The position numbers and the translations under genes are program-made. Shown here in pieces: positions 1 to 64,000 of a DNA stretch of 64,000 nt. This DNA comes from Planctomycetaceae bacterium. Lineage in GTDB: Bacteria; Planctomycetota; Planctomycetia; Planctomycetales; Planctomycetaceae. The notes beneath the pieces were generated by a model that ran no database searches, had not been told where the DNA came from, and saw only the letters and a list, made by a program, of their open reading frames with translations. Location: the NCBI GenBank assembly GCA_021732995.1, contig JAKFWA010000046.1, forward strand, positions 1 through 64,000, written 5' to 3'. Every line of letters starts with the position of its first letter. Position 1 is the stretch's first letter.

Positions 1-1
1 G

Positions 2-1150
2 CCCCCAGCCCCTCTCCCCGAAGGGGCGAGGGGAGCAATGGCTAGTACCATCTCTCACGAAGATGGACTGAGAGATTTACTCACGACGGCTCCTCTTCCC
101 ACCCGCAATGTGCAGGACAACTTGTCGGACATCGCGGCTGAGGTTGCTGCCAACAACACCGGCGTGAAGCAACTGCTGGATCTCGTGGACCGCTATTCGT
201 TGCCGGTCGTGCAGGCTTACATGCGGCACATTCAGCGCGCGGCTTGTGAGAAGATGCGTCGAGCACTCTCGGCGATGCCAGACGGAAAATACTCCTTCAC
301 GGATCATCTCGATGACGGCTCGCCAATTCAGGCGACGATCACGATCAAGGGCGACGCGGCGACTGTCGACTTCACAGGGACCGGTCCGGTGCTGCGGACA
401 TCGAACCTCAATGCGAATCGAGCCATCACCACAGCCGCGACGCTGTATGTCTTCCGGTGCTTGATCAATGAGGACATCCCGCTCAACAGCGGCGTGCTGG
501 AGCCGGTTGAGATCATTTTGCCCGAATGCTTGTTGAACCCGCCCAGTGCTCCCGATGCGCGGGATTGTGTGGCCATCGTTGGCGGAAACGTCGAGACATC
601 ACAACGTGTGGTGGATGTGCTGCTCGGCGCACTGAAGCTGGCGGCAGCGAGCCAAGGAACGATGAACAACCTGACGTTCGGCGATGGCACGTTCGGGTAT
701 TACGAAACCATCTGCGGCGGCAGCGGAGCGACTCGCGACTCGGATGGAGCTGACGCGGTTCACACTCACATGACCAACACGCGACTGACGGATGCCGAAG
801 TCATCGAGCGGCGTTACCCCGTCCGCGTGCATGAATTCTCGATCCGCAAGGGTTCGGGCGGAGCCGGACAGCATCGCGGCGGCGACGGCATCGTGCGACG
901 CATCGAATTTCTTAAGCCGCTGAAGGTCTCCCTGCTGACGGAGCGGCGCGGACCTTACTCACCCTTTGGGCTCGAAGGCGGTTCATCTGGAGCCTGCGGC
1001 GAAAATAGTCTCACTCGCGCTGCCACCGGTCAGACCGAAAGCTTGCCGGGCAAGGTTCAACTGGAAATTGCGGCAGGGGATGTCCTGACAATCAAAACCC
1101 CCGGCGCAGGCGGTTGGGGGAGACCTCGTGAACCGTCCGCAGTGGAGTAA
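2..1150 (+). CDS. Hydantoinase B / 5-oxoprolinase-type protein, C-terminal part (partial at left edge)
   Basis: Members of the HyuB/oxoprolinase family hydrolyse hydantoins or 5-oxoproline with ATP, usually together with a HyuA-type subunit. The reading frame is open to the left edge, and the first ATG in it is at 38. The piece resembles the C-terminal two thirds of the family (usually over 500 residues). After ATG 38 it contains the conserved RNVQDNLSDI segment near residue 24, a DFTGTGP-like stretch near 110, TMNNLTFG near 208 and the Gly-rich GSGGAGQHRGGDG segment near 273. The family's N-terminal part must lie outside the window or be missing. The residues just before the recognisable homology are encoded by a GC-rich hairpin element (8-35), so the gene may carry an in-frame insertion or be broken here. 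The family is clear; intactness is not. Confidence 0.85.
   Translation, partial: PPAPLPEGARGAMASTISHEDGLRDLLTTAPLPTRNVQDNLSDIAAEVAANNTGVKQLLDLVDRYSLPVVQAYMRHIQRAACEKMRRALSAMPDGKYSFTDHLDDGSPIQATITIKGDAATVDFTGTGPVLRTSNLNANRAITTAATLYVFRCLINEDIPLNSGVLEPVEIILPECLLNPPSAPDARDCVAIVGGNVETSQRVVDVLLGALKLAAASQGTMNNLTFGDGTFGYYETICGGSGATRDSDGADAVHTHMTNTRLTDAEVIERRYPVRVHEFSIRKGSGGAGQHRGGDGIVRRIEFLKPLKVSLLTERRGPYSPFGLEGGSSGACGENSLTRAATGQTESLPGKVQLEIAAGDVLTIKTPGAGGWGRPREPSAVE
8..35. repeat. GC-rich short palindromic element inside the hydantoinase frame
   Basis: A C-rich run is followed by a G-rich run: CCCC-GAA-GGGG at 16-26, flanked by CCTCT and CGAGGGGA. It looks like a small mobile palindrome (REP-like). 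It lies in frame with the downstream gene and replaces the residues expected before the conserved family sequence. No second copy was noticed in the window. Confidence 0.45.
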
Positions 1151-1201
1151 CAGGTAAGCCGGACAATTCTGTCCGGCTGTCGGACAGGATTGTCCGACCT
1201 G
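1151..1201. repeat. Tandem palindrome between convergent genes, possible bidirectional terminator
   Basis: Two perfect hairpins lie back to back: AGCCGGACA (1157-1165) pairs with TGTCCGGCT (1170-1178), and GTCGGACA (1179-1186) pairs with TGTCCGAC (1191-1198). An outer pair, CAGGT (1151-1155) and ACCTG (1197-1201), encloses both. The two hairpins share the core GGACA-N4-TGTCC. The position, directly after the stop of the plus-strand gene and 32 bases from the stop of the minus-strand gene, fits a bidirectional terminator or a REP-type element. There is no U-tract. Confidence 0.7.
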
Positions 1202-1232
1202 CAAACTTTGTGGTCTCAACCCTGCTGGATCA

Positions 1233-2681
1233 TTAGGCCAGAATGTCTTTAATCACGTGACCATGCACGTCGGTCAGACGCATGTCGCGACCGCTGAAGC
1301 GGAACGTGAGCTTCGTGTGATCCATGCCCAGCAGATGCAACATCGTGGCGTGCAGGTCGTGCATCTCGAGTTTGTTCTCGACGACTTTGTAACCGAACTC
1401 GTCGGTCGCGCCGTAGGTGATGCCGCCCTTCACTCCGCCTCCGGCCATCCACATCGAGAAGCCGTATTGATTGTGGTCACGGCCATCGCTGCCTTGAGCG
1501 AAGGGAGTGCGGCCAAACTCACCCGACCAGACCACCAGCGTGCTTTCCAGTAGCCCGCGTTCCGCCAGATCATTCAGCAGCGCGGCAATCGGCTTGTCGA
1601 CCGTGCGTGCGTTCTTGGTGTGACCGTCGCGCAGTCCAGCGTGCTGGTCCCAACGGTCACCGTTGCCGCCGGGACAAGTGAGTTCGATAAACCGCACACC
1701 GCGCTCGACGAGTCGCCGGGCGATCAAGCAGATGCGACCAAAAGTCCGAGTGTTGCCGAAATCGTCTTCGAGCCCGTAAGCCTCTTGAGTGGCTTTGGAC
1801 TCCTTGCTGATCTCCATCAACTCAGGCACCGCCGTCTGCATTTTGGCGGCGAGTTCATAATTCGAGATCGCAGCTTCCAGTTGATCAGTCTTGCCGAAGC
1901 GGTCGTAGACGCGGCTGTCGAGTTTCTTCAGCAGCGCGAGCTTGTTGTCCTGCAACTGCGCCGAGGTCTCGAGCCGCTTGATGTTCGCGACTGGCGGATC
2001 GCTCGCGGCGAAGGTCGAACCTTGATAGCTCGCAGGCAAGAAGCCGCTGTTGAAGTTGTCCAGTCCACCTGGAGGAATCAGACCACCATTCAAGACGATG
2101 AAGCCGGGCAGGTCATTGCAGAGGCTTCCCAAACCGTAGCCCACCCACGCACCCATGCTAGGCCGGCCCTGCTGGCCATGACCTGTATGCAGGAAGTAGT
2201 TGGCGTTGGTGTGTTCCGGGAACTGCGACGTCAGAGACCGGATGACGGCCAGCTTGTCGACATGCTTCGCGACATGCGGAAATAGGTCGCTGACCGGGAT
2301 GCCGCTCTGACCGTAGTTTTGAAACTTCCACGGACTGGCCAGCGTCGCGCCGATGTTGTTGAACTGCGTGGGTTCAATCTTCATCGCGAACGGTTTGCCG
2401 TTGTCTTTGTCCAGTCGCGGTTTTGGATCGAACGAATCCACCTGCGAGACTCCTCCATCCATATAGAGGAAGACAATGCTCTTCACCTTGGTGGGAAAGT
2501 GCGGTTCGCGCGGTGCGAACGGGTGCAGGTCACGCGACGAGTTATCAGCAGCGAATCCCTGACTGGCCAGCAGGCTGGAGAGCAGGCTGGAGAGCGCGAC
2601 GGCGCCAAAACCGTTCGCGCAATTCATGAGCATGCTGCGACGGGTCAGCGGCAGATTCAGATAACGTCCGCAGTGAGACAT
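1233..2681 (-). CDS. DUF1501 protein, Tat-exported, sulfatase-like fold
   Basis: A 482-residue DUF1501 protein, a family related to the alkaline phosphatase/sulfatase superfamily and very numerous in planctomycetes, where its role is not established. The N-terminus has a Tat-type signal: TRRSM at residues 13-17, then a hydrophobic stretch ending near AAD at about 46. Family features include YMDGGVSQVDSFDPKP near residue 73, HTGHGQQGRPSMGAWVGYGL near 166, and GEFGRTPF with DGRDHNQYGF in the C-terminal third. These genes are commonly paired with DUF1549/DUF1553 genes; here none is adjacent, and the upstream neighbour on the same strand is a symporter. Confidence 0.95.
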   Translation of the reverse strand: MSHCGRYLNLPLTRRSMLMNCANGFGAVALSSLLSSLLASQGFAADNSSRDLHPFAPREPHFPTKVKSIVFLYMDGGVSQVDSFDPKPRLDKDNGKPFAMKIEPTQFNNIGATLASPWKFQNYGQSGIPVSDLFPHVAKHVDKLAVIRSLTSQFPEHTNANYFLHTGHGQQGRPSMGAWVGYGLGSLCNDLPGFIVLNGGLIPPGGLDNFNSGFLPASYQGSTFAASDPPVANIKRLETSAQLQDNKLALLKKLDSRVYDRFGKTDQLEAAISNYELAAKMQTAVPELMEISKESKATQEAYGLEDDFGNTRTFGRICLIARRLVERGVRFIELTCPGGNGDRWDQHAGLRDGHTKNARTVDKPIAALLNDLAERGLLESTLVVWSGEFGRTPFAQGSDGRDHNQYGFSMWMAGGGVKGGITYGATDEFGYKVVENKLEMHDLHATMLHLLGMDHTKLTFRFSGRDMRLTDVHGHVIKDILA

Positions 2682-2823
2682 AGCGGCACCTGGCAGGAAC
2701 GAAGGCGGGAATCGAGGCGGGACGAATAAGCGATTCTGTCGTCTGGCCAGTGCGGACTCAATGCGATCAACGATCCGCTGGCGGAAACATCGGGAAACTG
2801 TTGAAGAGACCGTGACGCCTCAA

Positions 2824-4200
2824 TTACGGCGTCACCGATTCCACATTAGCGGTTCCGACATCAACCGCGTCAGGACTCGCCGGCTCCATGCGGTTGACGC
2901 AGGCCGCGACCAGAACGTCTCCGGTCACGTTAAGCGTCGTGCGGCACATATCGAGCAGCCGATCGACTCCCAGGATGATGCCGATGCCTTCGCCGGGAAC
3001 TCCGACCGACTGCAGCACCAGTACCACCAGCGGCAGCGAGCCGCCGGGAACTCCGGCAGTGCCGATACCCGCCAGCACGGACATCAACACGACCTGCACC
3101 TGTTGCGCGATTGTGAGTTCCACGCCAAACACTTGCGCGAGGAATAGCACCGTCAGGCCTTCGTACAACGCAGTGCCGTTCTGGTTAGCGGTCGATCCGA
3201 CCGTCAGCACGAAGCTGGACACTTCGCGACGCACTCCGAGATTCGTTTCGGTGACTCGCAGCGCCGTCGGCAGTGTGGCGTTGGAGGATGATGTCGCGAA
3301 TGCGGTGAGGATGACTTCGGTGATGCGGCCGAAGAATTGTCGCGGGCTGAGCTTCGCAAAGATCATCGCCACGATCGAGTACACACCGAACATGTGCAGC
3401 CCCAGCCCCAGCAGCACTGTGCCCACATACCAGGCGAGAGTCTTCAGGATTTCCAGCCCGAGCAGCGCAGATAGCGAGAACACCAGCCCCGCGACTCCGT
3501 ACGGTGCGAGCTTCATCGCGAAACCGATGATGACCATGCAGACGTCGTAGACGCCTTCCAGCACGGCGATCAGCGGTCCGGTCCTTTCGGGCGCCAGCGT
3601 GATCGCGACGCCGACCATCAGTGAGAACACCATCACGGCCAGCATGCCGCCGCCGGGGGAACTGCCGTCGATCGCGCCGACCATTTCCTGCAACGGATTC
3701 TTCGGGATCAGATCCAGTAGTGAGTCACGCAGAGACTTCGCTTTGCCAGCCTGCTCAACCCGTTTCTTCGATTCCGCGTCGGTCTTTGCGGGATCCTCAT
3801 ATTGCTTACGCAACTGCGTGCGCTGCTCGTCCGGCAGCCGATCTCCGGGACGAATCGTGTTGGCCAACGTGAGGCCGATGAAGACTGAGGCGGATGACAG
3901 CACCAGCGTCATAAGGGCCGTTTTCAGTCCCAGCCGCCCCAGCTTGCGAACGTCTCCGATACCGGCGACTCCCAGCGTGAGCGCGGAAAACACCAGCGGC
4001 ACCACCACCATGAAGATCAGTCTCAGGAAGACCTGCCCGATCGGCTCCGCGAAGTTCTTGGCGAAGCTGGCGAGCATCGGGTTTGGATTGCCCTCGGCGT
4101 CGGCCGGGAACACTCCTCGAGCGATCAAGCCTGCAGTCACACCGAACACAAGGCCAGCCAGAATTTGCCAGTGCAGCGGAAACTTGGACTTCGATTCCAT
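2824..4200 (-). CDS. Dicarboxylate/glutamate:cation symporter (SDF family)
   Basis: A 458-residue inner-membrane symporter of the GltP/DctA (sodium:dicarboxylate) family, probably taking up acidic amino acids or C4-dicarboxylates with H+ or Na+. Family signatures are present: the serine-rich re-entrant hairpin ATSSSNATLPT near residue 302, NQNGTALYEG near 341 (the NxxGT cation/substrate motif) and GVPGGSLPL near 385 (HP2), then DRLLDMCRTTLNVTGD near the end. Between the third and fourth transmembrane segments there is a long charged loop (about residues 105-165, rich in Lys, Glu, Arg), longer than in E. coli GltP. The substrate cannot be decided from sequence alone. It is followed on the same strand by the DUF1501 gene, with a gap of about 140 bases. 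Confidence 0.95.
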   Translation of the reverse strand: MESKSKFPLHWQILAGLVFGVTAGLIARGVFPADAEGNPNPMLASFAKNFAEPIGQVFLRLIFMVVVPLVFSALTLGVAGIGDVRKLGRLGLKTALMTLVLSSASVFIGLTLANTIRPGDRLPDEQRTQLRKQYEDPAKTDAESKKRVEQAGKAKSLRDSLLDLIPKNPLQEMVGAIDGSSPGGGMLAVMVFSLMVGVAITLAPERTGPLIAVLEGVYDVCMVIIGFAMKLAPYGVAGLVFSLSALLGLEILKTLAWYVGTVLLGLGLHMFGVYSIVAMIFAKLSPRQFFGRITEVILTAFATSSSNATLPTALRVTETNLGVRREVSSFVLTVGSTANQNGTALYEGLTVLFLAQVFGVELTIAQQVQVVLMSVLAGIGTAGVPGGSLPLVVLVLQSVGVPGEGIGIILGVDRLLDMCRTTLNVTGDVLVAACVNRMEPASPDAVDVGTANVESVTP

Positions 4201-4387
4201 GATCGCCCTTTGAGTTTGAAATCAGTTCTGTCGGCGCGTCGGACTTTCAAAGTTGTGGATTGCTCTGCAATCAGCACGCAGCGAGATCTCACTCACACTG
4301 TCGCACACCCGCAGCACAACGCTTCTTGAACCGTCCAGATCAACGAGGACGGCGGGCAGTCTGCGAGAACCGCCGCGTTTGCGATAC

Positions 4388-4921
4388 TCAAGCGGGAGCT
4401 GAAGTTTGTCCGCCAGCCGCGTCTTCCTCGGCCTGACCGGCGAATTCTGAATAACGTTCGAGCGCCAGGATCATGCGTTCGAGCAAACCGACCATGCGGG
4501 GAATGTCCGTTTCCACGAGCCGCTGCAACTGACTCATCCGACCGACGAACTCGTCCGTCTCCTGCCGCAGATCGATGCCGGTTTGCTTCACGATCTCGAC
4601 TTTTTCCTGACAGTAAGCCAGTCGGCGTTTGGCGTCGGCCAGCGCCTTCTTCTCCTCTACCAGAGAGGGCTTATGACCATACGCTTCCTTGCGCATGCGA
4701 TTGGTTTCCAGCGAGGTGCGGGTCTCGGCGACATCATCAAACGCGTCGAGGACCTCCTGACGCCAGTACCGCGGTTGATCATTCTCAACCCAGCTCAGCG
4801 CGTAGAACACCTGCTCCTGCAGATTGGTGAGAGCGTCATTGACTCGCTGTGAAAACACCAGCAACGCCGCTCGAAAGTCGCGAAGAGAATCAATTGAGTG
4901 CACGTTCGCTTGATCGGACAT
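4388..4921 (-). CDS. Conserved coiled-coil protein of unknown function
   Basis: A 177-residue protein, predicted cytosolic and mostly helical. The start at 4921 is preferred over an upstream one at 4990 because AGGACGA lies about 8 bases before this ATG and the protein then begins directly with conserved-looking sequence (SLRDFRAALL). A central segment, ALSWVENDQPRYWRQEV, is followed by long heptad-like Lys/Glu/Ala-rich helices (about residues 70-115) and a Leu/Arg-rich helix near the C-terminus. It resembles a family of planctomycete proteins remembered by the WxxxDxPRYW motif, for which no function is known. The acidic Gly/Ala tail is low complexity. Confidence 0.8.
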   Translation of the reverse strand: MSDQANVHSIDSLRDFRAALLVFSQRVNDALTNLQEQVFYALSWVENDQPRYWRQEVLDAFDDVAETRTSLETNRMRKEAYGHKPSLVEEKKALADAKRRLAYCQEKVEIVKQTGIDLRQETDEFVGRMSQLQRLVETDIPRMVGLLERMILALERYSEFAGQAEEDAAGGQTSAPA

Positions 4922-5358
4922 CGCGTTCGTCCTGATGTGAATATGCGAGTTTGCGAGCGACGCTGACTCCGCCTGCCGCTTCACAAGCATCAGGCGTCGT
5001 TAGAGTTCGAGTGAAGTCACTAAAGCGCGTAGCTTAACGCCCGAAGTTGAACATTCAGGTGTCTCACGGGAAATGAGGATCAAGCCGAAGCCTGCAGATT
5101 CTGCAACCAGCTCAGGCACGGATATGCATAGACCTGCAGAAATGGAGGGTGAGCGGTCTGACTCGGAAAGTTATTCCGGCGCGCGGTTGCGGGGTGGGTC
5201 GACAGCCCCCGCGTAACCGGCTTTCTCGTCATGGCAGGCACAGACGGATGCCGATGAATGCCGTGTCTGCCTGGACGCCGGGGCCAAGGGAGTGCGCACC
5301 GGTTGTGTCCAAAGCTGGGCGGGAACCAGGCGGATCGCTGAGACATGAGGAGGAAAGC
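4922..5358. other. Intergenic region between divergent genes
   Basis: About 437 bases between the coiled-coil gene (minus) and the exported-protein gene (plus). It should contain both promoters. Open frames crossing it on either strand are Arg/Pro-rich and have no start signals, so no gene is called. The only clear site is the strong ribosome-binding sequence GAGGAGGAAAG just before 5359. Confidence 0.6.
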
Positions 5359-6096
5359 ATGGCCGTCCGTCGAATCCGCTGGAGCTACTGTATCGCTTTG
5401 GGAGCCCTGCTGGTGCCCCTGACAGCGAACGCGGACTTTCCGTGGCCGTGGAAGTCGTCAGCGAAATACAAAGCCTGGAAGCAGGAACGCGACGAGCAAC
5501 GCTCAAGCTACTACGCCGAACGAGCTGAAGATCCAGTCGGCGCTCGCCAGTACGAATACAAAGGCAAGGATTGGCCGCCTTATCCGCGTCCGACGGGACC
5601 GTCTCAGGTTCCGACACACGTTTACCATGCGGCTCACTATTGGCCGCATCCGTATGTGTGCCAGGATCGCGAGATCGTGCGCCAGTACATCTATCTGCAG
5701 GAAGAAGCGGGCTGGGTTTCCGAGACGACTCTGTACGACTACCACTTTGACCGCGACCAGCAGGCGTTGAACCGTGCTGGTTTGATTCATCTGAAGTGGA
5801 TTCTGGAGAACGCTCCGGAAAACCGCCGCACGGTCTTTGTGCAGTCGGGAGCGAACAACGGCGCCAGCCAGTTGCGCATGTCGAACGTGCAGTCGGAACT
5901 CGCTGAAATCGTTCCTGCGGGCGCAATGCCTGCGGTGGCGCTGCGAGTGACTCAACCGCTCGGCCGACCGGCTCTGGAGGTCGACAAGATTCAGCGATCC
6001 GAGATCGACTCTCAGCCGATTCCTCGCATTTCTCCGCCGTTTGCGAACGGTGGTCTCGGCAGCACGGGAGCCACTCAAGGCAACTCCGGTCTGTAA
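5359..6096 (+). CDS. Exported protein of unknown function
   Basis: A 245-residue protein with a clear signal peptide (residues 1-24, Arg-rich start, hydrophobic core ALGALLVPL, cleavage near ANA-D). The start at 5359 is chosen because GAGGAGGAAAG immediately precedes it and the signal peptide then starts correctly; a longer frame from 5149 has no such support. The mature N-terminus is rich in Trp, Tyr, Lys and Arg (FPWPWKSSAKYKAW). The middle has YWPHPYVCQDREIVRQ and an HLKWILENAP-like segment. The C-terminal 60 residues are Pro/Gly/Ser-rich and probably disordered. The alternation of hydrophobic and polar segments around RRTVFVQSGAN suggests a globular domain, but no family was recognised with confidence. 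The next gene is an AAA+ ATPase 87 bases away, across a hairpin. Confidence 0.85.
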   Translation: MAVRRIRWSYCIALGALLVPLTANADFPWPWKSSAKYKAWKQERDEQRSSYYAERAEDPVGARQYEYKGKDWPPYPRPTGPSQVPTHVYHAAHYWPHPYVCQDREIVRQYIYLQEEAGWVSETTLYDYHFDRDQQALNRAGLIHLKWILENAPENRRTVFVQSGANNGASQLRMSNVQSELAEIVPAGAMPAVALRVTQPLGRPALEVDKIQRSEIDSQPIPRISPPFANGGLGSTGATQGNSGL

Positions 6097-6101
6097 TGCG
6101 T

Positions 6102-6135
6102 GCGACTTCGGTATCAGCTTGATATCCGAAGTCGC
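6102..6135 (+). terminator. Long hairpin between two co-directional genes
   Basis: GCGACTTCGG (6102-6111) pairs with CCGAAGTCGC (6126-6135), and the loop pairs further (TATCA with TGATA, loop GCT, one bulged T). The stem is 15 pairs in all. It lies 6 bases after the stop codon at 6096 and 47 bases before the next start. Only a weak T-rich stretch (GTTTCT) follows, so it may act as a partial terminator or a stabilising 3' structure. Confidence 0.65.
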
Positions 6136-6182
6136 GGCGTTTCTGGCATTGGTCATCCAACAATTTCAATCGCGCGGTCCCG

Positions 6183-7817
6183 ATGATTGGCGGCAATCCT
6201 CAACCTTCGAATCCGGGCCTTCCGGGATCGCTGAGTCAGTCGTTGTTCGGGTCAGTGCTGCCCGGAGCACCGACGAGCAGCGGCGCAGGTGCTCCACCAC
6301 CATTGCCGCCTTCGCGTCCTGCGCTGACGCCCCCGAATCCACTGACGACGCCGCTTCCTCTAGGCAATACGCAACCGGGCTTCCGTAGCTACACCCAGCA
6401 AGCAGACCTCTACGCCGAGCTGTTTGGCGTCGCGAACAAGCCTCGACTGGACGTGCCGACCTCCAGCCACAAACCTCAATCGCGGCTCAAGCAGGCGAAC
6501 GCGCCGGCACCGACGAGTCCTCGCAACCTGAAGGACAGCGGCCTGTCGGTCAGTCAGGTCTGCGACTTGATCCTCAAGCAACTCTATTTGCACGGCAACT
6601 TGATGGGGGTTGAGATCGCGCGCAACGCGCGGTTGCCATTCAATGTCATTGACGAGTGCCTGCGGTTTCTGAAAGAGGATCACTGCCTCGAAGTTTCATC
6701 CGGCGACGTGATTGGTCGCGTATCCTATCGGTTCTCGCTGACGGAAACCGGGCGCACACGTGCCCGCGAGGCGTTTGATTTCTGCCGCTACGTAGGACCA
6801 GCTCCGGTGCCGCTGGAGCAGTACGTGGAGCAGTGTCGTCGTCAGGCGGTGACGGGCATCAACTGCACTCAGGATGCGCTGCTGGAAGCGTTTGAAGACC
6901 TGATTATCGCTCCGACCCTGTTGGACGAACTGGGCCCGGCGGTGTGCAGCGGCAAGTCGATCTTCCTGTATGGCCCGCCGGGCAACGGGAAGTCGCGGAT
7001 CGCGAAGGGACTCGGCCGGTTCCTGAATCAGCACGGCGGCGAGATCTATGTGCCGTACGCGATTCACAGCGAAAACAGCATCATCACGATCTTCGATCCC
7101 AGTCTGCATCAGACGACGGATGAGGAAGAGCTGCGGATGCTGCTGGGCGATGCGAATCAAACCGAAACGCAAACCGACATCGGTCGTCTGCTGCATGAGA
7201 ATCATGCGGACATGCGTTGGCGGCGCGTGCGGCGTCCGGTGGTGGTGACGGGCGGCGAACTGACGCTCGATATGCTGGACCTGCGGTTCAACAAGCAGAG
7301 CAACTTCTATACGGGGCCGCTGCAACTGAAGGCGAACAGCGGCGTCTTCATGATCGACGACTTCGGCCGTCAGATTGTGTCGCCGAAAGACTTGCTCAAC
7401 CGCTGGATTCTGCCGCTCGAAGAACGCATTGATTACGTCACTTTGGCCACCGGCAAGAAGTTTCCGGTGCCGTTCGAGCTGCTGATCATTTTCTCAACGA
7501 ATCTCGAACCGGCGCATCTGGTGGACGACGCGTTCCTGCGACGTATCCGGCACAAGGTGAAGATAGATACGCCCTCGCGTGAGCTGTTCACAGAAATCTT
7601 TAGTCTTTCTTGCGAGCAGAAGAATATTGCCTTCGAACCGCGGGCCGTCGAGTTCCTCTTCCACAACTATTACAACGTTGGTCGGCTGCCAAGATCTTCC
7701 GACCCTAGGGATTTGTTGGAGATCATTCAGGCAATCTGTCGATTCAGGAATCAGCGAATGGTTTTGACTCAAGAGCTAATGGCTGAAGCGACTCACAGAT
7801 TCTTCAGCAAGTTGTGA
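6183..7817 (+). CDS. AAA+ ATPase with winged-helix-like N-terminal region
   Basis: A 544-residue cytosolic ATPase. Residues 1-115 are Pro/Ser/Gly-rich and likely disordered. Residues 120-200 look like a helix-turn-helix or winged-helix domain (VCDLILKQLYLHGNL, then RYGFSLTETGR-type strands, here YRFSLTETGRTRARE). The AAA+ core follows: Walker A GPPGNGKS at 264-271, Walker B FMIDDFG from 389 and a sensor-like FSTN near 438. The arginine pair FLRRIRHK at about 455 is in the position expected for an arginine finger. Function is unknown; such proteins are remembered from planctomycetes beside secreted or TPR proteins. It is flanked by an exported protein and a TPR lipoprotein on the same strand, so a role linked to envelope or secretion machinery is possible but only inferred. 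Confidence 0.9.
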   Translation: MIGGNPQPSNPGLPGSLSQSLFGSVLPGAPTSSGAGAPPPLPPSRPALTPPNPLTTPLPLGNTQPGFRSYTQQADLYAELFGVANKPRLDVPTSSHKPQSRLKQANAPAPTSPRNLKDSGLSVSQVCDLILKQLYLHGNLMGVEIARNARLPFNVIDECLRFLKEDHCLEVSSGDVIGRVSYRFSLTETGRTRAREAFDFCRYVGPAPVPLEQYVEQCRRQAVTGINCTQDALLEAFEDLIIAPTLLDELGPAVCSGKSIFLYGPPGNGKSRIAKGLGRFLNQHGGEIYVPYAIHSENSIITIFDPSLHQTTDEEELRMLLGDANQTETQTDIGRLLHENHADMRWRRVRRPVVVTGGELTLDMLDLRFNKQSNFYTGPLQLKANSGVFMIDDFGRQIVSPKDLLNRWILPLEERIDYVTLATGKKFPVPFELLIIFSTNLEPAHLVDDAFLRRIRHKVKIDTPSRELFTEIFSLSCEQKNIAFEPRAVEFLFHNYYNVGRLPRSSDPRDLLEIIQAICRFRNQRMVLTQELMAEATHRFFSKL

Positions 7818-7896
7818 CGAGCGTGATCGGCAACCTCTTGTGTCTCAAGCGTTTGCTCGCCCTCAGGATGAGGTGCGTCGCATAAGGAGATGCGGG

Positions 7897-8922
7897 ATGC
7901 CGGCAGCTATGCTTTATCGATTGACTCTTGCAGGGTGCCTGTGTGCACTCGTGGGATGCCAGTCGGCCGGAATAAAGTCGTGGAACCCGCTCAAATTCGG
8001 CTCTGAACACGCTGCCCGGACCAAAGGTCTGAAGGATCCTGTTCGCACGCATCTGGCTTACGCTCAATTGCAGGAGCATAGCGGCAATCTCAACGACGCT
8101 CGCGAGTCCTATCAGATCGCTCTGGAACAGGACGCGAAGTCCGTGGAAGCCGTGCTGGGTCTAGCTCGACTGGAACAACTCGCCGGACGCGATCGCGACG
8201 CCGATCTGCAGTTCAAAAAAGCACTGCAGATGGCGCCGGGCAATGTGCATGTCATCGAATCGGTGGCTCAATTCTACCTGAGCCAGGATCGCTTCGATGA
8301 AGCCGTGAAGTTGCTCGAAAAGGGCGTGGAAGCAGATCCTCAGAATCGCAAGATGAGGTTCAACCTGGGAGTCGCATTGGCTCGCGCGGGAGACGTCAAA
8401 CGCGCGGAAACCCAGTTTGTGCAGGCCATCGGAGACGCCGAAGCTGACTACAATCTGGGCGTGATCCTCTATGAGAAGGGTGACGTGGCCGAGGCTGAAA
8501 GACGTTTCCAGCGAGCGGTCACTCGCAAGCCCGGTCTCGTGCAGGCCAAGAACTGGCTGGATGAAATTCGCGCGGAACGTGCCAATGGCGGCAAGAACAT
8601 GCTCGCCAGCAATGTGGTCGATCAGGTCGAAGAACTGGCAGCACCGGTTCCCACACTCGGGTCGAACGTTCCTCGATCTCAGCCCACGACCGACCTGGTG
8701 AGCAACACCGCGATGCCGCTGGTCACTCCGTCAGGCAACGGCTCCGTGCCGCTGGTCCCACCGACCGTGGAATCCGCCCCGAATCTGCTGGGACAGAGGG
8801 CCTTGGAGCCTTCGCAGATGTCTCCAATTCAGTTGGAGCAGTACGAGAACTCTCTGCCACCGGGTGAACGCGAACGGTTCCGTCAGGCACGGATGGCTCA
8901 GCAGCCGCAGATGCTGCGCTAA
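7897..8922 (+). CDS. TPR-repeat lipoprotein
   Basis: A 341-residue protein with a lipoprotein signal: lipobox LVGC with the modifiable cysteine at residue 21. The start at 7897 has AAGGAG 7 bases upstream; a frame extension to 7840 has no such signal and would mask the signal peptide. Residues 45-225 contain about five tetratricopeptide repeats, for example the segments around AYAQLQEHSGNLNDARESYQ, LGLARLEQLAGRDRDA and YNLGVILYEKGDVAEAERRF. The C-terminal 120 residues are Pro/Val/Ser-rich and end in a Gln/Met/Arg-rich tail, probably disordered. It is likely anchored at the inner or outer membrane and acts as a protein-interaction scaffold. It is in the same direction as, and 79 bases after, the AAA+ ATPase gene. 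Confidence 0.92.
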   Translation: MPAAMLYRLTLAGCLCALVGCQSAGIKSWNPLKFGSEHAARTKGLKDPVRTHLAYAQLQEHSGNLNDARESYQIALEQDAKSVEAVLGLARLEQLAGRDRDADLQFKKALQMAPGNVHVIESVAQFYLSQDRFDEAVKLLEKGVEADPQNRKMRFNLGVALARAGDVKRAETQFVQAIGDAEADYNLGVILYEKGDVAEAERRFQRAVTRKPGLVQAKNWLDEIRAERANGGKNMLASNVVDQVEELAAPVPTLGSNVPRSQPTTDLVSNTAMPLVTPSGNGSVPLVPPTVESAPNLLGQRALEPSQMSPIQLEQYENSLPPGERERFRQARMAQQPQMLR

Positions 8923-8931
8923 CCGCTCCGT

Positions 8932-8981
8932 GAGTTCGTCCTCACGTTGATTGCGTGCGTCATCAAGCTGATGACGAACTC
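8932..8981. terminator. Inverted repeat between convergent genes
   Basis: GAGTTCGTC (8932-8940) is perfectly complementary to GACGAACTC (8973-8981). The right arm lies within the 3' end of the methyltransferase gene. With the convergent arrangement it could help end transcription from the left gene, but the loop is large and there is no T-run. Confidence 0.35.
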
Positions 8982-9769
8982 GCGGCGATTCGCTGGCGAT
9001 GCACTTCATACATCAGGATTCCGCCAGCAACTGCTGCGTTCAGCGAATCGAAGTCTGTGGCCTGCGGGATAAGAACTTCGGCGTCACACAGGCGAATGAG
9101 ATCCGGCTGAATGCCTCGGCCTTCGTTCCCGATGATCAAGGCTGTCGGCTGTTGAAAGTTGAAGGCATTAATCGGCTGCTGAGCTGTCAATGTGGCGGCG
9201 GCGACCCGGATCCCCTGTGTTTTCAGCCGTTCGATGACCGGGGACAGATCGTCTACTTGCGCGAGGGCGACTCGATTGATTGCCCCGGCTGAGCTACGCG
9301 CGACCTGACTGGTGACTTCCACTTGCGCGTGACTTCCGATGATCACGCCTTGCACACCAAAGACACACGCAACTCGGCAGAGAGCACCGAAGTTAAAGGG
9401 GTCCTGAATCGAGTCCAAAAGCAGCAAGAATTGTGGGGGCTTGGCCGCGCTGAGGACCTCGTCCAACGACTGGTAAGGAAAGGGCGGCATCTGCATGGCC
9501 AGCCCCTGATGTTCACGGCTGCGAGTCAGCTCAGTCAGCCGCTCCTGGGAGACACGTTCCAGCGGCAGATCCAGTTGGCGTGTCAACGACATCAACTCGG
9601 CAGAAGCGACCTCACTCAGTTCGGATGAGTAGCAAACCACATGGGGCAGCCAGCGTCCGGCGCGCAGCGTTTCCAAGGCGACATTACGGCCCCAGAGCCA
9701 GCACTTTTGATGATTTCCCAGCAACTCGCCCTTGGTGCGACGAATATTGCGACGGCGTTGTTCCACCAT
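8963..9769 (-). CDS. rlmB: TrmH/SpoU-family RNA 2'-O-ribose methyltransferase (RlmB-like)
   Basis: A 268-residue SAM-dependent methyltransferase of the SPOUT class. An N-terminal substrate-binding domain (WGRNVALETLRAGRW near residue 27) precedes the catalytic domain. Motif 1 is LLLDSIQDPFNFGALCRVA (Asn before FGA), motif 2 is IIGNEGRGI and motif 3 is DSLNAAVAGG. This order and length match RlmB, which methylates G2251 of 23S rRNA, although TrmH-type tRNA or other rRNA targets cannot be excluded. The ATG at 9769 is used; the frame stays open to a TTG at 9829, and neither has a good ribosome-binding site. A second SpoU-family gene lies at 17235-18032. Confidence 0.9.
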   Translation of the reverse strand: MVEQRRRNIRRTKGELLGNHQKCWLWGRNVALETLRAGRWLPHVVCYSSELSEVASAELMSLTRQLDLPLERVSQERLTELTRSREHQGLAMQMPPFPYQSLDEVLSAAKPPQFLLLLDSIQDPFNFGALCRVACVFGVQGVIIGSHAQVEVTSQVARSSAGAINRVALAQVDDLSPVIERLKTQGIRVAAATLTAQQPINAFNFQQPTALIIGNEGRGIQPDLIRLCDAEVLIPQATDFDSLNAAVAGGILMYEVHRQRIAASSSSA

Positions 9770-9873
9770 GTGACCGCAGCCAAAACCAGTACTTTCAGCG
9801 CGGCTCCGAAAGTGAAGCCGCGCCAACAAAGTTACTGGCTGACCAGCACGGTCGCTATCTGGTGCCGCGTTGG

Positions 9874-10374
9874 TTACTCGGACTTGGGCTCGATCCTGAT
9901 GGACAGCACATTGCCCGGTTCAAGCTGCACCGACAGCGTTCCGAGCATCGGGATCTCAAGTTTGACCGCAGACATGGTCTTGCGTTGCGGAGCTGCGACC
10001 TCGGCGGGAGCTGCTTCTGCCACTGGTGCAGCGGCCGATTTCTCGCTCACTTCCGTTTCGACAGCACCAACGTCCTCGAGCGTCAGTGGTTTGCGACCGG
10101 CTTTCTCAAGACACTCATTGAGTGACTGCAGCGCCCGCGGACGCACCAGTTGCGGCAGGAGATGAGTGACCGACTGCAGAGGTTCAATGGCGTCTTCAAA
10201 CCGTCCGTCCGCCTTCAGGGCTTCTCCGGTGAGCCAGATGTGAGGCACGCGGAATGGCCCGGCGTCCTGAATGGTTTCCAGCTCCGCCAAGGCCTGCTTG
10301 GGCATCCCGAGTTCGAGATATCCTTCTGCGGCAGTGAGGCTTCGAGCGATACGATTCGACGGATTGATAATCAT
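9874..10374 (-). CDS. Small TPR-like protein of unknown function
   Basis: A 166-residue protein. The ATG at 10374 is preceded by CGGGAG 8 bases upstream, so it is preferred to the in-frame start at 10404. Residues 10-95 form two TPR-like helix pairs (GYLELGMPKQALAELETI and GEALKADGRFEDAIEPLQ). An Ala/Glu/Pro-rich linker (about 105-135) is followed by a short beta-rich C-terminal segment (LEIPMLGTLSVQLEPGNVLS). No family name was recognised. It lies 104 bases upstream of the RlmB-like gene on the same strand, so the two may be co-transcribed, and it is divergent from the Mpo1-like gene. Confidence 0.8.
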   Translation of the reverse strand: MIINPSNRIARSLTAAEGYLELGMPKQALAELETIQDAGPFRVPHIWLTGEALKADGRFEDAIEPLQSVTHLLPQLVRPRALQSLNECLEKAGRKPLTLEDVGAVETEVSEKSAAAPVAEAAPAEVAAPQRKTMSAVKLEIPMLGTLSVQLEPGNVLSIRIEPKSE

Positions 10375-10637
10375 TGTGTTGCTCCCGACAGGCAGCCGGT
10401 TCAAACTGACAGCACTGATGTGAGCAAGGACTGTGCCAGTTACTTTTCTGGACAGTGAACTCTCAAATCAGTGCTGTTTTTCACAGGAATCAATGCACAG
10501 CTATCCGTTCTTTGATGCCACATTGGCAGGCAGAGTGTGCTATACATGTCAGAGATCCTTGTTCGCGTTCGAACTCCGTTTGATTCCTGTAACTCATTAC
10601 TCCGTCCGCGCTGGAAATCGCCGACAAATCGCAAAAC

Positions 10638-10937
10638 ATGAGCTTCATCAAGAACTACATCGAACGACATCAGAACCGTCCCAACCAGGTGCTTCATCTC
10701 ATTGGAGTTCCGCTGGCTTTCGTGGTTTCGATCGTCATGCTGACCAAGCAGCAATCGACGTGGGCTGCGGCGGCGTTCGTGGGCGGCTACGTGCTCCAGT
10801 TTGTTGGACACGCCATTGAAGGGAATGACGCAGGCGAACTGATTCTGATCAAGCGTGCTCTCGGGAAGCCGTATCGCGAGTTCGGTCCTGGTACTCCTCA
10901 AGGTCGGTTGGAAGAACAGTCAAAGTCTAACGGTTAA
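10638..10937 (+). CDS. Mpo1-like (DUF962) small membrane protein
   Basis: A 99-residue membrane protein. It has the pattern of the Mpo1/YGL010w (DUF962) family: an N-terminal HxxxxNxxLHLIGVP segment (about residues 11-26), two hydrophobic helices, and QFVGHAIEG near 54-62. In yeast Mpo1 is an Fe2+-dependent dioxygenase acting on 2-hydroxy fatty acids, and the conserved histidines are thought to hold the metal; bacterial members are mostly uncharacterised. The C-terminal REFGPGTPQGR region is hydrophilic. It is divergently arranged from the TPR-like gene, with 263 bases between. It ends 82 bases before the TolC-type gene. Confidence 0.85.
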   Translation: MSFIKNYIERHQNRPNQVLHLIGVPLAFVVSIVMLTKQQSTWAAAAFVGGYVLQFVGHAIEGNDAGELILIKRALGKPYREFGPGTPQGRLEEQSKSNG

Positions 10938-11019
10938 GCGGCCGATAGTACCTGTAGCGGTTGTGCCGGCGCGTCGTCGCTGCGCAAGCATTTTCCGTTC
11001 AGCCGCACAGGGAGAGACA

Positions 11020-13305
11020 ATGACTGCCCGCCGAAAAATCCTGCCGCTTGCCTATCTTGCCACGACCGCACTTGCGCTGGCGGGATGCTCGCAGACCAAT
11101 GAAGTCCACTACTTCGGGGAGACGGGCGAAACTCAGTACTATCTCGATCGCGCGACCAAGACTGACTTCGCGCTGGTGGAAACCGAACAGTCGGCCGAGG
11201 CCGTCGGTTCGTTGGCTCCGCGTACCGTTCTCGAAGAACGCAAAGACGAAATCTGGAGCCTGCCGCTGAGCGAGGCTGTGCACATCGGTCTGCAGAACAA
11301 TCGCATCATTCGCAGCCGCGCCGCCTTCATGTCGGAAGGCAACCCGATTCTGAATTCCGCCGACCGTACACCCAGTATCTACGACCCCTCGATTCAGGAA
11401 TCGGGCGTGTTGTTCGGCGGTCGTGGTGTGGAATCCGCCCTGGCGGCGTTCGATACGCAGCTCGCTGCTCAGATGGCGTGGGGACGCAATGAAACTGCCA
11501 CCAACACTCGCATTCCCGGCCCGGCTGCCGCAGAGTTCGGTGCTGAGACGGCTGACTTCGGAGCCAGCCTGAGCAAAACCTTCGCCTACGGTGGTACGGT
11601 CAGCTTGAACCACGATGTCGGTTATCTGGGAACACCCGCTGGACCGAATTCTTTGTTTGGAAGCGTCTACGCGGGCAGCGTGGGCGCGTCCTACCGACAT
11701 CCCTTGCTGGCTGGTTCGGGTGCCGAGTTCACGCGCATCGCCGGTCCGATTGCGAACTCATTCGGCGGCCTGACGGGTGTTTCTCAGGGCGTAGTCATCG
11801 CCCGCATCAACAACGACGTCACGATCACTGACCTCGAAGAAAACCTCACCAACTTCGTGAAGGACGTGCAGGACCAGTACTGGGAGCTCTATCTCAACTA
11901 CCGGCTCTACGACACGACGGTCACATCGCGGAACAGTGCTCTGCGGACGTGGCGCGATGCCAAACTGAAACGGGATGTCGGCGGTGCTCCGGGTTTCACG
12001 CTGGAAGACGAAGCTCAAGCTCGTGACCGTTACTTTGAAACTCAGGCGCAATCGAAGCTGGCATTGTCGCGAGTCTATCAGACCGAATCAGCCTTACGCC
12101 GCTTGATCGGTCTGCCGGTGAATGACGGTCGCGTGATCCGTCCGGCGGATGAACCGATCGCTGCCAAGTATGAGCCCGATTGGGGCAGTGCGATCGCCGA
12201 CGGTGTGACGCGACGCGTTGAATTGCGACGTCAGAAGTGGCAGATCAAGAGCCTCGAACTGCAATTGCTGGCTGCAGAGAACCTCGTTCGTCCGCGACTC
12301 GACTTCGTCGGCGGCTATCAGGTGAACGGCTTCGGCGATCAGTTATTGAGCCAGGGTGATCGCGACCGCGCGGGCACCCGTCAGGGACTCAACAGTTTCT
12401 ACGAGACCATCAACCAGGGCGATCATACCGGTTGGAACGCCGGTCTGGTGTTTGAACTGCCGCTGGGCCTGCGAGCCGCGCGGGCTCAAGTGCGTAACGT
12501 CGAGCTGCGGCTGACGAAGGCACGCGATGTCCTTGCCGCGTCGGAAATGGAAATCAGCCACGAAATCGCGAATGCGTTCCAGTCGCTCGCGGAGACTTAC
12601 ACACTGACTCAGTCGTATGTGAACCGCCGCGACGCGGCACTCGAACGGGTCCGCTTGACGGAAGCCAACGAGAAAGTCGGCAAGCAGACCATCGATATGG
12701 TGTTGCGAGCCCAAGCCAGTCTGGCGGAAGCCGAAGTGGCCTACTTCAGAGCACTGGTGTCTTACTCGCAGTCTATCACCAATCTGCACTTCCGACAGGG
12801 CGTACTGCTGACCCAAAGCAACGTCTATCTTTCTGAGAGCGACTGGACTCCGGAAGCATTCGATCTCGCTCTCCGCCGTGCTCGGTCTCGCACCGCGGCT
12901 TTCGATGCTGAAAAGTATCTGGACACTCAACCCGCCGAGTTTGCGGCTCCGGATGAATTCAGTGCACACCCGATCATAGCGATTCCGCTGCCCCCCGAGG
13001 TTTCAGGACAGCCGGTACCCGCTCCCGGCGCGACGGGCTCGGGCAATGAGAAGTTACCACTGAGCGTCCCGGGAGCCGAACCCGAGGTAACTCCGCCGAA
13101 GATCGACGATTCCAAGAAGATTCAGCCCCCCAAGCTGCTGCCCGAAATCAAAGACAAGGACGATCAAGCCTTGATGAAGCCTGCCAACCCGGGCGGGCTC
13201 ACACTGGTTCCACCAGCACCAGCGGCAGTCGTTTCGCCGACAACTCAGCAGACGAGTTGGAGAGCGACGGCTCCAGGGGGAGCGACAACTCGAGTGCGTC
13301 AATAG
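11020..13305 (+). CDS. TolC-family outer-membrane efflux lipoprotein
   Basis: A 761-residue outer-membrane channel protein of the TolC/OEP family. The start at 11020 (GGGAGAGACA just upstream) gives a lipoprotein signal with lipobox ALAGC near residue 22. A longer frame from 10855 overlaps the upstream gene and is not supported. Two OEP-type repeats are visible: PLSEAVHIGLQNNRIIRSR near residue 85 and the long helical segment RDVLAASEMEISHEIANAFQ near 510, followed by heptad-rich helices. Between them lies a large Gly-rich beta portion. The final 130 residues are Pro/Lys-rich and periplasmic or disordered, an extension absent from E. coli TolC. No periplasmic adaptor or inner-membrane pump gene is adjacent, so the export partner is unknown. 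A strong terminator follows. Confidence 0.92.
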   Translation: MTARRKILPLAYLATTALALAGCSQTNEVHYFGETGETQYYLDRATKTDFALVETEQSAEAVGSLAPRTVLEERKDEIWSLPLSEAVHIGLQNNRIIRSRAAFMSEGNPILNSADRTPSIYDPSIQESGVLFGGRGVESALAAFDTQLAAQMAWGRNETATNTRIPGPAAAEFGAETADFGASLSKTFAYGGTVSLNHDVGYLGTPAGPNSLFGSVYAGSVGASYRHPLLAGSGAEFTRIAGPIANSFGGLTGVSQGVVIARINNDVTITDLEENLTNFVKDVQDQYWELYLNYRLYDTTVTSRNSALRTWRDAKLKRDVGGAPGFTLEDEAQARDRYFETQAQSKLALSRVYQTESALRRLIGLPVNDGRVIRPADEPIAAKYEPDWGSAIADGVTRRVELRRQKWQIKSLELQLLAAENLVRPRLDFVGGYQVNGFGDQLLSQGDRDRAGTRQGLNSFYETINQGDHTGWNAGLVFELPLGLRAARAQVRNVELRLTKARDVLAASEMEISHEIANAFQSLAETYTLTQSYVNRRDAALERVRLTEANEKVGKQTIDMVLRAQASLAEAEVAYFRALVSYSQSITNLHFRQGVLLTQSNVYLSESDWTPEAFDLALRRARSRTAAFDAEKYLDTQPAEFAAPDEFSAHPIIAIPLPPEVSGQPVPAPGATGSGNEKLPLSVPGAEPEVTPPKIDDSKKIQPPKLLPEIKDKDDQALMKPANPGGLTLVPPAPAAVVSPTTQQTSWRATAPGGATTRVRQ

Positions 13306-13336
13306 CCGCACAAGTTGTAGCCCCACATGATCAACC

Positions 13337-13379
13337 AGAGCGACGGACGCATTCAGTGCCCGTCGCTCTTTTCATTTTG
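13337..13379 (+). terminator. Rho-independent terminator of the TolC-type gene
   Basis: AGAGCGACGG (13337-13346) pairs perfectly with CCGTCGCTCT (13360-13369), with a 13-base loop, followed by TTTTCATTTT. It lies 31 bases after the stop of the plus-strand gene and just before the stop of the convergent minus-strand gene. It is the clearest intrinsic terminator in the window. Confidence 0.9.
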
Positions 13380-13385
13380 CCGCAC

Positions 13386-15041
13386 TCAAGACGGCGGGTT
13401 CAGGAGTGGCTCCGGGTTGGCCATTGGCAAGCCCAATTTGTCTGCCAGGCTGGCTTCGATAAATACGGCGGCGGCTCCGTCCGCGAAAACCATCCGCCAG
13501 CCGGGAAGGCGTAACATGCCATTAATCGCGGGTCGCGAGGAGCGACTGTCGAGAATGACAGCAGGCAGCAGTCCTTGCTCATCACGCGGACCGATGAGTT
13601 GTGCGAAGCTCGGGTCGCCTTGAGACATCTTCTGCAGAGCGGCCTCGAACGTTTCAAACGTGCGACGGCTGCAGACCTCCAGACGACCGTCCATGAAGAC
13701 CAGTCGTTGCGGAGCATTGTGGAAGATGTAAACACCCGCCTGACCGATGTTGGCGACGAAGGCCCGTCCCGGCATCTCAGCCTGACCTGCGAAGCGGGCC
13801 GCATCGTGAGCAAACCACGCCGGATGCTCGCTCAACGAGAAGCGATCGCGCGAACCGCTCCATTTCCCCCAATGACCGGAAAAGTGGCAGGCTGTCAAAA
13901 ACAGGATCACACCGCTCAACGTCCAAGCCAATCGCACGTTCCTGCGATCCGCGTTCCAGGCCGGAGTTCGCAGTGTTTCCAGGTTGGCACAAAGCGCATT
14001 CGCTGCAATGAGCGTCACGAGGCTCGTGTTGCGCATCATCTTCCAACCGAGAAACGAGAACGCGCAGAACAGCAACGCACGCAGCAGATCGACTCGTCGC
14101 TGGTCGGCAGCTTCAGTTCTTGGACCAAATACCAGCCGCGCCACGAAGCTCAGCGCGGCACTCAGCCAGAGCAGCAGCACGGTATCGAAGTGCCAACTGC
14201 GGAAACCGGTCTGCTGAAAGAACACCAGTGGCGGAGTGAACTCATCAATGCGACTCGCATAGAACGCCTGATCGACCGACAGCTTGCGAAACAGCACCAG
14301 CGGGAAGAACGCTCCCTCTTCCAGATACGGATTCACAAACGCGGCGAGCAACAGCAGCGCCCCAAGCTTCAACAGCGAGCCAATCGGGACCTGTCGCGCG
14401 TCGTTGTGTTCGGACCGCAGAGCAAACTTCAAGCTGAACTGGTCGACAACAAAGGCTCCGGCCACAACCAGTCCTAGCACCGACAGCGCATGGCAGTTGT
14501 TCCAGACGACCTGCAGCAGTGGCAGCCACCAGAGCAGACGCGGCTTGCCGGGAAATCGCTCAATGACCCAGAGCCAAGTCGCCAGACCGAGCAGTGTCAT
14601 TAACTCCGGTCGAGCCAGAGCGCGGCCAGAAAGGCAGATCGCGGCTAGAGACCAGACGCCCGCTCGCAGCCAGACCGGCAGCGTTCTTCCCGCTGACGAG
14701 TATCCCAGCGCGACCGTGCCCGTGATCGCCGCGGCAGTCGCGAGCGTAAGCGCGGGAATTCCGCCGAGGGCGTACAAAGCGGTCGCGAGCAGTTGAAAGC
14801 CCCAGTGCAGGTCCACCCACGAAGCATCGTTCTCCGTGAACGTGAACCAGTCGCCGAATGGAACCGTGCCGCGTTCCAGAATGAGTTGCCCGGTCCTGAG
14901 GTGCCACCAGATGTCGTGGTCCATCAGCGGCGAGCACGACATGCAGAACGTCCACACCAGCAGGCAGCCCACCAGCCACCAATTCGCGCGGCGAGCCATC
15001 AACGATGGCTCGGCGGGAATGTCGGCAGATGGTTGATTCAT
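13386..15041 (-). CDS. Multispanning membrane protein (GT-C-like)
   Basis: A 551-residue inner-membrane protein with about 10-12 hydrophobic segments. Near the N-terminus it has SPLMDHDIWWHLRTGQ (about residues 37-52), an Asp-containing loop after the first transmembrane segment that recalls GT-C glycosyltransferases such as PMT/ArnT (GT39), followed by FTFTENDASWVDLHWGF. The last 150 residues form a soluble periplasmic-type domain (FVANIGQAGVYIFHNAP, then FMDGRLEVCSRRTFE). It may transfer sugars or oligosaccharides from lipid carriers, but the catalytic residues cannot be confirmed by eye. It lies 36 bases downstream of the REC-HATPase regulator on the same strand and is probably co-transcribed with it. 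Confidence 0.85.
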   Translation of the reverse strand: MNQPSADIPAEPSLMARRANWWLVGCLLVWTFCMSCSPLMDHDIWWHLRTGQLILERGTVPFGDWFTFTENDASWVDLHWGFQLLATALYALGGIPALTLATAAAITGTVALGYSSAGRTLPVWLRAGVWSLAAICLSGRALARPELMTLLGLATWLWVIERFPGKPRLLWWLPLLQVVWNNCHALSVLGLVVAGAFVVDQFSLKFALRSEHNDARQVPIGSLLKLGALLLLAAFVNPYLEEGAFFPLVLFRKLSVDQAFYASRIDEFTPPLVFFQQTGFRSWHFDTVLLLWLSAALSFVARLVFGPRTEAADQRRVDLLRALLFCAFSFLGWKMMRNTSLVTLIAANALCANLETLRTPAWNADRRNVRLAWTLSGVILFLTACHFSGHWGKWSGSRDRFSLSEHPAWFAHDAARFAGQAEMPGRAFVANIGQAGVYIFHNAPQRLVFMDGRLEVCSRRTFETFEAALQKMSQGDPSFAQLIGPRDEQGLLPAVILDSRSSRPAINGMLRLPGWRMVFADGAAAVFIEASLADKLGLPMANPEPLLNPPS

Positions 15042-15077
15042 GGGGCGGAACGAGATGTTTCAAAGTCGGTCAGCGGA

Positions 15078-15983
15078 TCAAGCCTTCACCGTGCGGCGTT
15101 TCGACATGCGAATCTCATTGGCGGTGCCGTTGAAGGACACGTCGTCCATGAACGTGCGAATGAGCAGCAGGCCACGACCGCTGACCTTCTCCAGGTTTTC
15201 CGGATCGCGCGGATCCGGCAGGCATTTGGGATCATAGCCGGGCCCCTCATCGCGGATGAACCACTCGGCCTGATCACGCTGCAGTTTGACCGTCACATGG
15301 ACGCGGCGGTCCTTGTATGGATCTTGCTGCCGGCGCTGCTGCGAGAGTTCGTAGTACTCCCCATCAAGTTCCCGCAGTTCGGACTTCAGTTCCAGATTGC
15401 CGTGTTCGATCGCATTGACCACCGCCTCCTGCAGCGCCGTGGAAATGCGGACGATGTCGTTGTCCTCGAAAATCTGCATCTGCCGCAGCTGCGTCTGAAT
15501 GTGCTGAATCAGGGGACGGATGGCACACGTATCGTTCGTCAGCACGAAACGGAACTCGGCATAACCGAGACTTTCCAACAACTGCAGTTCAGCCCGCCGG
15601 TTCATCACAAGCGAGACAACGTTGCGAACGGTCTGCTCCAGATCCCGAGCGAGGTGCTTCTTGGGTACATAGTTAGCCGCACCAATCCGCAAGGCGTTGA
15701 CGGCCACCTCTTCGCTGCCATGAGCCGTCATCAAGATGACCGGCACGGACAGACGCTTAGCCTTCATCTGCTTCACGAGTTCCAGGCCGTCCATCTCAGG
15801 CATCATCAGATCCGTGAGGACGACGTCTGGCGGTCGCGAGATGATGAGGTCGAGTGCTTCTCGACCATGTTGAGCATACGAGACGTCGAAGCCGAGCTGT
15901 TCCAACTTCGCTCCCGCAATCCGACGATCGACTTGCGAATCATCGACAACCAATACTGCTGGCATTTGGCCCGCCCTCGACAT
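15078..15983 (-). CDS. Response regulator fused to an anti-sigma-type ATPase domain
   Basis: A 301-residue regulator. Residues 8-125 are a receiver (REC) domain: acidic pair D14/D15, phosphoacceptor D58 in VVLTDLMMP, T at LMTAH near 87 and the Lys in YVPKKH. Residues 150-300 form an HATPase_c domain of the RsbW/SpoIIAB type: N box EAVVNAIEHGN near 190, G1 IRDEGPGYDP near 247 and G2 SGRGLLLIRTFMDDV near 272. There is no histidine phosphoacceptor domain, so it is not a hybrid kinase. The inferred role is phosphorylation-dependent control of a serine kinase or anti-sigma activity. An internal ATG at 15965 with GAGGGCGGG upstream is an alternative start. It is upstream of the membrane protein on the same strand. 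Confidence 0.93.
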   Translation of the reverse strand: MSRAGQMPAVLVVDDSQVDRRIAGAKLEQLGFDVSYAQHGREALDLIISRPPDVVLTDLMMPEMDGLELVKQMKAKRLSVPVILMTAHGSEEVAVNALRIGAANYVPKKHLARDLEQTVRNVVSLVMNRRAELQLLESLGYAEFRFVLTNDTCAIRPLIQHIQTQLRQMQIFEDNDIVRISTALQEAVVNAIEHGNLELKSELRELDGEYYELSQQRRQQDPYKDRRVHVTVKLQRDQAEWFIRDEGPGYDPKCLPDPRDPENLEKVSGRGLLLIRTFMDDVSFNGTANEIRMSKRRTVKA

Positions 15984-16290
15984 GCTGGGGTTTTGGGGAA
16001 TCGGAAACCGTCAACAGTGAGTCTCTACGTTCTGCCGCGTAGCCATTCTTCGACGCGGCGTTCGCCAACGCAAGTACCAACTCGCAGTTATCAGACCGCA
16101 TGAGAAAGACTTAGCAGAGACGCTGCTCTATTCTGCGCAACGCGTTCTCTTCGTTTTACGCCGTTTGGACCGGCTGGCGATGCCTGCATCATCGACGATA
16201 TGTAGTGCTCGCTCGCACAGAGTTTCGATGCCGGCCACTCCCTAGTCCTGACGTTGAATCTTCCAAATTTCGCTTAAAAACTGTTCGGTT
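15984..16290. other. Intergenic region between divergent genes
   Basis: About 307 bases separating the REC-HATPase gene (minus) from the sugar isomerase operon (plus). It should hold both promoters. No open frame, RNA gene or strong hairpin was seen; the last 40 bases before 16291 are AT-rich (AAATTTCGCTTAAAAAC), consistent with a promoter for the rightward operon. Confidence 0.5.
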
Positions 16291-17244
16291 ATGTCTCCAC
16301 TGCGCACTGCATTCTCGACGCTCGGCTGCCCGGACTGGTCCTTTCAACAAGTGATCGAGAACGGCTCACGCGCCGGCTACGACGGCGTCGAGATCCGCTT
16401 ACTGGAACGGCAACTCGACCTGCTGGTTCATCCGGCATTGCAGAAATCCGACTTGCCGCGCCGGCGCCGCGAACTCGCTAACGCGGGCTTTCGAGTGAGC
16501 GGTCTGGGTTCGTCGGTCAACTTTCATTCGCTGGATGCCGCAGAACGATCGCGGTTGATGGATGTCGGCAAACGCTATCTGGATCTCGCGGCGGAACTTG
16601 GTGCCGACTTCGTGCGCGTCTTTGGCGATGTGCTGCATCCGCTGCCCGGCAGTTCGGTGCCCGTCAGCGAAGTTGCTCCTGAACAGAGACGCGCGACTCT
16701 GCAACAGATCGTCGATGGCCTGCAGCAACTTGGTGAGTACGCGGAGACGGTCGGCGTGCTGGTCATCATTGAATCGCATGGTGACTTCGCTGATTCCACT
16801 CTGATGACTGAAGTCATGCAGCAGATCACCACGCCCGGAGCTGGCGTGTTATTCGACACACATCATCCGTGGCGCTTCGCTGGTGAACGACTGCCTGACA
16901 CCGTCCAGCGTCTGCGACCGTGGATTCGTTCCACGCACTGGAAGGACTCCATTCTGCGTCCGCATCCCAAGACGAGTGACGCGGGTGACTCAGCGGCGCA
17001 TCAGGCCATCAACCTGATGAGCGGCCATCGTCCGGCCAACTATGTGCTGTTTGGCGGTGGAGAGTTTCCGGCGATTGAATGCCTGCAGCTGCTCGACGAG
17101 ATCGGCTTCAACGGCTGGCACAGTCTGGAATGGGAAAAACTCTGGCATCCCGAGATCGAAGATCCGGAGATTGCCTTGCCGCTCTTCCCGCAGAAGATTC
17201 GTGAGCTGCATCAGTTGGTGGTGGAGACACGGTCATGCCGTTGA
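16291..17244 (+). CDS. Sugar phosphate isomerase/epimerase (TIM-barrel, AP-endonuclease 2 superfamily)
   Basis: A 317-residue cytosolic enzyme of the xylose isomerase-like TIM-barrel family. Family features are AFSTLGCPDWSF at the N-terminus, GYDGVEIR near residue 29 (second strand), GADFVRVFGD near 107, IIESHGDF near 155 (metal-binding Glu and His), LFDTHHPWR near 190 (metal-binding Asp and His) and GWHSLEWEK near 273 (metal-binding Glu). These match the divalent-metal-dependent isomerases and epimerases such as IolE/IolI-type proteins, though the substrate is not readable. It is the first gene of a three-gene operon and overlaps the next gene by 10 bases. Confidence 0.92.
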   Translation: MSPLRTAFSTLGCPDWSFQQVIENGSRAGYDGVEIRLLERQLDLLVHPALQKSDLPRRRRELANAGFRVSGLGSSVNFHSLDAAERSRLMDVGKRYLDLAAELGADFVRVFGDVLHPLPGSSVPVSEVAPEQRRATLQQIVDGLQQLGEYAETVGVLVIIESHGDFADSTLMTEVMQQITTPGAGVLFDTHHPWRFAGERLPDTVQRLRPWIRSTHWKDSILRPHPKTSDAGDSAAHQAINLMSGHRPANYVLFGGGEFPAIECLQLLDEIGFNGWHSLEWEKLWHPEIEDPEIALPLFPQKIRELHQLVVETRSCR

Positions 17245-18032
17245 TGCGCGTCGAGTCGCTCGACCATCCGGAACTCGAAGTCTACGGCAATCTGAAGCAG
17301 ACCAATCGCACTCGCTGGACCAGTCAGTTCATCGCGGAAGGTGTGAAGCTCACGCAGCGTTTGCTAGACAGTGACTTCGGCGTCCACTCCGTGATGGTTA
17401 CGGAAAAAGAACTGCCTCTCATCGAACCTCACCTGCAACACCGGACTGACGTGCCGGTGTATGTCGTGCCGCGAGACCAGGCATCAGAGCTTGTTGGGTT
17501 CGAGTTCCATTGCGGTTTGATGGGCTGCGGTTACCGCAAACCAAATCCGCGACTGGACGAGGTAATCCCGGCGAGCGGTCCCGTCCGTATCGTGATCTGT
17601 CCGAGAATCGAGAACGCAGACAACCTCGGCGCAATCCTGCGGATGAGTGCCGGCTTCGGGGTGCAGGCTGTTCTATTGGGCTTCGGCAGCGTGGACCCTT
17701 ACATGCGTCGCACACTCCGCGTTTCGATGGGCGCGGGATTCCAGATTCCGATTATCGAGTCGGGTCACGATCTGGCATCACACCTGCGGTGGTTGCGCGA
17801 CGAGCGCGGCGTTGAGTTGATCGCGACGGTGCTCGATGAGACTGCCATTCCATTAAAACAGTCACCGATCTCCAACCGTTGCGGTTTGCTGTTTGGCAAC
17901 GAGCAGCACGGTCTGGCGCGCGAGTGGATCGACCTCTGCCAACAGCGGGTCACGCTGCCAATGGCAGCAGGCACCGACTCGCTGAACGTGGCCTTCGCGG
18001 CCGGTATCTTCATGTATCACTATTTCGGCTGA
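17235..18032 (+). CDS. SpoU/TrmH-family RNA 2'-O-methyltransferase
   Basis: A 265-residue SPOUT methyltransferase. An N-terminal substrate-binding portion (RTRWTSQFIAEGVKL near residue 22) precedes the catalytic domain with ICPRIENADNLGAILRMS (motif 1, Asn), FGNEQHGL (motif 2) and DSLNVAFAAGIFMYH (motif 3). This is the three-motif signature of the family. Compared with the RlmB-like protein at 8963-9769 it has GCGYRKPNP before motif 1, suggesting a different RNA target. The start overlaps the last codons of the preceding sugar isomerase gene, and the stop is 3 bases before the next start, so translation is probably coupled. Confidence 0.93.
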   Translation: MPLMRVESLDHPELEVYGNLKQTNRTRWTSQFIAEGVKLTQRLLDSDFGVHSVMVTEKELPLIEPHLQHRTDVPVYVVPRDQASELVGFEFHCGLMGCGYRKPNPRLDEVIPASGPVRIVICPRIENADNLGAILRMSAGFGVQAVLLGFGSVDPYMRRTLRVSMGAGFQIPIIESGHDLASHLRWLRDERGVELIATVLDETAIPLKQSPISNRCGLLFGNEQHGLAREWIDLCQQRVTLPMAAGTDSLNVAFAAGIFMYHYFG

Positions 18033-18035
18033 CCT

Positions 18036-18470
18036 ATGCCTTATCGTATCTTCCTGAAAGGTCCGTGGAGCTTTGAATGGCTCACGGAACCTGTCGTCAC
18101 GCCGCTGGCAGATTCGCCGAACCTGCTGGCCGGTGGTCGCATTCGCATGCCGAGCGACTGGCAGAGCGTCTTTGGCACCGCGTCAGGAAGAGTTCGCTTT
18201 TCGCGCCGGTTTCATCGACCAACCAACCTGACCACTGACGACCGGGTGAAGATCGCCTTTGATGGCGTGGGCGGCGCCGCCACGGTGAGCGTCAACGATC
18301 ATCCACTCGGCGGCATGCAGGACAACCACTCGACGATCGCCTTCGACGTGACGGATCTCATTGAGCCCGGCAACATGCTGGTCGTGGAAGTCAGCTACTT
18401 TCCCGACCAGCACCATCCACGCGGCGGCCTGTGGGGACCGGTCGCGGTTGAAATTCATTCGCCGGAGTAG
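18036..18470 (+). CDS. Stand-alone GH2-type sugar-binding (jelly-roll) domain protein
   Basis: A 144-residue protein resembling only the N-terminal sugar-binding domain of family 2 glycoside hydrolases (beta-galactosidase type). Features are the opening FLKGPWSFEWL, RFSRRFHRPTNL near residue 55, the ligand-loop pattern VGGAATVSVNDHPLGG near 77 and ending RGGLWGPVAVEI near 129. No signal peptide and no catalytic barrel are present, and the frame closes cleanly. It may be a carbohydrate-binding partner of the upstream isomerase or a relic. It starts 3 bases after the methyltransferase gene and is the last gene of that operon. Confidence 0.85.
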   Translation: MPYRIFLKGPWSFEWLTEPVVTPLADSPNLLAGGRIRMPSDWQSVFGTASGRVRFSRRFHRPTNLTTDDRVKIAFDGVGGAATVSVNDHPLGGMQDNHSTIAFDVTDLIEPGNMLVVEVSYFPDQHHPRGGLWGPVAVEIHSPE

Positions 18471-18479
18471 AACTCAGCG

Positions 18480-19184
18480 TCAGTCGCCATGCAGTTGACG
18501 CAGGCGGCCCGACAGGCGCAGCATCAACTGCACGCGCTCGATCTCGTTAATCCATTCTGCGGTGACCTGCTGCAGCATGGACTTATCCGGCGAGCCGATG
18601 CCGGTGGGGCATGCTGGACCAAGCTGTGTTTCAGCCATCTGACGATATCGCGCCAAAGTGCGGTCGCCGTAGATACCACAGAAGTGGCCGTCTTCGCTGA
18701 CGAAGACGACAGTGGGGACGCGATGCCCGCCGCAGATGCTGATGGCGTCTGCCAGATCCGGGTTCGCGTCGCGGTCGAAATACCCGAACTGAATCTTCGG
18801 TGTCGCGGCCTCAATGTGGTCAAAGATCGGGCACTGATTCACGCAGTCTCCGCACCAGGCACCGGCGAGGACCAGCAGCTTCATATCGCGTTTGAAACTA
18901 CCGAGCAAAGCTTTCTGATCTGCCGAAAGCTGCACTTGCTCATGCACCGCACCCCAGCGCGATTTCTGGTCGCCGTTACCGTACTTGTCGAGGAACGCGG
19001 AATAACTCAACCCCGTTTCAAACTTGGCTGCGAAGTTAAACACTTGAAGATCCTCTGAGTGATTGATGAGCGATGCGATCAGAGCGTCATGACACGAACG
19101 AGCACGGGAATGACTATAGCCGATGCGCCGTCGAGATAAGCACTCTGGTCGCGCTGTGAGCGCGCTCAACAGCAGGTCCCGCAA
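18480..19184 (-). CDS. Thioredoxin-like protein with a CGDC redox motif
   Basis: A thioredoxin-fold protein with the active-site motif AGAWCGDCVNQCP (CxxC as CGDC), DRDANPDLADAI and the cis-proline segment RVPTVVFVSED, followed by the family-specific YGDRTLARYRQMAETQLGPA and a C-terminal helix (IERVQLMLRLSGRLRQ). It is probably a cytosolic thiol reductant; family function is not established. The true start is unclear: the open frame reaches a TTG at 19184, but the recognisable homology starts about 45 residues in (AAKFETGLSYSAFL), and no ATG or GTG with a ribosome-binding site was found near it. It converges with the GH2-domain gene. Confidence 0.85.
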   Translation of the reverse strand: MRDLLLSALTARPECLSRRRIGYSHSRARSCHDALIASLINHSEDLQVFNFAAKFETGLSYSAFLDKYGNGDQKSRWGAVHEQVQLSADQKALLGSFKRDMKLLVLAGAWCGDCVNQCPIFDHIEAATPKIQFGYFDRDANPDLADAISICGGHRVPTVVFVSEDGHFCGIYGDRTLARYRQMAETQLGPACPTGIGSPDKSMLQQVTAEWINEIERVQLMLRLSGRLRQLHGD

Positions 19185-19197
19185 CTACTCGGCGTTG

Positions 19198-20508
19198 TCA
19201 GATCACCGGCAGAGTCCACGGTTCGCGATAGGTCTTGGTGAGCAACGCATTCGCCGCGGCATCTGTTCCGAACGAGGACGTCGCGGGGTCAAAGCGGACT
19301 TCGCGGCCGAGTCGGCAAGCGATATTGCCGAGGTGGCACATGGTCGTGCTGATGTTGCCAACTTCGATGTCGGCGTTAGGCCGCTGACGTGTGCGGATGG
19401 AATTGATGAAGTCGCGCAGATGCGGTTTCAGCAGGTCGCTGGTGTCCGACGTGAGTCGCTCCTTTGAGTCGTACACCTTCCAGCCGCTGCGATCGACGAC
19501 CAGCGTGCCGTGTTCGCCGTGAAAAGCGACTCCGGAGCCGCGGCCTTCCAGTCCGTGGTTGGACCACAAACGGTGCTCCCACAGGATCGTGTGATCGGGG
19601 TAGCCATAGGTGACCAGCATCGTGTCCGGAGTTTCCTGATCATCCTTGAAGACGTACTTGCCGCCGGATGCGGAGACGCTCGTCGGCAGATCGATCCCCA
19701 GACCCCAGCGGGCGACATCCAGCAAATGCACGCCCCAGTTGCCGAGTTCTCCGGTGCCGTAATCCCAGAACCAGTGCCAGTGGTAGTGGAAGCGGTTGGA
19801 ATTGAACGGTCGGTCCTCAGCCGGGCCGAGCCAGAGGTCGTAGTTCACTCCGGTTGGCGGAGAGCTTTCGTCTCGACGATGACCAATCGGCTTGCGGGTG
19901 TTGGCCATCCACGCTTTGGCCAGCCGCACTTCGCCGAGCTTCCCGCTCCGCACGAGTTCGATCGCCGTCTGGAAGTGAGAACTGCTGCGCTGTTGCAGGC
20001 CCGTCTGCATCACTCGATCAAAGTGTCGAGCCGCCTGCAGCAGTCGTTGGCCTTCTTCGATCGTGTGTCCGACCGGCTTTTCGAGATACACATCCTTGCC
20101 CGCCTGACAGGCCATGATGCCCATCAGCGCATGCCAATGGTCCGGCGTTGCGATGACAACCGCGTCGATGCTGCGATCGTCCAGTACGCGGCGGAAGTCC
20201 GTTTCCCAGCGTGGAGCCTTGCCGCTGACATCCTGCACCGCCTTGAGAGCCAGTGATTCCAGATTGCTGTCTACGTCGCACAGGACCGCGACTTCCACGT
20301 CACTGAATTCAGCAAACTGAGCGGCCAGTGTGCGACCCTGATTGCGCACGCCGATGACTGCCAGCCGGATCTTTTCGTTGGAGCCCGCAGCCATCACCGT
20401 CGAAGACAACGCGACCATGCCGGCCGCCATGCTCGCCGCATTGTGAGCACTGCGTCCCAGAAACTGTCGACGGCTCAAATCGCGTTGAATGAAGTCTGCT
20501 GAATTCAT
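19198..20508 (-). CDS. Gfo/Idh/MocA-family oxidoreductase, Tat-exported
   Basis: A 436-residue NAD(P)-dependent oxidoreductase probably exported by the Tat system: SRRQFLGRS near residue 11 followed by a hydrophobic stretch. The Rossmann domain begins with RLAVIGVRNQGRTLA, then VVIATPDHWHA and YLEKPVGHTIEEG (the EKP motif), followed by the GFO_IDH_MocA C-terminal domain (WFWDYGTGELGNWGVHLLDVARW). Such exported members are very abundant in planctomycetes and related to glycan or sugar-derivative metabolism, but the substrate is unknown. The start at 20508 (ATG) is preferred; a GTG at 20553 extends the frame by 15 residues without adding a known feature. It lies downstream of thyX on the same strand. 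Confidence 0.93.
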   Translation of the reverse strand: MNSADFIQRDLSRRQFLGRSAHNAASMAAGMVALSSTVMAAGSNEKIRLAVIGVRNQGRTLAAQFAEFSDVEVAVLCDVDSNLESLALKAVQDVSGKAPRWETDFRRVLDDRSIDAVVIATPDHWHALMGIMACQAGKDVYLEKPVGHTIEEGQRLLQAARHFDRVMQTGLQQRSSSHFQTAIELVRSGKLGEVRLAKAWMANTRKPIGHRRDESSPPTGVNYDLWLGPAEDRPFNSNRFHYHWHWFWDYGTGELGNWGVHLLDVARWGLGIDLPTSVSASGGKYVFKDDQETPDTMLVTYGYPDHTILWEHRLWSNHGLEGRGSGVAFHGEHGTLVVDRSGWKVYDSKERLTSDTSDLLKPHLRDFINSIRTRQRPNADIEVGNISTTMCHLGNIACRLGREVRFDPATSSFGTDAAANALLTKTYREPWTLPVI

Positions 20509-20559
20509 GTCCGGCCAATGCTCATACGTTGCGAACGACTCAGGGAAACTCACACAGAG

Positions 20560-21480
20560 CTAGCTCTGCTTGAGGATTCCCAACAACTTCAGTTTATCCG
20601 CGCACTCATCCCGCTCGCGACTGCGAGTCAGCGGACGCCACGCTTCTTCCTGAACTTCCAGAAACAATTCTTCACCGAACGGCGGCGCCATCCCTCGCGC
20701 CGCAGCGGCTTTCATCATCCGCTGAATGACGGCAGTTTCCAGACGGCTCAGTGAACTTCCGTAGAAGCGGTAGTCCATAAACGCTTCCCACACGACCGGA
20801 AACAACGGTTTGACAATCTGTTCGCCGATCGTGGTGGCGTACTCGCGGATCTCTAACTGAGCGTGTGAATCCATCCGCAACGCCAGGAAGTGCAGCAGGT
20901 TGTGCAGATCCATCTTCCAATACGCTTCGGTGTACGTCGACAGGGGCAAATCTTTTCTGGCCTGTTCCCGGGCGACACCTTGTTCGATGCGCGCCTGATA
21001 CAGCTCGCGCGATTTCACCTGCAGTTCCCGCTCAGCGGCCGTCAGTTGCTCGCCTTGCTCCGCAGGCATGTAGCCCGCGCTGCCCTGACGATTGTTCGTG
21101 GACTGCGTGCGCCATTCGTCGGGCGAGGTCGTCTGACTGGCGTCGATGGCTAGCGAATACCGCGTAGAATACTCGTTGATGTTCGCCATGCGGTGCCGGA
21201 CCCACTGCCGCCAGCAGTCCATCGGCACGCGAACCAACAGCTTGATCTCAGCCATCTCGAACGGCGTGGTATGACGGTGACGGAGCAGATAACGGATCAG
21301 CGTGCGATCATCGGAAACGCGTTTGGTGCCTTCGCCGTAGCTGACGCGGGCGGCCTGGACGACTGAGCTATCGTCGCCCATCACGTCGACCAGACACACA
21401 AAACCATCGTCGAGCACGGGAAACTTCTTCCAGCGCAGTTCGTCGACGAGTGAGCGAGGGTTTTCAGCGGACTCCGTCAT
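20560..21480 (-). CDS. thyX: FAD-dependent thymidylate synthase ThyX
   Basis: A 306-residue flavin-dependent thymidylate synthase that methylates dUMP to dTMP with methylenetetrahydrofolate and NADPH. The ThyX signature RHRMANINEYSTRY is at residues 95-108; RHRHTTPFE (67-75) holds the substrate-binding arginines. The C-terminal part includes the region around EIREYATTIGEQIVKPLFP. The protein is somewhat longer than the 220-250 residues typical of T. maritima ThyX. Downstream on the same strand lies the Gfo/Idh gene. Confidence 0.96.
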   Translation of the reverse strand: MTESAENPRSLVDELRWKKFPVLDDGFVCLVDVMGDDSSVVQAARVSYGEGTKRVSDDRTLIRYLLRHRHTTPFEMAEIKLLVRVPMDCWRQWVRHRMANINEYSTRYSLAIDASQTTSPDEWRTQSTNNRQGSAGYMPAEQGEQLTAAERELQVKSRELYQARIEQGVAREQARKDLPLSTYTEAYWKMDLHNLLHFLALRMDSHAQLEIREYATTIGEQIVKPLFPVVWEAFMDYRFYGSSLSRLETAVIQRMMKAAAARGMAPPFGEELFLEVQEEAWRPLTRSRERDECADKLKLLGILKQS

Positions 21481-21778
21481 GCCGATTTCCTAAAGTGTCG
21501 CAGCCGCAGAGTACTTACCCGCTTCGCGACCCGTGCGTTCTGAGGAATTGATGGGTGGTGGCGCATTCTGAGGCGACCGGCGTTCGCTCGCCAGTCTGTG
21601 CGGGCGGGTCACCGCCGAAAGTGCGGAGGGTCGCCCGCAAAGTTTGAGAATTCGATCCCGAACAGCCAAAACACTAGACAAGGGGCCTCGAAATTCGTCT
21701 CAATACCTTGGAATCACGCGGTTTAGGTTTCGTCGCGGGGTTCCGGCTTCCGAACTGTCGCTCGTCAGGAGCTTTACT
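21481..21778. other. Intergenic region upstream of thyX and the sigma factor gene
   Basis: Nearly 300 bases between divergent thyX (minus) and the ECF sigma factor gene (plus), presumably with both promoters. It contains GC-rich inverted stretches around 21570-21640 (for example GGCGACCGGCGTTCGCTCGCC). No gene is supported; the open frame upstream of the sigma factor is treated as leader because the ribosome-binding site favours 21779. Confidence 0.5.
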
Positions 21779-22375
21779 GTGACCGATCCTCAATCCGCAC
21801 CGTCCGTCTGGGAAGCCGTTGCCGAAGTCGCAACGCAGCTCCAGCGCGGCGAACGCACGGGCCTGAGTCGTCTGTACGACATCACGGGACCGCGCCTGCT
21901 GCGGTACGCCGAAGCTCTGACCAAGAATCGGGCCGATGCGGAAGACGTGCTGCAGACGGCACTGGTCCGGATCGCTCGCAAGCCGGAGCAGTTCGCTCAT
22001 TCGGAACGACCGTGGGCCTACCTGGTCCGAGTCATCCGCAACGAATCATTGAAGCTCGTCGGACGTCGTCGAACCAAGTTTTCGCTGTCCGCCTTGCTGA
22101 ACACCTGGAGAACATCCGAGTGCCCCGTTGAGCAGGCTGAGTCTCGAGAACGCATTCAAGACGCCGTCCGCAAGTTGCCGCCCGAACAAGCCGAAGTTGT
22201 CGTGCTGAAGATTTGGGAAGATTTCACCTTCGCGGAGATTGCCGATCTGATTGGCGAATCTCCCAACACTGCCGCCAGTCGCTACCGCTACGCCATGGAA
22301 AAACTGTCCCGCTCGCTGCACTCGCTCGCCAGCGAACACAATCTCACCGCCGGGACGGAGGTGCCACATGTCTAA
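21779..22375 (+). CDS. ECF-type RNA polymerase sigma factor
   Basis: A 198-residue sigma-70 family factor with only regions 2 and 4 (ECF type). Region 2 is the helix set around TGPRLLRYAEALTKNRADAE, DVLQTALVRI and AHSERPWAYL; region 4 is LPPEQAEVVVLKIWEDFTFA with helix-turn-helix EIADLIGESPNTAASRYRYA. It starts at GTG 21779, where CAGGAG lies 8 bases upstream; the frame is open further left but without a start signal. It overlaps the next gene by 8 bases, so the two are co-translated. The target promoters are unknown. Confidence 0.93.
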   Translation: MTDPQSAPSVWEAVAEVATQLQRGERTGLSRLYDITGPRLLRYAEALTKNRADAEDVLQTALVRIARKPEQFAHSERPWAYLVRVIRNESLKLVGRRRTKFSLSALLNTWRTSECPVEQAESRERIQDAVRKLPPEQAEVVVLKIWEDFTFAEIADLIGESPNTAASRYRYAMEKLSRSLHSLASEHNLTAGTEVPHV

Positions 22376-22829
22376 CGTTGAATTCCCGCTGGATGACCAT
22401 CACGACGAGAACCTGGACGCTCTGCGAAGCCTCGAAGAACAGCTCTTCGAGATGGCGGATGATGTGCCGGCTCTTCGCCCCAGCATGCGCGCCGAGTATC
22501 TCAGCGAACTCGCCGTCATCGAGTACCGCCGCAACCAGTTGCGTTGCGTGCCGGTTGTGGCTGCTCTGATGCTGACGTTTGCCGCGTCGCTGTTCTGGAC
22601 CGAGATCAGAGTCGGCGCGGAACTCTTCGCGATGGAGCCTGCCAATGGAGATCAAACCTGGATGGCGCTGCGCGATCCAGAGGGCGACTCGGAAGACTCG
22701 CCACGCAAGATGACGAAGTCATCCGATTCGTGGGAACAGTTCGATTCCTACTCCGAACAACACAAACGCAAGATTCACACGATCCGCCAACGCCTGGGCG
22801 TCGTCGCGCATGTGACCGCTCACCAGTAA
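22368..22829 (+). CDS. Small single-span membrane protein, candidate regulator of the ECF sigma factor
   Basis: A 153-residue protein. The start ATG at 22368 lies inside the last codons of the sigma factor gene, with GGAGGTG just upstream. Residues 1-55 are an acidic cytoplasmic portion (EENLDALRSLEEQL-like, here DENLDALRSLEEQLF). One hydrophobic segment (CVPVVAALMLTFAASLFW, about 60-77) precedes a hydrophilic C-terminal part. There is no HxxxCxxC zinc-binding motif of typical ZAS anti-sigma factors. Topology and position suggest an anti-sigma factor or modulator, but this is inference from gene order only. Confidence 0.8.
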   Translation: MSNVEFPLDDHHDENLDALRSLEEQLFEMADDVPALRPSMRAEYLSELAVIEYRRNQLRCVPVVAALMLTFAASLFWTEIRVGAELFAMEPANGDQTWMALRDPEGDSEDSPRKMTKSSDSWEQFDSYSEQHKRKIHTIRQRLGVVAHVTAHQ

Positions 22830-22930
22830 CCGGGTTACGGCGCAGCGGATCAACAGACGCTCGCAAAGGACTGGAAGAACTGCTTCAGGTCGCGCGTGGA
22901 ACGCCTCGGTTCAGCGGTGGCGGCGCGCTG

Positions 22931-23023
22931 ACCTAACCAGCACGCCACGAGCGCATAATCACATGACGCGTTTGCGGCGCGCACGCGTTGCGGTCGAACC
23001 GTCCGCTGCTACTGCTGTTAGGC
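22931..23023 (-). repeat. attC-like recombination site 1
   Basis: Read on the minus strand: GCCTAAC (23023-23017) at one end and GTTAGGT (22937-22931) at the other, fitting the RYYYAAC...GTTRRRY boxes of integron attC sites, 93 bases apart. The stem continues past the boxes with AGCA against TGCT, separated by one unpaired base, as in known attC sites. The stop codon TAA of the gene at 23018-23368 lies inside the GCCTAAC box, typical of gene cassettes. Internal arms contain ACGCGT repeats. Confidence 0.75.
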
Positions 23024-23368
23024 GCCGTCGTCGTAGATTGCGTCCCCGACGGTATCGATGAGAATTGTGTGGCACTCCACTTCAAACCACGCTTCGAAGA
23101 CCTTGATGCTGCGGTTCTTCGGCCACAGCGACGCATCCGTGTACCACCCTTCGAGCTCCGCTTCGAATAGGGCCTTGTAGTTTCGCGTTATCCAGCGTTT
23201 TTGAGCCTGTTCCGTTTCCGCATCTTCATCGCGAATCAGATAGACCGTTCGTTCCTCGTTTACAATTTCGACTGTGAGCCCCGGATCTTCCTTGTGCGGG
23301 TCGGCGTCGTTGATCCACTGTACGGCGGGAGCCTTGTAACGAAGTAGGAGCGCTGCGCGATTAAGCAC
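23018..23368 (-). CDS. Cassette protein 1, unknown function
   Basis: A 116-residue cytosolic protein beginning at GTG 23368, 16 bases after the end of the next attC-like site. It has an acidic composition with conserved-looking segments AALLLRYKAPAVQWINDADP, KALFEAELEGWYTDASLWP and VFEAWFEVECHTILIDT. A family with this L-E-x-E-L-E-G-W and W-P pattern is remembered from many bacteria, always as a hypothetical protein. No function can be given. The gene has no ribosome-binding site of note and ends in the attC-like site. Confidence 0.8.
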   Translation of the reverse strand: MLNRAALLLRYKAPAVQWINDADPHKEDPGLTVEIVNEERTVYLIRDEDAETEQAQKRWITRNYKALFEAELEGWYTDASLWPKNRSIKVFEAWFEVECHTILIDTVGDAIYDDGA

Positions 23369-23384
23369 GGTGTGGTCTCACGAT

Positions 23385-23482
23385 GTATAACGATAAGAAT
23401 AAGGTGTCGGGCCGCCTGCAAAGCCATCGCACCGCCCAAGACCAGGATGGCGGCCCCGGTCAGCTTCATCCGCTTGTTAGCG
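23385..23482 (-). repeat. attC-like recombination site 2
   Basis: On the minus strand CGCTAAC (23482-23476) begins the site and GTTATAC (23391-23385) ends it, 98 bases. The inner arms are a perfect 8-base pair, GGGCCGCC (23409-23416) against GGCGGCCC (23449-23456); the arms between are imperfectly complementary (about 10 of 17). The boxes fit the attC consensus only in the AAC/GTT core, but the inner palindrome, length and position 10 bases after a stop codon are as expected. Confidence 0.65.
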
Positions 23483-23492
23483 GTCGATCCAG

Positions 23493-23981
23493 TCAGGGCG
23501 CCTTGCCATCGACGGTGAAGCGATTGATTACGGTGCCTTCCGGAAGGTCCTTCGTTTGACGATGGACTTGTGCGGTTATGCTCTCATGAACCATCAAATC
23601 GCAAACTTCGATGTTGTCAACTTGCAGCGGCCCGCTCAGCACCGGCGGAATCTTGAAGCTGAGGCATTGCCCCGGCCCTGGTCGCAGTCCACGCTCCCAA
23701 CAAAGCATCGCGAGATCGGCCATGAACCATTGATCGAGGTTTTTTTGCTTCGCGCGTTCGGCAAGGAACGCTTGCCGCGAAGATGCGATCTCCGACAACT
23801 CGGCGGCAACAGTGTCAAGAAAGATCATCCGGCCCGCCGAGTCCTCGAAAAACCAGTCGCCGAAGATCGTGAGCGAGAATGGCCGAAACGACTCTGGAAC
23901 CAGCCATCGCCAGTCGGACAACAGGCGATTGTAGTCGAGGCCGGTCGCATCAATCGTGAGCCTTTTCCAGTCCATGTCCAT
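23493..23981 (-). CDS. Cassette protein 2, DUF1851/Tdi1-type (immunity-protein-like)
   Basis: A 162-residue protein resembling the DUF1851 (T6SS immunity Tdi1 C-terminal) family: FSLTIFGDWFFEDSAGRMIFLD near the N-terminus, the central GQCLSFKIPPVLSGP and the C-terminal VHESITAQVHRQTKDLPEGT. Tdi1 is the immunity partner of a type VI effector; whether this protein binds a toxin is unknown and no toxin gene is adjacent. ATG at 23981 is used; a TTG at 23987 and a second ATG at 23975 are alternatives. The start is only 9 bases after the attC-like site 3 box. Confidence 0.8.
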   Translation of the reverse strand: MDMDWKRLTIDATGLDYNRLLSDWRWLVPESFRPFSLTIFGDWFFEDSAGRMIFLDTVAAELSEIASSRQAFLAERAKQKNLDQWFMADLAMLCWERGLRPGPGQCLSFKIPPVLSGPLQVDNIEVCDLMVHESITAQVHRQTKDLPEGTVINRFTVDGKAP

Positions 23982-23990
23982 GTCCAATAC

Positions 23991-24063
23991 CGCTAACGCC
24001 TGAACTCACCCGGCCGCGACGAGTGATTGTCCATTTGAAGAACGCCCGACTTAGTGGTTGGGG
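23991..24063 (-). repeat. attC-like recombination site 3 (weaker)
   Basis: On the minus strand the site starts CCCCAAC (24063-24057) and ends GTTAGCG (23997-23991), 73 bases. The outer boxes pair only in AAC/GTT. An internal hairpin TCACTCG/CGGGTGA is present with one mismatch. The position, between the stop of cassette gene 3 (24 bases) and the start of cassette gene 2 (9 bases), is what makes it a candidate. Confidence 0.5.
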
Positions 24064-24087
24064 TGCATTGCTTGGGTATTTTGCTTT

Positions 24088-24657
24088 TCAAAGCCCAAGT
24101 GGATGACTGGAAAGCCAATCGGAAAAGCAAGATTTAAGTTGGTCGCGTTGCGCTTGGTTTGGAAGTATGAAATCAGCCCCTCCGTCGTATGGATGACATA
24201 TCCAATGTCTATCAGCACACACAATCATAGTATCGACGATTTTCCCATCAGCTACGAGTCGCAGAATTGAATCGAAAATGCCGGGTTTCCATTGCCATTC
24301 GCTCATGAACAAGTGGCGGTAGTAGTTTTCGTCATCACCAAAATCGGCCTTGAACGTCCAAATGCAGCGGCCCGCGGAATCGAGATCGACAAGTGGCGAA
24401 TCCTCGCGTGCCGGAATACTTGTGTCACCAAATTCAGTTGAAATCAACAGTAGCGGTGCGTCTTGTTTTGCCAGAAGGCCAAGTACCGCGTTGTGTCGAT
24501 GGAGAAGGATTTGGTATTCAGCATCGTTCTCGGCGTAGCGTTTCGACTCTGGTAACGAGTGGAAACGCACCCATCGCTCGGGGTATGCATCGCGGAGTAG
24601 ATAAGGAATTGCGGGACATGCTGGGTACTTAGCCCGCCAGTAGGCCTCGAAGTTCAA
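24088..24657 (-). CDS. Cassette protein 3, unknown function (DUF3885-like)
   Basis: A 189-residue protein starting at TTG 24657, since an in-frame stop is just upstream. Features: WVRFHSLPESKRYAENDAEY near residue 29, HRHNAVLGLL near 53, and a C-terminal CHPYDGGADFILPNQAQRD near 152. This resembles a bacterial family carrying the RFHSLPESKRY and HPYDGGAD motifs, which I tentatively link to DUF3885; the name is uncertain. The codons appear less GC-rich than in flanking genes, consistent with acquisition. It is followed by attC-like site 3. Confidence 0.75.
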   Translation of the reverse strand: MNFEAYWRAKYPACPAIPYLLRDAYPERWVRFHSLPESKRYAENDAEYQILLHRHNAVLGLLAKQDAPLLLISTEFGDTSIPAREDSPLVDLDSAGRCIWTFKADFGDDENYYRHLFMSEWQWKPGIFDSILRLVADGKIVDTMIVCADRHWICHPYDGGADFILPNQAQRDQLKSCFSDWLSSHPLGL

Positions 24658-24676
24658 GTGTCAGCTGACCTTTGCA

Positions 24677-24850
24677 AGATAACAGTGAATTGGGCAGCGC
24701 GCTGGCTAACTCGGCGAAACGTCGAATTGCTGCTCTCAACATACGTGAACGTAAAGTTCCTGATAGTAAGTAATTTGTCAATCGGCATAGATGGATTTTC
24801 AGGTGCCGGGATAGCACATTGCCTCGGCGCGCTGGCTAATTCCGTTATCC
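24677..24850 (-). repeat. attC-like recombination site 4, long inverted repeat with an internal direct repeat
   Basis: On the minus strand GGATAAC (24850-24844) opens and GTTATCT (24683-24677) closes, 174 bases. The arms continue pairing through AATT and AGCGCGC with a 2-base bulge and short mismatches, so the stem is long. GCGCGCTGGCTAA also occurs twice in direct orientation near 24698 and 24826, so a duplication of 128 bases is an alternative reading. It lies 19 bases before the start of cassette gene 3. Confidence 0.6.
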
Positions 24851-25167
24851 ACGCAGTCACCGCGAGGCGGGGCAGTTCTTGGTGGATCTTCGCGATTGTC
24901 GATTAGGGCTGCTGACGCCGCAGTGCCGCAACAAGTCGCCTACCGTGACGCTCAAATAATCCACAGGTTGTTGTTATTGCGCGCCCCCGAAAGAGCGCAT
25001 GTCGCAGGCGGGGACATCCAGTGGAAGCCAGCAATCACGTTGACTTTGGAATCCGGGACAAAGGAGCGGGAATGGCCATTTATACTTCGGGTACGGATCC
25101 TTGTGGTGATTCGTATTGCAGGGTTCGGTCGATGGTCTGATCACAGATGTAAAAGACTCTCGCGGGC
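24851..25167. other. No gene recognised, upstream end of the cassette array
   Basis: About 317 bases between the attC-like site 4 and the stop of the large DUF1549/DUF1553 gene. Open frames on either strand here have no start signal or recognisable product. If the array is transcribed leftwards, its promoter would lie here, or a decayed cassette could fill it. No integrase gene is present. Confidence 0.5.
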
Positions 25168-28100
25168 TTAATTACGGCTGACGGTTTCGTCGAGGTTCAG
25201 AATCAGATTAGCCAGCAGGGTCCATGCGGCGGTTTCGGCGGGGGTTGCGACGTCTTTGGGTTTTGATTCACCTGTCTCGACGGCGCGACGTGCGGCGTTC
25301 GCATCCTTGGTGAACAGGTCCTGCTGAGTGGCTAGAGCTTGCAGCAGCAACTTGGTTTCGGTCGCGTCAGGGCGACGGGCGAGCACGGTGCGATAGAGGA
25401 AGGTAATACGGTCCTCGGCGGTCGCGCCGCCTTCGCGGATGGTTCGCTCAGCCAGACCGCGAGCGGCCTCGAAGTGTTGCACGTCGTTCATCAACTGCAG
25501 AGCCTGCAGGGGCGTGTTGCTGCGGTCTCTTCGGGCACAGAACTGCTCACGGTTGGGGCCGTCAAAGTTACTCATGAATGGTGGCGGGGCGGTACGCTTT
25601 AAGAAGCAGTACAGGCTGCGGCGATACAAGGCCGGGCCGTGATCCTGCATGTAGAACCGGGTGTTGCTGTTCTGGTAGCCGACCGGCTCCCACAGATTCG
25701 GCGGTTGATACGGCATGACGCCGCGACCGCCAACCTGCAGGTTGATCAGGCCGCTGACGTACAACGCGTTGTCACGGAGTTGCTCAGCATCCAGCCGGAA
25801 GCGCGGTCCGCGAGCGTACAACCGGTTCTCGGGGTCGAGCGCATGCAGCCGCTGCAACGCGGTTTTCGTGGCGGCGATTTCGGCTGCGGGTTGGCCGACT
25901 TCAAGTCCTGAGCGTTGACGGAACGTGGCCGACATGAGCAGCAGTTTGAGCAGGCCCTTCTGATCCCACGCATGACTTGGTGCCACGCCCTGTTCGTTAG
26001 CCGAGACCCCCTCGCGGAAGCTGACGGACAGCCAGTCGAGCAGCTCCGGATGGCTGGGCACTTCGCCCTGAGATCCGAAGTCATCGCTCGTCTTGACCAG
26101 CCCGGTTCCAAATAGCTGTTGCCAGATGCGATTCACCTGCACACGAGCGGTCAGCGGATGATCGGCGGCGAGCAGCCAGTTCGCGAGATCCAGTCGGTTC
26201 GCTCGTGAGGTTTCCGGTGTGCTCGCGGCAGTTCGTTTGCCGGGCAGGGCGGGGAATACCGCTGGCACGTTCGGTTCAACTTTTTCACCGGGCTTATCGT
26301 ATTGCCCGCGGAGCATCACGAACGCCTCACGCGGCTTCGGCAGATCGCGGAAGATGAACGTGCCGGGAATCTGTGCATCGAGCGACGTCTTGGCGATCTC
26401 GGCGCGAGCAACTTCCGCTCGCAGGTCCGCGAAGGTGGACTCGGCCGGCCGCTGGATGTGTTGCAGGAAGAAGCTCAACAGAGCGTTGCGCTGTTCGGGA
26501 GTTGGGGTCTTGTCCGGTCCCGCGACCAGCACGGCACTCAGGTCGCCGCTGATGCCGTTGGGATTTCCGCCCTTGCTGGCTTTCCAGAAGCTCAGGAAGG
26601 AAGAACGCGGATCGTTCGCTGGTTCGATTTCACCGACGACGCGAACGCCGTCGATCCAGACGCGACCGCCTTTCTGCAGGAACACCAGTGTCTTGAGCCG
26701 TGCTCCAGCGGCTGTGCCGGTCTTCTCAAACGGCACGACGAGTCGATGCCACTCACCCGCAGCGGGAACATTGCCCATATCGACGGCCTGCATTCGACCC
26801 GACAACTGAGCCTCATCACCCCAGGCGGCCCGGCGAACGGCCTTGCCGTCATCAAACTGCACGGCGAACGCGGCGGGCGAATAATGCGGGTCAACTCGCA
26901 ACCAGAACTCGAGCTGCCCTTGTTGTGGCGCGATCACGGGGATCAACGACAACTGCGTCGTCACGTCGTATTCACCGGAGCTGGCGAGTTCCAGCACGCG
27001 ATGACCGGATTTTGCTCCGAACTCGGGATCAGTCAGCCATTCGGCGGCGTTGCGCGAGGTGTTGGTCACTCGCGAACCGAACGGGAAATCATCGTCCAGA
27101 ATGTCATCGGCGATCGCGCGACGTTCAGCAGCAGGTTTTGCTTCCGCAGGATCGACGTAGCGCACGGAGTCCGCGTTCTCCGTTGCGTCACCACCGAGAC
27201 GAGTTCTCGCGACGAGCGCCTTTGCCACCGTATCGAGTTTCTGCTTCAGCGCCGCTTCATCCGCTTCCAGCTTCTGCAACTGAGCGGCCTGTTCCGGTGT
27301 GGGCACCTTCTGGAACGGATTCGTGTTCCGGATGTTGCCGTCCAGCCCGGGATCGGCGGCTGAATAGAAGAACGCATAGAGTGAGTAAAACTCTTTCGCC
27401 GACAGCGGGTCGTACTTGTGATCGTGACAGACCGCACAGCCGCCGGTCAGGCCCATCCACGTCTGAATCATCGTGCTGGTGCGATCGACTGCGTTGCGGA
27501 AGACCCATTCCGGTTCGATCGATCCGCCTTCCGCTGTGCTGACGTTGCAACGGTTGAAACCCGTCGCGACCAGTTGATCCAGCGTCGCGTTCGGCAGGAG
27601 ATCTCCCGCCAACTGCCAGCGGGTGAATTCGTCGAACGAGAGATTCTGATTGAAAGCCTTCACAACCCAGTCGCGGTACGCCCACATCTGCCGCTCGTTG
27701 TCGAGGTGCAGGCCGTGAGTGTCTGCATACCGCGCCGCATCCAGCCAGTGCCGAGCCTGCTCTTCGCCGAAACGCGGCGAAGCCAGGAAGTGATCGACCA
27801 TCTTTTCGTACGCATTCGGTGCCTTGTCATTAAAGTAGGCATCAACTTCCGCAATCATGGGCGGCAGACCGGTGAGGGCGAAGGCCACTCGTCGAATCAA
27901 CGTCTCTTTGCCAGCTTCGGGCTGAGGCTGCAGCCCCTGTTGCTCCAGTCGCGCGAGCACGAAGCGATCAACAGGTGTACGAGCCCATGCAGCATTTTTG
28001 ACTTCCGGGACCGTTGCCTTGGTCGGAGCTTCGAATGCCCAGTGCTTTTGATACTGAGCACCTTGCTCGATCCACTTCCGAACGAGTTGCTTCTGTGCGG

Positions 28101-28431
28101 GAGTTAGCGATCTCTTCGTCGCCGGGGGCGGCATGACCGCATCGGCGTCATCCGAGATGATCCGCTTCCAGACTTCGCTGTGATTCGCATCGCCCGGCTT
28201 GATCGCGAAGACTTTCCCGTCGCGTTCGGCGAAGGCGCCTTCGGCCGTATCGAGCCGCAAGTCAGCCTTCCGCTGCTTGGCATCAAAACCGTGACAAGCA
28301 AAACAGTTCGCCGACAGAATCGGCCGGATGTCCCGATTGAACTGCACCCGATCATCCGCCGCATGAATTCTTGATTCAGCCTGCCAACCAATCGTCGCCA
28401 GACAAAACACGATGAAGAGGATTCGTTTCAT
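25168..28431 (-). CDS. DUF1549/DUF1553 protein with planctomycete cytochrome c domain (PSD1 type)
   Basis: A 1087-residue exported protein. The signal peptide starts at M 28431 (KRILFIVFCLATIGWQ), not at the longer frame start 28485. An N-terminal heme-binding motif CFACH lies at about residues 43-47 in ILSANCFACHGF (planctomycete cytochrome C). DUF1549 follows (TPVDRFVLARLEQQGL near 150, HDHKYDPLSAKEFY near 340), a central beta-rich concanavalin-like region (about 470-620), then DUF1553 (LADWLLAA-type, here DLANWLLAADHPLTARVQV, with RIWQQLFGTGLV and SHPELLDWL). The family's role is undetermined; polysaccharide degradation has been suggested from its usual DUF1501 partner, but none lies beside it here. 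Confidence 0.95.
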   Translation of the reverse strand: MKRILFIVFCLATIGWQAESRIHAADDRVQFNRDIRPILSANCFACHGFDAKQRKADLRLDTAEGAFAERDGKVFAIKPGDANHSEVWKRIISDDADAVMPPPATKRSLTPAQKQLVRKWIEQGAQYQKHWAFEAPTKATVPEVKNAAWARTPVDRFVLARLEQQGLQPQPEAGKETLIRRVAFALTGLPPMIAEVDAYFNDKAPNAYEKMVDHFLASPRFGEEQARHWLDAARYADTHGLHLDNERQMWAYRDWVVKAFNQNLSFDEFTRWQLAGDLLPNATLDQLVATGFNRCNVSTAEGGSIEPEWVFRNAVDRTSTMIQTWMGLTGGCAVCHDHKYDPLSAKEFYSLYAFFYSAADPGLDGNIRNTNPFQKVPTPEQAAQLQKLEADEAALKQKLDTVAKALVARTRLGGDATENADSVRYVDPAEAKPAAERRAIADDILDDDFPFGSRVTNTSRNAAEWLTDPEFGAKSGHRVLELASSGEYDVTTQLSLIPVIAPQQGQLEFWLRVDPHYSPAAFAVQFDDGKAVRRAAWGDEAQLSGRMQAVDMGNVPAAGEWHRLVVPFEKTGTAAGARLKTLVFLQKGGRVWIDGVRVVGEIEPANDPRSSFLSFWKASKGGNPNGISGDLSAVLVAGPDKTPTPEQRNALLSFFLQHIQRPAESTFADLRAEVARAEIAKTSLDAQIPGTFIFRDLPKPREAFVMLRGQYDKPGEKVEPNVPAVFPALPGKRTAASTPETSRANRLDLANWLLAADHPLTARVQVNRIWQQLFGTGLVKTSDDFGSQGEVPSHPELLDWLSVSFREGVSANEQGVAPSHAWDQKGLLKLLLMSATFRQRSGLEVGQPAAEIAATKTALQRLHALDPENRLYARGPRFRLDAEQLRDNALYVSGLINLQVGGRGVMPYQPPNLWEPVGYQNSNTRFYMQDHGPALYRRSLYCFLKRTAPPPFMSNFDGPNREQFCARRDRSNTPLQALQLMNDVQHFEAARGLAERTIREGGATAEDRITFLYRTVLARRPDATETKLLLQALATQQDLFTKDANAARRAVETGESKPKDVATPAETAAWTLLANLILNLDETVSRN

Positions 28432-28503
28432 ACTCGTATCCGTAAAATTCCAGCAGGCAGAAACTGAGAACGGAGTCCGGTTCATGGGCGAGACTAACTT
28501 GAT

Positions 28504-28713
28504 TCAGCGAGCTCGAATTGCTTCCCAAGGCACGAGGTCATCCACATGTTCGTCGAGATGATTCAAGCGCCGGTCCAGCTCCGCGGTATCATCGGGGAGC
28601 AAGATCGGCACAGATCCGCTCTCCGCGATTGAGTCCCAAACTTCTTGAACCAGTCGAATGCGGTCATCAAACGATAGCAGGTTGGCTGCTGAAAGAGCTT
28701 CCGCGTAGGGCAT
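28504..28713 (-). CDS. Addiction-module antitoxin-like protein (TIGR02574 type), no toxin found
   Basis: A 69-residue protein of the putative addiction module component family: LLSFDDRIRLVQEVWDSIAE followed by LLPDDTAELDRRLNHLDEH and an ending with PWEAIRAR. In this family the gene normally precedes a RelE/ParE-type toxin gene. Here the next downstream gene on the strand is the 1087-residue DUF1549 protein, so no toxin is visible. The start at 28713 is preceded by AGAGAGG; an in-frame start at 28743 is less likely. Confidence 0.85.
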   Translation of the reverse strand: MPYAEALSAANLLSFDDRIRLVQEVWDSIAESGSVPILLPDDTAELDRRLNHLDEHVDDLVPWEAIRAR

Positions 28714-28745
28714 GGCAATCCTCTCTACCTTATGTGCGTCCAACC

Positions 28746-29750
28746 TTAATCTTTAATCCAGTCACGGGGCACGTCGAGAGACCAGACTTCGCTGCTCAGA
28801 GGTTGCGCGTGACCGCCAGCAATCCAGAGTTTGTCCTGAAAGACGTACGCGGACAGTTCATGGCGTTCTTTCCACGACACGTCTGATTTGAGCTGTTTCC
28901 AGTCTTTGCCATCTTTGGAGTACCAGACATCGCCCCAGTTCCGGGCGGGGTTGTTCGACCAGCCGCCCAGTACCCAGATGCGGTCTCGATGGACGACCGA
29001 CGAGAACCACAAGCGCGGCGACCAGCCGGCGTGTTCGGTGACCTGAGTCCAATGCTCGCCGTCTTCGGACGACCAGACATCATTCACGGCGTGATACTTC
29101 GGCGTGTAGTTGCCACCTCCGAAGACGTACATCTTGCCGTTCCAGACTGCCGCCTGATGGTAGGCGCGCGGCGACCAGCCAGCGTTCGCGGTGTGTTGCC
29201 GCCAGTCTTTGCCGTTGTCCGAAGACCACACGTCGTTCTTAAGGCTCTTGTCGTCCCCGAAGTAATAGTTCTCGATGCCGCCCAGCATCCACATGCGGCC
29301 TTTGAATTCAACGACGGCGGCCGCGATGCGCGGAGTCCAACCCGCTGCCGCCGTGGCTTGATCCCACTTCGTTCCGTCGGTCGATGACCAGACTTCGTTG
29401 CTGGCCGAGTGACCGGGCAGGCGTCCGTTGTACCACCCGCCCATGAACCACATCTTGTCTTTGAAGACGAGCGTCATCGGCAGGTCGCTGTGTTTCCACG
29501 GAGCGTCCTGAGTCACCAGCTTCCATGTCTTGCCGTCGGCGGAATTCCAGACGTCGCGCGGCGGCGCCTGAAACGAATCGAACCAACCGCCGAAGATCCA
29601 CAGTTGGTCCTTGTAGACCAGTTCGCCCTGCGAATCACGCGGCCGCCAGCCTGCGGCGTCGGTCACTTTGACCCAATTCAGCACAGTTTCCTGAGCACTC
29701 GCCACGAGCGAACTGCCCAGCACCACGATCCAGCACAGCAGGTATTTCAT
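28746..29750 (-). CDS. Secreted kelch-repeat protein
   Basis: A 334-residue secreted protein with a signal peptide (residues 1-20, ending ASAQ). It contains six kelch-type blades with repeating motifs such as LWIFGGW, MWFMGGW, MWMLGG, MYVFGGG, IWVLGGW and LWIAGG, each followed by a DVWSS or EVWSS strand and a GKDWxQ or GxxW segment. This predicts a beta-propeller. The start at 29750 is preceded by GAGGAATCC. Its ligand is unknown. The stop lies 32 bases before the antitoxin gene start. It is divergent from the SpoIID gene. Confidence 0.92.
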   Translation of the reverse strand: MKYLLCWIVVLGSSLVASAQETVLNWVKVTDAAGWRPRDSQGELVYKDQLWIFGGWFDSFQAPPRDVWNSADGKTWKLVTQDAPWKHSDLPMTLVFKDKMWFMGGWYNGRLPGHSASNEVWSSTDGTKWDQATAAAGWTPRIAAAVVEFKGRMWMLGGIENYYFGDDKSLKNDVWSSDNGKDWRQHTANAGWSPRAYHQAAVWNGKMYVFGGGNYTPKYHAVNDVWSSEDGEHWTQVTEHAGWSPRLWFSSVVHRDRIWVLGGWSNNPARNWGDVWYSKDGKDWKQLKSDVSWKERHELSAYVFQDKLWIAGGHAQPLSSEVWSLDVPRDWIKD

Positions 29751-29951
29751 CGACGGATTCCTCACGAGTGACCGCGTTCGAGCACATCGCCATCGGTTCG
29801 AGAACAAGGTCTTAGGTGTTGCTGCGGCGACAGGCCAGCGAACGGAACTTTTGTCGCCAGGGCCGAGGTCGCAGACCGGTCTTTTGGGAATTGGGCTTCC
29901 TGCGTACGCTGCCGCCCGGATTCCCAACTTCGTGCGCGGATTCAAGCTTCC

Positions 29952-31235
29952 ATGTGGTTTACGAGCCTCTTCCAACTTCAACGCCGCAGCGTCATTGCTC
30001 TCAGTGCAACGGCGATTGCGCTCATTGCCGGAGTCGTCGTGTTCTCCGCGCGTTTGTCGCAGGGGCAGGCCCTGGCGTCGCGTGCGAACGATCCAGCTCC
30101 GATGTTGGATGTTTCGACCCACAACCCGCTCGTGCGAGTGAACCTCACGCCGGAACCTCAGAAACAACTGGAACTGGCGATCGACGGCCCGTATCGCGTC
30201 GTCGCTCCGGGAACGAATCGCATCCTGGCTCATGGCGAGCGACTCGCTGAGTCGGCCATCAAAACCACAAACAACTCCATTCGCATCGGCAACGCCGACT
30301 TGCGGATCAATCAGGTCGAGATTGTGCCCGTCAATTCGCCCAGCATCTGGGTCGGCGACAACTTATTTCGCGGCACCATTCGGATTGCTCGGGCTCCAGG
30401 CGAGAAGCTGATCGCGATCAATCACGTGCCGCTGGAGGATTATCTGGCGAGCGTCGTGAACAGCGAGATGCCCGCCAGCTTTGCGGATTCAGCGCGGGAA
30501 GCTCAGGCCATCATCGCGCGAACGTATGTGCTGGCCAAGATGACTGGCCATCCGCAGTTTGACGTCTATGCGAGCACTCGCAGCCAGAAATACAAGGGAT
30601 ATCAGTATCGCGATGCGGCGGGTAAACGTCTGGCGGGCGAGTCCACCAAAAGCCGCGAGCATGTTCGAGCCACCGCTGGCATCGTCTGCACGTACCAGGG
30701 CAAGCTGTTCACAACTTATTACTCCGCGGTCTGCGGTGGCAGCACCGTGCGGGGCGACAGCGTCTTTGAAGACTCGGTGCCGCTGCTGCAAAGCGTGACC
30801 TGCGACTGGTGTAAGGAAGCTCGGTTGTATCGCTGGCAATCCGCGTTGCCGAAGCAGAAGGTTGAGCAGGTGGTGAAGGACCATCTGAAATCGAAAGGTC
30901 AAACTTTCGGTTCGCTGGTGTCGATCACGCCCGTGACGAAGCCCGACGGCGGCTTGCCTTACTACGCAGTGAGTGATGGTCGCAGCCGTCAGGAAATTGC
31001 TGGGACGACGTTCCGCGTTTCATTGCCAGCGGGCACGCTGCAGAGCCCCCACTTCACGGCCAAGATCGTGGGGACCGAAGTGCAGTTCAGTGGACGCGGT
31101 CACGGCCATACGGTCGGCCTGTGCCAATGGGGAGCTGACGGTCTCGGTAAAGCTGGCCGTACCTCACCGCAGATCCTCAACTACTACTACCCAGGCGTGA
31201 CGCTGGTACGTCTCAAAGACAACAGCGTCCGCTGA
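29952..31235 (+). CDS. SpoIID/LytB-domain protein
   Basis: A 427-residue protein with an N-terminal signal anchor (residues 13-35) and a SpoIID domain. The conserved core LEDYLASVVNSEMPASF is at about 162, with AQAIIARTYVLAK following, STRSQKYKGY near 210, YYSAVCGGSTV near 255 and the C-terminal GHGHTVGLCQWGADGL near 383. SpoIID proteins of Firmicutes are lytic transglycosylases cleaving peptidoglycan during engulfment; the Glu in NSEMP is the catalytic residue in that family. Planctomycetes do have peptidoglycan, so a wall-remodelling role is plausible. Divergent from the kelch gene; its stop is 8 bases from the stop of the convergent membrane protein gene. Confidence 0.94.
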   Translation: MWFTSLFQLQRRSVIALSATAIALIAGVVVFSARLSQGQALASRANDPAPMLDVSTHNPLVRVNLTPEPQKQLELAIDGPYRVVAPGTNRILAHGERLAESAIKTTNNSIRIGNADLRINQVEIVPVNSPSIWVGDNLFRGTIRIARAPGEKLIAINHVPLEDYLASVVNSEMPASFADSAREAQAIIARTYVLAKMTGHPQFDVYASTRSQKYKGYQYRDAAGKRLAGESTKSREHVRATAGIVCTYQGKLFTTYYSAVCGGSTVRGDSVFEDSVPLLQSVTCDWCKEARLYRWQSALPKQKVEQVVKDHLKSKGQTFGSLVSITPVTKPDGGLPYYAVSDGRSRQEIAGTTFRVSLPAGTLQSPHFTAKIVGTEVQFSGRGHGHTVGLCQWGADGLGKAGRTSPQILNYYYPGVTLVRLKDNSVR

Positions 31236-31243
31236 GGATGGCG

Positions 31244-32533
31244 CTAACCGCTCAGGCTGATGAGTTTCACAACGACTGTCGGGCTCAGACCGCAGACGAG
31301 CAGGATCAATGCTCCAACGACTGTGGCGGCGAAAGTCCAGGATTCAGATGCGAGCGACAGGCGGCCGAGAGGTTCGTGCCAGTACATCACGCCGAGAATC
31401 TGGATTACTCGCACGCTGGCGGAGAGCAACACAACCATCGCGAACAGCATACAGGCCAGCACGGCGGGATTCGGAACAGCCCCGGCCTGATCGCTAACCG
31501 GCGTTCCCGGTACGAACGCGGTCCCCAGAACCCAGAACCAGCTCCAGAAGCCGGGCAAGGGCGGCAGTGGTGTCAGCGTCAGCAACGCCATGGCCAGACA
31601 TCCGCCCGCCAGCGGCTGGCTGCGGCCCAGACCGGTCAGCTCTTCGAGGAACTGAAAGCGTTCCGGCCGGAGGACATGTTCAACGCCTGCCGCGACCCAT
31701 TGGGCGAGGCAAGTCACAACCAGCGTGACGATGGCAGGGGCGACGCCGATCAACAGAACTCCACCCAGAAAAGTCTGATCTGTTTCGCGGGCTTCAGCGG
31801 CCGCTGCGGCAATCACCAACCAGATCAAGCCGACCTGAGCGGTCGTCATGCGGATCACGAGCGGTTGCAGTTCGTCATGCTGCCACAGGCTGATGAGCGC
31901 CAGGCCGAGGGTGAGGAGGCTCAACGCGACCGAAATCACAAGCGTTTCTGCTTCCAGGCCTGCCAGCGTCAGCACACCTAATCGCCAGGCAACCGCCAGT
32001 CCGATCGCTCGCGACAGAGAAGACCAGAGCGTAGCCTCCCACGCGGGCGCCAAATCGACCCAGTCCCAGAGGCGATGGTGGACCGGAGCGGCGCCCAGCA
32101 AAACCGACGCAGCGACAGAAATACACACGCATGAACAGCGGGCAGCGAACAGACTCCAGTTTGTTCGCATCGACCCGCCTTGCTCCGCCAGCTTCTCTCG
32201 CAGCCCGCCAGCGATGGAATCCAAGTCGGCGTTTCCGGTCAACGACATCAAAATGATGCCGGCGAACAGCAATCCGGCGAACATTGTCACGCCGACCACT
32301 CGGCACCGATCGGCCAGCGGGCGACGCGGTTCTTCAGCATCAGTAATGAGAGGCTCGCTGGCCCGGTCATCGATCGCTCTCGCCCACACGAACGTGGCGA
32401 TTTCAAACACCGCGACCGCCGCTAGTACAAAGGGCAGGCGATCGAGCGTAATGGCCGCCGCAACCGCGCCGACGGCGGCCAGAATCGCACCGATGCGTCG
32501 AGTATTTCCAGACAACCGCGCGGTTTCCTGCAT
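31244..32533 (-). CDS. NuoN/MrpD-like multispanning membrane protein
   Basis: A 429-residue inner-membrane protein with about 12 hydrophobic segments. It resembles proton-translocating subunits of complex I and Mrp antiporters: APVHHRLWDWVDLAP near residue 150 (HHWLPDA-type loop) and LTGLGRSQPLAGG followed by TPLPPLPGFWSWFWV (the GIPPLxGFxxK loop) in the C-terminal third. It lacks the usual lysine-rich positions that I could verify, so proton translocation is uncertain. The genes usually found with it (other nuo genes) are absent. The start at 32533 is next to GGACGGGGAA. It converges with the SpoIID gene and is divergent from the acyltransferase fusion. Confidence 0.8.
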   Translation of the reverse strand: MQETARLSGNTRRIGAILAAVGAVAAAITLDRLPFVLAAVAVFEIATFVWARAIDDRASEPLITDAEEPRRPLADRCRVVGVTMFAGLLFAGIILMSLTGNADLDSIAGGLREKLAEQGGSMRTNWSLFAARCSCVCISVAASVLLGAAPVHHRLWDWVDLAPAWEATLWSSLSRAIGLAVAWRLGVLTLAGLEAETLVISVALSLLTLGLALISLWQHDELQPLVIRMTTAQVGLIWLVIAAAAAEARETDQTFLGGVLLIGVAPAIVTLVVTCLAQWVAAGVEHVLRPERFQFLEELTGLGRSQPLAGGCLAMALLTLTPLPPLPGFWSWFWVLGTAFVPGTPVSDQAGAVPNPAVLACMLFAMVVLLSASVRVIQILGVMYWHEPLGRLSLASESWTFAATVVGALILLVCGLSPTVVVKLISLSG

Positions 32534-32687
32534 TTCCCCGTCCTGCCAGACTCATTTCACCGGTCGATCGGCGAACTGTATCGGCTCAGTCCGCAGAATT
32601 CTGTGGCACCGCCGTTATATTCCCGCCCGCGATCCGCTTGCCCCTTGTTGGACGGGGCGTTCTCAGCACTCAGACAAAGGACGGGTC

Positions 32688-35600
32688 ATGGAGACCGGAG
32701 TCAGCGGCGAACAGCGTGGAGTTGGCTCGAAAAGCTTCATCGGGCTGATCCTCACACAGCTTTTCGGTGTGTTCAACGACAACATGTTGCGCTGGTTTGC
32801 CGTACCTGCCGCTCAAACCGTAATGGACAAGGATCTGTCCCTGTCCGTGGGGTTGGCCTGCTTCACCGTGCCGTACATTCTGTTTGCCGTGCCTGCCGGG
32901 TTCGTCGCTGACCGCTTCAGCAAGCGGACTGTCATCGTGACGTGCAAGGTGGCCGAAATTCTGATCATGGCTATCGCCATCTGGGCTGTTTCGACCGGCA
33001 GCCCGGCGTTTTTATTTGGAGTAGTAGCACTCGCTGGCACTCACAGCGCGCTCTTCACGCCGTCGAAGTACGGAGCGATTCCGGAACTCGTCTCTCACGA
33101 AGCGCTGTCGACGGCCAATGGCTTCATGGGCCTGACGACGGTGGCCGCCTCGGCTGCTGGCTTCGTGGCGGGATATGCTCTTTTCGGAGCTGTGGCGCCG
33201 GACCTGAATAACCCTCCGACGATCTCCCAACTGACGTTGCCCGCCGCGGCCTTGATTGGGGTTGCCGTAGTTGGCACGTTGATGAGCCTGCTCATCCGTC
33301 GCACGCCGATTGCGAATCCCGAACGTAAGCCCAACTTCAATGTAGTCGCCGCCGCGTGGTACGACCTGAGCCTGCTGAAGTCGAATCAGGCCCTGTTCCG
33401 CACGGCTTTAGGTGTCGCGTTCTTCTGGATGCTGGCTTCGCTGTCGCAATTGACGATCGATCCCTTCGGTCAGGAAACGCTCGGGTTGGCAAAGAAGGAC
33501 ATTGGAATACTGGGGGCGATCCTCGTGTTGGGGCTCGGCGTGGGCAGCGTGCTGGCCGGTATTGCCTCGAAAGGAAAAGTAGAACTGGGCATCGTGCCGG
33601 TGGGAGCGGTTGGTATCACTTTGAGTTCCATCCTGTTGTTCGTGACTGGCAAGTATGTTGATCCAACCGCCGTGCCCACAGAGCAGGTTTCGTTCTACCT
33701 GTGCTGCTTCTGGTTGTTCACGCTGGGGGCCAGCGCCGGGTTCTTTGACATCCCGCTGGAAGCCAATCTGCAGCATCGCAGCGAGGCCTCGACGCGCGGC
33801 ACCATTCTCGCCGCGACGAATCTGATGACGTTCGCCTTCATCCTGGGCGCGTCTGTGCTGTTCTACGTGCTGCGCTCGGTTCTGCACTTCTCCCCCGGAG
33901 CCGTGTTCCTCATCGGCGGGTTGGGCACAATTCCGGTCATCGCGTTTGCGTTCATGGTATTGCCGCAAGCCACGGTACGGTTCATCGTGTGGATTACCAG
34001 TTTGCTCATGTACCGCATCAAGGTAGTCGGCAGGGAACACATTCCCCAGGAAGGTGGGGCGCTGATCGTCTGCAATCACGTTACGTGGTTAGACGGCATT
34101 CTGATGCTGCTGATCTCGGACCGGCCCGTCCGCATGCTGGCCTATGCAGATTATGTAGCCGGCAAGGGCTGGATCAGTTGGCTCTGCGATACGTTCGGAG
34201 TGATCCCCATCAAAGGAGATGGCGGACCACGGGCTCTCATTCAAGCGCTGAAGACCGCTCGCGACGCCGCCATCAATGGCGAGCTGGTTTGCATCTTCGC
34301 GGAAGGCGGGTTGACTCGCACCGGCCAACTGCAGCCGTTTCAGCGAGGCTTGCTGCGGATCGTTGAAGGCACTCAAGTGCCCGTGATTCCAGCTTATCTA
34401 GACGAACTCTGGGGTAGCGTGTTCAGCTATCACGGGGGACGTTTCTTCTGGAAGTGGCCCAGCAAGTGGCCGTTTCCTATTTCTATCTTGTTTGGGCGTC
34501 CCATCGCCAACCCTGATAGCGTTACTGAAGTCCGTCAAGCCGTTGAACAACTAGGAGTCGATGCTGTGAGCCATCGTCACAATTTCATGATCCCTCCACG
34601 TCAGATGTTGCGAGCCTGCAAAGAAGCCAAATCTCGATCGAAAATCGCGGACTCGGCGGGGATGGACCTCAGCGGCGGTAAGTTCCTCACCGCGACGTTG
34701 GCCTTGGGGCGAGTGCTCACTCGCGAATACATCAAGGCCGACGAGAAAATGGTCGGAGTGCTGCTGCCTCCGTCCGCTGGCGGAGCGATCGTCAACGCGG
34801 CTTTGGCGGTGTATGGCAAGACGTCGGTGAATCTCAATTACACACTGTCCGACGATGTGGTGAATTACTGCATCAAAGAAGCAGGTATCAAACGCGTCAT
34901 CACCAGCAAGAAGTTTCTGGAAAAGAAGCCGATGCAGCTCGATACCGAAGTCGTCTTGATTGAAGACGTCAAAGAACGCGTCGGAAAGATGGACAAGTTC
35001 ATGGCGGCTTACGGTACCTTTGTGGAACCCGTGGGTTTGCTCGAACGACGTCTGGGTTTGCACCGCGTTGGCGCCGACGAATTGCTGACGGTCATCTTTA
35101 CGTCAGGATCCACCGGCGAACCGAAGGGCGTGATGCTGTCTCACCTCAACGTGGGTTCGAACATTGCCTCGGTGAATCAGCTTTTCCAACTGACGGACAA
35201 AGACACGCTGCTGGGCGTGCTGCCGTTCTTCCACAGCTTTGGCTACTGCCTGATGTTATGGGCTCCACTGATTCTACCACCGAAGGGCGTGTATCACTTC
35301 AATCCACTTGATGGTCGCACAATTGGTCAACTGTGTGAGAAGCATCGCGTCACCATCATCGCCGCAACTCCGACCTTCTTGAAAACATACCTCAAGCGCT
35401 GCACCAAAGAGCAAATGCAGCACGTGAACCTGGCCATTTGCGGTGCCGAGAAGCTGCCCGAAGCCTTGGCCAAAGAGTTCCAGGACGCGTTCGGAGTCTG
35501 GCCCACCGAAGGCTACGGCGCCACCGAACTGTCGCCACTCGCGTCTTGCACGGTCCCTGATGAGCGCAACAACGCCGCTGGAACTGGTCAGAGTGGCTGG

Positions 35601-36182
35601 AAGCCCGGCACCGTGGGACGACCGATCCCCAATTGCGCGGCACGGGTCATTGATCCAGATACGCGCCAGGAACTTGGTGTCAATAAGCCCGGCCTCCTGC
35701 AGATCAAAGGCCCGAACGTGATGGTCGGCTACCTCAACCGCCCCGATAAGACAGCCGAGGCCATTCACGACGGTTGGTATAATACGGGTGATATTGCGAT
35801 TATCGATGACGAAGGCTTTATCACCATCACCGGCCGCCTCAGCCGCTTCTCCAAGATCGGCGGCGAGATGGTGCCGCATATCCGCATCGAAGAAGAGCTG
35901 GCCAAAATCGTGGAAGACCCGTCTTCCGAAGAACCCGAAATCCGAGTCGCCGTGACCGCCGTCCCCGACGAAAGCAAGGGCGAGCGACTGATCGTGCTCC
36001 ACAAGAAGTTGAACAAGCCAGTTGATCAAATCCTGAAAGCACTCAGCGCCGCCGGTCTGCCGAACCTGTGGCTCCCCGGCTCCGACAGCTTTTTGGAGGT
36101 CGAATCCATTCCCCTCCTAGGCACCGGCAAACTCGACCTCCGAGGTATCAAGGACGTCGCCATGGAAAAGTTCGCGAAGTAA
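32688..36182 (+). CDS. LplT-PlsC-acyl-ACP synthetase fusion (lysophospholipid recycling)
   Basis: A 1164-residue fusion. Residues 15-420 form an MFS transporter of the LplT type ([19 protein letters not shown]). Residues 440-640 form a PlsC-type acyltransferase with HxxxxD motif NHVTWLDG at about 462 and the FAEGG-type segment [11 protein letters not shown]. From about 690 an AMP-binding acyl-ACP/acyl-CoA synthetase: P-loop [16 protein letters not shown] at about 800, then GYGATELSP and the [18 protein letters not shown] segment. In E. coli LplT and Aas are separate genes and work together to import and re-acylate lysophosphatidylethanolamine; here they are one chain. The ATG at 32688 has AAAGGA upstream; the much longer open frame to the left is antisense to the preceding gene. 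Confidence 0.95.
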
Positions 36183-36232
36183 CCTGATTCACATTCAACT
36201 ACCATGCTTGCGCTAACAAGGGACGTCCCGCT

Positions 36233-36679
36233 ATGCCTTCTAACACTGTTCAGCTTCACCGAGTGCTGCGAACCAAGCCGGAGAAAGTCTATCGTGCATT
36301 TCTGGACCCTGATGCATTAAGTAGGTGGCTGCCACCGTATGGATACATTTGCAAAGTGCACCATATGGATGCCAAGGTCAAAGGCACGTTCAAGATGTCG
36401 TTCATCAACTTCGGGAGTGGTAACGGACATTCCTTTGGTGGCGAGTATCTGGAACTGATTCCGAACGCACTGATTCAATACACCGATCAGTTTGACGACC
36501 CGAATCTTCCCGGTGTAATGAAGATCACCGTGAGCCTGAAAGCGGTGTCGTGCGGAACGGAGGTCAGCATCGTGCAGGCCGGAATTCCAGCCGCGATTCC
36601 GGTGGAGATGTGCTACCTCGGCTGGCAGGAATCTCTGCTGCAGTTGGCCAATCTGGTTGAGCCAGACATTCCCGGCTAG
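36233..36679 (+). CDS. SRPBCC / AHSA1-family protein
   Basis: A 148-residue START-like protein of the AHSA1 (activator of Hsp90 ATPase homologue 1-like) group. Features: [20 protein letters not shown] near residue 21, the [20 protein letters not shown] strand pair, and a C-terminal [15 protein letters not shown] helix. The fold has a hydrophobic ligand cavity; substrates are unknown. The family is often encoded beside ArsR-like repressors, which is not the case here. It lies 51 bases after the fusion gene on the same strand. Confidence 0.92.
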
Positions 36680-36778
36680 TGCTGCGTTCACACACGGGAA
36701 TCGTGCACCGGCTCAGGCAGTTCCCGAATCCGGAGTTTGCAGATCCGAAACGGCTCAATACTCATCCGAGAGACTGTC

Positions 36779-37360
36779 ATGGCGATCGATGTCAGTTGCG
36801 AGGGTTGCGGTAAGGACTACCGCGTCAAGAATGAACTGGCAGGCAGGCGGATCAAGTGCAAGGAATGCGGCGAGGCCATCACGATTCCCGATGAATCGGC
36901 GGAGGAGTACGTCGAGGAAGCAGAGGAAGAGTTTGAGGAGCCAGCCCGAAAACGGTCTGGCCGACGCTCGGGCCAGAAGGTGAAGTCGGGCAGAGGTGCC
37001 AGCAGATCAAGTACGTTGGGTGATGTCTTCGCTACGAATGCCATCTGGTTGAAGATGCTGGGCGGTGCTGTGGCTACTCCGATCCTGATCGTGCTGGTGG
37101 CGTTGCGAGCATCCAGGCGGGGGCAAGCCATTGACCTCACATCGCCCATCATGGTGATGGCTCTGATTGGAGCGATTCCAGCAGGCGCGGTGATCGGAGC
37201 GCTCTTTACGGTCAAGGAAGTCGTGGAGCAACGCCTGCAGACCGGGGCTCCAGTAGCTCTTCCCTTCGTGCTGCTCTTCGGGAAGGGGTTTGTGTCGGCG
37301 CTGCTGTGGGTTCCGTTGGTGATCGTCGTCGTGCTCGTTGTCACCATCGCCACTCTGTGA
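36779..37360 (+). CDS. Zinc-ribbon membrane protein of unknown function
   Basis: A 193-residue protein. Residues 6-30 are a zinc ribbon with cysteine pairs CEGC and CKEC (the MJ0042-like type often seen in planctomycete proteins). An acidic stretch (EEYVEEAEEEFEE) and a basic RKRSGRRSGQK stretch follow. Then three hydrophobic segments (about 90-110, 122-142, 165-193) suggest an integral membrane protein with the ribbon on the cytoplasmic side. The start at 36779 is favoured by GAGAGAC upstream and because the zinc ribbon follows directly. No function known. Confidence 0.85.
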   Translation: MAIDVSCEGCGKDYRVKNELAGRRIKCKECGEAITIPDESAEEYVEEAEEEFEEPARKRSGRRSGQKVKSGRGASRSSTLGDVFATNAIWLKMLGGAVATPILIVLVALRASRRGQAIDLTSPIMVMALIGAIPAGAVIGALFTVKEVVEQRLQTGAPVALPFVLLFGKGFVSALLWVPLVIVVVLVVTIATL

Positions 37361-37430
37361 GAACGCCACTCGTGTCACCTGCAGCGAATAAGTTCGCGCA
37401 GTGCCACCGGAGTGAAGCGATCAACTACTT

Positions 37431-37892
37431 CTACTTCTTAGCCGCCGGTTGCGGCGGCGGCGACAGGATTTCATCGAGCTGCCGCAGCGCGGCGGGCGTG
37501 GCCGGATAGACGAGCCGGTCCCCGTTGGGGAGGTGCGTAGGCGTAATGCGGTAGTCACCGAATTCACGCACCAGCGGCAGGATGATTTCTCGATCGGTGT
37601 AGCGACACTTATCAGAGAGTTTGAGCGGACCTTCAGGCAGCAGCCCCTGAACCGTCTTGCGTTCGTGAACGACGCCGTTCTCATCAACCGTAGCCAGGAC
37701 GATCCAGCCGGAATCAAGAATCTGCTGGACGTTGAGCTGCACCGGGTTGGCGGTGAAAAGAGCCAGACTCAGCAGCACCAGATACCAGACCACGGCGACA
37801 CTCGCGATGACAATGAGCCCGCGCGATAGCTTCAGGCCCGTGGTTGCGGCGCTGGCAGGAGACTCCACAGGTTGTGCTTCGCTGGAATCCAT
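37431..37892 (-). CDS. Single-span membrane protein of unknown function
   Basis: A 153-residue protein with one transmembrane segment (about residues 25-48, IVIASVAVVWYLVLLSLALF) after a short Ser/Ala-rich cytosolic tail. The extracytoplasmic part has ILDSGWIVLATVDENGVVH, DREIILPLVREFGDYRITP and a C-terminal Pro/Lys tail. No family recognised. ATG 37892 is used because GAGAG lies 11 bases upstream; the frame extends to 37946 with no better signal. It follows the TIGR04138 gene on the same strand by 93 bases. Confidence 0.8.
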   Translation of the reverse strand: MDSSEAQPVESPASAATTGLKLSRGLIVIASVAVVWYLVLLSLALFTANPVQLNVQQILDSGWIVLATVDENGVVHERKTVQGLLPEGPLKLSDKCRYTDREIILPLVREFGDYRITPTHLPNGDRLVYPATPAALRQLDEILSPPPQPAAKK

Positions 37893-37985
37893 TGTGAGCG
37901 AATCTCTCGCGCCGAGCGTGCTGGCGACAAGGTTCAAATTGAGCATCCCTGCCCGTCAGAGCCAACGTGTTTTGTTGAGGAGCGA

Positions 37986-38393
37986 CTACTTCTTGAACGC
38001 GCTGGAAACGTCCACCGCGTAGTCGCGCTGGAAGACCTGATCGAAATCATAGACTTCATAGAAGTCCGCGATTTGATCGCGATCCGTCTTCCGCATAGTG
38101 CCGCGCTCGATGAAGTCGAACACGATGCGTCCGAAGTCTTCAGTGCTATTCACGCCCCAGTACTTGAAGACGGCCAAGGCCATCATCCCGTACTCCTTGA
38201 GGGCCAGCTGGCGGATGCCGTCGAGTAACTCTTGACCAGAAATGTGGGCGCTTTCCTCTTCAACCTCGCCATCAGCATGTTCGGCAGATCGACCCAGGCT
38301 GCGTTGCGTGTGTCGCAGGGCAGCGTCCACAAAACAATAAGCATCGCGGTGATACTTCAGGCCGAGGGCGGCGGGTTTGCTGGCAGTGCTCAT
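37986..38393 (-). CDS. Minf_1886-type (TIGR04138) Plancto/Verruco-restricted protein
   Basis: A 135-residue protein matching my memory of the TIGR04138 family: [17 protein letters not shown] near residue 14, then [40 protein letters not shown] and the C-terminal [11 protein letters not shown]. The family is confined to Planctomycetes and Verrucomicrobia and has no known function. The ATG at 38393 is used. A lineage marker, it supports the planctomycete assignment. Confidence 0.92.
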
Positions 38394-38480
38394 GAATGAG
38401 ACTCACATGGAAACGTGTCGGAGGGAAATGCGGCTGTGTCACCCGGCGACAGGAAGGCACGAAAATCGATCTGGCGGGAT

Positions 38481-38509
38481 CGACCCCAGTCATCCTGACA
38501 GCGGGGTCG
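38481..38509. other. Inverted repeat between divergent genes
   Basis: CGACCCC (38481-38487) is complementary to GGGGTCG (38503-38509) with a 15-base loop. It lies between the TIGR04138 gene (minus) and the MFS gene (plus), 178 bases before the latter start. It could be a hairpin in a leader or an operator; there is no independent support. Confidence 0.35.
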
Positions 38510-38686
38510 GGGTTATACAACAGGGCTTTGTCTAACTGAAGCTCGTCTTTTGAGACTCCCTTATGGCGGATCGCTACATCCGACCGACAGCTCAAAGTTC
38601 AACAACAGACAAAATTCCGCCATGATGGTTCAACGTCCTGAGTCTCCGAACTTTCTAGGAACTCTCCCTCTCTTGAGGAAGCCACC

Positions 38687-40096
38687 TTGAGCGCTCCGAA
38701 CGCGTCAGCAATTGAGCTAGTGCCGCTCACGACCGCAGGACGTTACGTCATCCTCTTCTGCGCCTTTTTCGGCTGGCTTTGTGCCGGTTTTCTGATGGCC
38801 ATTACGTCCATCGCCATGCAGCCCGCCGCCATTGACCTGCTCGGTCGCACCGGAAGCATCGACGTTGCCCGATATCAGGAATTGTCGCAACGGGCGGCCA
38901 AGAACAAATCGGCAACTGCCTCCAAGGCGCCGTTGACCAAATCGGAGAAGGGTCAGCTGACCACCTGGAAGACTGACATCGGGCAGTGGTTCGCGTGGCT
39001 GCAGTGCGCCTTTTTGTTCGGCGCGGCGGCCGGCGGATTGATCTTCGGGCGGATTGGAGACCAGCTCGGACGGTCGAAAGCGATGGCGTTCAGCATTCTC
39101 ACCTATTCGACGATGTCCTTCGCGGCACGTTGGGCGGAGTCTCCGCCCCAACTGGTTTCCGTCTGGTTTCTGGCGTGCACCGGCGTGGGAGGTATGTGGC
39201 CCAACGGAGTGGCGCTGGTTGCGGAAGCCTGGGCCAACTGGTCGCGCCCCATGGCGGCCGGTGTCATCGGTACCGCCGCGAACATTGGCATCTTCATTCT
39301 GGCGACGGTTGCCGCGAAGTACCCAGCGACTCCTGCTCACTGGGACTGGATGATGTGGTTCGGAGCGGTGCCAGTAATTCTGGGCGCGTTTGCGTTGTTT
39401 GCGGTGCCGGAGTCACCGCGCTGGCTGGCAGCTCAACAACAGCCGACTGACGCGAGCAAGACCCCGGCACCAGCTTCATCGACGTTGGAGATCTTTCGGC
39501 CCCCGCTGCTGGGCGTAACGCTGGTGACTATCGTGCTGGCGACCATCCCTATCTTTGGAGCGTGGGGAGGTGCCAACTGGATGGCTCTCTGGGCCGCTGA
39601 CGCGGGCGACATGGCGACGCCTCCGAATCCGTTGCTCAAAGCCAACGTGCAGCAGTACCGGTCCGTCACCGGACTGGTGAGTAGTTTGATCGGCGGTTGG
39701 GTCGCGAGTCGCATGGGACGTCGCCTGACCTACTTCCTCACGAGCTTCGCGGCGCTCATTGCCGCTCAATACACCTTCTGGTTCATGACGCCGACCGATG
39801 AGAACTTTCTGTTGGGAGTGGCGGCGCTGGGATTCTTCAGCGGGATCTTCTTCGGCTGGATGCCGCTCTGCCTGCCGGAGTTCTTCCCCACCAAGTTGCG
39901 CTCCACCGGAGCGGGTGTGGGCTTCAACTTCGGTCGCATCATCACCGCGTTTACCGTCTTCGCAACGGGTTCGCTGATGGCGCTGTTTCAGGGCGACTAT
40001 GCTCGCATTGGTCGCGTGACCAGCCTGGTGTTCGTGCTCGGTATGATCTTCATCTGGTTTGTGCCGGACACGGGTCGCTCGGAACTCAAGGACTGA
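38687..40096 (+). CDS. MFS transporter
   Basis: A 469-residue major facilitator transporter with about 12 transmembrane segments. The between-helix motif GRIGDQLGRSKAM (about residues 122-134) is typical of the superfamily; a second one, ASRMGRRLTYFL, occurs at about 343. The first extracytoplasmic loop is enlarged (about residues 55-100, with a Lys-rich stretch). The C-terminal sequence PLCLPEFFPTKLRSTGAGVGFNFGR resembles sugar/metabolite:H+ symporters. The start is TTG at 38687 with GAGGAAG 8 bases upstream. It is the first gene of an apparent operon with a PqiA-like protein and an amidohydrolase. The substrate is unknown. Confidence 0.93.
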   Translation: MSAPNASAIELVPLTTAGRYVILFCAFFGWLCAGFLMAITSIAMQPAAIDLLGRTGSIDVARYQELSQRAAKNKSATASKAPLTKSEKGQLTTWKTDIGQWFAWLQCAFLFGAAAGGLIFGRIGDQLGRSKAMAFSILTYSTMSFAARWAESPPQLVSVWFLACTGVGGMWPNGVALVAEAWANWSRPMAAGVIGTAANIGIFILATVAAKYPATPAHWDWMMWFGAVPVILGAFALFAVPESPRWLAAQQQPTDASKTPAPASSTLEIFRPPLLGVTLVTIVLATIPIFGAWGGANWMALWAADAGDMATPPNPLLKANVQQYRSVTGLVSSLIGGWVASRMGRRLTYFLTSFAALIAAQYTFWFMTPTDENFLLGVAALGFFSGIFFGWMPLCLPEFFPTKLRSTGAGVGFNFGRIITAFTVFATGSLMALFQGDYARIGRVTSLVFVLGMIFIWFVPDTGRSELKD

Positions 40097-40105
40097 GGGA
40101 TAACA

Positions 40106-40696
40106 ATGGACCTCAAAGCCTGCCATTGCTGCGGCCTCATCCATCAGGTGCCGGTGCTGGAAGTCGGACAATCGGCCGCCTGCACGCGTTGTGGGACGAC
40201 GTTGTCAAAGCCCGGCGCAACGGAGTCGTCCGCTGGTAAGACGGCAGCCTTGGCACTCGGTGCCTTCTGCCTGTTCTGGCCCGCCGTGCTGTTGCCGATT
40301 CTGCAGATCGAACGTCTGGGACATCGCAGCGCGTCGAGCGTCCTTGGCGGCACGATTGATCTGCTCGCTCACGGTAACTGGCTGGTGGGTGGAGTCGTCC
40401 TGCTGTTCTCGATCGTCTTTCCGCTGCTGAAGCTGGTCCTGCTGCTGGAACTCTGTCTGCTGCGGCTGACGCACGCGAAACACCGTGCGCTGACCTATCA
40501 CATCGTCGAGCATGCCGGCAAATGGAGCATGATGGACGTCATGTTGCTGGCGTTCCTGGTGATGCTCGTGAAGCTCGGCAACCTCGTGCAGTTTCAGTTC
40601 GGCCCGGCTGTGATCGCGTTCATCGTGTGCGTCACATTGAGCATGGCTGCGTCCATGAGCTTCGATCCGCATTCGATCTGGAGTGAGGATGAGTAG
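40106..40696 (+). CDS. PqiA-like membrane protein with zinc ribbon
   Basis: A 196-residue protein of the paraquat-inducible protein A family: an N-terminal cysteine ribbon CHCCG...CTRCG (residues 6-31) and about four hydrophobic segments (for example ALALGAFCLFWPAVLLPIL, VVLLFSIVFPLLKLVLLLE, VMLLAFLVMLVKL). GKWSMMDVMLLAFLV is typical of PqiA. PqiA/YebS proteins work with MCE-domain partners in lipid transport between membranes, but no MCE gene is nearby and the protein is half the length of E. coli PqiA. GAGGGATAAC lies just before the start, 9 bases after the MFS stop. Confidence 0.88.
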   Translation: MDLKACHCCGLIHQVPVLEVGQSAACTRCGTTLSKPGATESSAGKTAALALGAFCLFWPAVLLPILQIERLGHRSASSVLGGTIDLLAHGNWLVGGVVLLFSIVFPLLKLVLLLELCLLRLTHAKHRALTYHIVEHAGKWSMMDVMLLAFLVMLVKLGNLVQFQFGPAVIAFIVCVTLSMAASMSFDPHSIWSEDE

Positions 40697-41966
40697 CACG
40701 GCCGCGATGTTCCGGGTGACCGCGCGCTGGGTGTTTCCCGTCAGCTCGCCACCGATTGAGAACGGCGTGATCGAAATCGTTGACGGTCGGATTGCCGATG
40801 TGCGCCAACTGCGCGGCACTGCGGATGATCGGACGCTCGATCTTGGTGCCGTCGCGTTGTTGCCCGGCTTGGTGAATTGTCACGCACATCTGGAATTCAG
40901 CGACCTCGCGTCGCCGCTCGGTGAACCCGCTGCGGCTGCCAGCGGCGCGGTTGAATACCCCTTCGCGGACTGGATCGGTCGAGTCGTCGCTCATCGTCGG
41001 AACCGAGTGACTGCTTTGTCGGAACTCGTTCACAATGGGCTCCAAGAGGCGATGAACTCGGGAACAAGGATCGTTGGTGAGATCGCAACAGGCGACTGGG
41101 CTCCGGAGTTCGTTGATTGGGATTCTCCGCGAGTCGTCGCCTTTCGCGAGAGCCTGTGCTTTTTGCCGGAGCAAACCACTCCACAACTGGAATTGTCTCG
41201 ACAACATCTGGCGCGTTGTCGGGCGGCGGTCGCTGAAGACCGTTCTCGGGCGATTCGCACTCCCGACTGGCCAGCGATGCCTCCGCGTGTGATCGGTGCG
41301 CTGAGCCCGCATGCGCCTTACTCGGTACTGCCGGAGTTGTTTGAATCTTTGATTCAACTCGCAGCAGACGAACAAGTACCGCTCTGCACTCACCTCGCTG
41401 AGACACGCGCCGAACTAGAGTTCCTCCAGCACGGCACTGGGCCATTGCGCGACATGTTGTCGCGAATCGGGCTGTGGCGCGACAATCTGCATCCGACCGG
41501 GCGTCGGCCGTTGGACTTTCTGAAATCGCTGGCGCGTCTGGAGCACTCGCTCATCGCACACGGAAACTATCTCGATCAGGAAGAATGCAGTTTTCTCGCC
41601 GAACATCCGCAGATCAGCGTGATCTATTGCCCGCGGACGCATCACTACTTCGGACACGCGCCTCATCCCTGGCGCGAGCTATTAGTTTCCGGTGCGTCTG
41701 TAGCTCTCGGGACTGACGGTCGCTCATCGAATCCCGACTATTCGCTGTGGAACGAAGTCCTCTGGCTCGACCGCATGACCGCAGCCCGCGAACGGCCCTT
41801 GTTGCTCGAACTGGCGACGCTCCGTGGCGCGCGGACTTTGGGGCTTGGAGTTGAAACGGGCAGCCTGGAAGTTGGGAAGCGGGCTGACACATACTTCATC
41901 CCCCTGACACCCGGCGCCGAATCTGACCCCTTCCGCAGCTTGTTTGGACCAGCCCAAAGTCGCTGA
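40689..41966 (+). CDS. Amidohydrolase (Mta/SAH-deaminase or chlorohydrolase-like)
   Basis: A 425-residue metal-dependent hydrolase of the amidohydrolase superfamily. Metal and catalytic residues: LVNCHAHLEF (HxH at 65-67), HAPYSVLPEL near 208, CTHLAETRAELEF near 237, RTHHYFGH near 320 and ALGTDGRSSNPD near 338. The pattern fits aminohydrolases acting on S-adenosylhomocysteine, methylthioadenosine, guanine or chlorinated triazines; which substrate is not decidable. The start ATG at 40689 lies in the last codons of the PqiA-like gene, so they are translationally coupled. A GTG at 40683 is an alternative. Confidence 0.92.
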   Translation: MSSTAAMFRVTARWVFPVSSPPIENGVIEIVDGRIADVRQLRGTADDRTLDLGAVALLPGLVNCHAHLEFSDLASPLGEPAAAASGAVEYPFADWIGRVVAHRRNRVTALSELVHNGLQEAMNSGTRIVGEIATGDWAPEFVDWDSPRVVAFRESLCFLPEQTTPQLELSRQHLARCRAAVAEDRSRAIRTPDWPAMPPRVIGALSPHAPYSVLPELFESLIQLAADEQVPLCTHLAETRAELEFLQHGTGPLRDMLSRIGLWRDNLHPTGRRPLDFLKSLARLEHSLIAHGNYLDQEECSFLAEHPQISVIYCPRTHHYFGHAPHPWRELLVSGASVALGTDGRSSNPDYSLWNEVLWLDRMTAARERPLLLELATLRGARTLGLGVETGSLEVGKRADTYFIPLTPGAESDPFRSLFGPAQSR

Positions 41967-42101
41967 CCGCTCCGCAGCCAGATCAAAGGCCTCTGACTTT
42001 GATGACGACATCATGATTCTTCGGGGATTCGTTGGCCACAATGCTCTTCGTTCTGATCGCGGAACGATCTGCAACATTGGCCCGTCGCTGTCAGCATGCC
42101 G

Positions 42102-43175
42102 TCATTTGCTGACATTGATCGAGCGAACCAGCACTCCGGTATCAGCGTTCCAAAGGAAAATGTTGAATCGGCAGGACCCGACCAGCTTGCCGTCGGGCGA
42201 GATGACCACATCGTGCGGGTCGTATAATTCACCGCGTGACTGCCAAATAGGTTTGCCCCGGTCGATGTCACGCAGTTCGATCAGGTGTTTCTCTTGGACG
42301 GCGGGATTGGCGTTGCCAATCGCGAAGCGTTTTCCATCGGGAGATACGCTGATCGATCTGTGGTAACCGGGGCGCGGGTCGATCAGCAACTGAGCCTTGG
42401 TTGTGTCGACTCCGGCCGTCCATAACAGACCTGTGGGCCGACATCCGAAGTCGTACGGCGCAGCTTCCGCTTTGCTGACCGGTACACAGCAACCTCCGGA
42501 AATCAGCAACCGTTTCCCGGTCGGATCGAATGCCGTAGCGACTCCGAACGTCGTCGCTTTGCCGTTCGGAGAATTCTCCTGCTTGTCGGCAGCCAGCCGA
42601 ATCGATGTCGCAAGTTTCCAGCTCTCGACTTCATACACATCGACGCATGAGGCCTGCTTGTCGAGATTGCGACAGAACGCGAGCAGACGCCCATCGTGTG
42701 AGAATGAGACGCCGTTCAGTCCAACCTCGCGGTCGTTTACTGACTGAGTCACCTTAGCGGTTTCGACATCCCATAACCGCAAGCGGCCTTTGCTCGCACT
42801 GACCAGGCGGCGACCGTCCTGTGAGAACGCCAGGCTCTGGATTTCGCCGTCGTGGTCACGCAGTTCACGCAGGAAGGATTCCGTGTTTGCGTCCCAGAGC
42901 CGTACGGCACCATCCTTACCACCAATCGCTAGCACTGTCGGGGCAGCCGGTGAAAACGCAATGGACCGAGCCGGCGTGCCGTCCAGCTTCACGACAGCGT
43001 TCCCAGTCGCGACCTCGAACACATGCACACGATCGCCGCAGCAAGCAACCAACTTGCTGTCGCTGGAGAACGACATTCCCCAATGTAGTTGCCCATACGC
43101 CCGCGATGGCAAGCCGATCGCCACAAGCCCCAGGATCAAGCACGGAACCCACAACCGAATTGTTGCTCTGCCCAT
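42102..43175 (-). CDS. Secreted WD40-repeat protein
   Basis: A 357-residue protein with a signal peptide (residues 1-27, ending RAYG) and WD40-type blades. Repeats are visible as DSKLVACCGDRVHVFE, TVLAIGGKDGAVRLWDANT, GRRLVSASKGRLRLWDVET, and later ones with GKLVGSCRFNIFLWNADTG. A beta-propeller is predicted. In planctomycetes such proteins commonly stand next to DUF1549/DUF1553 genes, as is the case here: it is downstream of two of them on the same strand. Partner unknown. Confidence 0.92.
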   Translation of the reverse strand: MGRATIRLWVPCLILGLVAIGLPSRAYGQLHWGMSFSSDSKLVACCGDRVHVFEVATGNAVVKLDGTPARSIAFSPAAPTVLAIGGKDGAVRLWDANTESFLRELRDHDGEIQSLAFSQDGRRLVSASKGRLRLWDVETAKVTQSVNDREVGLNGVSFSHDGRLLAFCRNLDKQASCVDVYEVESWKLATSIRLAADKQENSPNGKATTFGVATAFDPTGKRLLISGGCCVPVSKAEAAPYDFGCRPTGLLWTAGVDTTKAQLLIDPRPGYHRSISVSPDGKRFAIGNANPAVQEKHLIELRDIDRGKPIWQSRGELYDPHDVVISPDGKLVGSCRFNIFLWNADTGVLVRSINVSK

Positions 43176-43395
43176 AAGACATGCTCTTCAACGGCGCTCA
43201 AGGTTTCTGATGGTTTCCGCCCGACCGCAGTCGGGCAATCAACCGCTTGTTCGTAATGTGCGGAACATATGTTTTCAATCATTCACCCAGAGATTCGCCG
43301 CGTGGATTAAGACCAGATATCAGTTCAATGGCATGCCAGTTCTCGCTGCGCGAATCACTCGCCGCTACGTGTTGCGGCTCAGATCAGTCTCCTGA

Positions 43396-45960
43396 TCACG
43401 GTAGATGCCGGAATTCGCTGCTGGTCAGGATGGCTTGGCAGAGAGATGTCCAGCGGGCGAGTTGCTCAGCGGCGGGGTCGGCGGGTTTGCTGGCTGTGGT
43501 CGGGAGTTGTTCGGCGGGTAGAGTCAGGAAGTCTTTGAGGCGTGCCTGTTCGTCGGCGGTGATGAGGCGGCTGAAGGCGAGGGCGAACAGGTGAAGCAGC
43601 CGCTCATCGTCCTGGTCGCTCGCGGCCATGATGCGGCGTGCGAGTGCCTGCGACACATCGATCACCCACGGGCTGTTCATCAGGTACAGCGATTGAGCGG
43701 GCACGGTGCTTTCGTCGCGTTGAGCCACCGGGCGGCTCGGGTCAGCGAAGTCGAACAGCTTCAATGCTTCGGGCAGCACGCCGCGCACGATCGGCAGGTA
43801 GACGCTGCGGTAACGATGTTCGGCGGTCTCGGGTTTGAAGAAGGGATCAAAGCCGAACAACTCCTCGCGTTGGAACGAGTTGAACTCGCTGAGCTTCGTG
43901 CCGGGATACGGCTTCGGCTCCAGCAGGCCGCTGACCGACAAGGCTGAATCACGCAACGCTTCCGCGTCCAGGCGTCGCGGGCGGCGGCGAGCCAGCAGGA
44001 CGTTGTCGGGGTCGACTTCACGCACCCGCTTCGCGGCGGTCGATGAGCCGCTTGATGACAGTTGATAACTGCGACTCAACACACAGCGGCGGATCAATCG
44101 CTTCAATGACCAGCCGTCAGCGACAAACTCGGCGGCCAGATGATCCAGCAATTCCGGATGCGAAGGCTTCGCGCCGTTGATACCAAAATCATCCGGAGTA
44201 GCAACCAGTCCGCGTGCAAAGAGTTGCTGCCAGATTCGATTCACGAACACGCGCGGCGGCAGCGGGTTGCTGGAACTCGTCAGCCATTCGACCAGTTGCA
44301 GACGGCCGCTCTGCTGCGGTTCGATCGGCGGCAGGCCGGATACCTGAATAATCTGCAGCAGGCCGCGCGGCACGGTATCACCGAGGTTAGTGGTCTCGCC
44401 GCGAATATGAATGCGGCAGTCTTCCGCAGCGGGCCGTTCGCGAGCGGACATTGCCCACGCGGGCTGCGGCGGTATCTGAGCAACTGCGTCGGCGAGTTCC
44501 TGATCAATACCCTTCAGCTTTTCATCCCACTCCTTCACGGTCGCTTCGTTCTTCGCGATGTCCTCTTCCATCGCGGCGACATCCGCACCGGACTTCTTGA
44601 TACGGTTTTTAAGATCGTCCACGTTGCGGACGAAGCGATACCGCGTTGACCGGCCATCGTTGCGCTTCTGAGTCAGCTCTTTCACCTTCTGCAGGTGTTC
44701 ACGCGCGGCGGGTGCGAGACGTTCCGCATCGGCCCCGATCGCGCTGAGGTCCGAATCATGCTGTCCCTTGATACCTTTCGGGCCGTGACCGTACAGCGGC
44801 TGAGTGCTGCGGAAGATGCCCGCCAGCGCGTAGTAGTCGCGCGTCGGAATGGGGTCGAACTTGTGGTCGTGGCAGCGAGCACAACTCACGGACAGACCCA
44901 GGAACACGCGACCGATGACATCGATCTGCTCGTCGATGCCATCCATGCGAAAGACTTCGACCTTCTGTTCGTCGAGCGTTCTTTGGCCCAGCGCTAGAAA
45001 GCCCGTTGCCACGATCTGCTGATCGCGCTGCTCTGGCGAAGCCGACGGCAGCAGGTCACCGGCAATGTTCTCTTTGATGAACTGATTGATCGGCTTGTCG
45101 ACGTTGAAGGCGTCGATCACGTAATCGCGATAGCGCCACGCATGAAACCACAGCATGTTGCGCGTACCGCCGGACGATTCCGACCAGCGTGCGACGTCCA
45201 GCCAGTGCCGCCCCCAACGCTCACCAAAGTGCGGCGAGGCCAGCAGCCGATCGACCTCGGTTTCAATCGCGGCGCGACGATCTGTCTTCATCGCTTGCGT
45301 GAAGCGTTCCACATCTTGCGGCAACGGCGGCAGACCGATCAGGTCGAAGTGCAGACGTCGCAGCAGCATCACGGCGTCGGCGTCTTCCACCGGGGCCAGT
45401 TGCTGAGCTTCCAGCTTCGCCAGCACGAACTGATCGATCGCATTGAGCGGCCAGTCCGCCTGCTTCACGATCGGCGGCGTGCCATTCTTCAGTGGTTGAA
45501 ACGACCAGAACTGACGCGCGGCAGCGATGTCGATCATCGGACGCACGACCACCGGCTTACCGTCACGCGGGTCGGCCGCACCGGACGCGATCCACTCTTC
45601 AAAATCTTTAATGACCGCTTCCGGCAGTTTTTGGTCGGGCGGCATTTCGAGGTCTTCATGCCGCAATGCCTTGATCAGCAACCCGGCTTTCTTCTCGCCC
45701 GGTACGAACGATGGACCGGACTCACCGCCTGCGCGGAAGCCATCGCGGTTGTCGAGCTGCAGGCCGGCCTTGAGCTTACCCTGCTTCGCGGCTTCGGCCG
45801 AATGACATTGGTAACAGTGCTGCACCAGTACCGGGCGAATCTTCTTTTCAAAGAAGTCCAGTTGAGCCGCCGTTGGCGCATCCGCCGCCAGGATCATCTG
45901 GTTGAGGTTCAGAAGTCCCGCCAGAAGCAGCAGCAACAGCAACAGACCACGACATGGCAT
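43396..45960 (-). CDS. DUF1549/DUF1553 protein with planctomycete cytochrome c domain
   Basis: An 854-residue exported protein. The start at 45960 gives a signal peptide (LLLLLLLLAGLLNLNQM); a longer frame to 46014 is not needed. Heme motif CYQCH is at about residues 49-53. DUF1549: NAIDQFVLAKLEAQQL near 167 and RHWLDVARWSESSG near 235, CARCHDHKFDPIPTRDYYAL near 342 (a second CxxCH). DUF1553 near the C-terminus: VEWLTSSSNPLPPRVFV, RIWQQLFARGLVAT, SHPELLDHLAAEF and AQSLYLMNS. The function is unknown, as for others of this family. Its neighbour at 46073 is a related gene lacking the same N-terminal domain layout. Confidence 0.95.
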   Translation of the reverse strand: MPCRGLLLLLLLLAGLLNLNQMILAADAPTAAQLDFFEKKIRPVLVQHCYQCHSAEAAKQGKLKAGLQLDNRDGFRAGGESGPSFVPGEKKAGLLIKALRHEDLEMPPDQKLPEAVIKDFEEWIASGAADPRDGKPVVVRPMIDIAAARQFWSFQPLKNGTPPIVKQADWPLNAIDQFVLAKLEAQQLAPVEDADAVMLLRRLHFDLIGLPPLPQDVERFTQAMKTDRRAAIETEVDRLLASPHFGERWGRHWLDVARWSESSGGTRNMLWFHAWRYRDYVIDAFNVDKPINQFIKENIAGDLLPSASPEQRDQQIVATGFLALGQRTLDEQKVEVFRMDGIDEQIDVIGRVFLGLSVSCARCHDHKFDPIPTRDYYALAGIFRSTQPLYGHGPKGIKGQHDSDLSAIGADAERLAPAAREHLQKVKELTQKRNDGRSTRYRFVRNVDDLKNRIKKSGADVAAMEEDIAKNEATVKEWDEKLKGIDQELADAVAQIPPQPAWAMSARERPAAEDCRIHIRGETTNLGDTVPRGLLQIIQVSGLPPIEPQQSGRLQLVEWLTSSSNPLPPRVFVNRIWQQLFARGLVATPDDFGINGAKPSHPELLDHLAAEFVADGWSLKRLIRRCVLSRSYQLSSSGSSTAAKRVREVDPDNVLLARRRPRRLDAEALRDSALSVSGLLEPKPYPGTKLSEFNSFQREELFGFDPFFKPETAEHRYRSVYLPIVRGVLPEALKLFDFADPSRPVAQRDESTVPAQSLYLMNSPWVIDVSQALARRIMAASDQDDERLLHLFALAFSRLITADEQARLKDFLTLPAEQLPTTASKPADPAAEQLARWTSLCQAILTSSEFRHLP

Positions 45961-46072
45961 GAATCGGCCCGAGTTCAACGGCTTAAGTTCATCTTCTGGT
46001 TGTCGAGCGGGCAATCTTGCCCTCGTCGGACCCGATTGCTCGGCCTACAGCTATTTGAGTTCGTATGCCTCG

Positions 46073-48568
46073 TTAGTGATTGAACAGGAACTCGCGAGTG
46101 CTGATCAGGCTCCAGAGGACGTCCTCCAGCACCTGTCGCTTTTGCTCGGCATCGGCACTGGCGGCTTCGTTGAGAGCCGCGACGAGTTTTTCTTTTTCAG
46201 CCGCAGTCGGCTGACGAGCGAAACAGGTCAGGAATGCGTCGTCGATGATTTCAGCGGCGGGCTTGTCGGCTGTCAGCCACTTTGCGATGCGATTGTCCGC
46301 AGCCTTCAGCTTCTGATTGACGGTGTCGCCATTCGCGATGTGCAGCACCTGCACCATGCTCGGTTCTTCCGAACGCTCGCACTCGCAGGTGATCTGCCGG
46401 TTGTTGCGGCCGAACGTCTTCAGGAAGTACGAGTCCACCGCTGAGTCGTGCAACTGGATCGCTCGCGTGCCCTTCTTGTAGGCGTCGGTCTTTTCCTTAT
46501 CGCCGCCCGGAAACGCGATCGACTCAAACGGCGTCGGGACGTCCGTCACGGAACTGATGGCGTCCAGCAGCACTTCGGCCATCATGCGTTTGGTGTAGTA
46601 GCGCGAATAGAACCGCTTGTCCTCGCGGTTCTCAGGCAGCGGCACGCTCGACCTCTGATAGGTATGCGACTGCAGAATCGTCCGCATCAGGGCCTTCAGG
46701 TCGTACTTGTTATCGACAAGATGCTTCGCTGCCGCGTTCAACAACTCTTCGTTGCTGGCGGGATTAGAAACGCGCATGTCATCGACGCTTTCCACCAGAC
46801 CGGCGCCGAAGAATACCGCCCACACGCGATTCGTGATCGAGCGCGAGAAGTAAGTGTTGTCCGGCGACGTCAGCCACTTCGCGAGCGAGATGCGGCGGTC
46901 CTCGGCAGACTCGATGTCCATCGGAGTGCCATCTAGCGGCGTGGGCGGTTGCGGCTTGCCGGTCAGCGGTTGAATCAGGTCTCCGGTCGGTGCGACGTAC
47001 AGCGTGCGGTTGCCATCGCCGCCTCGGAAGTCGCCGCCCCAGCCTTTCGCCCGCACGCGTGAGAAGTGATTGGCGAAGGCGTAGTATTGTGAGTTGGTCC
47101 ACTTTTCGAGCGGGTGGTTGTGGCACTTGGCACACCCGATCGCCAGTCCGAGGAATGCCTGACTGACGTTCTCCGCCATCTCTTCAGGATCCTGGTGCAG
47201 GGCGTAGAAGTTCGTGGCGCCGTTATCGAACGAGCTACCACTGGCGACGACGATCTGACGAGCAAACTCGTCCCACGGGACGTTCGCCGCGACCTGCTTG
47301 TAGACCCAGTCGTAATACGCGTGCACGGCCTTCGGCCTCAGCTTCTGGCCGTTGATGAGCAGCATGTCAGACCAGCGGAAGGTCCAGTAGTCGACGAACT
47401 CAGGCCGTGCGAGCAGCGTTTCAATCACGCGGTCGCGTTTGTCGGCGGATGTGTCGGCGAGAAACACTCGGGTTTCTTCGAGTGTCGGCAGAGTTCCGAT
47501 GGTATCGATATACGCGCGGCGAATGAACTCGCTGTCGCTCGCTGCCGGTGATGGCTTCAGTCGCAACGACTTCAGTTTCGCGAGCACCAGTTCATCGATG
47601 AAGTTGCGACGAGGCTCCTGTTCGAAGATGGCATCGTCTACCTTGTTGGCGAACGGACTGGTGATGCGCGAAATCACGATCTTGCTCGCGTACCACGCGG
47701 TGATGGCACCTTCGCCGGGACCGATGATTGAGACGCGGCCGTCGTTATCGACCTTGGCTACGGTTTCATCGGCTGACGTGAACTTCACCCAGCGCGTCAC
47801 ATCTTCGACACGCCCGTTGTTGAAGTGAGCCCGCACCAGGAGGTCTTGCGACTGAGCGCTTCCGAGCTGCACGGCTTCCGGCAGAATCTCCAAGCGTTCC
47901 ACTTGAGCATCTGAGTCACTCGGCGGCTGGGCACCCGCTGCAATCCATTCTGCAATCACGCGGTAGTCGAGCGAATCTGTGTCGAACCGCAGGCCACCTT
48001 TATGAGGCAATGCCCCGGTGGGCTTGGTGAGCAACAGACTCTGGCCGGGATCAGCCAGTTCGATGCGACGTCCGCGTTGCTGCTTCACAATGTTGTTGTA
48101 GTCCGTCGCCGGGTCGTAGCCGCGCAGGCTTAACCGGAAACCGCCTTTGCCGGCCAGAGCACCGTGACAAGCACCTGAGTTACAGCCGGACTTGGCGAGG
48201 ATCGACTCGACGTGATTGCGGAAGCTCCACTGATGCGGTTGCTCGATGCCCGCAACGGAGACTGTGGCTTGAGCGGACTCGCTGCCCGCTTTGAAGGTGA
48301 TGGTCGTGGTGCCGTTTCCCTTGGGAATCACGATACCTTTTTCCACGACGGCCACGGCTGGATTGCTGGAAGCCCACTCTCCGTCGGCCTGACCAACAGC
48401 CCGGGCACCTGCGAATCGTTCTGCCAGCAGTCGCTGACGGTTCTCGACGCCCGAGAGCTTAAGTTCCAACGGCAACAGCTTCACCGCTGAATCTGCAGCG
48501 GACGCCGTGCTGGTCAGTAGACTCAGCAGACTCGCGCCCGCGAAAGCGGCCAACTTGTGATTCCACAT
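46073..48568 (-). CDS. DUF1549/DUF1553 protein with an N-terminal Ig-like (BIG2) domain
   Basis: An 831-residue exported protein with a signal peptide (residues 1-24, ending ASA). Residues 30-107 look like a bacterial Ig-like group 2 domain (WASSNPAVAVVEKGIVIPKG, TTTITFKAGS). Then a heme-like motif, CNSGACHG near 130, with four residues between cysteines (CX4CH), the DUF1549 domain (FIDELVLAKLKSLRLKPS near 311, CAKCHNHPLEKWTNSQYYA near 485) and DUF1553 (LAKWLTSPDNTYFSRSITN and RVWAVFFGAGLVES near 587, then EELLNAAAKHLVD). The paired gene downstream at 43396 has the usual CxxCH. The pair probably forms one functional unit with the WD40 protein. Confidence 0.94.
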   Translation of the reverse strand: MWNHKLAAFAGASLLSLLTSTASAADSAVKLLPLELKLSGVENRQRLLAERFAGARAVGQADGEWASSNPAVAVVEKGIVIPKGNGTTTITFKAGSESAQATVSVAGIEQPHQWSFRNHVESILAKSGCNSGACHGALAGKGGFRLSLRGYDPATDYNNIVKQQRGRRIELADPGQSLLLTKPTGALPHKGGLRFDTDSLDYRVIAEWIAAGAQPPSDSDAQVERLEILPEAVQLGSAQSQDLLVRAHFNNGRVEDVTRWVKFTSADETVAKVDNDGRVSIIGPGEGAITAWYASKIVISRITSPFANKVDDAIFEQEPRRNFIDELVLAKLKSLRLKPSPAASDSEFIRRAYIDTIGTLPTLEETRVFLADTSADKRDRVIETLLARPEFVDYWTFRWSDMLLINGQKLRPKAVHAYYDWVYKQVAANVPWDEFARQIVVASGSSFDNGATNFYALHQDPEEMAENVSQAFLGLAIGCAKCHNHPLEKWTNSQYYAFANHFSRVRAKGWGGDFRGGDGNRTLYVAPTGDLIQPLTGKPQPPTPLDGTPMDIESAEDRRISLAKWLTSPDNTYFSRSITNRVWAVFFGAGLVESVDDMRVSNPASNEELLNAAAKHLVDNKYDLKALMRTILQSHTYQRSSVPLPENREDKRFYSRYYTKRMMAEVLLDAISSVTDVPTPFESIAFPGGDKEKTDAYKKGTRAIQLHDSAVDSYFLKTFGRNNRQITCECERSEEPSMVQVLHIANGDTVNQKLKAADNRIAKWLTADKPAAEIIDDAFLTCFARQPTAAEKEKLVAALNEAASADAEQKRQVLEDVLWSLISTREFLFNH

Positions 48569-48672
48569 AGACTCGATCTCTCAAAGCGTGGGCGGTGGAT
48601 CGGTATCAGTTTTTTTAAACGGCTTGTTGAACGGCACTCATCACGCGAACCCGCTGATGTTCTTGGCTGGCG

Positions 48673-49317
48673 CTAGGCGGATGCAACCGATGTCGAAGCC
48701 CGCTCGAGTACGTAAAACAAACTTTCGGCCCGCACGTTGGCGGCCCAGGCATGCTCGCGAGCCTGACCATCAATGATGGGGATCTCACGCGCGATGCGTA
48801 CGTCGAGCTTCTGCGTGAGGTCTCGGAAGTCGTGCATCGACATGAAGTGCAGGTTCGGTGTGTTGTACCACTCATACGGCAGTGACTGTGTCACCGGCGC
48901 CCGACCATGCAGCAGGATCTGCTGTCGAATTCTCCAGTGTCCGAAGTTTGGAACCACGACCAAAGCGCGACGTGCGATGCGCAGCATCTCGGCCAGCACC
49001 AGTTTGGGATGCCGGACCTGCTGCAAGGTCTGGCTGAGCACTGCGTAGTCGAACGAGTTGTCCGGAATGCCGACCACGCCATCGTCCAGGTTGGCTCGCA
49101 AAACGGGCACGCCGCGCGTGATCGTGCCGACGATGGCGGTGATATCGAGTTCCACGCCTTGCACCGAGCAGGCGTGCTGATCGCGCAGCAGGCACAGCAG
49201 GCGTCCATCGCCGCAGCCGAGGTCCACCACGCTGCTGCCACGTTCGATGTGCCGCATGATGAGCTCATCCAGCACGGCGGCGGAGGGATCCGGAAGGAAG
49301 ATCTGCTTCTTACCCAT
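48673..49317 (-). CDS. metW: MetW-type methyltransferase-like protein
   Basis: A 214-residue protein of the MetW family (methyltransferase fold). The SAM-binding region is VVDLGCGDGRLLCLL near residues 30-44; ANLDDGVVGIPDNSFDYAVLSQ with TLQQVRHPKLVLAEMLR and VVPNFGHWRIRQQILLHGR follow, and YEWYNTPNLHFMSMHDFRDL is the MetW-specific segment. MetW acts with MetX (homoserine acetyl- or succinyltransferase) in methionine biosynthesis, but no metX is adjacent in this window. ATG at 49317. It lies 105 bases upstream of nothing on its strand and is divergent from the ABC exporter. Confidence 0.93.
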   Translation of the reverse strand: MGKKQIFLPDPSAAVLDELIMRHIERGSSVVDLGCGDGRLLCLLRDQHACSVQGVELDITAIVGTITRGVPVLRANLDDGVVGIPDNSFDYAVLSQTLQQVRHPKLVLAEMLRIARRALVVVPNFGHWRIRQQILLHGRAPVTQSLPYEWYNTPNLHFMSMHDFRDLTQKLDVRIAREIPIIDGQAREHAWAANVRAESLFYVLERASTSVASA

Positions 49318-49582
49318 AGTCTGTTGCGCTGGAAGATTCTGGACGTGGCTTGAGCTTTGAATGCTCTGGAAACGGAAAAGATAGCCCGTCCGTTGTTAAG
49401 GCTCCATGCGGTCGAGCGGTTTTCGGGCGTTATGCCTGAAGCTGGATGGGTTGCCGAGTGCCGGAACCGTTTCGCAGGATCGAGAAATCTCGGGGACAGG
49501 GTGAATCCAATATGAGCCGGCGCTGTCGTTGTACTGTTTCGACCCGTCGCGGACCGATCGATTTGAGTTAGACTTTGTGCCT

Positions 49583-50301
<719 letters not shown>

Positions 50302-50308
<7 letters not shown>

Positions 50309-52683
50309 GAGTCCTCGATCGCAAGCTGCTGCGCGAACTGCGGCATCAGAAGGGGCTGCTTCTTGCCATCACAACGTTGGTGGCTGTGGGTGTGATGTGC
50401 TTCGTTTACATGCGATCTGCGCATCGAAACCTGAAGAACGCTCAATCGAACTACAATACCCAGTGCCGGATGGCCGACTTCTGGATCGACCTCAAGAAGG
50501 CGCCCATCGCGGAGTTGCAAGATCTCGCCGAACTGCGCGGGATCACCGAGCTGCGGCCAAGAATTCAGTTCCTCTGCACGGTCGATCTGCCGGACGCCAA
50601 AGAGCCGATCAACGGGCTGGTGCTGTCGATGCCCGACCGCCGCACGCCAGTCATCAATGATGTGATCCTGAAACGAGGCGACTACTTCACCGACCAGCGC
50701 CGCGACGAGGTGCTCGTGAATAACGCATTCGCGAAGAAGCACGGCATCAAGCCCGGCGACATTATTCACTTGATCCTTAACAACCGGCGGCAGGAGTTGC
50801 ACGTTGTTGGCACGGCGATCAGCAGTGAGTTCACCTATCTGGTTGGTCCGGGGGCGATTTCTCCGGACCCGGAACACTTCGGGGTGTTCTATCTCAAGCA
50901 GACCTATGCCGAGGAGGTTTTTGATTTCGACGGAGCGGCGAATCAACTGGTTGGCTTGCTGGCTCCCGAACTGCGTGAGCACCCTGATGCGATCCTGCGA
51001 GCGGCCGAGGCCAGGCTGAAAACTTACGGTGTGTTCTCGGTCACACCGTTGAAAGATCAGCAGTCGCACCGCTTCCTGTCGGATGAGATTCGCGGCATCG
51101 GAACTTTTGCCGGCATGATGCCGATTGTGTTTCTGGCGGTCGCGGCCCTGGTGCTCAATGTCTTGCTGCTGCGGTTGATCGATCAGCAGCGCGTCGTCAT
51201 CGGCACGCTGAAGGGACTCGGCTATTCAAACGCCGAACTGTTTCTGCACTTCACCAAATTCAGCAGCGTAATCGGGTTGGCTGGCGGACTGGTTGGCTGG
51301 GCGATGGGTTACCAGATGAGCGCGTGGGTGACCCAGATCTATCAGACGATGTTTGAGTTCCCCGAACTCAAGAACAACGTCTATCCCGAGTTGTACCTCA
51401 TCGGCATGGCTATCAGCCTGACGTGTTCCGTGGCTGGCTCGTTCCGCGGGGCACGGGCGGCATTGAGCTTGCAACCTGCCGAGGCGATGCGATCAAAGCC
51501 GCCGGCCGAAGGTGGTCGAGTCTGGATCGAACGCATCCCAATGTTGTGGTCGCGTCTGAGTTCCGGCTGGCGCATGGTGCTGCGCAACATGATCCGGCAC
51601 AAAGCCCGCACGATCGTGGGCGTCTTTGCCGCGTCGATGGGCGCTGCCATTCTGTCCTGCGGTTTCATTCTGCAGACATCGATGGGGTACCTGATTAGTT
51701 TTCAGTTCTCGAAGATCGATCGCAGCGATGTGGATCTGACGTTCAAGGATGAGCGTGGAGTCGATGCCCTATTCGATGCCCGCCGCTTGCCGGCGGTAGA
51801 TCATGCTGAACCGATCCTCGATGTAGCCTGCGAGTTCTTCAACGGCCCTTACCGTCGCAAGGGCGTAATTCGCGGACTGATGCCGGACGCTCGGCTGACG
51901 ACTCCGCGCGATATCCATGAAGACCGCATTCTGCCCCCGGAATCCGGGGTGGTCATTCCGCGCAAGCTAGCCGAACTGATGCATCTGCAACCGGGAGACA
52001 TGCTGGAGTTTGAGCCCATCAAGGGTGTTCGCAAACACTGCCGCGTGCCCATCATCCGCCTGGCGGACAGCTATATGGGACTGATGGTCTATGCGAACAT
52101 CGATTACCTGCGCGGGCTGATCGGCGAAGAGCAGGCCGTCAGCGGCGTGCAGTTGGAAGTCGACGAACGCCCCGAGGCGATGCGCGAACTCACGCGCACA
52201 GTGAAGCGACTGCCCGCCGTGCAGACCTACGTCTCGCGCAAGTCGATGATCCACAATCTCAACTCCACACTGGTTGAGATGCAGAATGTTTTCATCGGGA
52301 TCATGGTCATTTTCGCGGGCGTGATCTTCTTTGCGAGTCTGCTGAACATGTCTCTGATCGGACTTGCGGAGCGTCGTCGCGAAGTCGCTACGTTCCTTGT
52401 GCAGGGCTACTCCGAATGGCAGGTCGGAGGTTTCTTCTTCCGCGAAACGATGGTGACCGCCATCGTCGGCACTCTGCTGGGGTTTCCCCTCGGTTATTTG
52501 CTCGTCTTCTGGCTGACCAAGAACTACGACACCGAGATGTTCCGGTTTCCGTTGCGGACTCCGCCCGTCGTCTGGGTCAAGACCTTCATGTGGGGCCTGG
52601 GGTTCGCCTTCGCGGCGCATGTCTTCGTCCAGCGCGAGATCAGTCGCATGGACTGGCGCGATGCACTCAGCGTTAAGGAATAG
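50302..52683 (+). CDS. ABC transporter permease (FtsX-like, MacB type)
   Basis: A 793-residue permease with an N-terminal transmembrane segment (LLLAITTLVAVGVMCFVYM near residue 14), a large extracytoplasmic domain (about 35-245), three helices (about 265-380), a second extracytoplasmic domain and a final group of three helices. It carries two FtsX-type domains, so it resembles two fused permease halves. It is longer than MacB and lacks an ATPase domain, which is supplied by the gene just upstream. The exporter's substrate is unknown; similar pairs export lipoproteins, peptides or antibiotics. Confidence 0.93.
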
Positions 52684-52703
52684 CTTCCCTCGATCGAACC
52701 GAA

Positions 52704-54758
52704 TCACCGGCGGCCACGTTGTCCGCGGCGGCCGCGCGGACGTTTAACTTGCGCTTTCGCGGGCTCGGAATCATCGAGCGAGACTTCCTGCCCCATTTGC
52801 TTTTTGAGCTGCATGATGCGGTCGCGCAGTTGAGCGGCTCGTTCGAAGTCCAGTTGCTCGGCGGCGGCCATCATTTCGCTTTCGAGTTCGTTGATGAACT
52901 CCTGCGTGATGTACTTCGTTTCGTCCTGTCCACCGATCTGCTGCACGACTTTTCGTGCGGAGACTTCTTCTTCGATACCGCGTTTGATCGCCTTGCGAAT
53001 CGTTTCCGGAGTGATGCCGTGCGCTTCGTTGTAGGCCATCTGCAACTCGCGACGGCGGCGGGTTTCCTCCATGGCGCGGTGCATCGACTCCGTCACCGTG
53101 TCGGCATAGAGAAGGACCTCGGCGTTCACGTTACGGGCCGAGCGACCAATCGTCTGAATGAGGCTGGTCTCACTGCGCAGGAAGCCTTCTTTGTCGGCAT
53201 CCAAAATGGCGACGAGCGACACCTCGGGCAGATCGAGTCCTTCACGCAGCAGGTTCACGCCAATCACCGCTTCAAACTTGCCTTCGCGTAGTTCACGCAG
53301 GACCTCGACGCGCTCGATGGCGTCCAGTTCTGAGTGCAGCCATTTGCACTTCACGCCTTCTTCGATGAAGTACGTCGTCAGGTCTTCGGCCAGACGTTTG
53401 GTCAAAGTGGTGATCAGCGTACGCTCACCCTTCGCGGATCGCTTGCGGACTTCGGCCATCAGGTGCGGCACCTGGCCGCGCGCCGGGAAGACGTGCACGA
53501 GCGGGTCGACCAGTCCCGTCGGGCGAATGATCTGCTCGACGACTTCGCCGCCGGTTTGTTCGAGTTCCCAATCTGCCGGTGTGGCCGACACGAAGATGGT
53601 CTGCCCGCGTTTGCGATCCCACTCCTCAAACTTGAGCGGCCGGTTATCAAGCGCCATCGGCAAGCGGAAGCCGTGCTCAACGAGCGTTGTCTTGCGCGAG
53701 TTGTCGCCCGCCCACATCGCTCGGACCTGCGGGATGGTCGCGTGCGATTCATCCACCAGCAGCAGGAAGTCTTCCGGGAAGAAGTCGTACAGCGTCGAGG
53801 GCGAACTGCCCGGTTCGCGCCCGGCCAACGCGCGACTGTAGTTCTCAATGCCGGGGCAGAAGCCGGTTTCGCGCATCATCTCGATGTCGTAGCGCGTACG
53901 TGCCAGCAGTCGCTGAGCTTCCAGCAGCTTGCCGTGATCATTGAAGAACTTCAGACGTTCCTGCAGTTCAGCTTCGATAACGCTGCACGCCCGGGCCATG
54001 CGGTCCTGCGGCATGACGAAGTGCTTGGCCGGGTAGATGTAGATGTTGCTGACGCGCCGGATGTCTTCACCGGTTAGCGGATTGATAACCGTGATCTTCT
54101 CGACTTCGTCGCCCCACATCTCGATGCGATACGCAAACTCTTCGTAGGCGGGCCAGACTTCCACGACGTCGCCGCGAGCCCGGAACTTCGCTCGCGAGAG
54201 TTCAATGTCGTAGCGGTCGTACTGGATGTCGATCAGTCGCGAGAGCAGTTTGTCGCGTTCGAACTCTTCGCCCACCACGAGTGGAATCATCATGGCGAGA
54301 TAGTCGGCCGGTGAACCCAAACCGTAGATACAACTGATGCTGGCCACGACGATGACGTCGCGCCGCGTGGCCAGTGCGCTTGTTGCCAGCAGCCGCAGTC
54401 GCTCGATCTCATCGTTGATCGCCGAATCTTTCTCGATGTAGATGTCGCGCTGCGGGATGTAAGCTTCGGGCTGGTAGTAGTCGAAGTAGCTGACGAAGTA
54501 GGCGACCGAGTTATTCGGGAAGAAGTCTTTGAACTCGCCATAGAGTTGCGCCGCCAGCGTCTTGTTGTGCGACAGCACCAGCGTCGGACGATTCAGCCGC
54601 GCGATGACGTTGGCCATCGTGTACGTCTTGCCGGAGCCCGTCACGCCGAGCAGCAGTTGATTGCGCTTGCCTTCTTCAATGCCGCGTGTCAGCGCGTCGA
54701 TGGCCTTCGGCTGATCTCCACCGGGGGCGTACTCACTCACAAGCTCAAAGTTCGACAT
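52704..54758 (-). CDS. uvrB: UvrABC excinuclease subunit B
   Basis: A 684-residue DNA-damage-recognition helicase of nucleotide excision repair. Walker A GVTGSGKT is at residues 38-45, the beta-hairpin sequence AYFVSYFDYYQPEAYIPQRD is near 88, SCIYGLGSP near 142, helicase motifs DESHA near 340 and QTIGRSARNVNAEV near 535, and a C-terminal UVR domain (LDFERAAQLRDRIMQL near 640) for UvrC contact. The last residues form a basic tail (RPRGRRGQRGRR). All expected domains are complete. The start lies 3 bases after the HNH gene, so they are coupled; it converges with the ABC permease, with a gap of only 20 bases. Confidence 0.98.
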   Translation of the reverse strand: MSNFELVSEYAPGGDQPKAIDALTRGIEEGKRNQLLLGVTGSGKTYTMANVIARLNRPTLVLSHNKTLAAQLYGEFKDFFPNNSVAYFVSYFDYYQPEAYIPQRDIYIEKDSAINDEIERLRLLATSALATRRDVIVVASISCIYGLGSPADYLAMMIPLVVGEEFERDKLLSRLIDIQYDRYDIELSRAKFRARGDVVEVWPAYEEFAYRIEMWGDEVEKITVINPLTGEDIRRVSNIYIYPAKHFVMPQDRMARACSVIEAELQERLKFFNDHGKLLEAQRLLARTRYDIEMMRETGFCPGIENYSRALAGREPGSSPSTLYDFFPEDFLLLVDESHATIPQVRAMWAGDNSRKTTLVEHGFRLPMALDNRPLKFEEWDRKRGQTIFVSATPADWELEQTGGEVVEQIIRPTGLVDPLVHVFPARGQVPHLMAEVRKRSAKGERTLITTLTKRLAEDLTTYFIEEGVKCKWLHSELDAIERVEVLRELREGKFEAVIGVNLLREGLDLPEVSLVAILDADKEGFLRSETSLIQTIGRSARNVNAEVLLYADTVTESMHRAMEETRRRRELQMAYNEAHGITPETIRKAIKRGIEEEVSARKVVQQIGGQDETKYITQEFINELESEMMAAAEQLDFERAAQLRDRIMQLKKQMGQEVSLDDSEPAKAQVKRPRGRRGQRGRR

Positions 54759-54761
54759 AGG

Positions 54762-55196
54762 CTATTCAAAATCCGTCTTAGTACAGTCGTAACCCAACTC
54801 GGCATAAGGCGAACGCAGTCTCATCATGTCAGGATCGTTCAGATCAAGCCGCTGAATGATCGCCGTGCCGCATGAGTTCTTACCCGTCAGCAGGAACGGT
54901 GTATCGACAGACCACAGGAAATGGTCGTGCCAATGTTGAGTTCTGGGATGGAACAAGGGCGCCTTTTGACTGGTCTCCGGATCCAGCCCGTCAAAGTAAT
55001 TGAGTTTTCTTCCATTACAAACAGGGCACGCGAACGCCAGGTTGTCTTCTGAATTTCGCCCGCCAGCACTGACTGGGTGGATGTGATCGATCTCGAATCG
55101 ACCGACTTGGAATCGGCTGGTGAGCAGGCAGTATTCGCAGCGCGCTCCCGCACGTCGAATCACCTCATTCCGGCGCGATTCAGGGATTCCGGTCAC
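54762..55196 (-). CDS. HNH endonuclease
   Basis: A 144-residue protein with an HNH domain. The zinc/metal site shows as CEYC (about residues 20-23), DHIHPVSAGGRNSEDNLAFAC (DHIxP at 37-41) and CPVCNGRK near 57. The start is GTG 55196, which overlaps the stop of the preceding small gene (GTGA); an upstream frame to 55283 would overlap further without need. The C-terminal half (HWHDHFLWSVD, NDPDMMRLRSPYAELG) is conserved among similar proteins in many bacteria. The DNA target is unknown. It stands directly upstream of uvrB. Confidence 0.92.
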   Translation of the reverse strand: MTGIPESRRNEVIRRAGARCEYCLLTSRFQVGRFEIDHIHPVSAGGRNSEDNLAFACPVCNGRKLNYFDGLDPETSQKAPLFHPRTQHWHDHFLWSVDTPFLLTGKNSCGTAIIQRLDLNDPDMMRLRSPYAELGYDCTKTDFE

Positions 55197-55468
55197 GATA
55201 ATGCCGCGAGATCCGGGATTGCTGCTCGCAAACGCTGCAGTGCCACAGCCGCTTCCGCTTTCTCCAGTGTTCGACTCTTCCAAAAATCTACCAGCGACGA
55301 ATATTCCTCAAGTTCCGCTTCTCTCAACGAATCCTTGCGCTGTCCGAGGTCTCGGAGGCGAGACTCAAGCGAGGCAGGCAGATCCGATTCTGCCAGCCTT
55401 TGCAAAGCGGCGACTGACCCCTCGATCGCCCGTCTTGGTTGAGGATCAACGGAATGTGCTGCTGGCAT
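55193..55468 (-). CDS. Small helical protein upstream of the HNH gene
   Basis: A 91-residue protein starting at ATG 55468 (GGGAG 9 bases upstream). It is rich in Leu, Ala, Glu and Arg and appears wholly helical (LQRLAESDLPASLESRLRDL, AELEEYSSLVDFW, KAEAAVALQRLRAAIPDLA). The stop TGA overlaps the HNH gene start. It may be a small accessory or antitoxin-like partner of the HNH nuclease. No family was recognised. Confidence 0.75.
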   Translation of the reverse strand: MPAAHSVDPQPRRAIEGSVAALQRLAESDLPASLESRLRDLGQRKDSLREAELEEYSSLVDFWKSRTLEKAEAAVALQRLRAAIPDLAALS

Positions 55469-55598
55469 CAATCAAGCTCCCGGTAAGAACACCATTATCG
55501 CGTTCAACTATCTTACGGTTGACAGAAGCGCCAAGCTACTTTGGATTTCGCGAGCACCTTCACGATCGGAGCAGGTGCTCTACTTGAGGGAGTGCAGC

Positions 55599-57464
55599 AT
55601 GTTAAGGTCCGCGCCGGCGCGAATCCTGATCGTTGATGACGATGCAGATATCCGCGCCAACCTGTGCGACATTCTGGAGATGTTTGGTTACGAGCCGTCG
55701 AGTGTCGGAACGTCGGGTGAAGCGTTGCGGTTTCCGAGCTTGTCGAGCGTGTCCGTGATCCTGCTGGACCGTCGATTGCCAGATCTGCGCGCGGAAGAAG
55801 CTCTGCCTTTGTTGCGTGAACTGGTCCCGGAAACGGATGTAGTGATTGTCACCGGACACGCGGATCTCGACAGTACCATCTCCGCACTGCGACTGGGTGC
55901 ATCCGACTATCTGCTGAAGCCCATCAACCCCGAAGCCCTGCGTATTTCGATCGAGCGGTGTCTGGAGGGACGGCGTCTACGCAATGAAAAGCAGCGGACA
56001 GAGGCAGTCTTCCGACAACTCGTCGAATCAGCCGGCAGCGTGATCACGATCACCCGGCCCGACCATTCAATCGTCTATCTCAACCCGTTCGCAGAAAGTT
56101 TGTTGAGGTCGCTGGACGGTCTCGATCGGAGTCAACGTGGTATCGCTGCGCGGATCGACCCGGCGGATCGCGAGCGGGCGCTGGCAGCCTTCGGACGAGT
56201 GCTCAACGGCGATGAACTGCACGACTTCGAGTTCAGTGTGGCCAGCCGCAGTGGAGAGCGTCGCTGGCTGTTGTGCAACGCCCGTCGACTGGACGACTTC
56301 GAAGGCGGCCCTGCGGTGCTGCTGGTCGGGCACGACATCACCGCCCGGCGGGACGCGGAGCAGGACCTCAAGCTGTTGAACGCGGCGATCGCCAATCTCG
56401 AAGAGGGTGTGCTGCTGACGAGGATCGAAGACTCCTGGCTGGAATCCCAAGTCGTTTATGTGAATGCCGCGCTGTGCCGCATGATGCGCTGCGAACCGAA
56501 TGAGATCATTGACAACGGCCCGCGGTTGTTCATTGATTTACTGGCGAACTCGTCGCTGCTGGCACAGATTGATGCGACGTTGATCGCAGGCAGTTCATTC
56601 ACTGGCGAGTGCCTGGCGCGGCGGAAGGATGGCACCGGGTTTCCGATTGAACTGCACCTGTCTCCTGTGACGGATGCAACCGGCCGACGAACGCATGTGG
56701 TTTCCACGATTCGCGACATCACGGAACGTCGTGCCGGTGAAGAACGGTTGCTGCGGTCGGAGCGACTGGCTGCGATTGGCAAGGCGATGACCGGGCTCGC
56801 TCACGAAAGTCGCAACGCGCTGCAGCGCGCTCAAGCCTCACTGGACCTGCTGGCCATCGATCTCGAAGGCAACGACCAGGCCACGAAGCTCATCAAACGC
56901 ATTCAGGTGGCTCAAGGCGATCTGCATCGGCTGTACGAAGACGTGCGCGAGTACGCCCGGCCGTTGCGGATTGAACCCCGTCGGCATCGGATTGATGAAC
57001 TATTGAGGGAGGCGTGGGATGAACTCATTCTGCAGCGTGCCGGACGCGAGACTTCCCTCACCGAGGTCATCGAAACGGATGACCTGCTGTGCCATGTGGA
57101 GGCCTTCGCGATCAAGCAGGTGTTTCACAATCTGCTCGACAATTCGCTGGCAGCGTGCGCGCAGGAGTCGCACATCACAGTGACTTGGGGTGAAGTTGAC
57201 TGGCACGGAGGGTCGGCGTTGTGGGTGTCGATTCGGGACAACGGCCCTGGTGTCAGCATGGAACAACGCGCGCGAATGTTCGAAGAGTTCTTCACTACCA
57301 AGACGCGCGGCACGGGTCTCGGCTTGGCGATCTCGCGCCGCATTATTGAAGGTCACGACGGCTGCATCAGCGTGGGCGACCCAGGGCATCCCGGTCTGGA
57401 GATGATCATCATCCTGCCGCGGCGTCCCGACCTGGCCGCGACCGCTTTGGCAGTTGAAAAGTAA
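55599..57464 (+). CDS. Hybrid response regulator / PAS-PAS histidine kinase
   Basis: A 621-residue soluble sensor kinase. Residues 5-120 are a receiver domain with acidic D13-D15, phosphoacceptor D57 and the LVTGH-like VIVTGHAD segment. PAS domain 1 lies at about 140-250 (ITITRPDHSIVYLNPFAE), PAS 2 at about 260-380 (with a PAC-type segment VTDATGRRTHVVSTIRDITE). The HisKA-like helix has GLAHESRNALQRA, with phosphoacceptor H402. The HATPase_c domain follows with N box VFHNLLDNSLAAC, G1 IRDNGPGVS, the FFTTKTRGTGLGLAI segment and a final G2. The start at 55599 is preceded by GAGGGAG. The ligand sensed by the PAS domains is unknown. Confidence 0.95.
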   Translation: MLRSAPARILIVDDDADIRANLCDILEMFGYEPSSVGTSGEALRFPSLSSVSVILLDRRLPDLRAEEALPLLRELVPETDVVIVTGHADLDSTISALRLGASDYLLKPINPEALRISIERCLEGRRLRNEKQRTEAVFRQLVESAGSVITITRPDHSIVYLNPFAESLLRSLDGLDRSQRGIAARIDPADRERALAAFGRVLNGDELHDFEFSVASRSGERRWLLCNARRLDDFEGGPAVLLVGHDITARRDAEQDLKLLNAAIANLEEGVLLTRIEDSWLESQVVYVNAALCRMMRCEPNEIIDNGPRLFIDLLANSSLLAQIDATLIAGSSFTGECLARRKDGTGFPIELHLSPVTDATGRRTHVVSTIRDITERRAGEERLLRSERLAAIGKAMTGLAHESRNALQRAQASLDLLAIDLEGNDQATKLIKRIQVAQGDLHRLYEDVREYARPLRIEPRRHRIDELLREAWDELILQRAGRETSLTEVIETDDLLCHVEAFAIKQVFHNLLDNSLAACAQESHITVTWGEVDWHGGSALWVSIRDNGPGVSMEQRARMFEEFFTTKTRGTGLGLAISRRIIEGHDGCISVGDPGHPGLEMIIILPRRPDLAATALAVEK

Positions 57465-57515
57465 GCGTCGATTGCCACGCCGCGAGCATCGCGCGGCGAA
57501 GCAGGTACCGGACGT

Positions 57516-59585
57516 TTACCGCAGCTTCGCTCCGACCTTTTCTTCGCAGGACTTGATGACCGACTGCTGCGCGGCTTCGACTTCTTCGTTGGTCAGCGTG
57601 CGATCAGCAGCGCGGTAGTTCAACGTCAGCAGGTAAGATTTCTTGTCGGCGGGCAGTTGCTTGCCACGGTATTCGCCGCTGAAGGACGCAGACTGGAAGT
57701 GAGCCCCTGCAGCCGCAGTGACAACTTCTTCGATCTGGTCCCACGTGACGGATTCGTCGAGCACAAAGTTGAGGTCGCGGCTGACGGTCGGGAACGCGGG
57801 CAGTTCGACGAACTTGGGTCGCAGGTCTGCCGTAGTTTCCAGGACGGGTAAGGAAACCTCAGCGGCAACAACGACGTCGCGCAGGTCGAGTTGATCGGTC
57901 ACCGTACGGGTGAGTTCGCCCAGCCAGCCCCACTGCTTGCCGTTCAGGAAAACTTCAGCGCCGCGGCCATCGACGAATCCGGGATTGTCGCAAGGCTTCA
58001 CTGTGATCTGCGAAGCCGGGTTCACGCGTTGAGCGATTGCCAGCAACACGCCTTTCATTTCGGTAAAGCTGCGACCGCTGACCAGGCCGATCATCTTGGG
58101 CTCGGCTTCGGGATTACCCGGATCAGCATTGAGGAACACAGCCGACACTTCGAACAACTGCGCGTTGAAGTTGCCTTGTCGTTCATTGTTGCGACGCGAC
58201 TGCAGCAAGCTCGGAATTATGCTCGGACGCAGAGCCTTCAACTGCGAAAACTTCTCGTGATCGACGCTCAGAATGTTCGCCTGCGGACGCGGGCTGAAGA
58301 GCGCAGCCAGCTTGTCATCGACCAGCGACAGCGTGATGGACTCGAAGAAACCCGCACCAGTCAGCACTTCGGCGACGCGTTCTACAACTCGGTCACGTAA
58401 CGATTTCTGGCTGACGGTCAGCGGCACAATCGCGTCTTCGGGGATCTTGTCGTAGCCATAGATGCGCGCGACTTCTTCAATCAGGTCAATCTCTCGCGTG
58501 ACATCGCGGCGACGCCAGCTCGGCACCAGGAACGACGCGGAATCAGCATCATCCGCTCGTTTCTCGGTACGGGTCTGAGTCCAATGACTCGAACTCTTCG
58601 GTGTGCTCACCAACTCCATCCCGAGTGCCTGCAGAATGCGTAAGACCTCGGCAGTGGGCACTTCAATACCCAACACCTTTTTGAGACGAGCAAACCTCAG
58701 CGTTACCGACTTTGTGTCCTTGGCAGCCGGCTTACCGACATCAACCGCGCCTGCCAGCAACTCGCCGCCAGCCACCTGCAGAATCAATTCGCAGCAGCGA
58801 CGACTGGCCCAGTCGAGTTGATAGGGATCGACGCCACGTTCGAAGCGGTAAGACGAATCGCTATGCAGTTTCAGTGCGCGTGCCGTCGCGCGAATAGACC
58901 TAGGCGCGAAGTCCGCCACTTCGATCAGAATGTTTTTTGTCGAGCTGGAGATCTCGGTGCTCGCACCACCCATCACACCCGCGATAGCGACTGGCCGAGT
59001 CGCGTCCGCGATGACGCACATTTCCGGCGTGAGCTTGTATTCCTTGTGGTCAATCGCCTGAATCGTTTCGCCTGCACGCCCGCGTCGCACGACGATGCGA
59101 TGTTCGCCGAGCTTGTCGTAGTCGAATGCGTGCAGCGGTTGACCACACTCCATCAGGACGTAATTCGTGACGTCTACGATGTTGTTGATCGACGCAATCC
59201 CCAGCGTTTCCAGACGGTTCTTGAGCCACGCGGGACTCGAGCCAACCTTCGCGCCTTTGATCACTCGCGCGATGTAACGCGGGCAGAGGTCTTCGCTCTC
59301 GATGGTCACGGATGTCGCGCTGCTGGCGGCAACGGCTGATTCCTGGACGGTGGCTGGTGGGATCGTCAGCGCCGTGCCGTAACACACCGCCGCTTCGCGC
59401 GCTACACCGATCTGTCCGAGACAGTCGACTCGATTGCTGGTGACTTCCAGATCAATCGCGGTGTCGCTGCCAACGGGCTTCACCCATTCCAGATTGAGAC
59501 CGGCCATCATCAGCCGCTGGGCGCACTCTTCGGCAGGCACCGACAGCTTCACATACTCTTGCAACCAGTCCCAACTGACGATCAT
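57516..59585 (-). CDS. pheT: Phenylalanyl-tRNA synthetase beta subunit, short form
   Basis: A 689-residue PheT. N-terminal MIVSWDWLQEYVKL is followed directly by IDLEVTSNRVDCLGQIGVAREAA near residue 48. The tRNA-binding (EMAPII/OB-fold) insert present at about residues 40-150 in E. coli PheT is missing, so the protein is about 100 residues shorter than the usual 795. The B3/B4 region, B5 domain (RFARLKKVLGIEVP near 310), the class II core-like region and C-terminal FDX-ACB domain (AFPTVSRDLNFVLDESVTW near 605) are present. The ATG at 59585 has GAGGAATG upstream. pheS is not in the window; the gene neighbours are an esterase and the hybrid kinase. Confidence 0.94.
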   Translation of the reverse strand: MIVSWDWLQEYVKLSVPAEECAQRLMMAGLNLEWVKPVGSDTAIDLEVTSNRVDCLGQIGVAREAAVCYGTALTIPPATVQESAVAASSATSVTIESEDLCPRYIARVIKGAKVGSSPAWLKNRLETLGIASINNIVDVTNYVLMECGQPLHAFDYDKLGEHRIVVRRGRAGETIQAIDHKEYKLTPEMCVIADATRPVAIAGVMGGASTEISSSTKNILIEVADFAPRSIRATARALKLHSDSSYRFERGVDPYQLDWASRRCCELILQVAGGELLAGAVDVGKPAAKDTKSVTLRFARLKKVLGIEVPTAEVLRILQALGMELVSTPKSSSHWTQTRTEKRADDADSASFLVPSWRRRDVTREIDLIEEVARIYGYDKIPEDAIVPLTVSQKSLRDRVVERVAEVLTGAGFFESITLSLVDDKLAALFSPRPQANILSVDHEKFSQLKALRPSIIPSLLQSRRNNERQGNFNAQLFEVSAVFLNADPGNPEAEPKMIGLVSGRSFTEMKGVLLAIAQRVNPASQITVKPCDNPGFVDGRGAEVFLNGKQWGWLGELTRTVTDQLDLRDVVVAAEVSLPVLETTADLRPKFVELPAFPTVSRDLNFVLDESVTWDQIEEVVTAAAGAHFQSASFSGEYRGKQLPADKKSYLLTLNYRAADRTLTNEEVEAAQQSVIKSCEEKVGAKLR

Positions 59586-59690
59586 GAAACATTCCTCAAG
59601 TGAAAAGGCTCGACAGACCATTCCGTCCATCGAGCCGTAAGAGTCTGCAAGTACGGTACTCTATTGCCCGTGCCAGACCTCGCAATGCCG

Positions 59691-60602
59691 CTACTGGTGG
59701 AGCCAGCTTTGATCCCGCATCCAGTCCTGCAATCGGTCACTCCAGGCGTCGCACGGATGGCCGATGTCCCGCCTTCCGTAACCGTGCCCACCCGATGCAT
59801 ACACATGCAGTTCCGAGTGGATCTTGGCGTTCTGCAGGGCGGTGAAAAGCAGCACGCTGTTGGCAACTGGCACCCCGTCATCCGCTGAATGGGCGAAGAA
59901 CATCGGCGGGGTCGTTGAATCAATCTTCACATAGTCTGGCAGCACCTGAGGTTTATCTTTCTGGATGAACCCACCCGGATAGACCAACGCCGCGAAGTCG
60001 GGCCGTGCAGAGACTTCATCGATCTTGTCGCTGGCTGGGTACTGGCGCTGGGCATGCAGAATCGCAGCGAGCCCTGCAGTCTCACCGCCGGCGCTGAAAC
60101 CGAGAATCCCGATCCGCTTTGGGTCGATGTTCCATTCCTTGGCCGAACTGCGAGTCAGGCTGATCGCACGCTGAGCGTCCTGCACGGCGGCTTCCCAGCG
60201 TTTCTCGGGATTGCGGGCTGGCACCCGGTACTTCAAGACGATGCCGGTCACGCCAATTTGGTCGAACCAGGACGCAACCTCGGTGCCCTCCAAATCCATG
60301 GCCAGGATGTAGTGCCCCCCGCCCGGGCACACGATGACCGCCGGACGCGGTTTTCCGGTGGTGCTGCCATAAATCGTCAGAGTGGGCGTAGAGACATTCG
60401 CCAACTTGATAATCTTGCGACCGCCGATGAGTTTGTCCGTTGGTTTGTTGATGTCTTGCTCAGGAGGCAGTTCTTTGACCTCGCCTGGCGCCTTACCCGG
60501 CCACACATTGACGACCGTGGGTTCGGCGGCCCACGTGGATGTGCTGACCGCAAACGCTATCGCTCCCAGCAGCGCGCGACATAAAGCATGATGGACTGGC
60601 AT
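59691..60602 (-). CDS. Secreted alpha/beta hydrolase (acetyl esterase-like)
   Basis: A 303-residue protein with a signal peptide (residues 1-26, ending TWAAE). The alpha/beta hydrolase fold shows the oxyanion-hole motif CPGGGHYILAM near 93, the nucleophile elbow GFSAGGETAG near 167, the acid residue in FFAHSADDGVPV near 238 and the histidine in ASGGHGYG near 270. This pattern resembles xylan/acetyl esterases of the BD-FAE/Axe type. It lies 104 bases after the FtsY gene and 105 bases before pheT on the same strand. The substrate is inferred only. Confidence 0.93.
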   Translation of the reverse strand: MPVHHALCRALLGAIAFAVSTSTWAAEPTVVNVWPGKAPGEVKELPPEQDINKPTDKLIGGRKIIKLANVSTPTLTIYGSTTGKPRPAVIVCPGGGHYILAMDLEGTEVASWFDQIGVTGIVLKYRVPARNPEKRWEAAVQDAQRAISLTRSSAKEWNIDPKRIGILGFSAGGETAGLAAILHAQRQYPASDKIDEVSARPDFAALVYPGGFIQKDKPQVLPDYVKIDSTTPPMFFAHSADDGVPVANSVLLFTALQNAKIHSELHVYASGGHGYGRRDIGHPCDAWSDRLQDWMRDQSWLHQ

Positions 60603-60705
60603 TGCAAACTCCGGGGAATTCGAGTTCTCAAGACCGCTCTAGAAACAGACGTAACCACACTCAGGCGACGTCACGAACTACCGATCCCTCAGAGACCGGC
60701 AGAAT

Positions 60706-61656
60706 TCAGCTCTGCTCGGTATCCAGCATCGCGTCCACAAAACTTGGCGGATCAAACACAGCCAGATCATCGATCTGCTCGCCGGTGCCGACGTACTTCA
60801 CCGGGATTCCCATGCGTTGGCGAATGGCCACCACGATGCCGCCCTTGGCCGTTCCATCCAGCTTCGCGAGCACCAACCCGGTGCATTTGACTGCATCGGA
60901 AAAGTGCTGCGCCTGGCTGAGTCCGTTCTGGCCGGTTGTGGCATCCAGCACCAGTAGGCTTTCATGCGGAGCACCGGGGAGTCGCTTGGCGATGACTCGA
61001 TGCACCTTGCTGAGTTCTTCCATCAATCCGGCTGAGCTTTGCAACCGGCCCGCCGTATCGATGATGCAGACGTCCTTGTTTTTGGTCGCCGCGAGATCAC
61101 AACCAGCAAACGCCACGGCGGCGGGATCTGTGCCGCTAGGTTTGGTGACGATCTCGCAACCGAGTCGCTTACTCCACAGCGTCAATTGTTCAACAGCCGC
61201 CGCGCGGAACGTGTCGCCCGCTGCCAGCACGACCGACTTGCCAGACTTCTGCAAGGCGTTTGCCAGCTTCGCGATCGACGTTGTCTTGCCCACCCCGTTC
61301 ACACCGGCCACCAGGATGACTGTCGGCCCGGGACTCTGCAGTTTGAGCGGCGAGAGCATGTTGTTGGGGTCGTAATGCAGGTCACCCGAACCTTCGAGCA
61401 GCGACCGCAGTTTAGCTTTGACTGTCGCCCAAATCTCCTTCAGGACCACGGTGCGCCCCAAGTGCTTTTCGCGCAACTCGGCAACAATCGCTTGAGAAGC
61501 CGTAAGCCCCATATCCGTCAGCAGCAGCCGTTTTTCGAACTCTTTGAGCTTCGATTCGTCGAGGATCTCGCCCGCTTTGAAGAGGTCGCGAACATCTGTA
61601 CGCAAGACCTCTTTAGTTTTCTGAAATGCTCCCTTGAGCTTATCGAACAGACCCAT
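60706..61656 (-). CDS. ftsY: Signal recognition particle receptor FtsY
   Basis: A 316-residue SRP receptor GTPase with the NG domain only; the acidic A domain of E. coli FtsY is absent. N domain residues 1-105; G domain with G1 GVNGVGKTT at 118-126, DTFRAAAVEQL near 145, G3 DTAGRLQSS near 195 and AKLDGTAKGG near 258. The C-terminal IGTGEQIDDL-like segment (VGTGEQIDDLAVFDP) is the SRP-GTPase signature. Start 61656 is favoured by GGAGAGTGGG upstream. Confidence 0.97.
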   Translation of the reverse strand: MGLFDKLKGAFQKTKEVLRTDVRDLFKAGEILDESKLKEFEKRLLLTDMGLTASQAIVAELREKHLGRTVVLKEIWATVKAKLRSLLEGSGDLHYDPNNMLSPLKLQSPGPTVILVAGVNGVGKTTSIAKLANALQKSGKSVVLAAGDTFRAAAVEQLTLWSKRLGCEIVTKPSGTDPAAVAFAGCDLAATKNKDVCIIDTAGRLQSSAGLMEELSKVHRVIAKRLPGAPHESLLVLDATTGQNGLSQAQHFSDAVKCTGLVLAKLDGTAKGGIVVAIRQRMGIPVKYVGTGEQIDDLAVFDPPSFVDAMLDTEQS

Positions 61657-61992
61657 CGCACCCACTCTCCGCCAAACACACTCGCGCGAGGACAGACTGA
61701 TTCCCCACAATTCTTAGCGGAAACCTATTCGCTGGACGGTGGAATTGCCATCAGGGGTTGATCTTGGGCGACCGGCAGAGCATCGGCGATGGACACGTCC
61801 CGCGTCCGTGTCCGCCTCGTACTCAATCCTTGGAGACCAGGGAAACGCGTCATTGGGTGCTCTATTTATCGTCAGGTCGCGAGCAACGCTTGTGATGCCA
61901 GAAGATCTTGCACAGAAGTTGTCGGAGGGATCTTACTTCTTGCGAAACCTGTGGTGTTGCAAAAACTTCGGCGTCTCGATCAAGGATGAGTC
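61657..61992. other. Non-coding stretch upstream of ftsY
   Basis: About 336 bases between the ftsY start (minus) and a small membrane protein gene (plus). A short inverted repeat, GGACACG (61791-61797) against CGTGTCC (61807-61813), is present. Open frames crossing it have no start signals and end within the downstream gene in a conflicting frame; none is called. It should contain the promoters of both genes. Confidence 0.5.
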
Positions 61993-62577
61993 ATGGCAGT
62001 GGCGTGCGGGAGTGCAGGGGAGCAATGCAACTGTGACGACGGCTTGCGTGACATTCGCCGTGAGCGCAGTCTGCGACAAAACACGCTGGCCCTCACCGGA
62101 ATATGGTGCTTGCTGACTTGTACCTTTGGCCTCGCGATGTGGATGGAGCACATCGCTCCGGATGAAGCCAACGGACCTCAGAACATGGTCCCGCAACTGA
62201 TCCTGCTCTGTGCAAGTCTCGTGGCTTCAATCGTGGGCTGTGTGGTGACCGTTGGAGTTTTCCGATTCTCGCCGGGCGTCAAAAAGCTGCTGTGCGGCTA
62301 TTGCATCGTCTCTCTAATCTTGTTTCCGCTAGGCACAGCCTTCAGCAGACTGATCTTCCTTGAGGCGATCTGGAAAACATCGCCATCTCTTTTAAGCGTC
62401 GAGTATCAGCGTGCGGTCGCTCGTTCTTCGAAGAATCCGCATCGCATGTCCGCTATGGGATGGATCGCCGTCGTCTTGTTGCTGTGCCTCGTGGCTGCAT
62501 TCTGTTGGGTTATCCAATTGCCGGAAGACGTCCGTCACATGAACGCGCGAGCGAGACAGTCTCAAATGCAGCAGTGA
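61993..62577 (+). CDS. Small multispanning membrane protein of unknown function
   Basis: A 194-residue protein with a Cys-rich N-terminus (ACGSAGEQCNCDDGL) and about four hydrophobic segments (TLALTGIWCLLTCTFGLAMW; LILLCASLVASIVGCVVTVG; LLCGYCIVSLILFPLG; IAVVLLLCLVAAFCWVI). Start ATG at 61993 is preceded by AAGGATGAG. No family recognised, so a wrong start is possible. The coding signal is weaker than in its neighbours. Confidence 0.6.
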   Translation: MAVACGSAGEQCNCDDGLRDIRRERSLRQNTLALTGIWCLLTCTFGLAMWMEHIAPDEANGPQNMVPQLILLCASLVASIVGCVVTVGVFRFSPGVKKLLCGYCIVSLILFPLGTAFSRLIFLEAIWKTSPSLLSVEYQRAVARSSKNPHRMSAMGWIAVVLLLCLVAAFCWVIQLPEDVRHMNARARQSQMQQ

Positions 62578-62745
62578 TACGGGTGATGCCGATTCACTGC
62601 TTGAGGCCCATCGGGTGGCACAGCAACCGATGCCTGAGCTTCAGAAGTACCGGGCCGACTGCCTCTGGTGGCGCGGGTTGCGATTGGATCGGCAACCTTC
62701 ACTCGCATGCGTTCGTGGCGCTGTCCGATGAATGCAACTCCCTGT

Positions 62746-63197
62746 TCAGCAATATCGCTCCAGCGCTGAGACCAGTGGGTGATCATCATCAACCAGGCCA
62801 CGCACAGCAGATGTGAACCCAGCCATGTCGGACAAGAACAGGGGAACATAGATCAAGCCGCCACCGTCTACGGACAGTGTCAGATACCGGAGTCCGAATA
62901 ACTTACTCGCCGGATTTGCTCGATCTCGTCCCAGGTGACGGTGCGGTAGATGCCCCAGAAGTTGTAGCTTCGAATTGCGTCTGGCAACACATAAACGGGA
63001 CACAAGGAAACAGTGACAGCTAACATCGCGCCCGAACCCAACGTGGCACCGAGCGCTGGAAGTGCCGCAGACAAAGGGCGTCCTGTTATGTAGTTGAGTC
63101 CAGTCGCGACCGCCCCGATCAGTCCCCAGAATTTGACGTTCCAGCGCCACACTACGGAGAAAGACGAACGAAACACCAGTTGCTGATTCGCCTTCAT
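62746..63197 (-). pseudogene. Frameshifted small membrane protein with a bacterial PH-like domain
   Basis: On the minus strand from ATG 63197 (GGAGGG just upstream) the frame encodes two hydrophobic segments and then VTWDEIEQIRRV, and stops at 62880. The homologous continuation KLFGLRYLTLSVDGGGLIYV lies in the next frame and runs to a stop at 62746 with SALERYC. Adding one A to the AA pair at 62903-62904 joins both to about 150 residues: two-TM protein with a PH-like tail. This may be a sequencing error or a genuine one-base deletion. Family function is unknown. Confidence 0.75.
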
Positions 63198-63300
63198 GAA
63201 TCCCTCCGACGCCTCATAAGAGTGTGGCAGCGCGATCATACTTTGCTGATTTCAACTCTCCCGTAGGGCGGCGGCGAGACAGATCTTCAACCGGCATTTT

Positions 63301-63519
63301 CTATTTTGGATCAATGGACTGCCCGGTCGTAACGGGCGTTTTTGCGAGTGAACTCACCTCTCGAAACAGAATCATCAACGCTGCAGAAGTCGCCATCGCG
63401 CCTGTAGCAGCCAGGAAAAAACCGAACGGGAGCGTATCGCCTCTGTTGGGGAACAGACTGCTCATCGCAATGAACAGAGGCCCAAAGCTCGCACAAGCGG
63501 GAAATAAAGCTTTCGACAT
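63301..63519 (-). CDS. Small two-span membrane protein
   Basis: A 72-residue protein with two hydrophobic segments (ALFPACASFGPLFIAMSSLF and FGFFLAATGAMATSAALMILF) separated by a short loop (PNRGDTLP). The ATG at 63519 is preceded by GGAGAAT; an in-frame ATG at 63543 lacks this. No family recognised. It lies 103 bases upstream of the frameshifted gene on the same strand, and may form a unit with it. Confidence 0.65.
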   Translation of the reverse strand: MSKALFPACASFGPLFIAMSSLFPNRGDTLPFGFFLAATGAMATSAALMILFREVSSLAKTPVTTGQSIDPK

Positions 63520-63794
63520 CTCTGATTCTCCGAAGTCTTTCATAACGCAGTTGTTCGATCGCTTCGTCGACTATCATTCGCCGGAGAGCACACAACACGA
63601 CATCGACCGGCGATAACGCATCAATCGCAGAATGGACTTCTGGCTCATTGAGCTTTTGCAGTCCAATCGCCCCATGACCAGCTTAGCCTGCACGTGCCGT
63701 AGGTGCTGATGACTCTACTGCAAGGCGTTCTGCAGCACACGTTGCGCTGAGTTCCTGAGAGTTCCCGCCTGACGTCTGAACCGTAGGGGAAGCC

Positions 63795-64000
63795 ATGGGT
63801 TGTTTGCGGACTGCACTTGATCAGTTCAATAGAGGTGTTCGGGTGCGGCCGGTCTCAGACCACCACGTGATTGGGGAACGAGTCCTCTATCAAATAGCCT
63901 GGCTGTCTTCTGCTTCGGCGTCAGAATCTTGCCCTGAGTTCGTTATCACTCCATCTCTTGACCAAGGGACCCAACCTGCGGCGATACCGCCAACCAACCC
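63795..64000 (+). CDS. Possible partial gene running off the right edge
   Basis: From ATG 63795, with GGGGA seven bases upstream, the frame stays open to the end of the window (68 codons): MGCLRTALDQFNRG, then DHHVIGERVLYQIAWL and a Ser/Pro-rich stretch. No family is recognised in the part visible. The 250 bases before it contain no other gene. Confidence 0.45.
   Translation, partial: MGCLRTALDQFNRGVRVRPVSDHHVIGERVLYQIAWLSSASASESCPEFVITPSLDQGTQPAAIPPTN

Follow-up and report, generated by a model that had tools for sequence, protein, structure and literature searches.

At the end of a short run of gene cassettes, a small minus-strand gene terminates within the heptamer GCCTAAC, and the question raised by this locus is whether that heptamer is the R'' end of an attC site and, if so, which downstream box is its R' partner. 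The window, by which we mean the whole 64-kb stretch of DNA analysed, is contig 56 of a planctomycete draft genome (9.39 Mb, 135 contigs; marker completeness, 99.98%). It carries three small, co-directional cassette genes on the minus strand (24088-24657, 23493-23987, and 23018-23368), flanked on the left by an ECF sigma-factor gene with its partner and on the right by a DUF1549/DUF1553 cytochrome-type gene. Along the minus strand, an attI-like element is followed by a DUF3885 cassette, a cassette with a Tdi1-C-domain, and a 116-aa gene (Table 1). GCCTAAC occupies 23023-23017 of that strand, and the TAA at 23020-23018 terminates the ORF 23368-23018, in agreement with a first-pass annotation of the locus. 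That annotation had also assigned GCCTAAC, stop codon included, to R'' of an attC closing the 3' end of a gene in a short cassette array, and this assignment stands. We consider it likely that the array is an integron with three cassettes, that the site is the attC of the last one, and that it runs from R'' at 23023 to R' at 22896, a length of 128 nt.

Table 1. Features of the cassette array in the window, and the integrase gene of a relative used for comparison
Feature	Position	Strand	Remarks
R'' box GCCTAAC with TAA stop (23018-23020)	23017..23023	(-)	Matches RYYYAAC
L'' region	23002..23009	(-)	G23009 extrahelical, core CAGCGG 23008-23003, A23002 second extrahelical; register to alignment A1
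L' core CCGCTG	22912..22917	(-)	Exact complement of L'' core; paired in best folds of both strands
R' box GTTCCAC	22896..22902	(-)	Crossover after G22902; right half unlike RRRY
GTTAGGT, box of the first-pass annotation	22931..22937	(-)	Loop of 10-bp hairpin 22924-22948, hairpin z -3.7
Cassette 3 gene	24088..24657	(-)	DUF3885 (PF13021), E 2.2e-42
Site 3, attC of cassette 3	23991..24081	(-)	15.6 bits, E 0.38; R'' core decayed, TACC for TAAC
Cassette 2 gene	23493..23987	(-)	T6SS_Tdi1_C (PF08906) domain
Site 2, attC of cassette 2	23385..23482	(-)	36.4 bits, E 8.8e-6; simplified column and pair score 46.0
Cassette 1 gene	23018..23368	(-)	116 aa (116-codon ORF)
Site 1, probable terminal attC as revised	22896..23023	(-)	128 nt; best R'' partner; arms match planctomycete attC layout
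attI-like element	24677..24850	(-)	Homologues head other arrays; a homologue adjoins intI in relative G454
Divergent intI of G454	14000+4606 to 14000+5538		Contig 143

A stop codon inside R'' is ordinary. Among 32 other cassettes of this genome with an ORF of at least 60 codons, nine have a TAA in R'' at the same offset, and the remainder have it just before R''. The annotation rules of ACID likewise allow a cassette ORF to overlap its attC by up to 15 bp (PMC2674596). Cassette genes terminate at their attC or close to it, which is why the stop of cassette 1 falls within R''.

Planctomycete attC sites already count as a taxon with a covariance model of its own (PMC8352920). Our reference set comprised 25 attC sites of other planctomycetes, taken from arrays that adjoin intI; these sites align without gaps once the loop is trimmed (alignment A1). 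The layout is an R'' of 7, a spacer of 6, an L'' with extra bases at columns 16 and 23, an L', a spacer of 7, and an R' of 7, and its pairing covaries, with a score of 0.35 versus 0.14 in shuffles and 0.07-0.14 in slid versions. The resulting covariance model recovered unseen sites in the intI-bearing relatives G024, G257, and G266; outside the window, it found ~40 sites in this genome, spread over arrays on contigs 4, 34, 48, and 115. In the window, it reported site 2 at 36.4 bits (E 9e-6) and, weakly, site 3 at 15.6 bits (E 0.38), whereas site 1 was not reported (cmsearch, E 10). With the cmsearch filters off even site 2 was missed, apparently through a length limit, and an absence there carries no meaning. 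The best-supported site of the array is accordingly site 2, and not site 1 as had been claimed; among the three, site 1 ranks second or last.

To find the partner of the R'' at 23023, a simplified column and pair score was applied against every downstream GTT. The model from other genomes gave 16.9 for GTTCCAC (22902-22896) versus 12.0 for GTTAGGT, and a model of 34 attC sites that this genome carries in its other arrays gave 12.3 versus -12.9. When the R''-L'' arm was offered a random GTT partner, the probability of the score was 0.00035 for GTTCCAC and 0.14 for GTTAGGT under the same-genome model, and 0.014 versus 0.056, a modest preference, under the other-genome model. At the canonical distance, the L' core for GTTCCAC is CCGCTG, with six of six positions complementary to the L'' core, as against two of six at GTTAGGT. 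The 5' arm of site 1 by itself is unremarkable (P 0.13-0.24). In simulated sequence, the same-genome model reached scores of at least 12 twice in 30 windows of 64 kb. A wider search with the other-genome model (gaps up to 210) reached at least 16 on 19 occasions in 40 windows, and site 1 is therefore convincing by its place at the gene end and array end, not by score alone. A simpler scorer, which ranked 22931-23023 first in the window, was rejected; it ignored the arm with the extra base.

Set against the features of an attC, site 1 has an R'' that fits RYYYAAC and lies close to the 3' terminus of its cassette gene, fully complementary L cores (CAGCGG/CCGCTG) at the canonical spacing on the L' side, and an L'' arm where the extrahelical columns of alignment A1 are occupied by G23009 and A23002. 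It shares with planctomycete chromosomal integron attC sites (such as those of G307, from the same family, at L032 beside intI) the R''-6-L''...L'-7-R' layout, the extra base and second unpaired base in the L'' arm, and a location at the cassette gene's 3' end. Unlike them, it is 128 nt long rather than about 60-112, its R''-L'' spacer is one base short of canonical, and its R' is not of the RRRY type: GTTCCAC keeps the core GTT of GTTRRRY, but CCA departs from RRR, and the right half, CCAC, pairs poorly with R''. Such a departure would be expected, since the right half of a terminal R' derives from the target. Site 1 is very probably a real attC. In site 3, the loop is 94% identical over 47 nt to a G307 attC (L032 10559-10604).

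An attC folds on the strand opposite the coding one, which for this site means the plus strand of the window and not the minus strand on which the first-pass annotation had proposed to fold the site. On the minus strand, the GCCTAAC and GTTAGGT boxes were not joined. They were joined in plus-strand pieces of 93 and 103 nt, but for the 128-nt site the best fold of neither strand brought them together. In the 128-nt folds of both strands the L cores pair and GTTAGGT lies in a hairpin loop, the hairpin being GGCGTGCTGG-TTAGG-TCAGCGCGCC; TGCT-GTTAGGT-CAGC makes a hairpin of its own. Fold z-scores of the attC pieces are small for both strands, so that folding energy cannot choose between the R'' partners. 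The stem extension that had been described, AGCA (23016-23013) with TGCT (22942-22939), can indeed pair, leaving G22938 unpaired, but this base had been credited with directing strand choice. Within the R''-L'' arm, the extrahelical base that comes first in the L'' box sets strand choice, which the unpaired central spacer does not determine (PMC2727003). G22938 lies beside R', in the spacer on the other arm, and is therefore not the strand-choice base; it is G23009 and A23002, and not G22938, that agree with the extrahelical bases of reference attC sites.

Under the preferred reading, the bottom strand (the plus strand of the window) would fold, R'' would pair with R' and L'' with L', and IntI would exchange strands after the G of R'. 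An IntI would once have recombined site 1, and the array would now be immobile because intI has decayed.

The letters GTTAGGT are present on the minus strand at 22937-22931 as had been annotated, and their role has to be weighed. In the reading that makes them R', the attC would be 22931-23023 with a decayed L' half, and CCGCTGAACCGAGGCGTTCCAC would be the leftover half site of a lost cassette. The box does fit GTTRRRY, and the plus strand of 22931-23023 folds with the boxes joined. Strict RYYYAAC...GTTRRRY pairs with a spacing of 30-140 nt number only five in the 64 kb, GCCTAAC/GTTAGGT included. Given the R'' arm, an inverted repeat as good as the 7-bp R''/R' pairing plus AGCA/TGCT arose in only 7 of 5000 simulated sequences of local composition, and the repeat is therefore more than bare chance. 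However, GTTAGGT comes without an L' (two of six positions), scores -12.9 under the same-genome model (P 0.14) and forms its own hairpin, while the next GTT downstream has a perfect L'. We regard this reading as improbable. The second box of the first-pass annotation is probably wrong, and GTTAGGT most likely lies within the variable terminal structure of site 1. The cassette boundary is corrected as a result: on the revised reading, the terminal crossover lies 35 bases beyond the by-eye reading, which fell short because the box-like GTTAGGT sits in the variable loop.

Were site 1 not an attC at all, gene 1 would be a chromosomal gene beside a two-cassette array, and its boxes would have arisen by chance. 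The lack of a covariance-model match is in keeping with this, as are homologues of the gene in Halomonas and others, where no clear attC was found 3' of the gene. The 116-aa protein had zero matches in Pfam, NCBIfam, and PADLOC, and an Rfam scan of the window matched nothing. Yet gene 1 starts 17 nt past the R' of site 2, just as a homologue in a Nitrosomonas MAG (68% identical) lies directly 3' of an attC, the R'' overlaps the stop at an offset usual in this genome, and the box and spacing statistics also speak against chance, which makes this alternative very improbable. An empty-site comparison with a same-genus genome found no joined flank, because the sigma-factor gene and the DUF1549/DUF1553 gene are on separate contigs there; no homology was seen among the sequences 3' of terminal attC sites across arrays.

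At the head of the array, the 174-bp element at 24677-24850 was found via the repeat TTAG-N-CAGCGCGC. It holds two GTTAGCCAGCGCGC-type repeats (24839-24827 and 24709-24697), a TTGACA (24781-24776), and the junction CACTG^TTATCT, with the crossover after G24683. Homologues precede arrays on contigs 34, 4, and 48 and occur elsewhere in the genome. In G454, of the same family, the homologue has a divergent intI on one side and a first cassette with an attC on the other, and the alignment of the two elements retains TTGACA, CGAGTTAG, and GCTGYYCAAT..ACTGTT. Position and homology thus identify the element as a candidate attI. Its reading as a fourth attC of 174 nt (R'' GGATAAC, R' GTTATCT, L CAGCGC/GCGCTG) was rejected because the score was only 6.1 and the element aligns over its full length with the attI beside intI in G454. 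Homology with a relative that retains intI makes an attI-like element recognisable at the head of an array without intI, which helps to separate decayed integrons from stray cassettes.

Several smaller observations concern this element. Copies lie at L088 1967, 3366, 4622, and 7561, L084 8391, L086 1518, L164 5488, and L163 5332, besides that in the window. A short ORF (MVDKSLTQNQLGSSESRAVTRRMAELANALLNSLLG...) spans the element and crossover (L117 1461-1560, L119) and recalls ORF-11 in attI1; the window copy is frameshifted. Upstream of attI (L117, L118) there is a palindrome, GGGGATAACATGTTATCCCC in the contig-34 copy and GGGATAATATGTTATCC in the contig-48 copy, which may be where a regulator bound a lost intI promoter. 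GTTAGGTCAGCGCGC (22923-22937), part of the site 1 loop, is similar to the attI repeats, and of only four occurrences of its pattern in the whole genome, three lie in the array of the window.

No intI was found in the window or contig, and a search of the genome for the integron integrase (TIGR02249) returned nothing over cut-off, the best matches being XerC, XerD, and XerA-like proteins. The contig-48 array is preceded by a fragment resembling the N-terminus of IntI, with an in-frame stop (L083 653-808, minus strand; LLEKTRQAMRSWHMSVRSEEAYR*WIEEFLRFYR), divergent from the array that follows. The window array has an attI-like element and no intact intI beside it, and so differs from a complete integron. 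With three attC sites in 1.2 kb (one strong, one weak, and one by layout) and no nearby intI, it resembles a CALIN, a cluster of attC sites lacking an integron integrase (PMC9024848), a class whose counts are inflated by draft assemblies (PMC9024848). Unlike a CALIN, it keeps an attI-like head element, which is outside the CALIN definition, and only one of its three sites scores strongly. As a description of the array, a decayed integron, or a CALIN that has retained its attI, fits best; it is an ordinary integron that has probably degraded.

It may instead be intact: an intI missing from the 135-contig draft would act in trans on this and other attI sites dispersed through the genome. The attI-like element is present in at least seven copies, of which several stand at the head of arrays with intact attC sites, and the contig-48 array breaks near the contig start. 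Against this, marker completeness is 99.98% and no intI exceeds the cut-off, the same-genus genome also has attI-like copies without intI, and an intI remnant with a stop is present; we find this account unlikely. Still less likely, in our estimate, is that many dispersed attI platforms, each heading an array without a local intI, are or were served in trans by one integrase. If so, arrays would multiply by copying attI and not the whole intI-attI unit.

In the same-genus genome, G411, there are at least five attI-like copies, likewise without intI. In the genome of the window (G000), the ~40 attC sites on contigs 48, 34, 4, and 115 (L083-L086) form several arrays without intI, and the largest array there (20 sites) starts within 1.6 kb of a contig end. 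GC-rich repeated stretches with CACTCTCCGTGTGCGGGTTTCCTGGGTCC lie near array heads (L118, L083 1-450). A lone 60-nt attC (GCCTAACAATTCATTCAAGCCGAAGCCGCTTC...; L089 1882-1941, C17:63381) has a TAA stop in its R'' and resembles the attC sites of class 1 resistance cassettes.

Follow-up and report, generated by a model that had tools for sequence, protein, structure and literature searches.

A -1 frame break in a gene for a probable membrane-anchored PH-like protein of a Planctomycetaceae bacterium

Near the end of the stretch of DNA examined here (positions 1 to 64,000 of contig JAKFWA010000046.1 from a Planctomycetaceae bacterium, 64,000 nucleotides, referred to as the window), a small gene on the minus strand is read in two frames. 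The locus raises the question of whether the two frames make up one gene and, if so, whether the break is a mutation in the organism, an error in the sequence or a feature that the cell uses.

The split reading frame

When the sequence was read directly, the 5' frame was found to run from the ATG at 63197 for 105 amino acids to a TGA at 62882-62880. It encodes MKANQQLVFRSSF...WDEIEQIRRV, followed by a non-homologous tail of seven residues, SYSDSGI. A GGAGG (63207-63203) lies five bases before this ATG, and an alternative upstream ATG is present at 63239. The -1 frame from 62904 reads KLFGLRYLTLSVDGGGLIYVPLFLSDM...SALERYC (its start is also given as KLFGLRYLTLSVDGGG) and stops at 62748-62746. 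The residues KLFGLRYL form the continuation after RRV in this frame, and base 62904 is common to both frames. The splitting of the frame, a 5' product ending in IRRV plus an alien tail, and the next frame continuing to SALERYC had been described in an earlier, sequence-only reading, and these elements and their coordinates are correct. The features of the locus are as follows.

62880..63197, minus strand: 5' part, with predicted membrane helices and the first PH-like strands, the 7-residue out-of-frame tail and the TGA (from sequence and homology)
62902..62906, minus strand: junction, where the last 5' codon (62906-62904) and the first -1 codon (62904-62902) have one base in common (from sequence and homology)
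62746..62904, minus strand: 3' part in the -1 frame, predicted to supply the remaining strands of the PH-like domain and its C-terminal helices, with SALERYC as its end (from sequence and homology)
63203..63207, minus strand: GGAGG, likely ribosome-binding site for the ATG at 63197 (from sequence)

In a protein search of 99 genomes, both pieces matched the same homologues, consecutively, and when the directly joined halves were aligned with these relatives the point of joining required neither a gap nor an extra residue. As the halves match in succession and join without a gap, they represent the split of one chain rather than a chance arrangement. The codon-usage signal of the gene is weak: the 5' frame scored best in four of the five sixty-base blocks before the junction, and the -1 frame in only one of the three after it, the last of which extends past the stop.

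The gene sits in a stretch of small ORFs between a gene that we take, from its sequence, to be ftsY and a long gene whose start lies outside the window, past its end. In the one genome of the same genus that was searched (G001), ftsY alone of this stretch was matched at length, and the approximately 1.5 kb of available sequence upstream of its ftsY is arranged differently from the window. Convergent to the broken gene, on the plus strand, is an ORF of 194 residues (61993-62577) with several hydrophobic stretches. Just upstream of the broken gene, a short ORF on the minus strand (63301-63543) looks like a real small membrane-protein gene, with matches among 198 genomes at 58%, 57% and 47% identity in G002, G096 and G048, respectively, and a weak one in G077. 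It does not form a fixed pair with the PH-like gene, as the two are about 2 Mb apart in G048.

Relatives of the gene in other Planctomycetia

The best relative of the joined protein among the 99 genomes was found in G092, where residues 5-149 could be aligned at 41% identity within one open frame. Both halves match this protein in single-protein searches, which are independent of the family profile. The profile was built from an eight-member alignment that included the joined proteins of the window and of a second split copy (G089, described below), and it matched 39 of 397 genomes of the class at E <= 0.01. The two window pieces occupy profile positions 11-108 (E 5.6e-30) and 108-160 (E 4.4e-14), values obtained with a profile that included the window sequence.

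At E <= 1e-15 there were 22 genomes, eight of them rows of the profile itself. In 20 a single frame covers most of the profile; the two with the gene in two pieces, the window genome and G089, are among those eight. One of the genomes counted as intact (G313) had a flagged TAA, which is its own terminator. The remaining 17 of the 39 genomes, with weaker matches (E 1.6e-10 to 0.007), were left out of this count, since many of them match only part of the profile. They include G284, with a TGA inside its match, and G265, where the match is C-terminal and the contig seems to end beside it. Comparison with homologues from other planctomycetes, which had been put forward as a check, gave 20 strong matches that stay in one frame across the junction and continue past the stop seen in the window. 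This supports the earlier proposal that a one-base loss, by mutation or error, has split a single chain.

When 170 genomes from the family to which the window belongs were searched, matches were obtained in 16 genomes other than its own, of which 11 had been counted in the 22. No stop lies inside the matched stretch in 15 of the 16, several of these matches covering only part of the protein. In the complete genome of Limnoglobus roseus (G220) the place of the junction is crossed in one frame by a protein 54% identical to that of G089. The identities of the window protein to its relatives lie at approximately 41-51%, and it is without a close orthologue. When contigs were scanned for the family, the joined protein as query gave no match, and a second scan gave two loci. 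By sequence similarity, both frames are pieces of one protein family of other Planctomycetia.

Architecture of the protein and likeness to known families

The gene product had been described as a PH-like protein with two transmembrane helices. In the intact G092 protein, hydropathy reveals two hydrophobic stretches, whereas in the 5' piece of the window only the second passes the same threshold. An AlphaFold2 model of the Limnoglobus relative, made from a five-row alignment and of modest confidence (pLDDT 67.9, pTM 0.46), shows two long helices followed by six strands and by helices at the C-terminal end. A Foldseek search of the PDB with this model returned mostly proteins with PH-like domains among the 50 rows listed, none reaching E 0.001 and with TM-scores by query length of about 0.2-0.33; the matched proteins (GRK2, SSRP1, Rtt106, MTMR6, PTB and FERM domains) are ones that we take to hold PH-like folds. 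A sequence-profile search for a solved structure found none at E <= 10.

Among known families, the Pfam family matched by the most members was bPH_6 (PF10756, Bacterial PH domain), with three of 16 members and a best E of 0.0089, and it differs in giving only weak E-values among the members. A lower E (0.00026) was obtained for PRD1_DD, with a single member, and further Pfam and NCBIfam families each match one or two. The Pfam search gave no match for the joined window protein or for its two pieces. In NCBIfam the most-matched family was the STM3941 family (NF041635), which is of similar length (a profile of 157) and was matched by five of 16 members with a best E of 0.00096. The first member scored 13.9 bits against a cut-off of 40 bits, for that member a borderline similarity and not membership. 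The likeness of the model to the PH-like superfold, in which strands are closed by a C-terminal helix, is tentative (pLDDT 67.9, no E <= 0.001). A limited literature search gave no use of the term "bacterial PH domain" in the portions of text available for the matches listed.

These lines are individually weak. As Pfam and NCBIfam matches, hydropathy, the model and the structure matches agree, the family probably consists of proteins with two membrane helices and a PH-like domain, anchored in the membrane. The earlier description is plausible for the family, and the 5' piece of the window shows the second helix alone at the threshold used. Our likeliest guess is that the intact protein would be a membrane-anchored PH-like adaptor that binds protein or lipid. 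In the Limnoglobus model, the junction maps close to the end of strand 92-100, immediately ahead of the turn that leads into strand 103-110. By this model, the final two PH-like strands and the C-terminal helices would be missing from the product as read.

Origin of the frame break

We lean towards the view that the organism itself recently lost one base and that this deletion broke an accessory gene. In this reading, the small gene, coding for a PH-like protein anchored in the membrane, underwent a net frame change of -1 near position 62904, and the resulting 105-residue product, ending inside the PH-like domain without its last strands and C-terminal helices, would probably be non-functional. 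A recent break fits the observation that both halves still match family positions.

It is also quite possible, if somewhat less probable, that the organism has an intact gene and that the draft sequence has lost a base through a sequencing or assembly error. The window genome is a draft of 135 contigs, and the other split copy likewise comes from a draft, of 230 contigs. Of the genomes with the 22 strong matches, none of the eight single-contig ones and two of the 14 drafts are split, a difference that is well within chance. Against an error, the junction holds two A's and no long homopolymer, so that its earlier description as a homopolymer-like site goes too far. The long ORFs of the window and the ORFs listed in the gaps between them likewise include no other obviously split gene, as judged from the ORF lists themselves.

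The possibility that the two frames give two functional products, with the 5' protein short by nature or the 3' part a small gene in its own right, appears improbable. Neither frame is closed near the junction, and a stop of its own terminates the 5' piece, but the break falls inside one predicted domain and the halves are encoded as one chain in 20 of the 22 strong matches.

The second split copy was found in a metagenome bin of Isosphaera sp. isolate PR.3.33 (G089, PNKH01000097.1), which belongs to another family and shows 45% and 51% identity to the two window pieces. The gene there shifts from the frame in which it starts to the -1 frame next to four consecutive G's, and this break of its own (L076, 3001-3434) lies within a few codons of the window junction in the alignment. 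In a simulation, two independent, evenly spread breaks fell within three codons of each other and in the same direction in about 2% of cases, a value computed after the coincidence had been seen and subject to the caveat that mid-gene breaks are those easily noticed. The shared direction and nearly identical aligned place are what favour programmed -1 ribosomal frameshifting, which would yield both a full-length and a short product. Candidate signals were therefore sought at both sites. The only in-frame X XXY YYZ heptamer of the window gene lies approximately 57 codons upstream of the junction, and the G089 frame has none. With no such slippery heptamer at either junction, no downstream fold (76 bases from each junction, pseudoknots aside) that exceeds shuffled sequence in stability (z 0.73 and 1.14), and relatives such as those of G092 and Limnoglobus roseus that are unbroken and need no shift, programmed frameshifting was judged unlikely, and it would be a very remote prospect that a subset of the family uses a -1 frameshift lacking a classical slippery site, of which the window and the Isosphaera sp. 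bin would be naturally occurring cases at one shared position in the fold.

Other copies bear on whether the gene is needed. In another genus of the window's family, an otherwise recognisable copy (G416, L084) has an in-frame TAG mid-way, and a genome of the same genus as that one (G417) has no stop in its match. Protein, profile and family searches of G001 found no relative of the window gene. The absence of a match in G001, the split copy in G089 and the in-frame stop in G416 suggest, from sequence comparison, that the gene may be dispensable and can be lost, which counts in favour of a genuine deletion. In the window's genome, a DNA search at E <= 0.001 for a second copy found the gene alone, and a protein search of G000 gave one further weak match (E 0.513). 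No relative was found in plasmid records with the G092 protein as query, or in viral contigs with a three-member alignment as query.

What is seen here is a commonplace gene break or a slip in sequencing, and not a new mechanism. In annotation, the two frames are best recorded as a single, interrupted gene. The locus would be of broader interest only if cells do produce the full-length protein, and the family appears to be a small, apparently dispensable group of membrane proteins that decays now and then.
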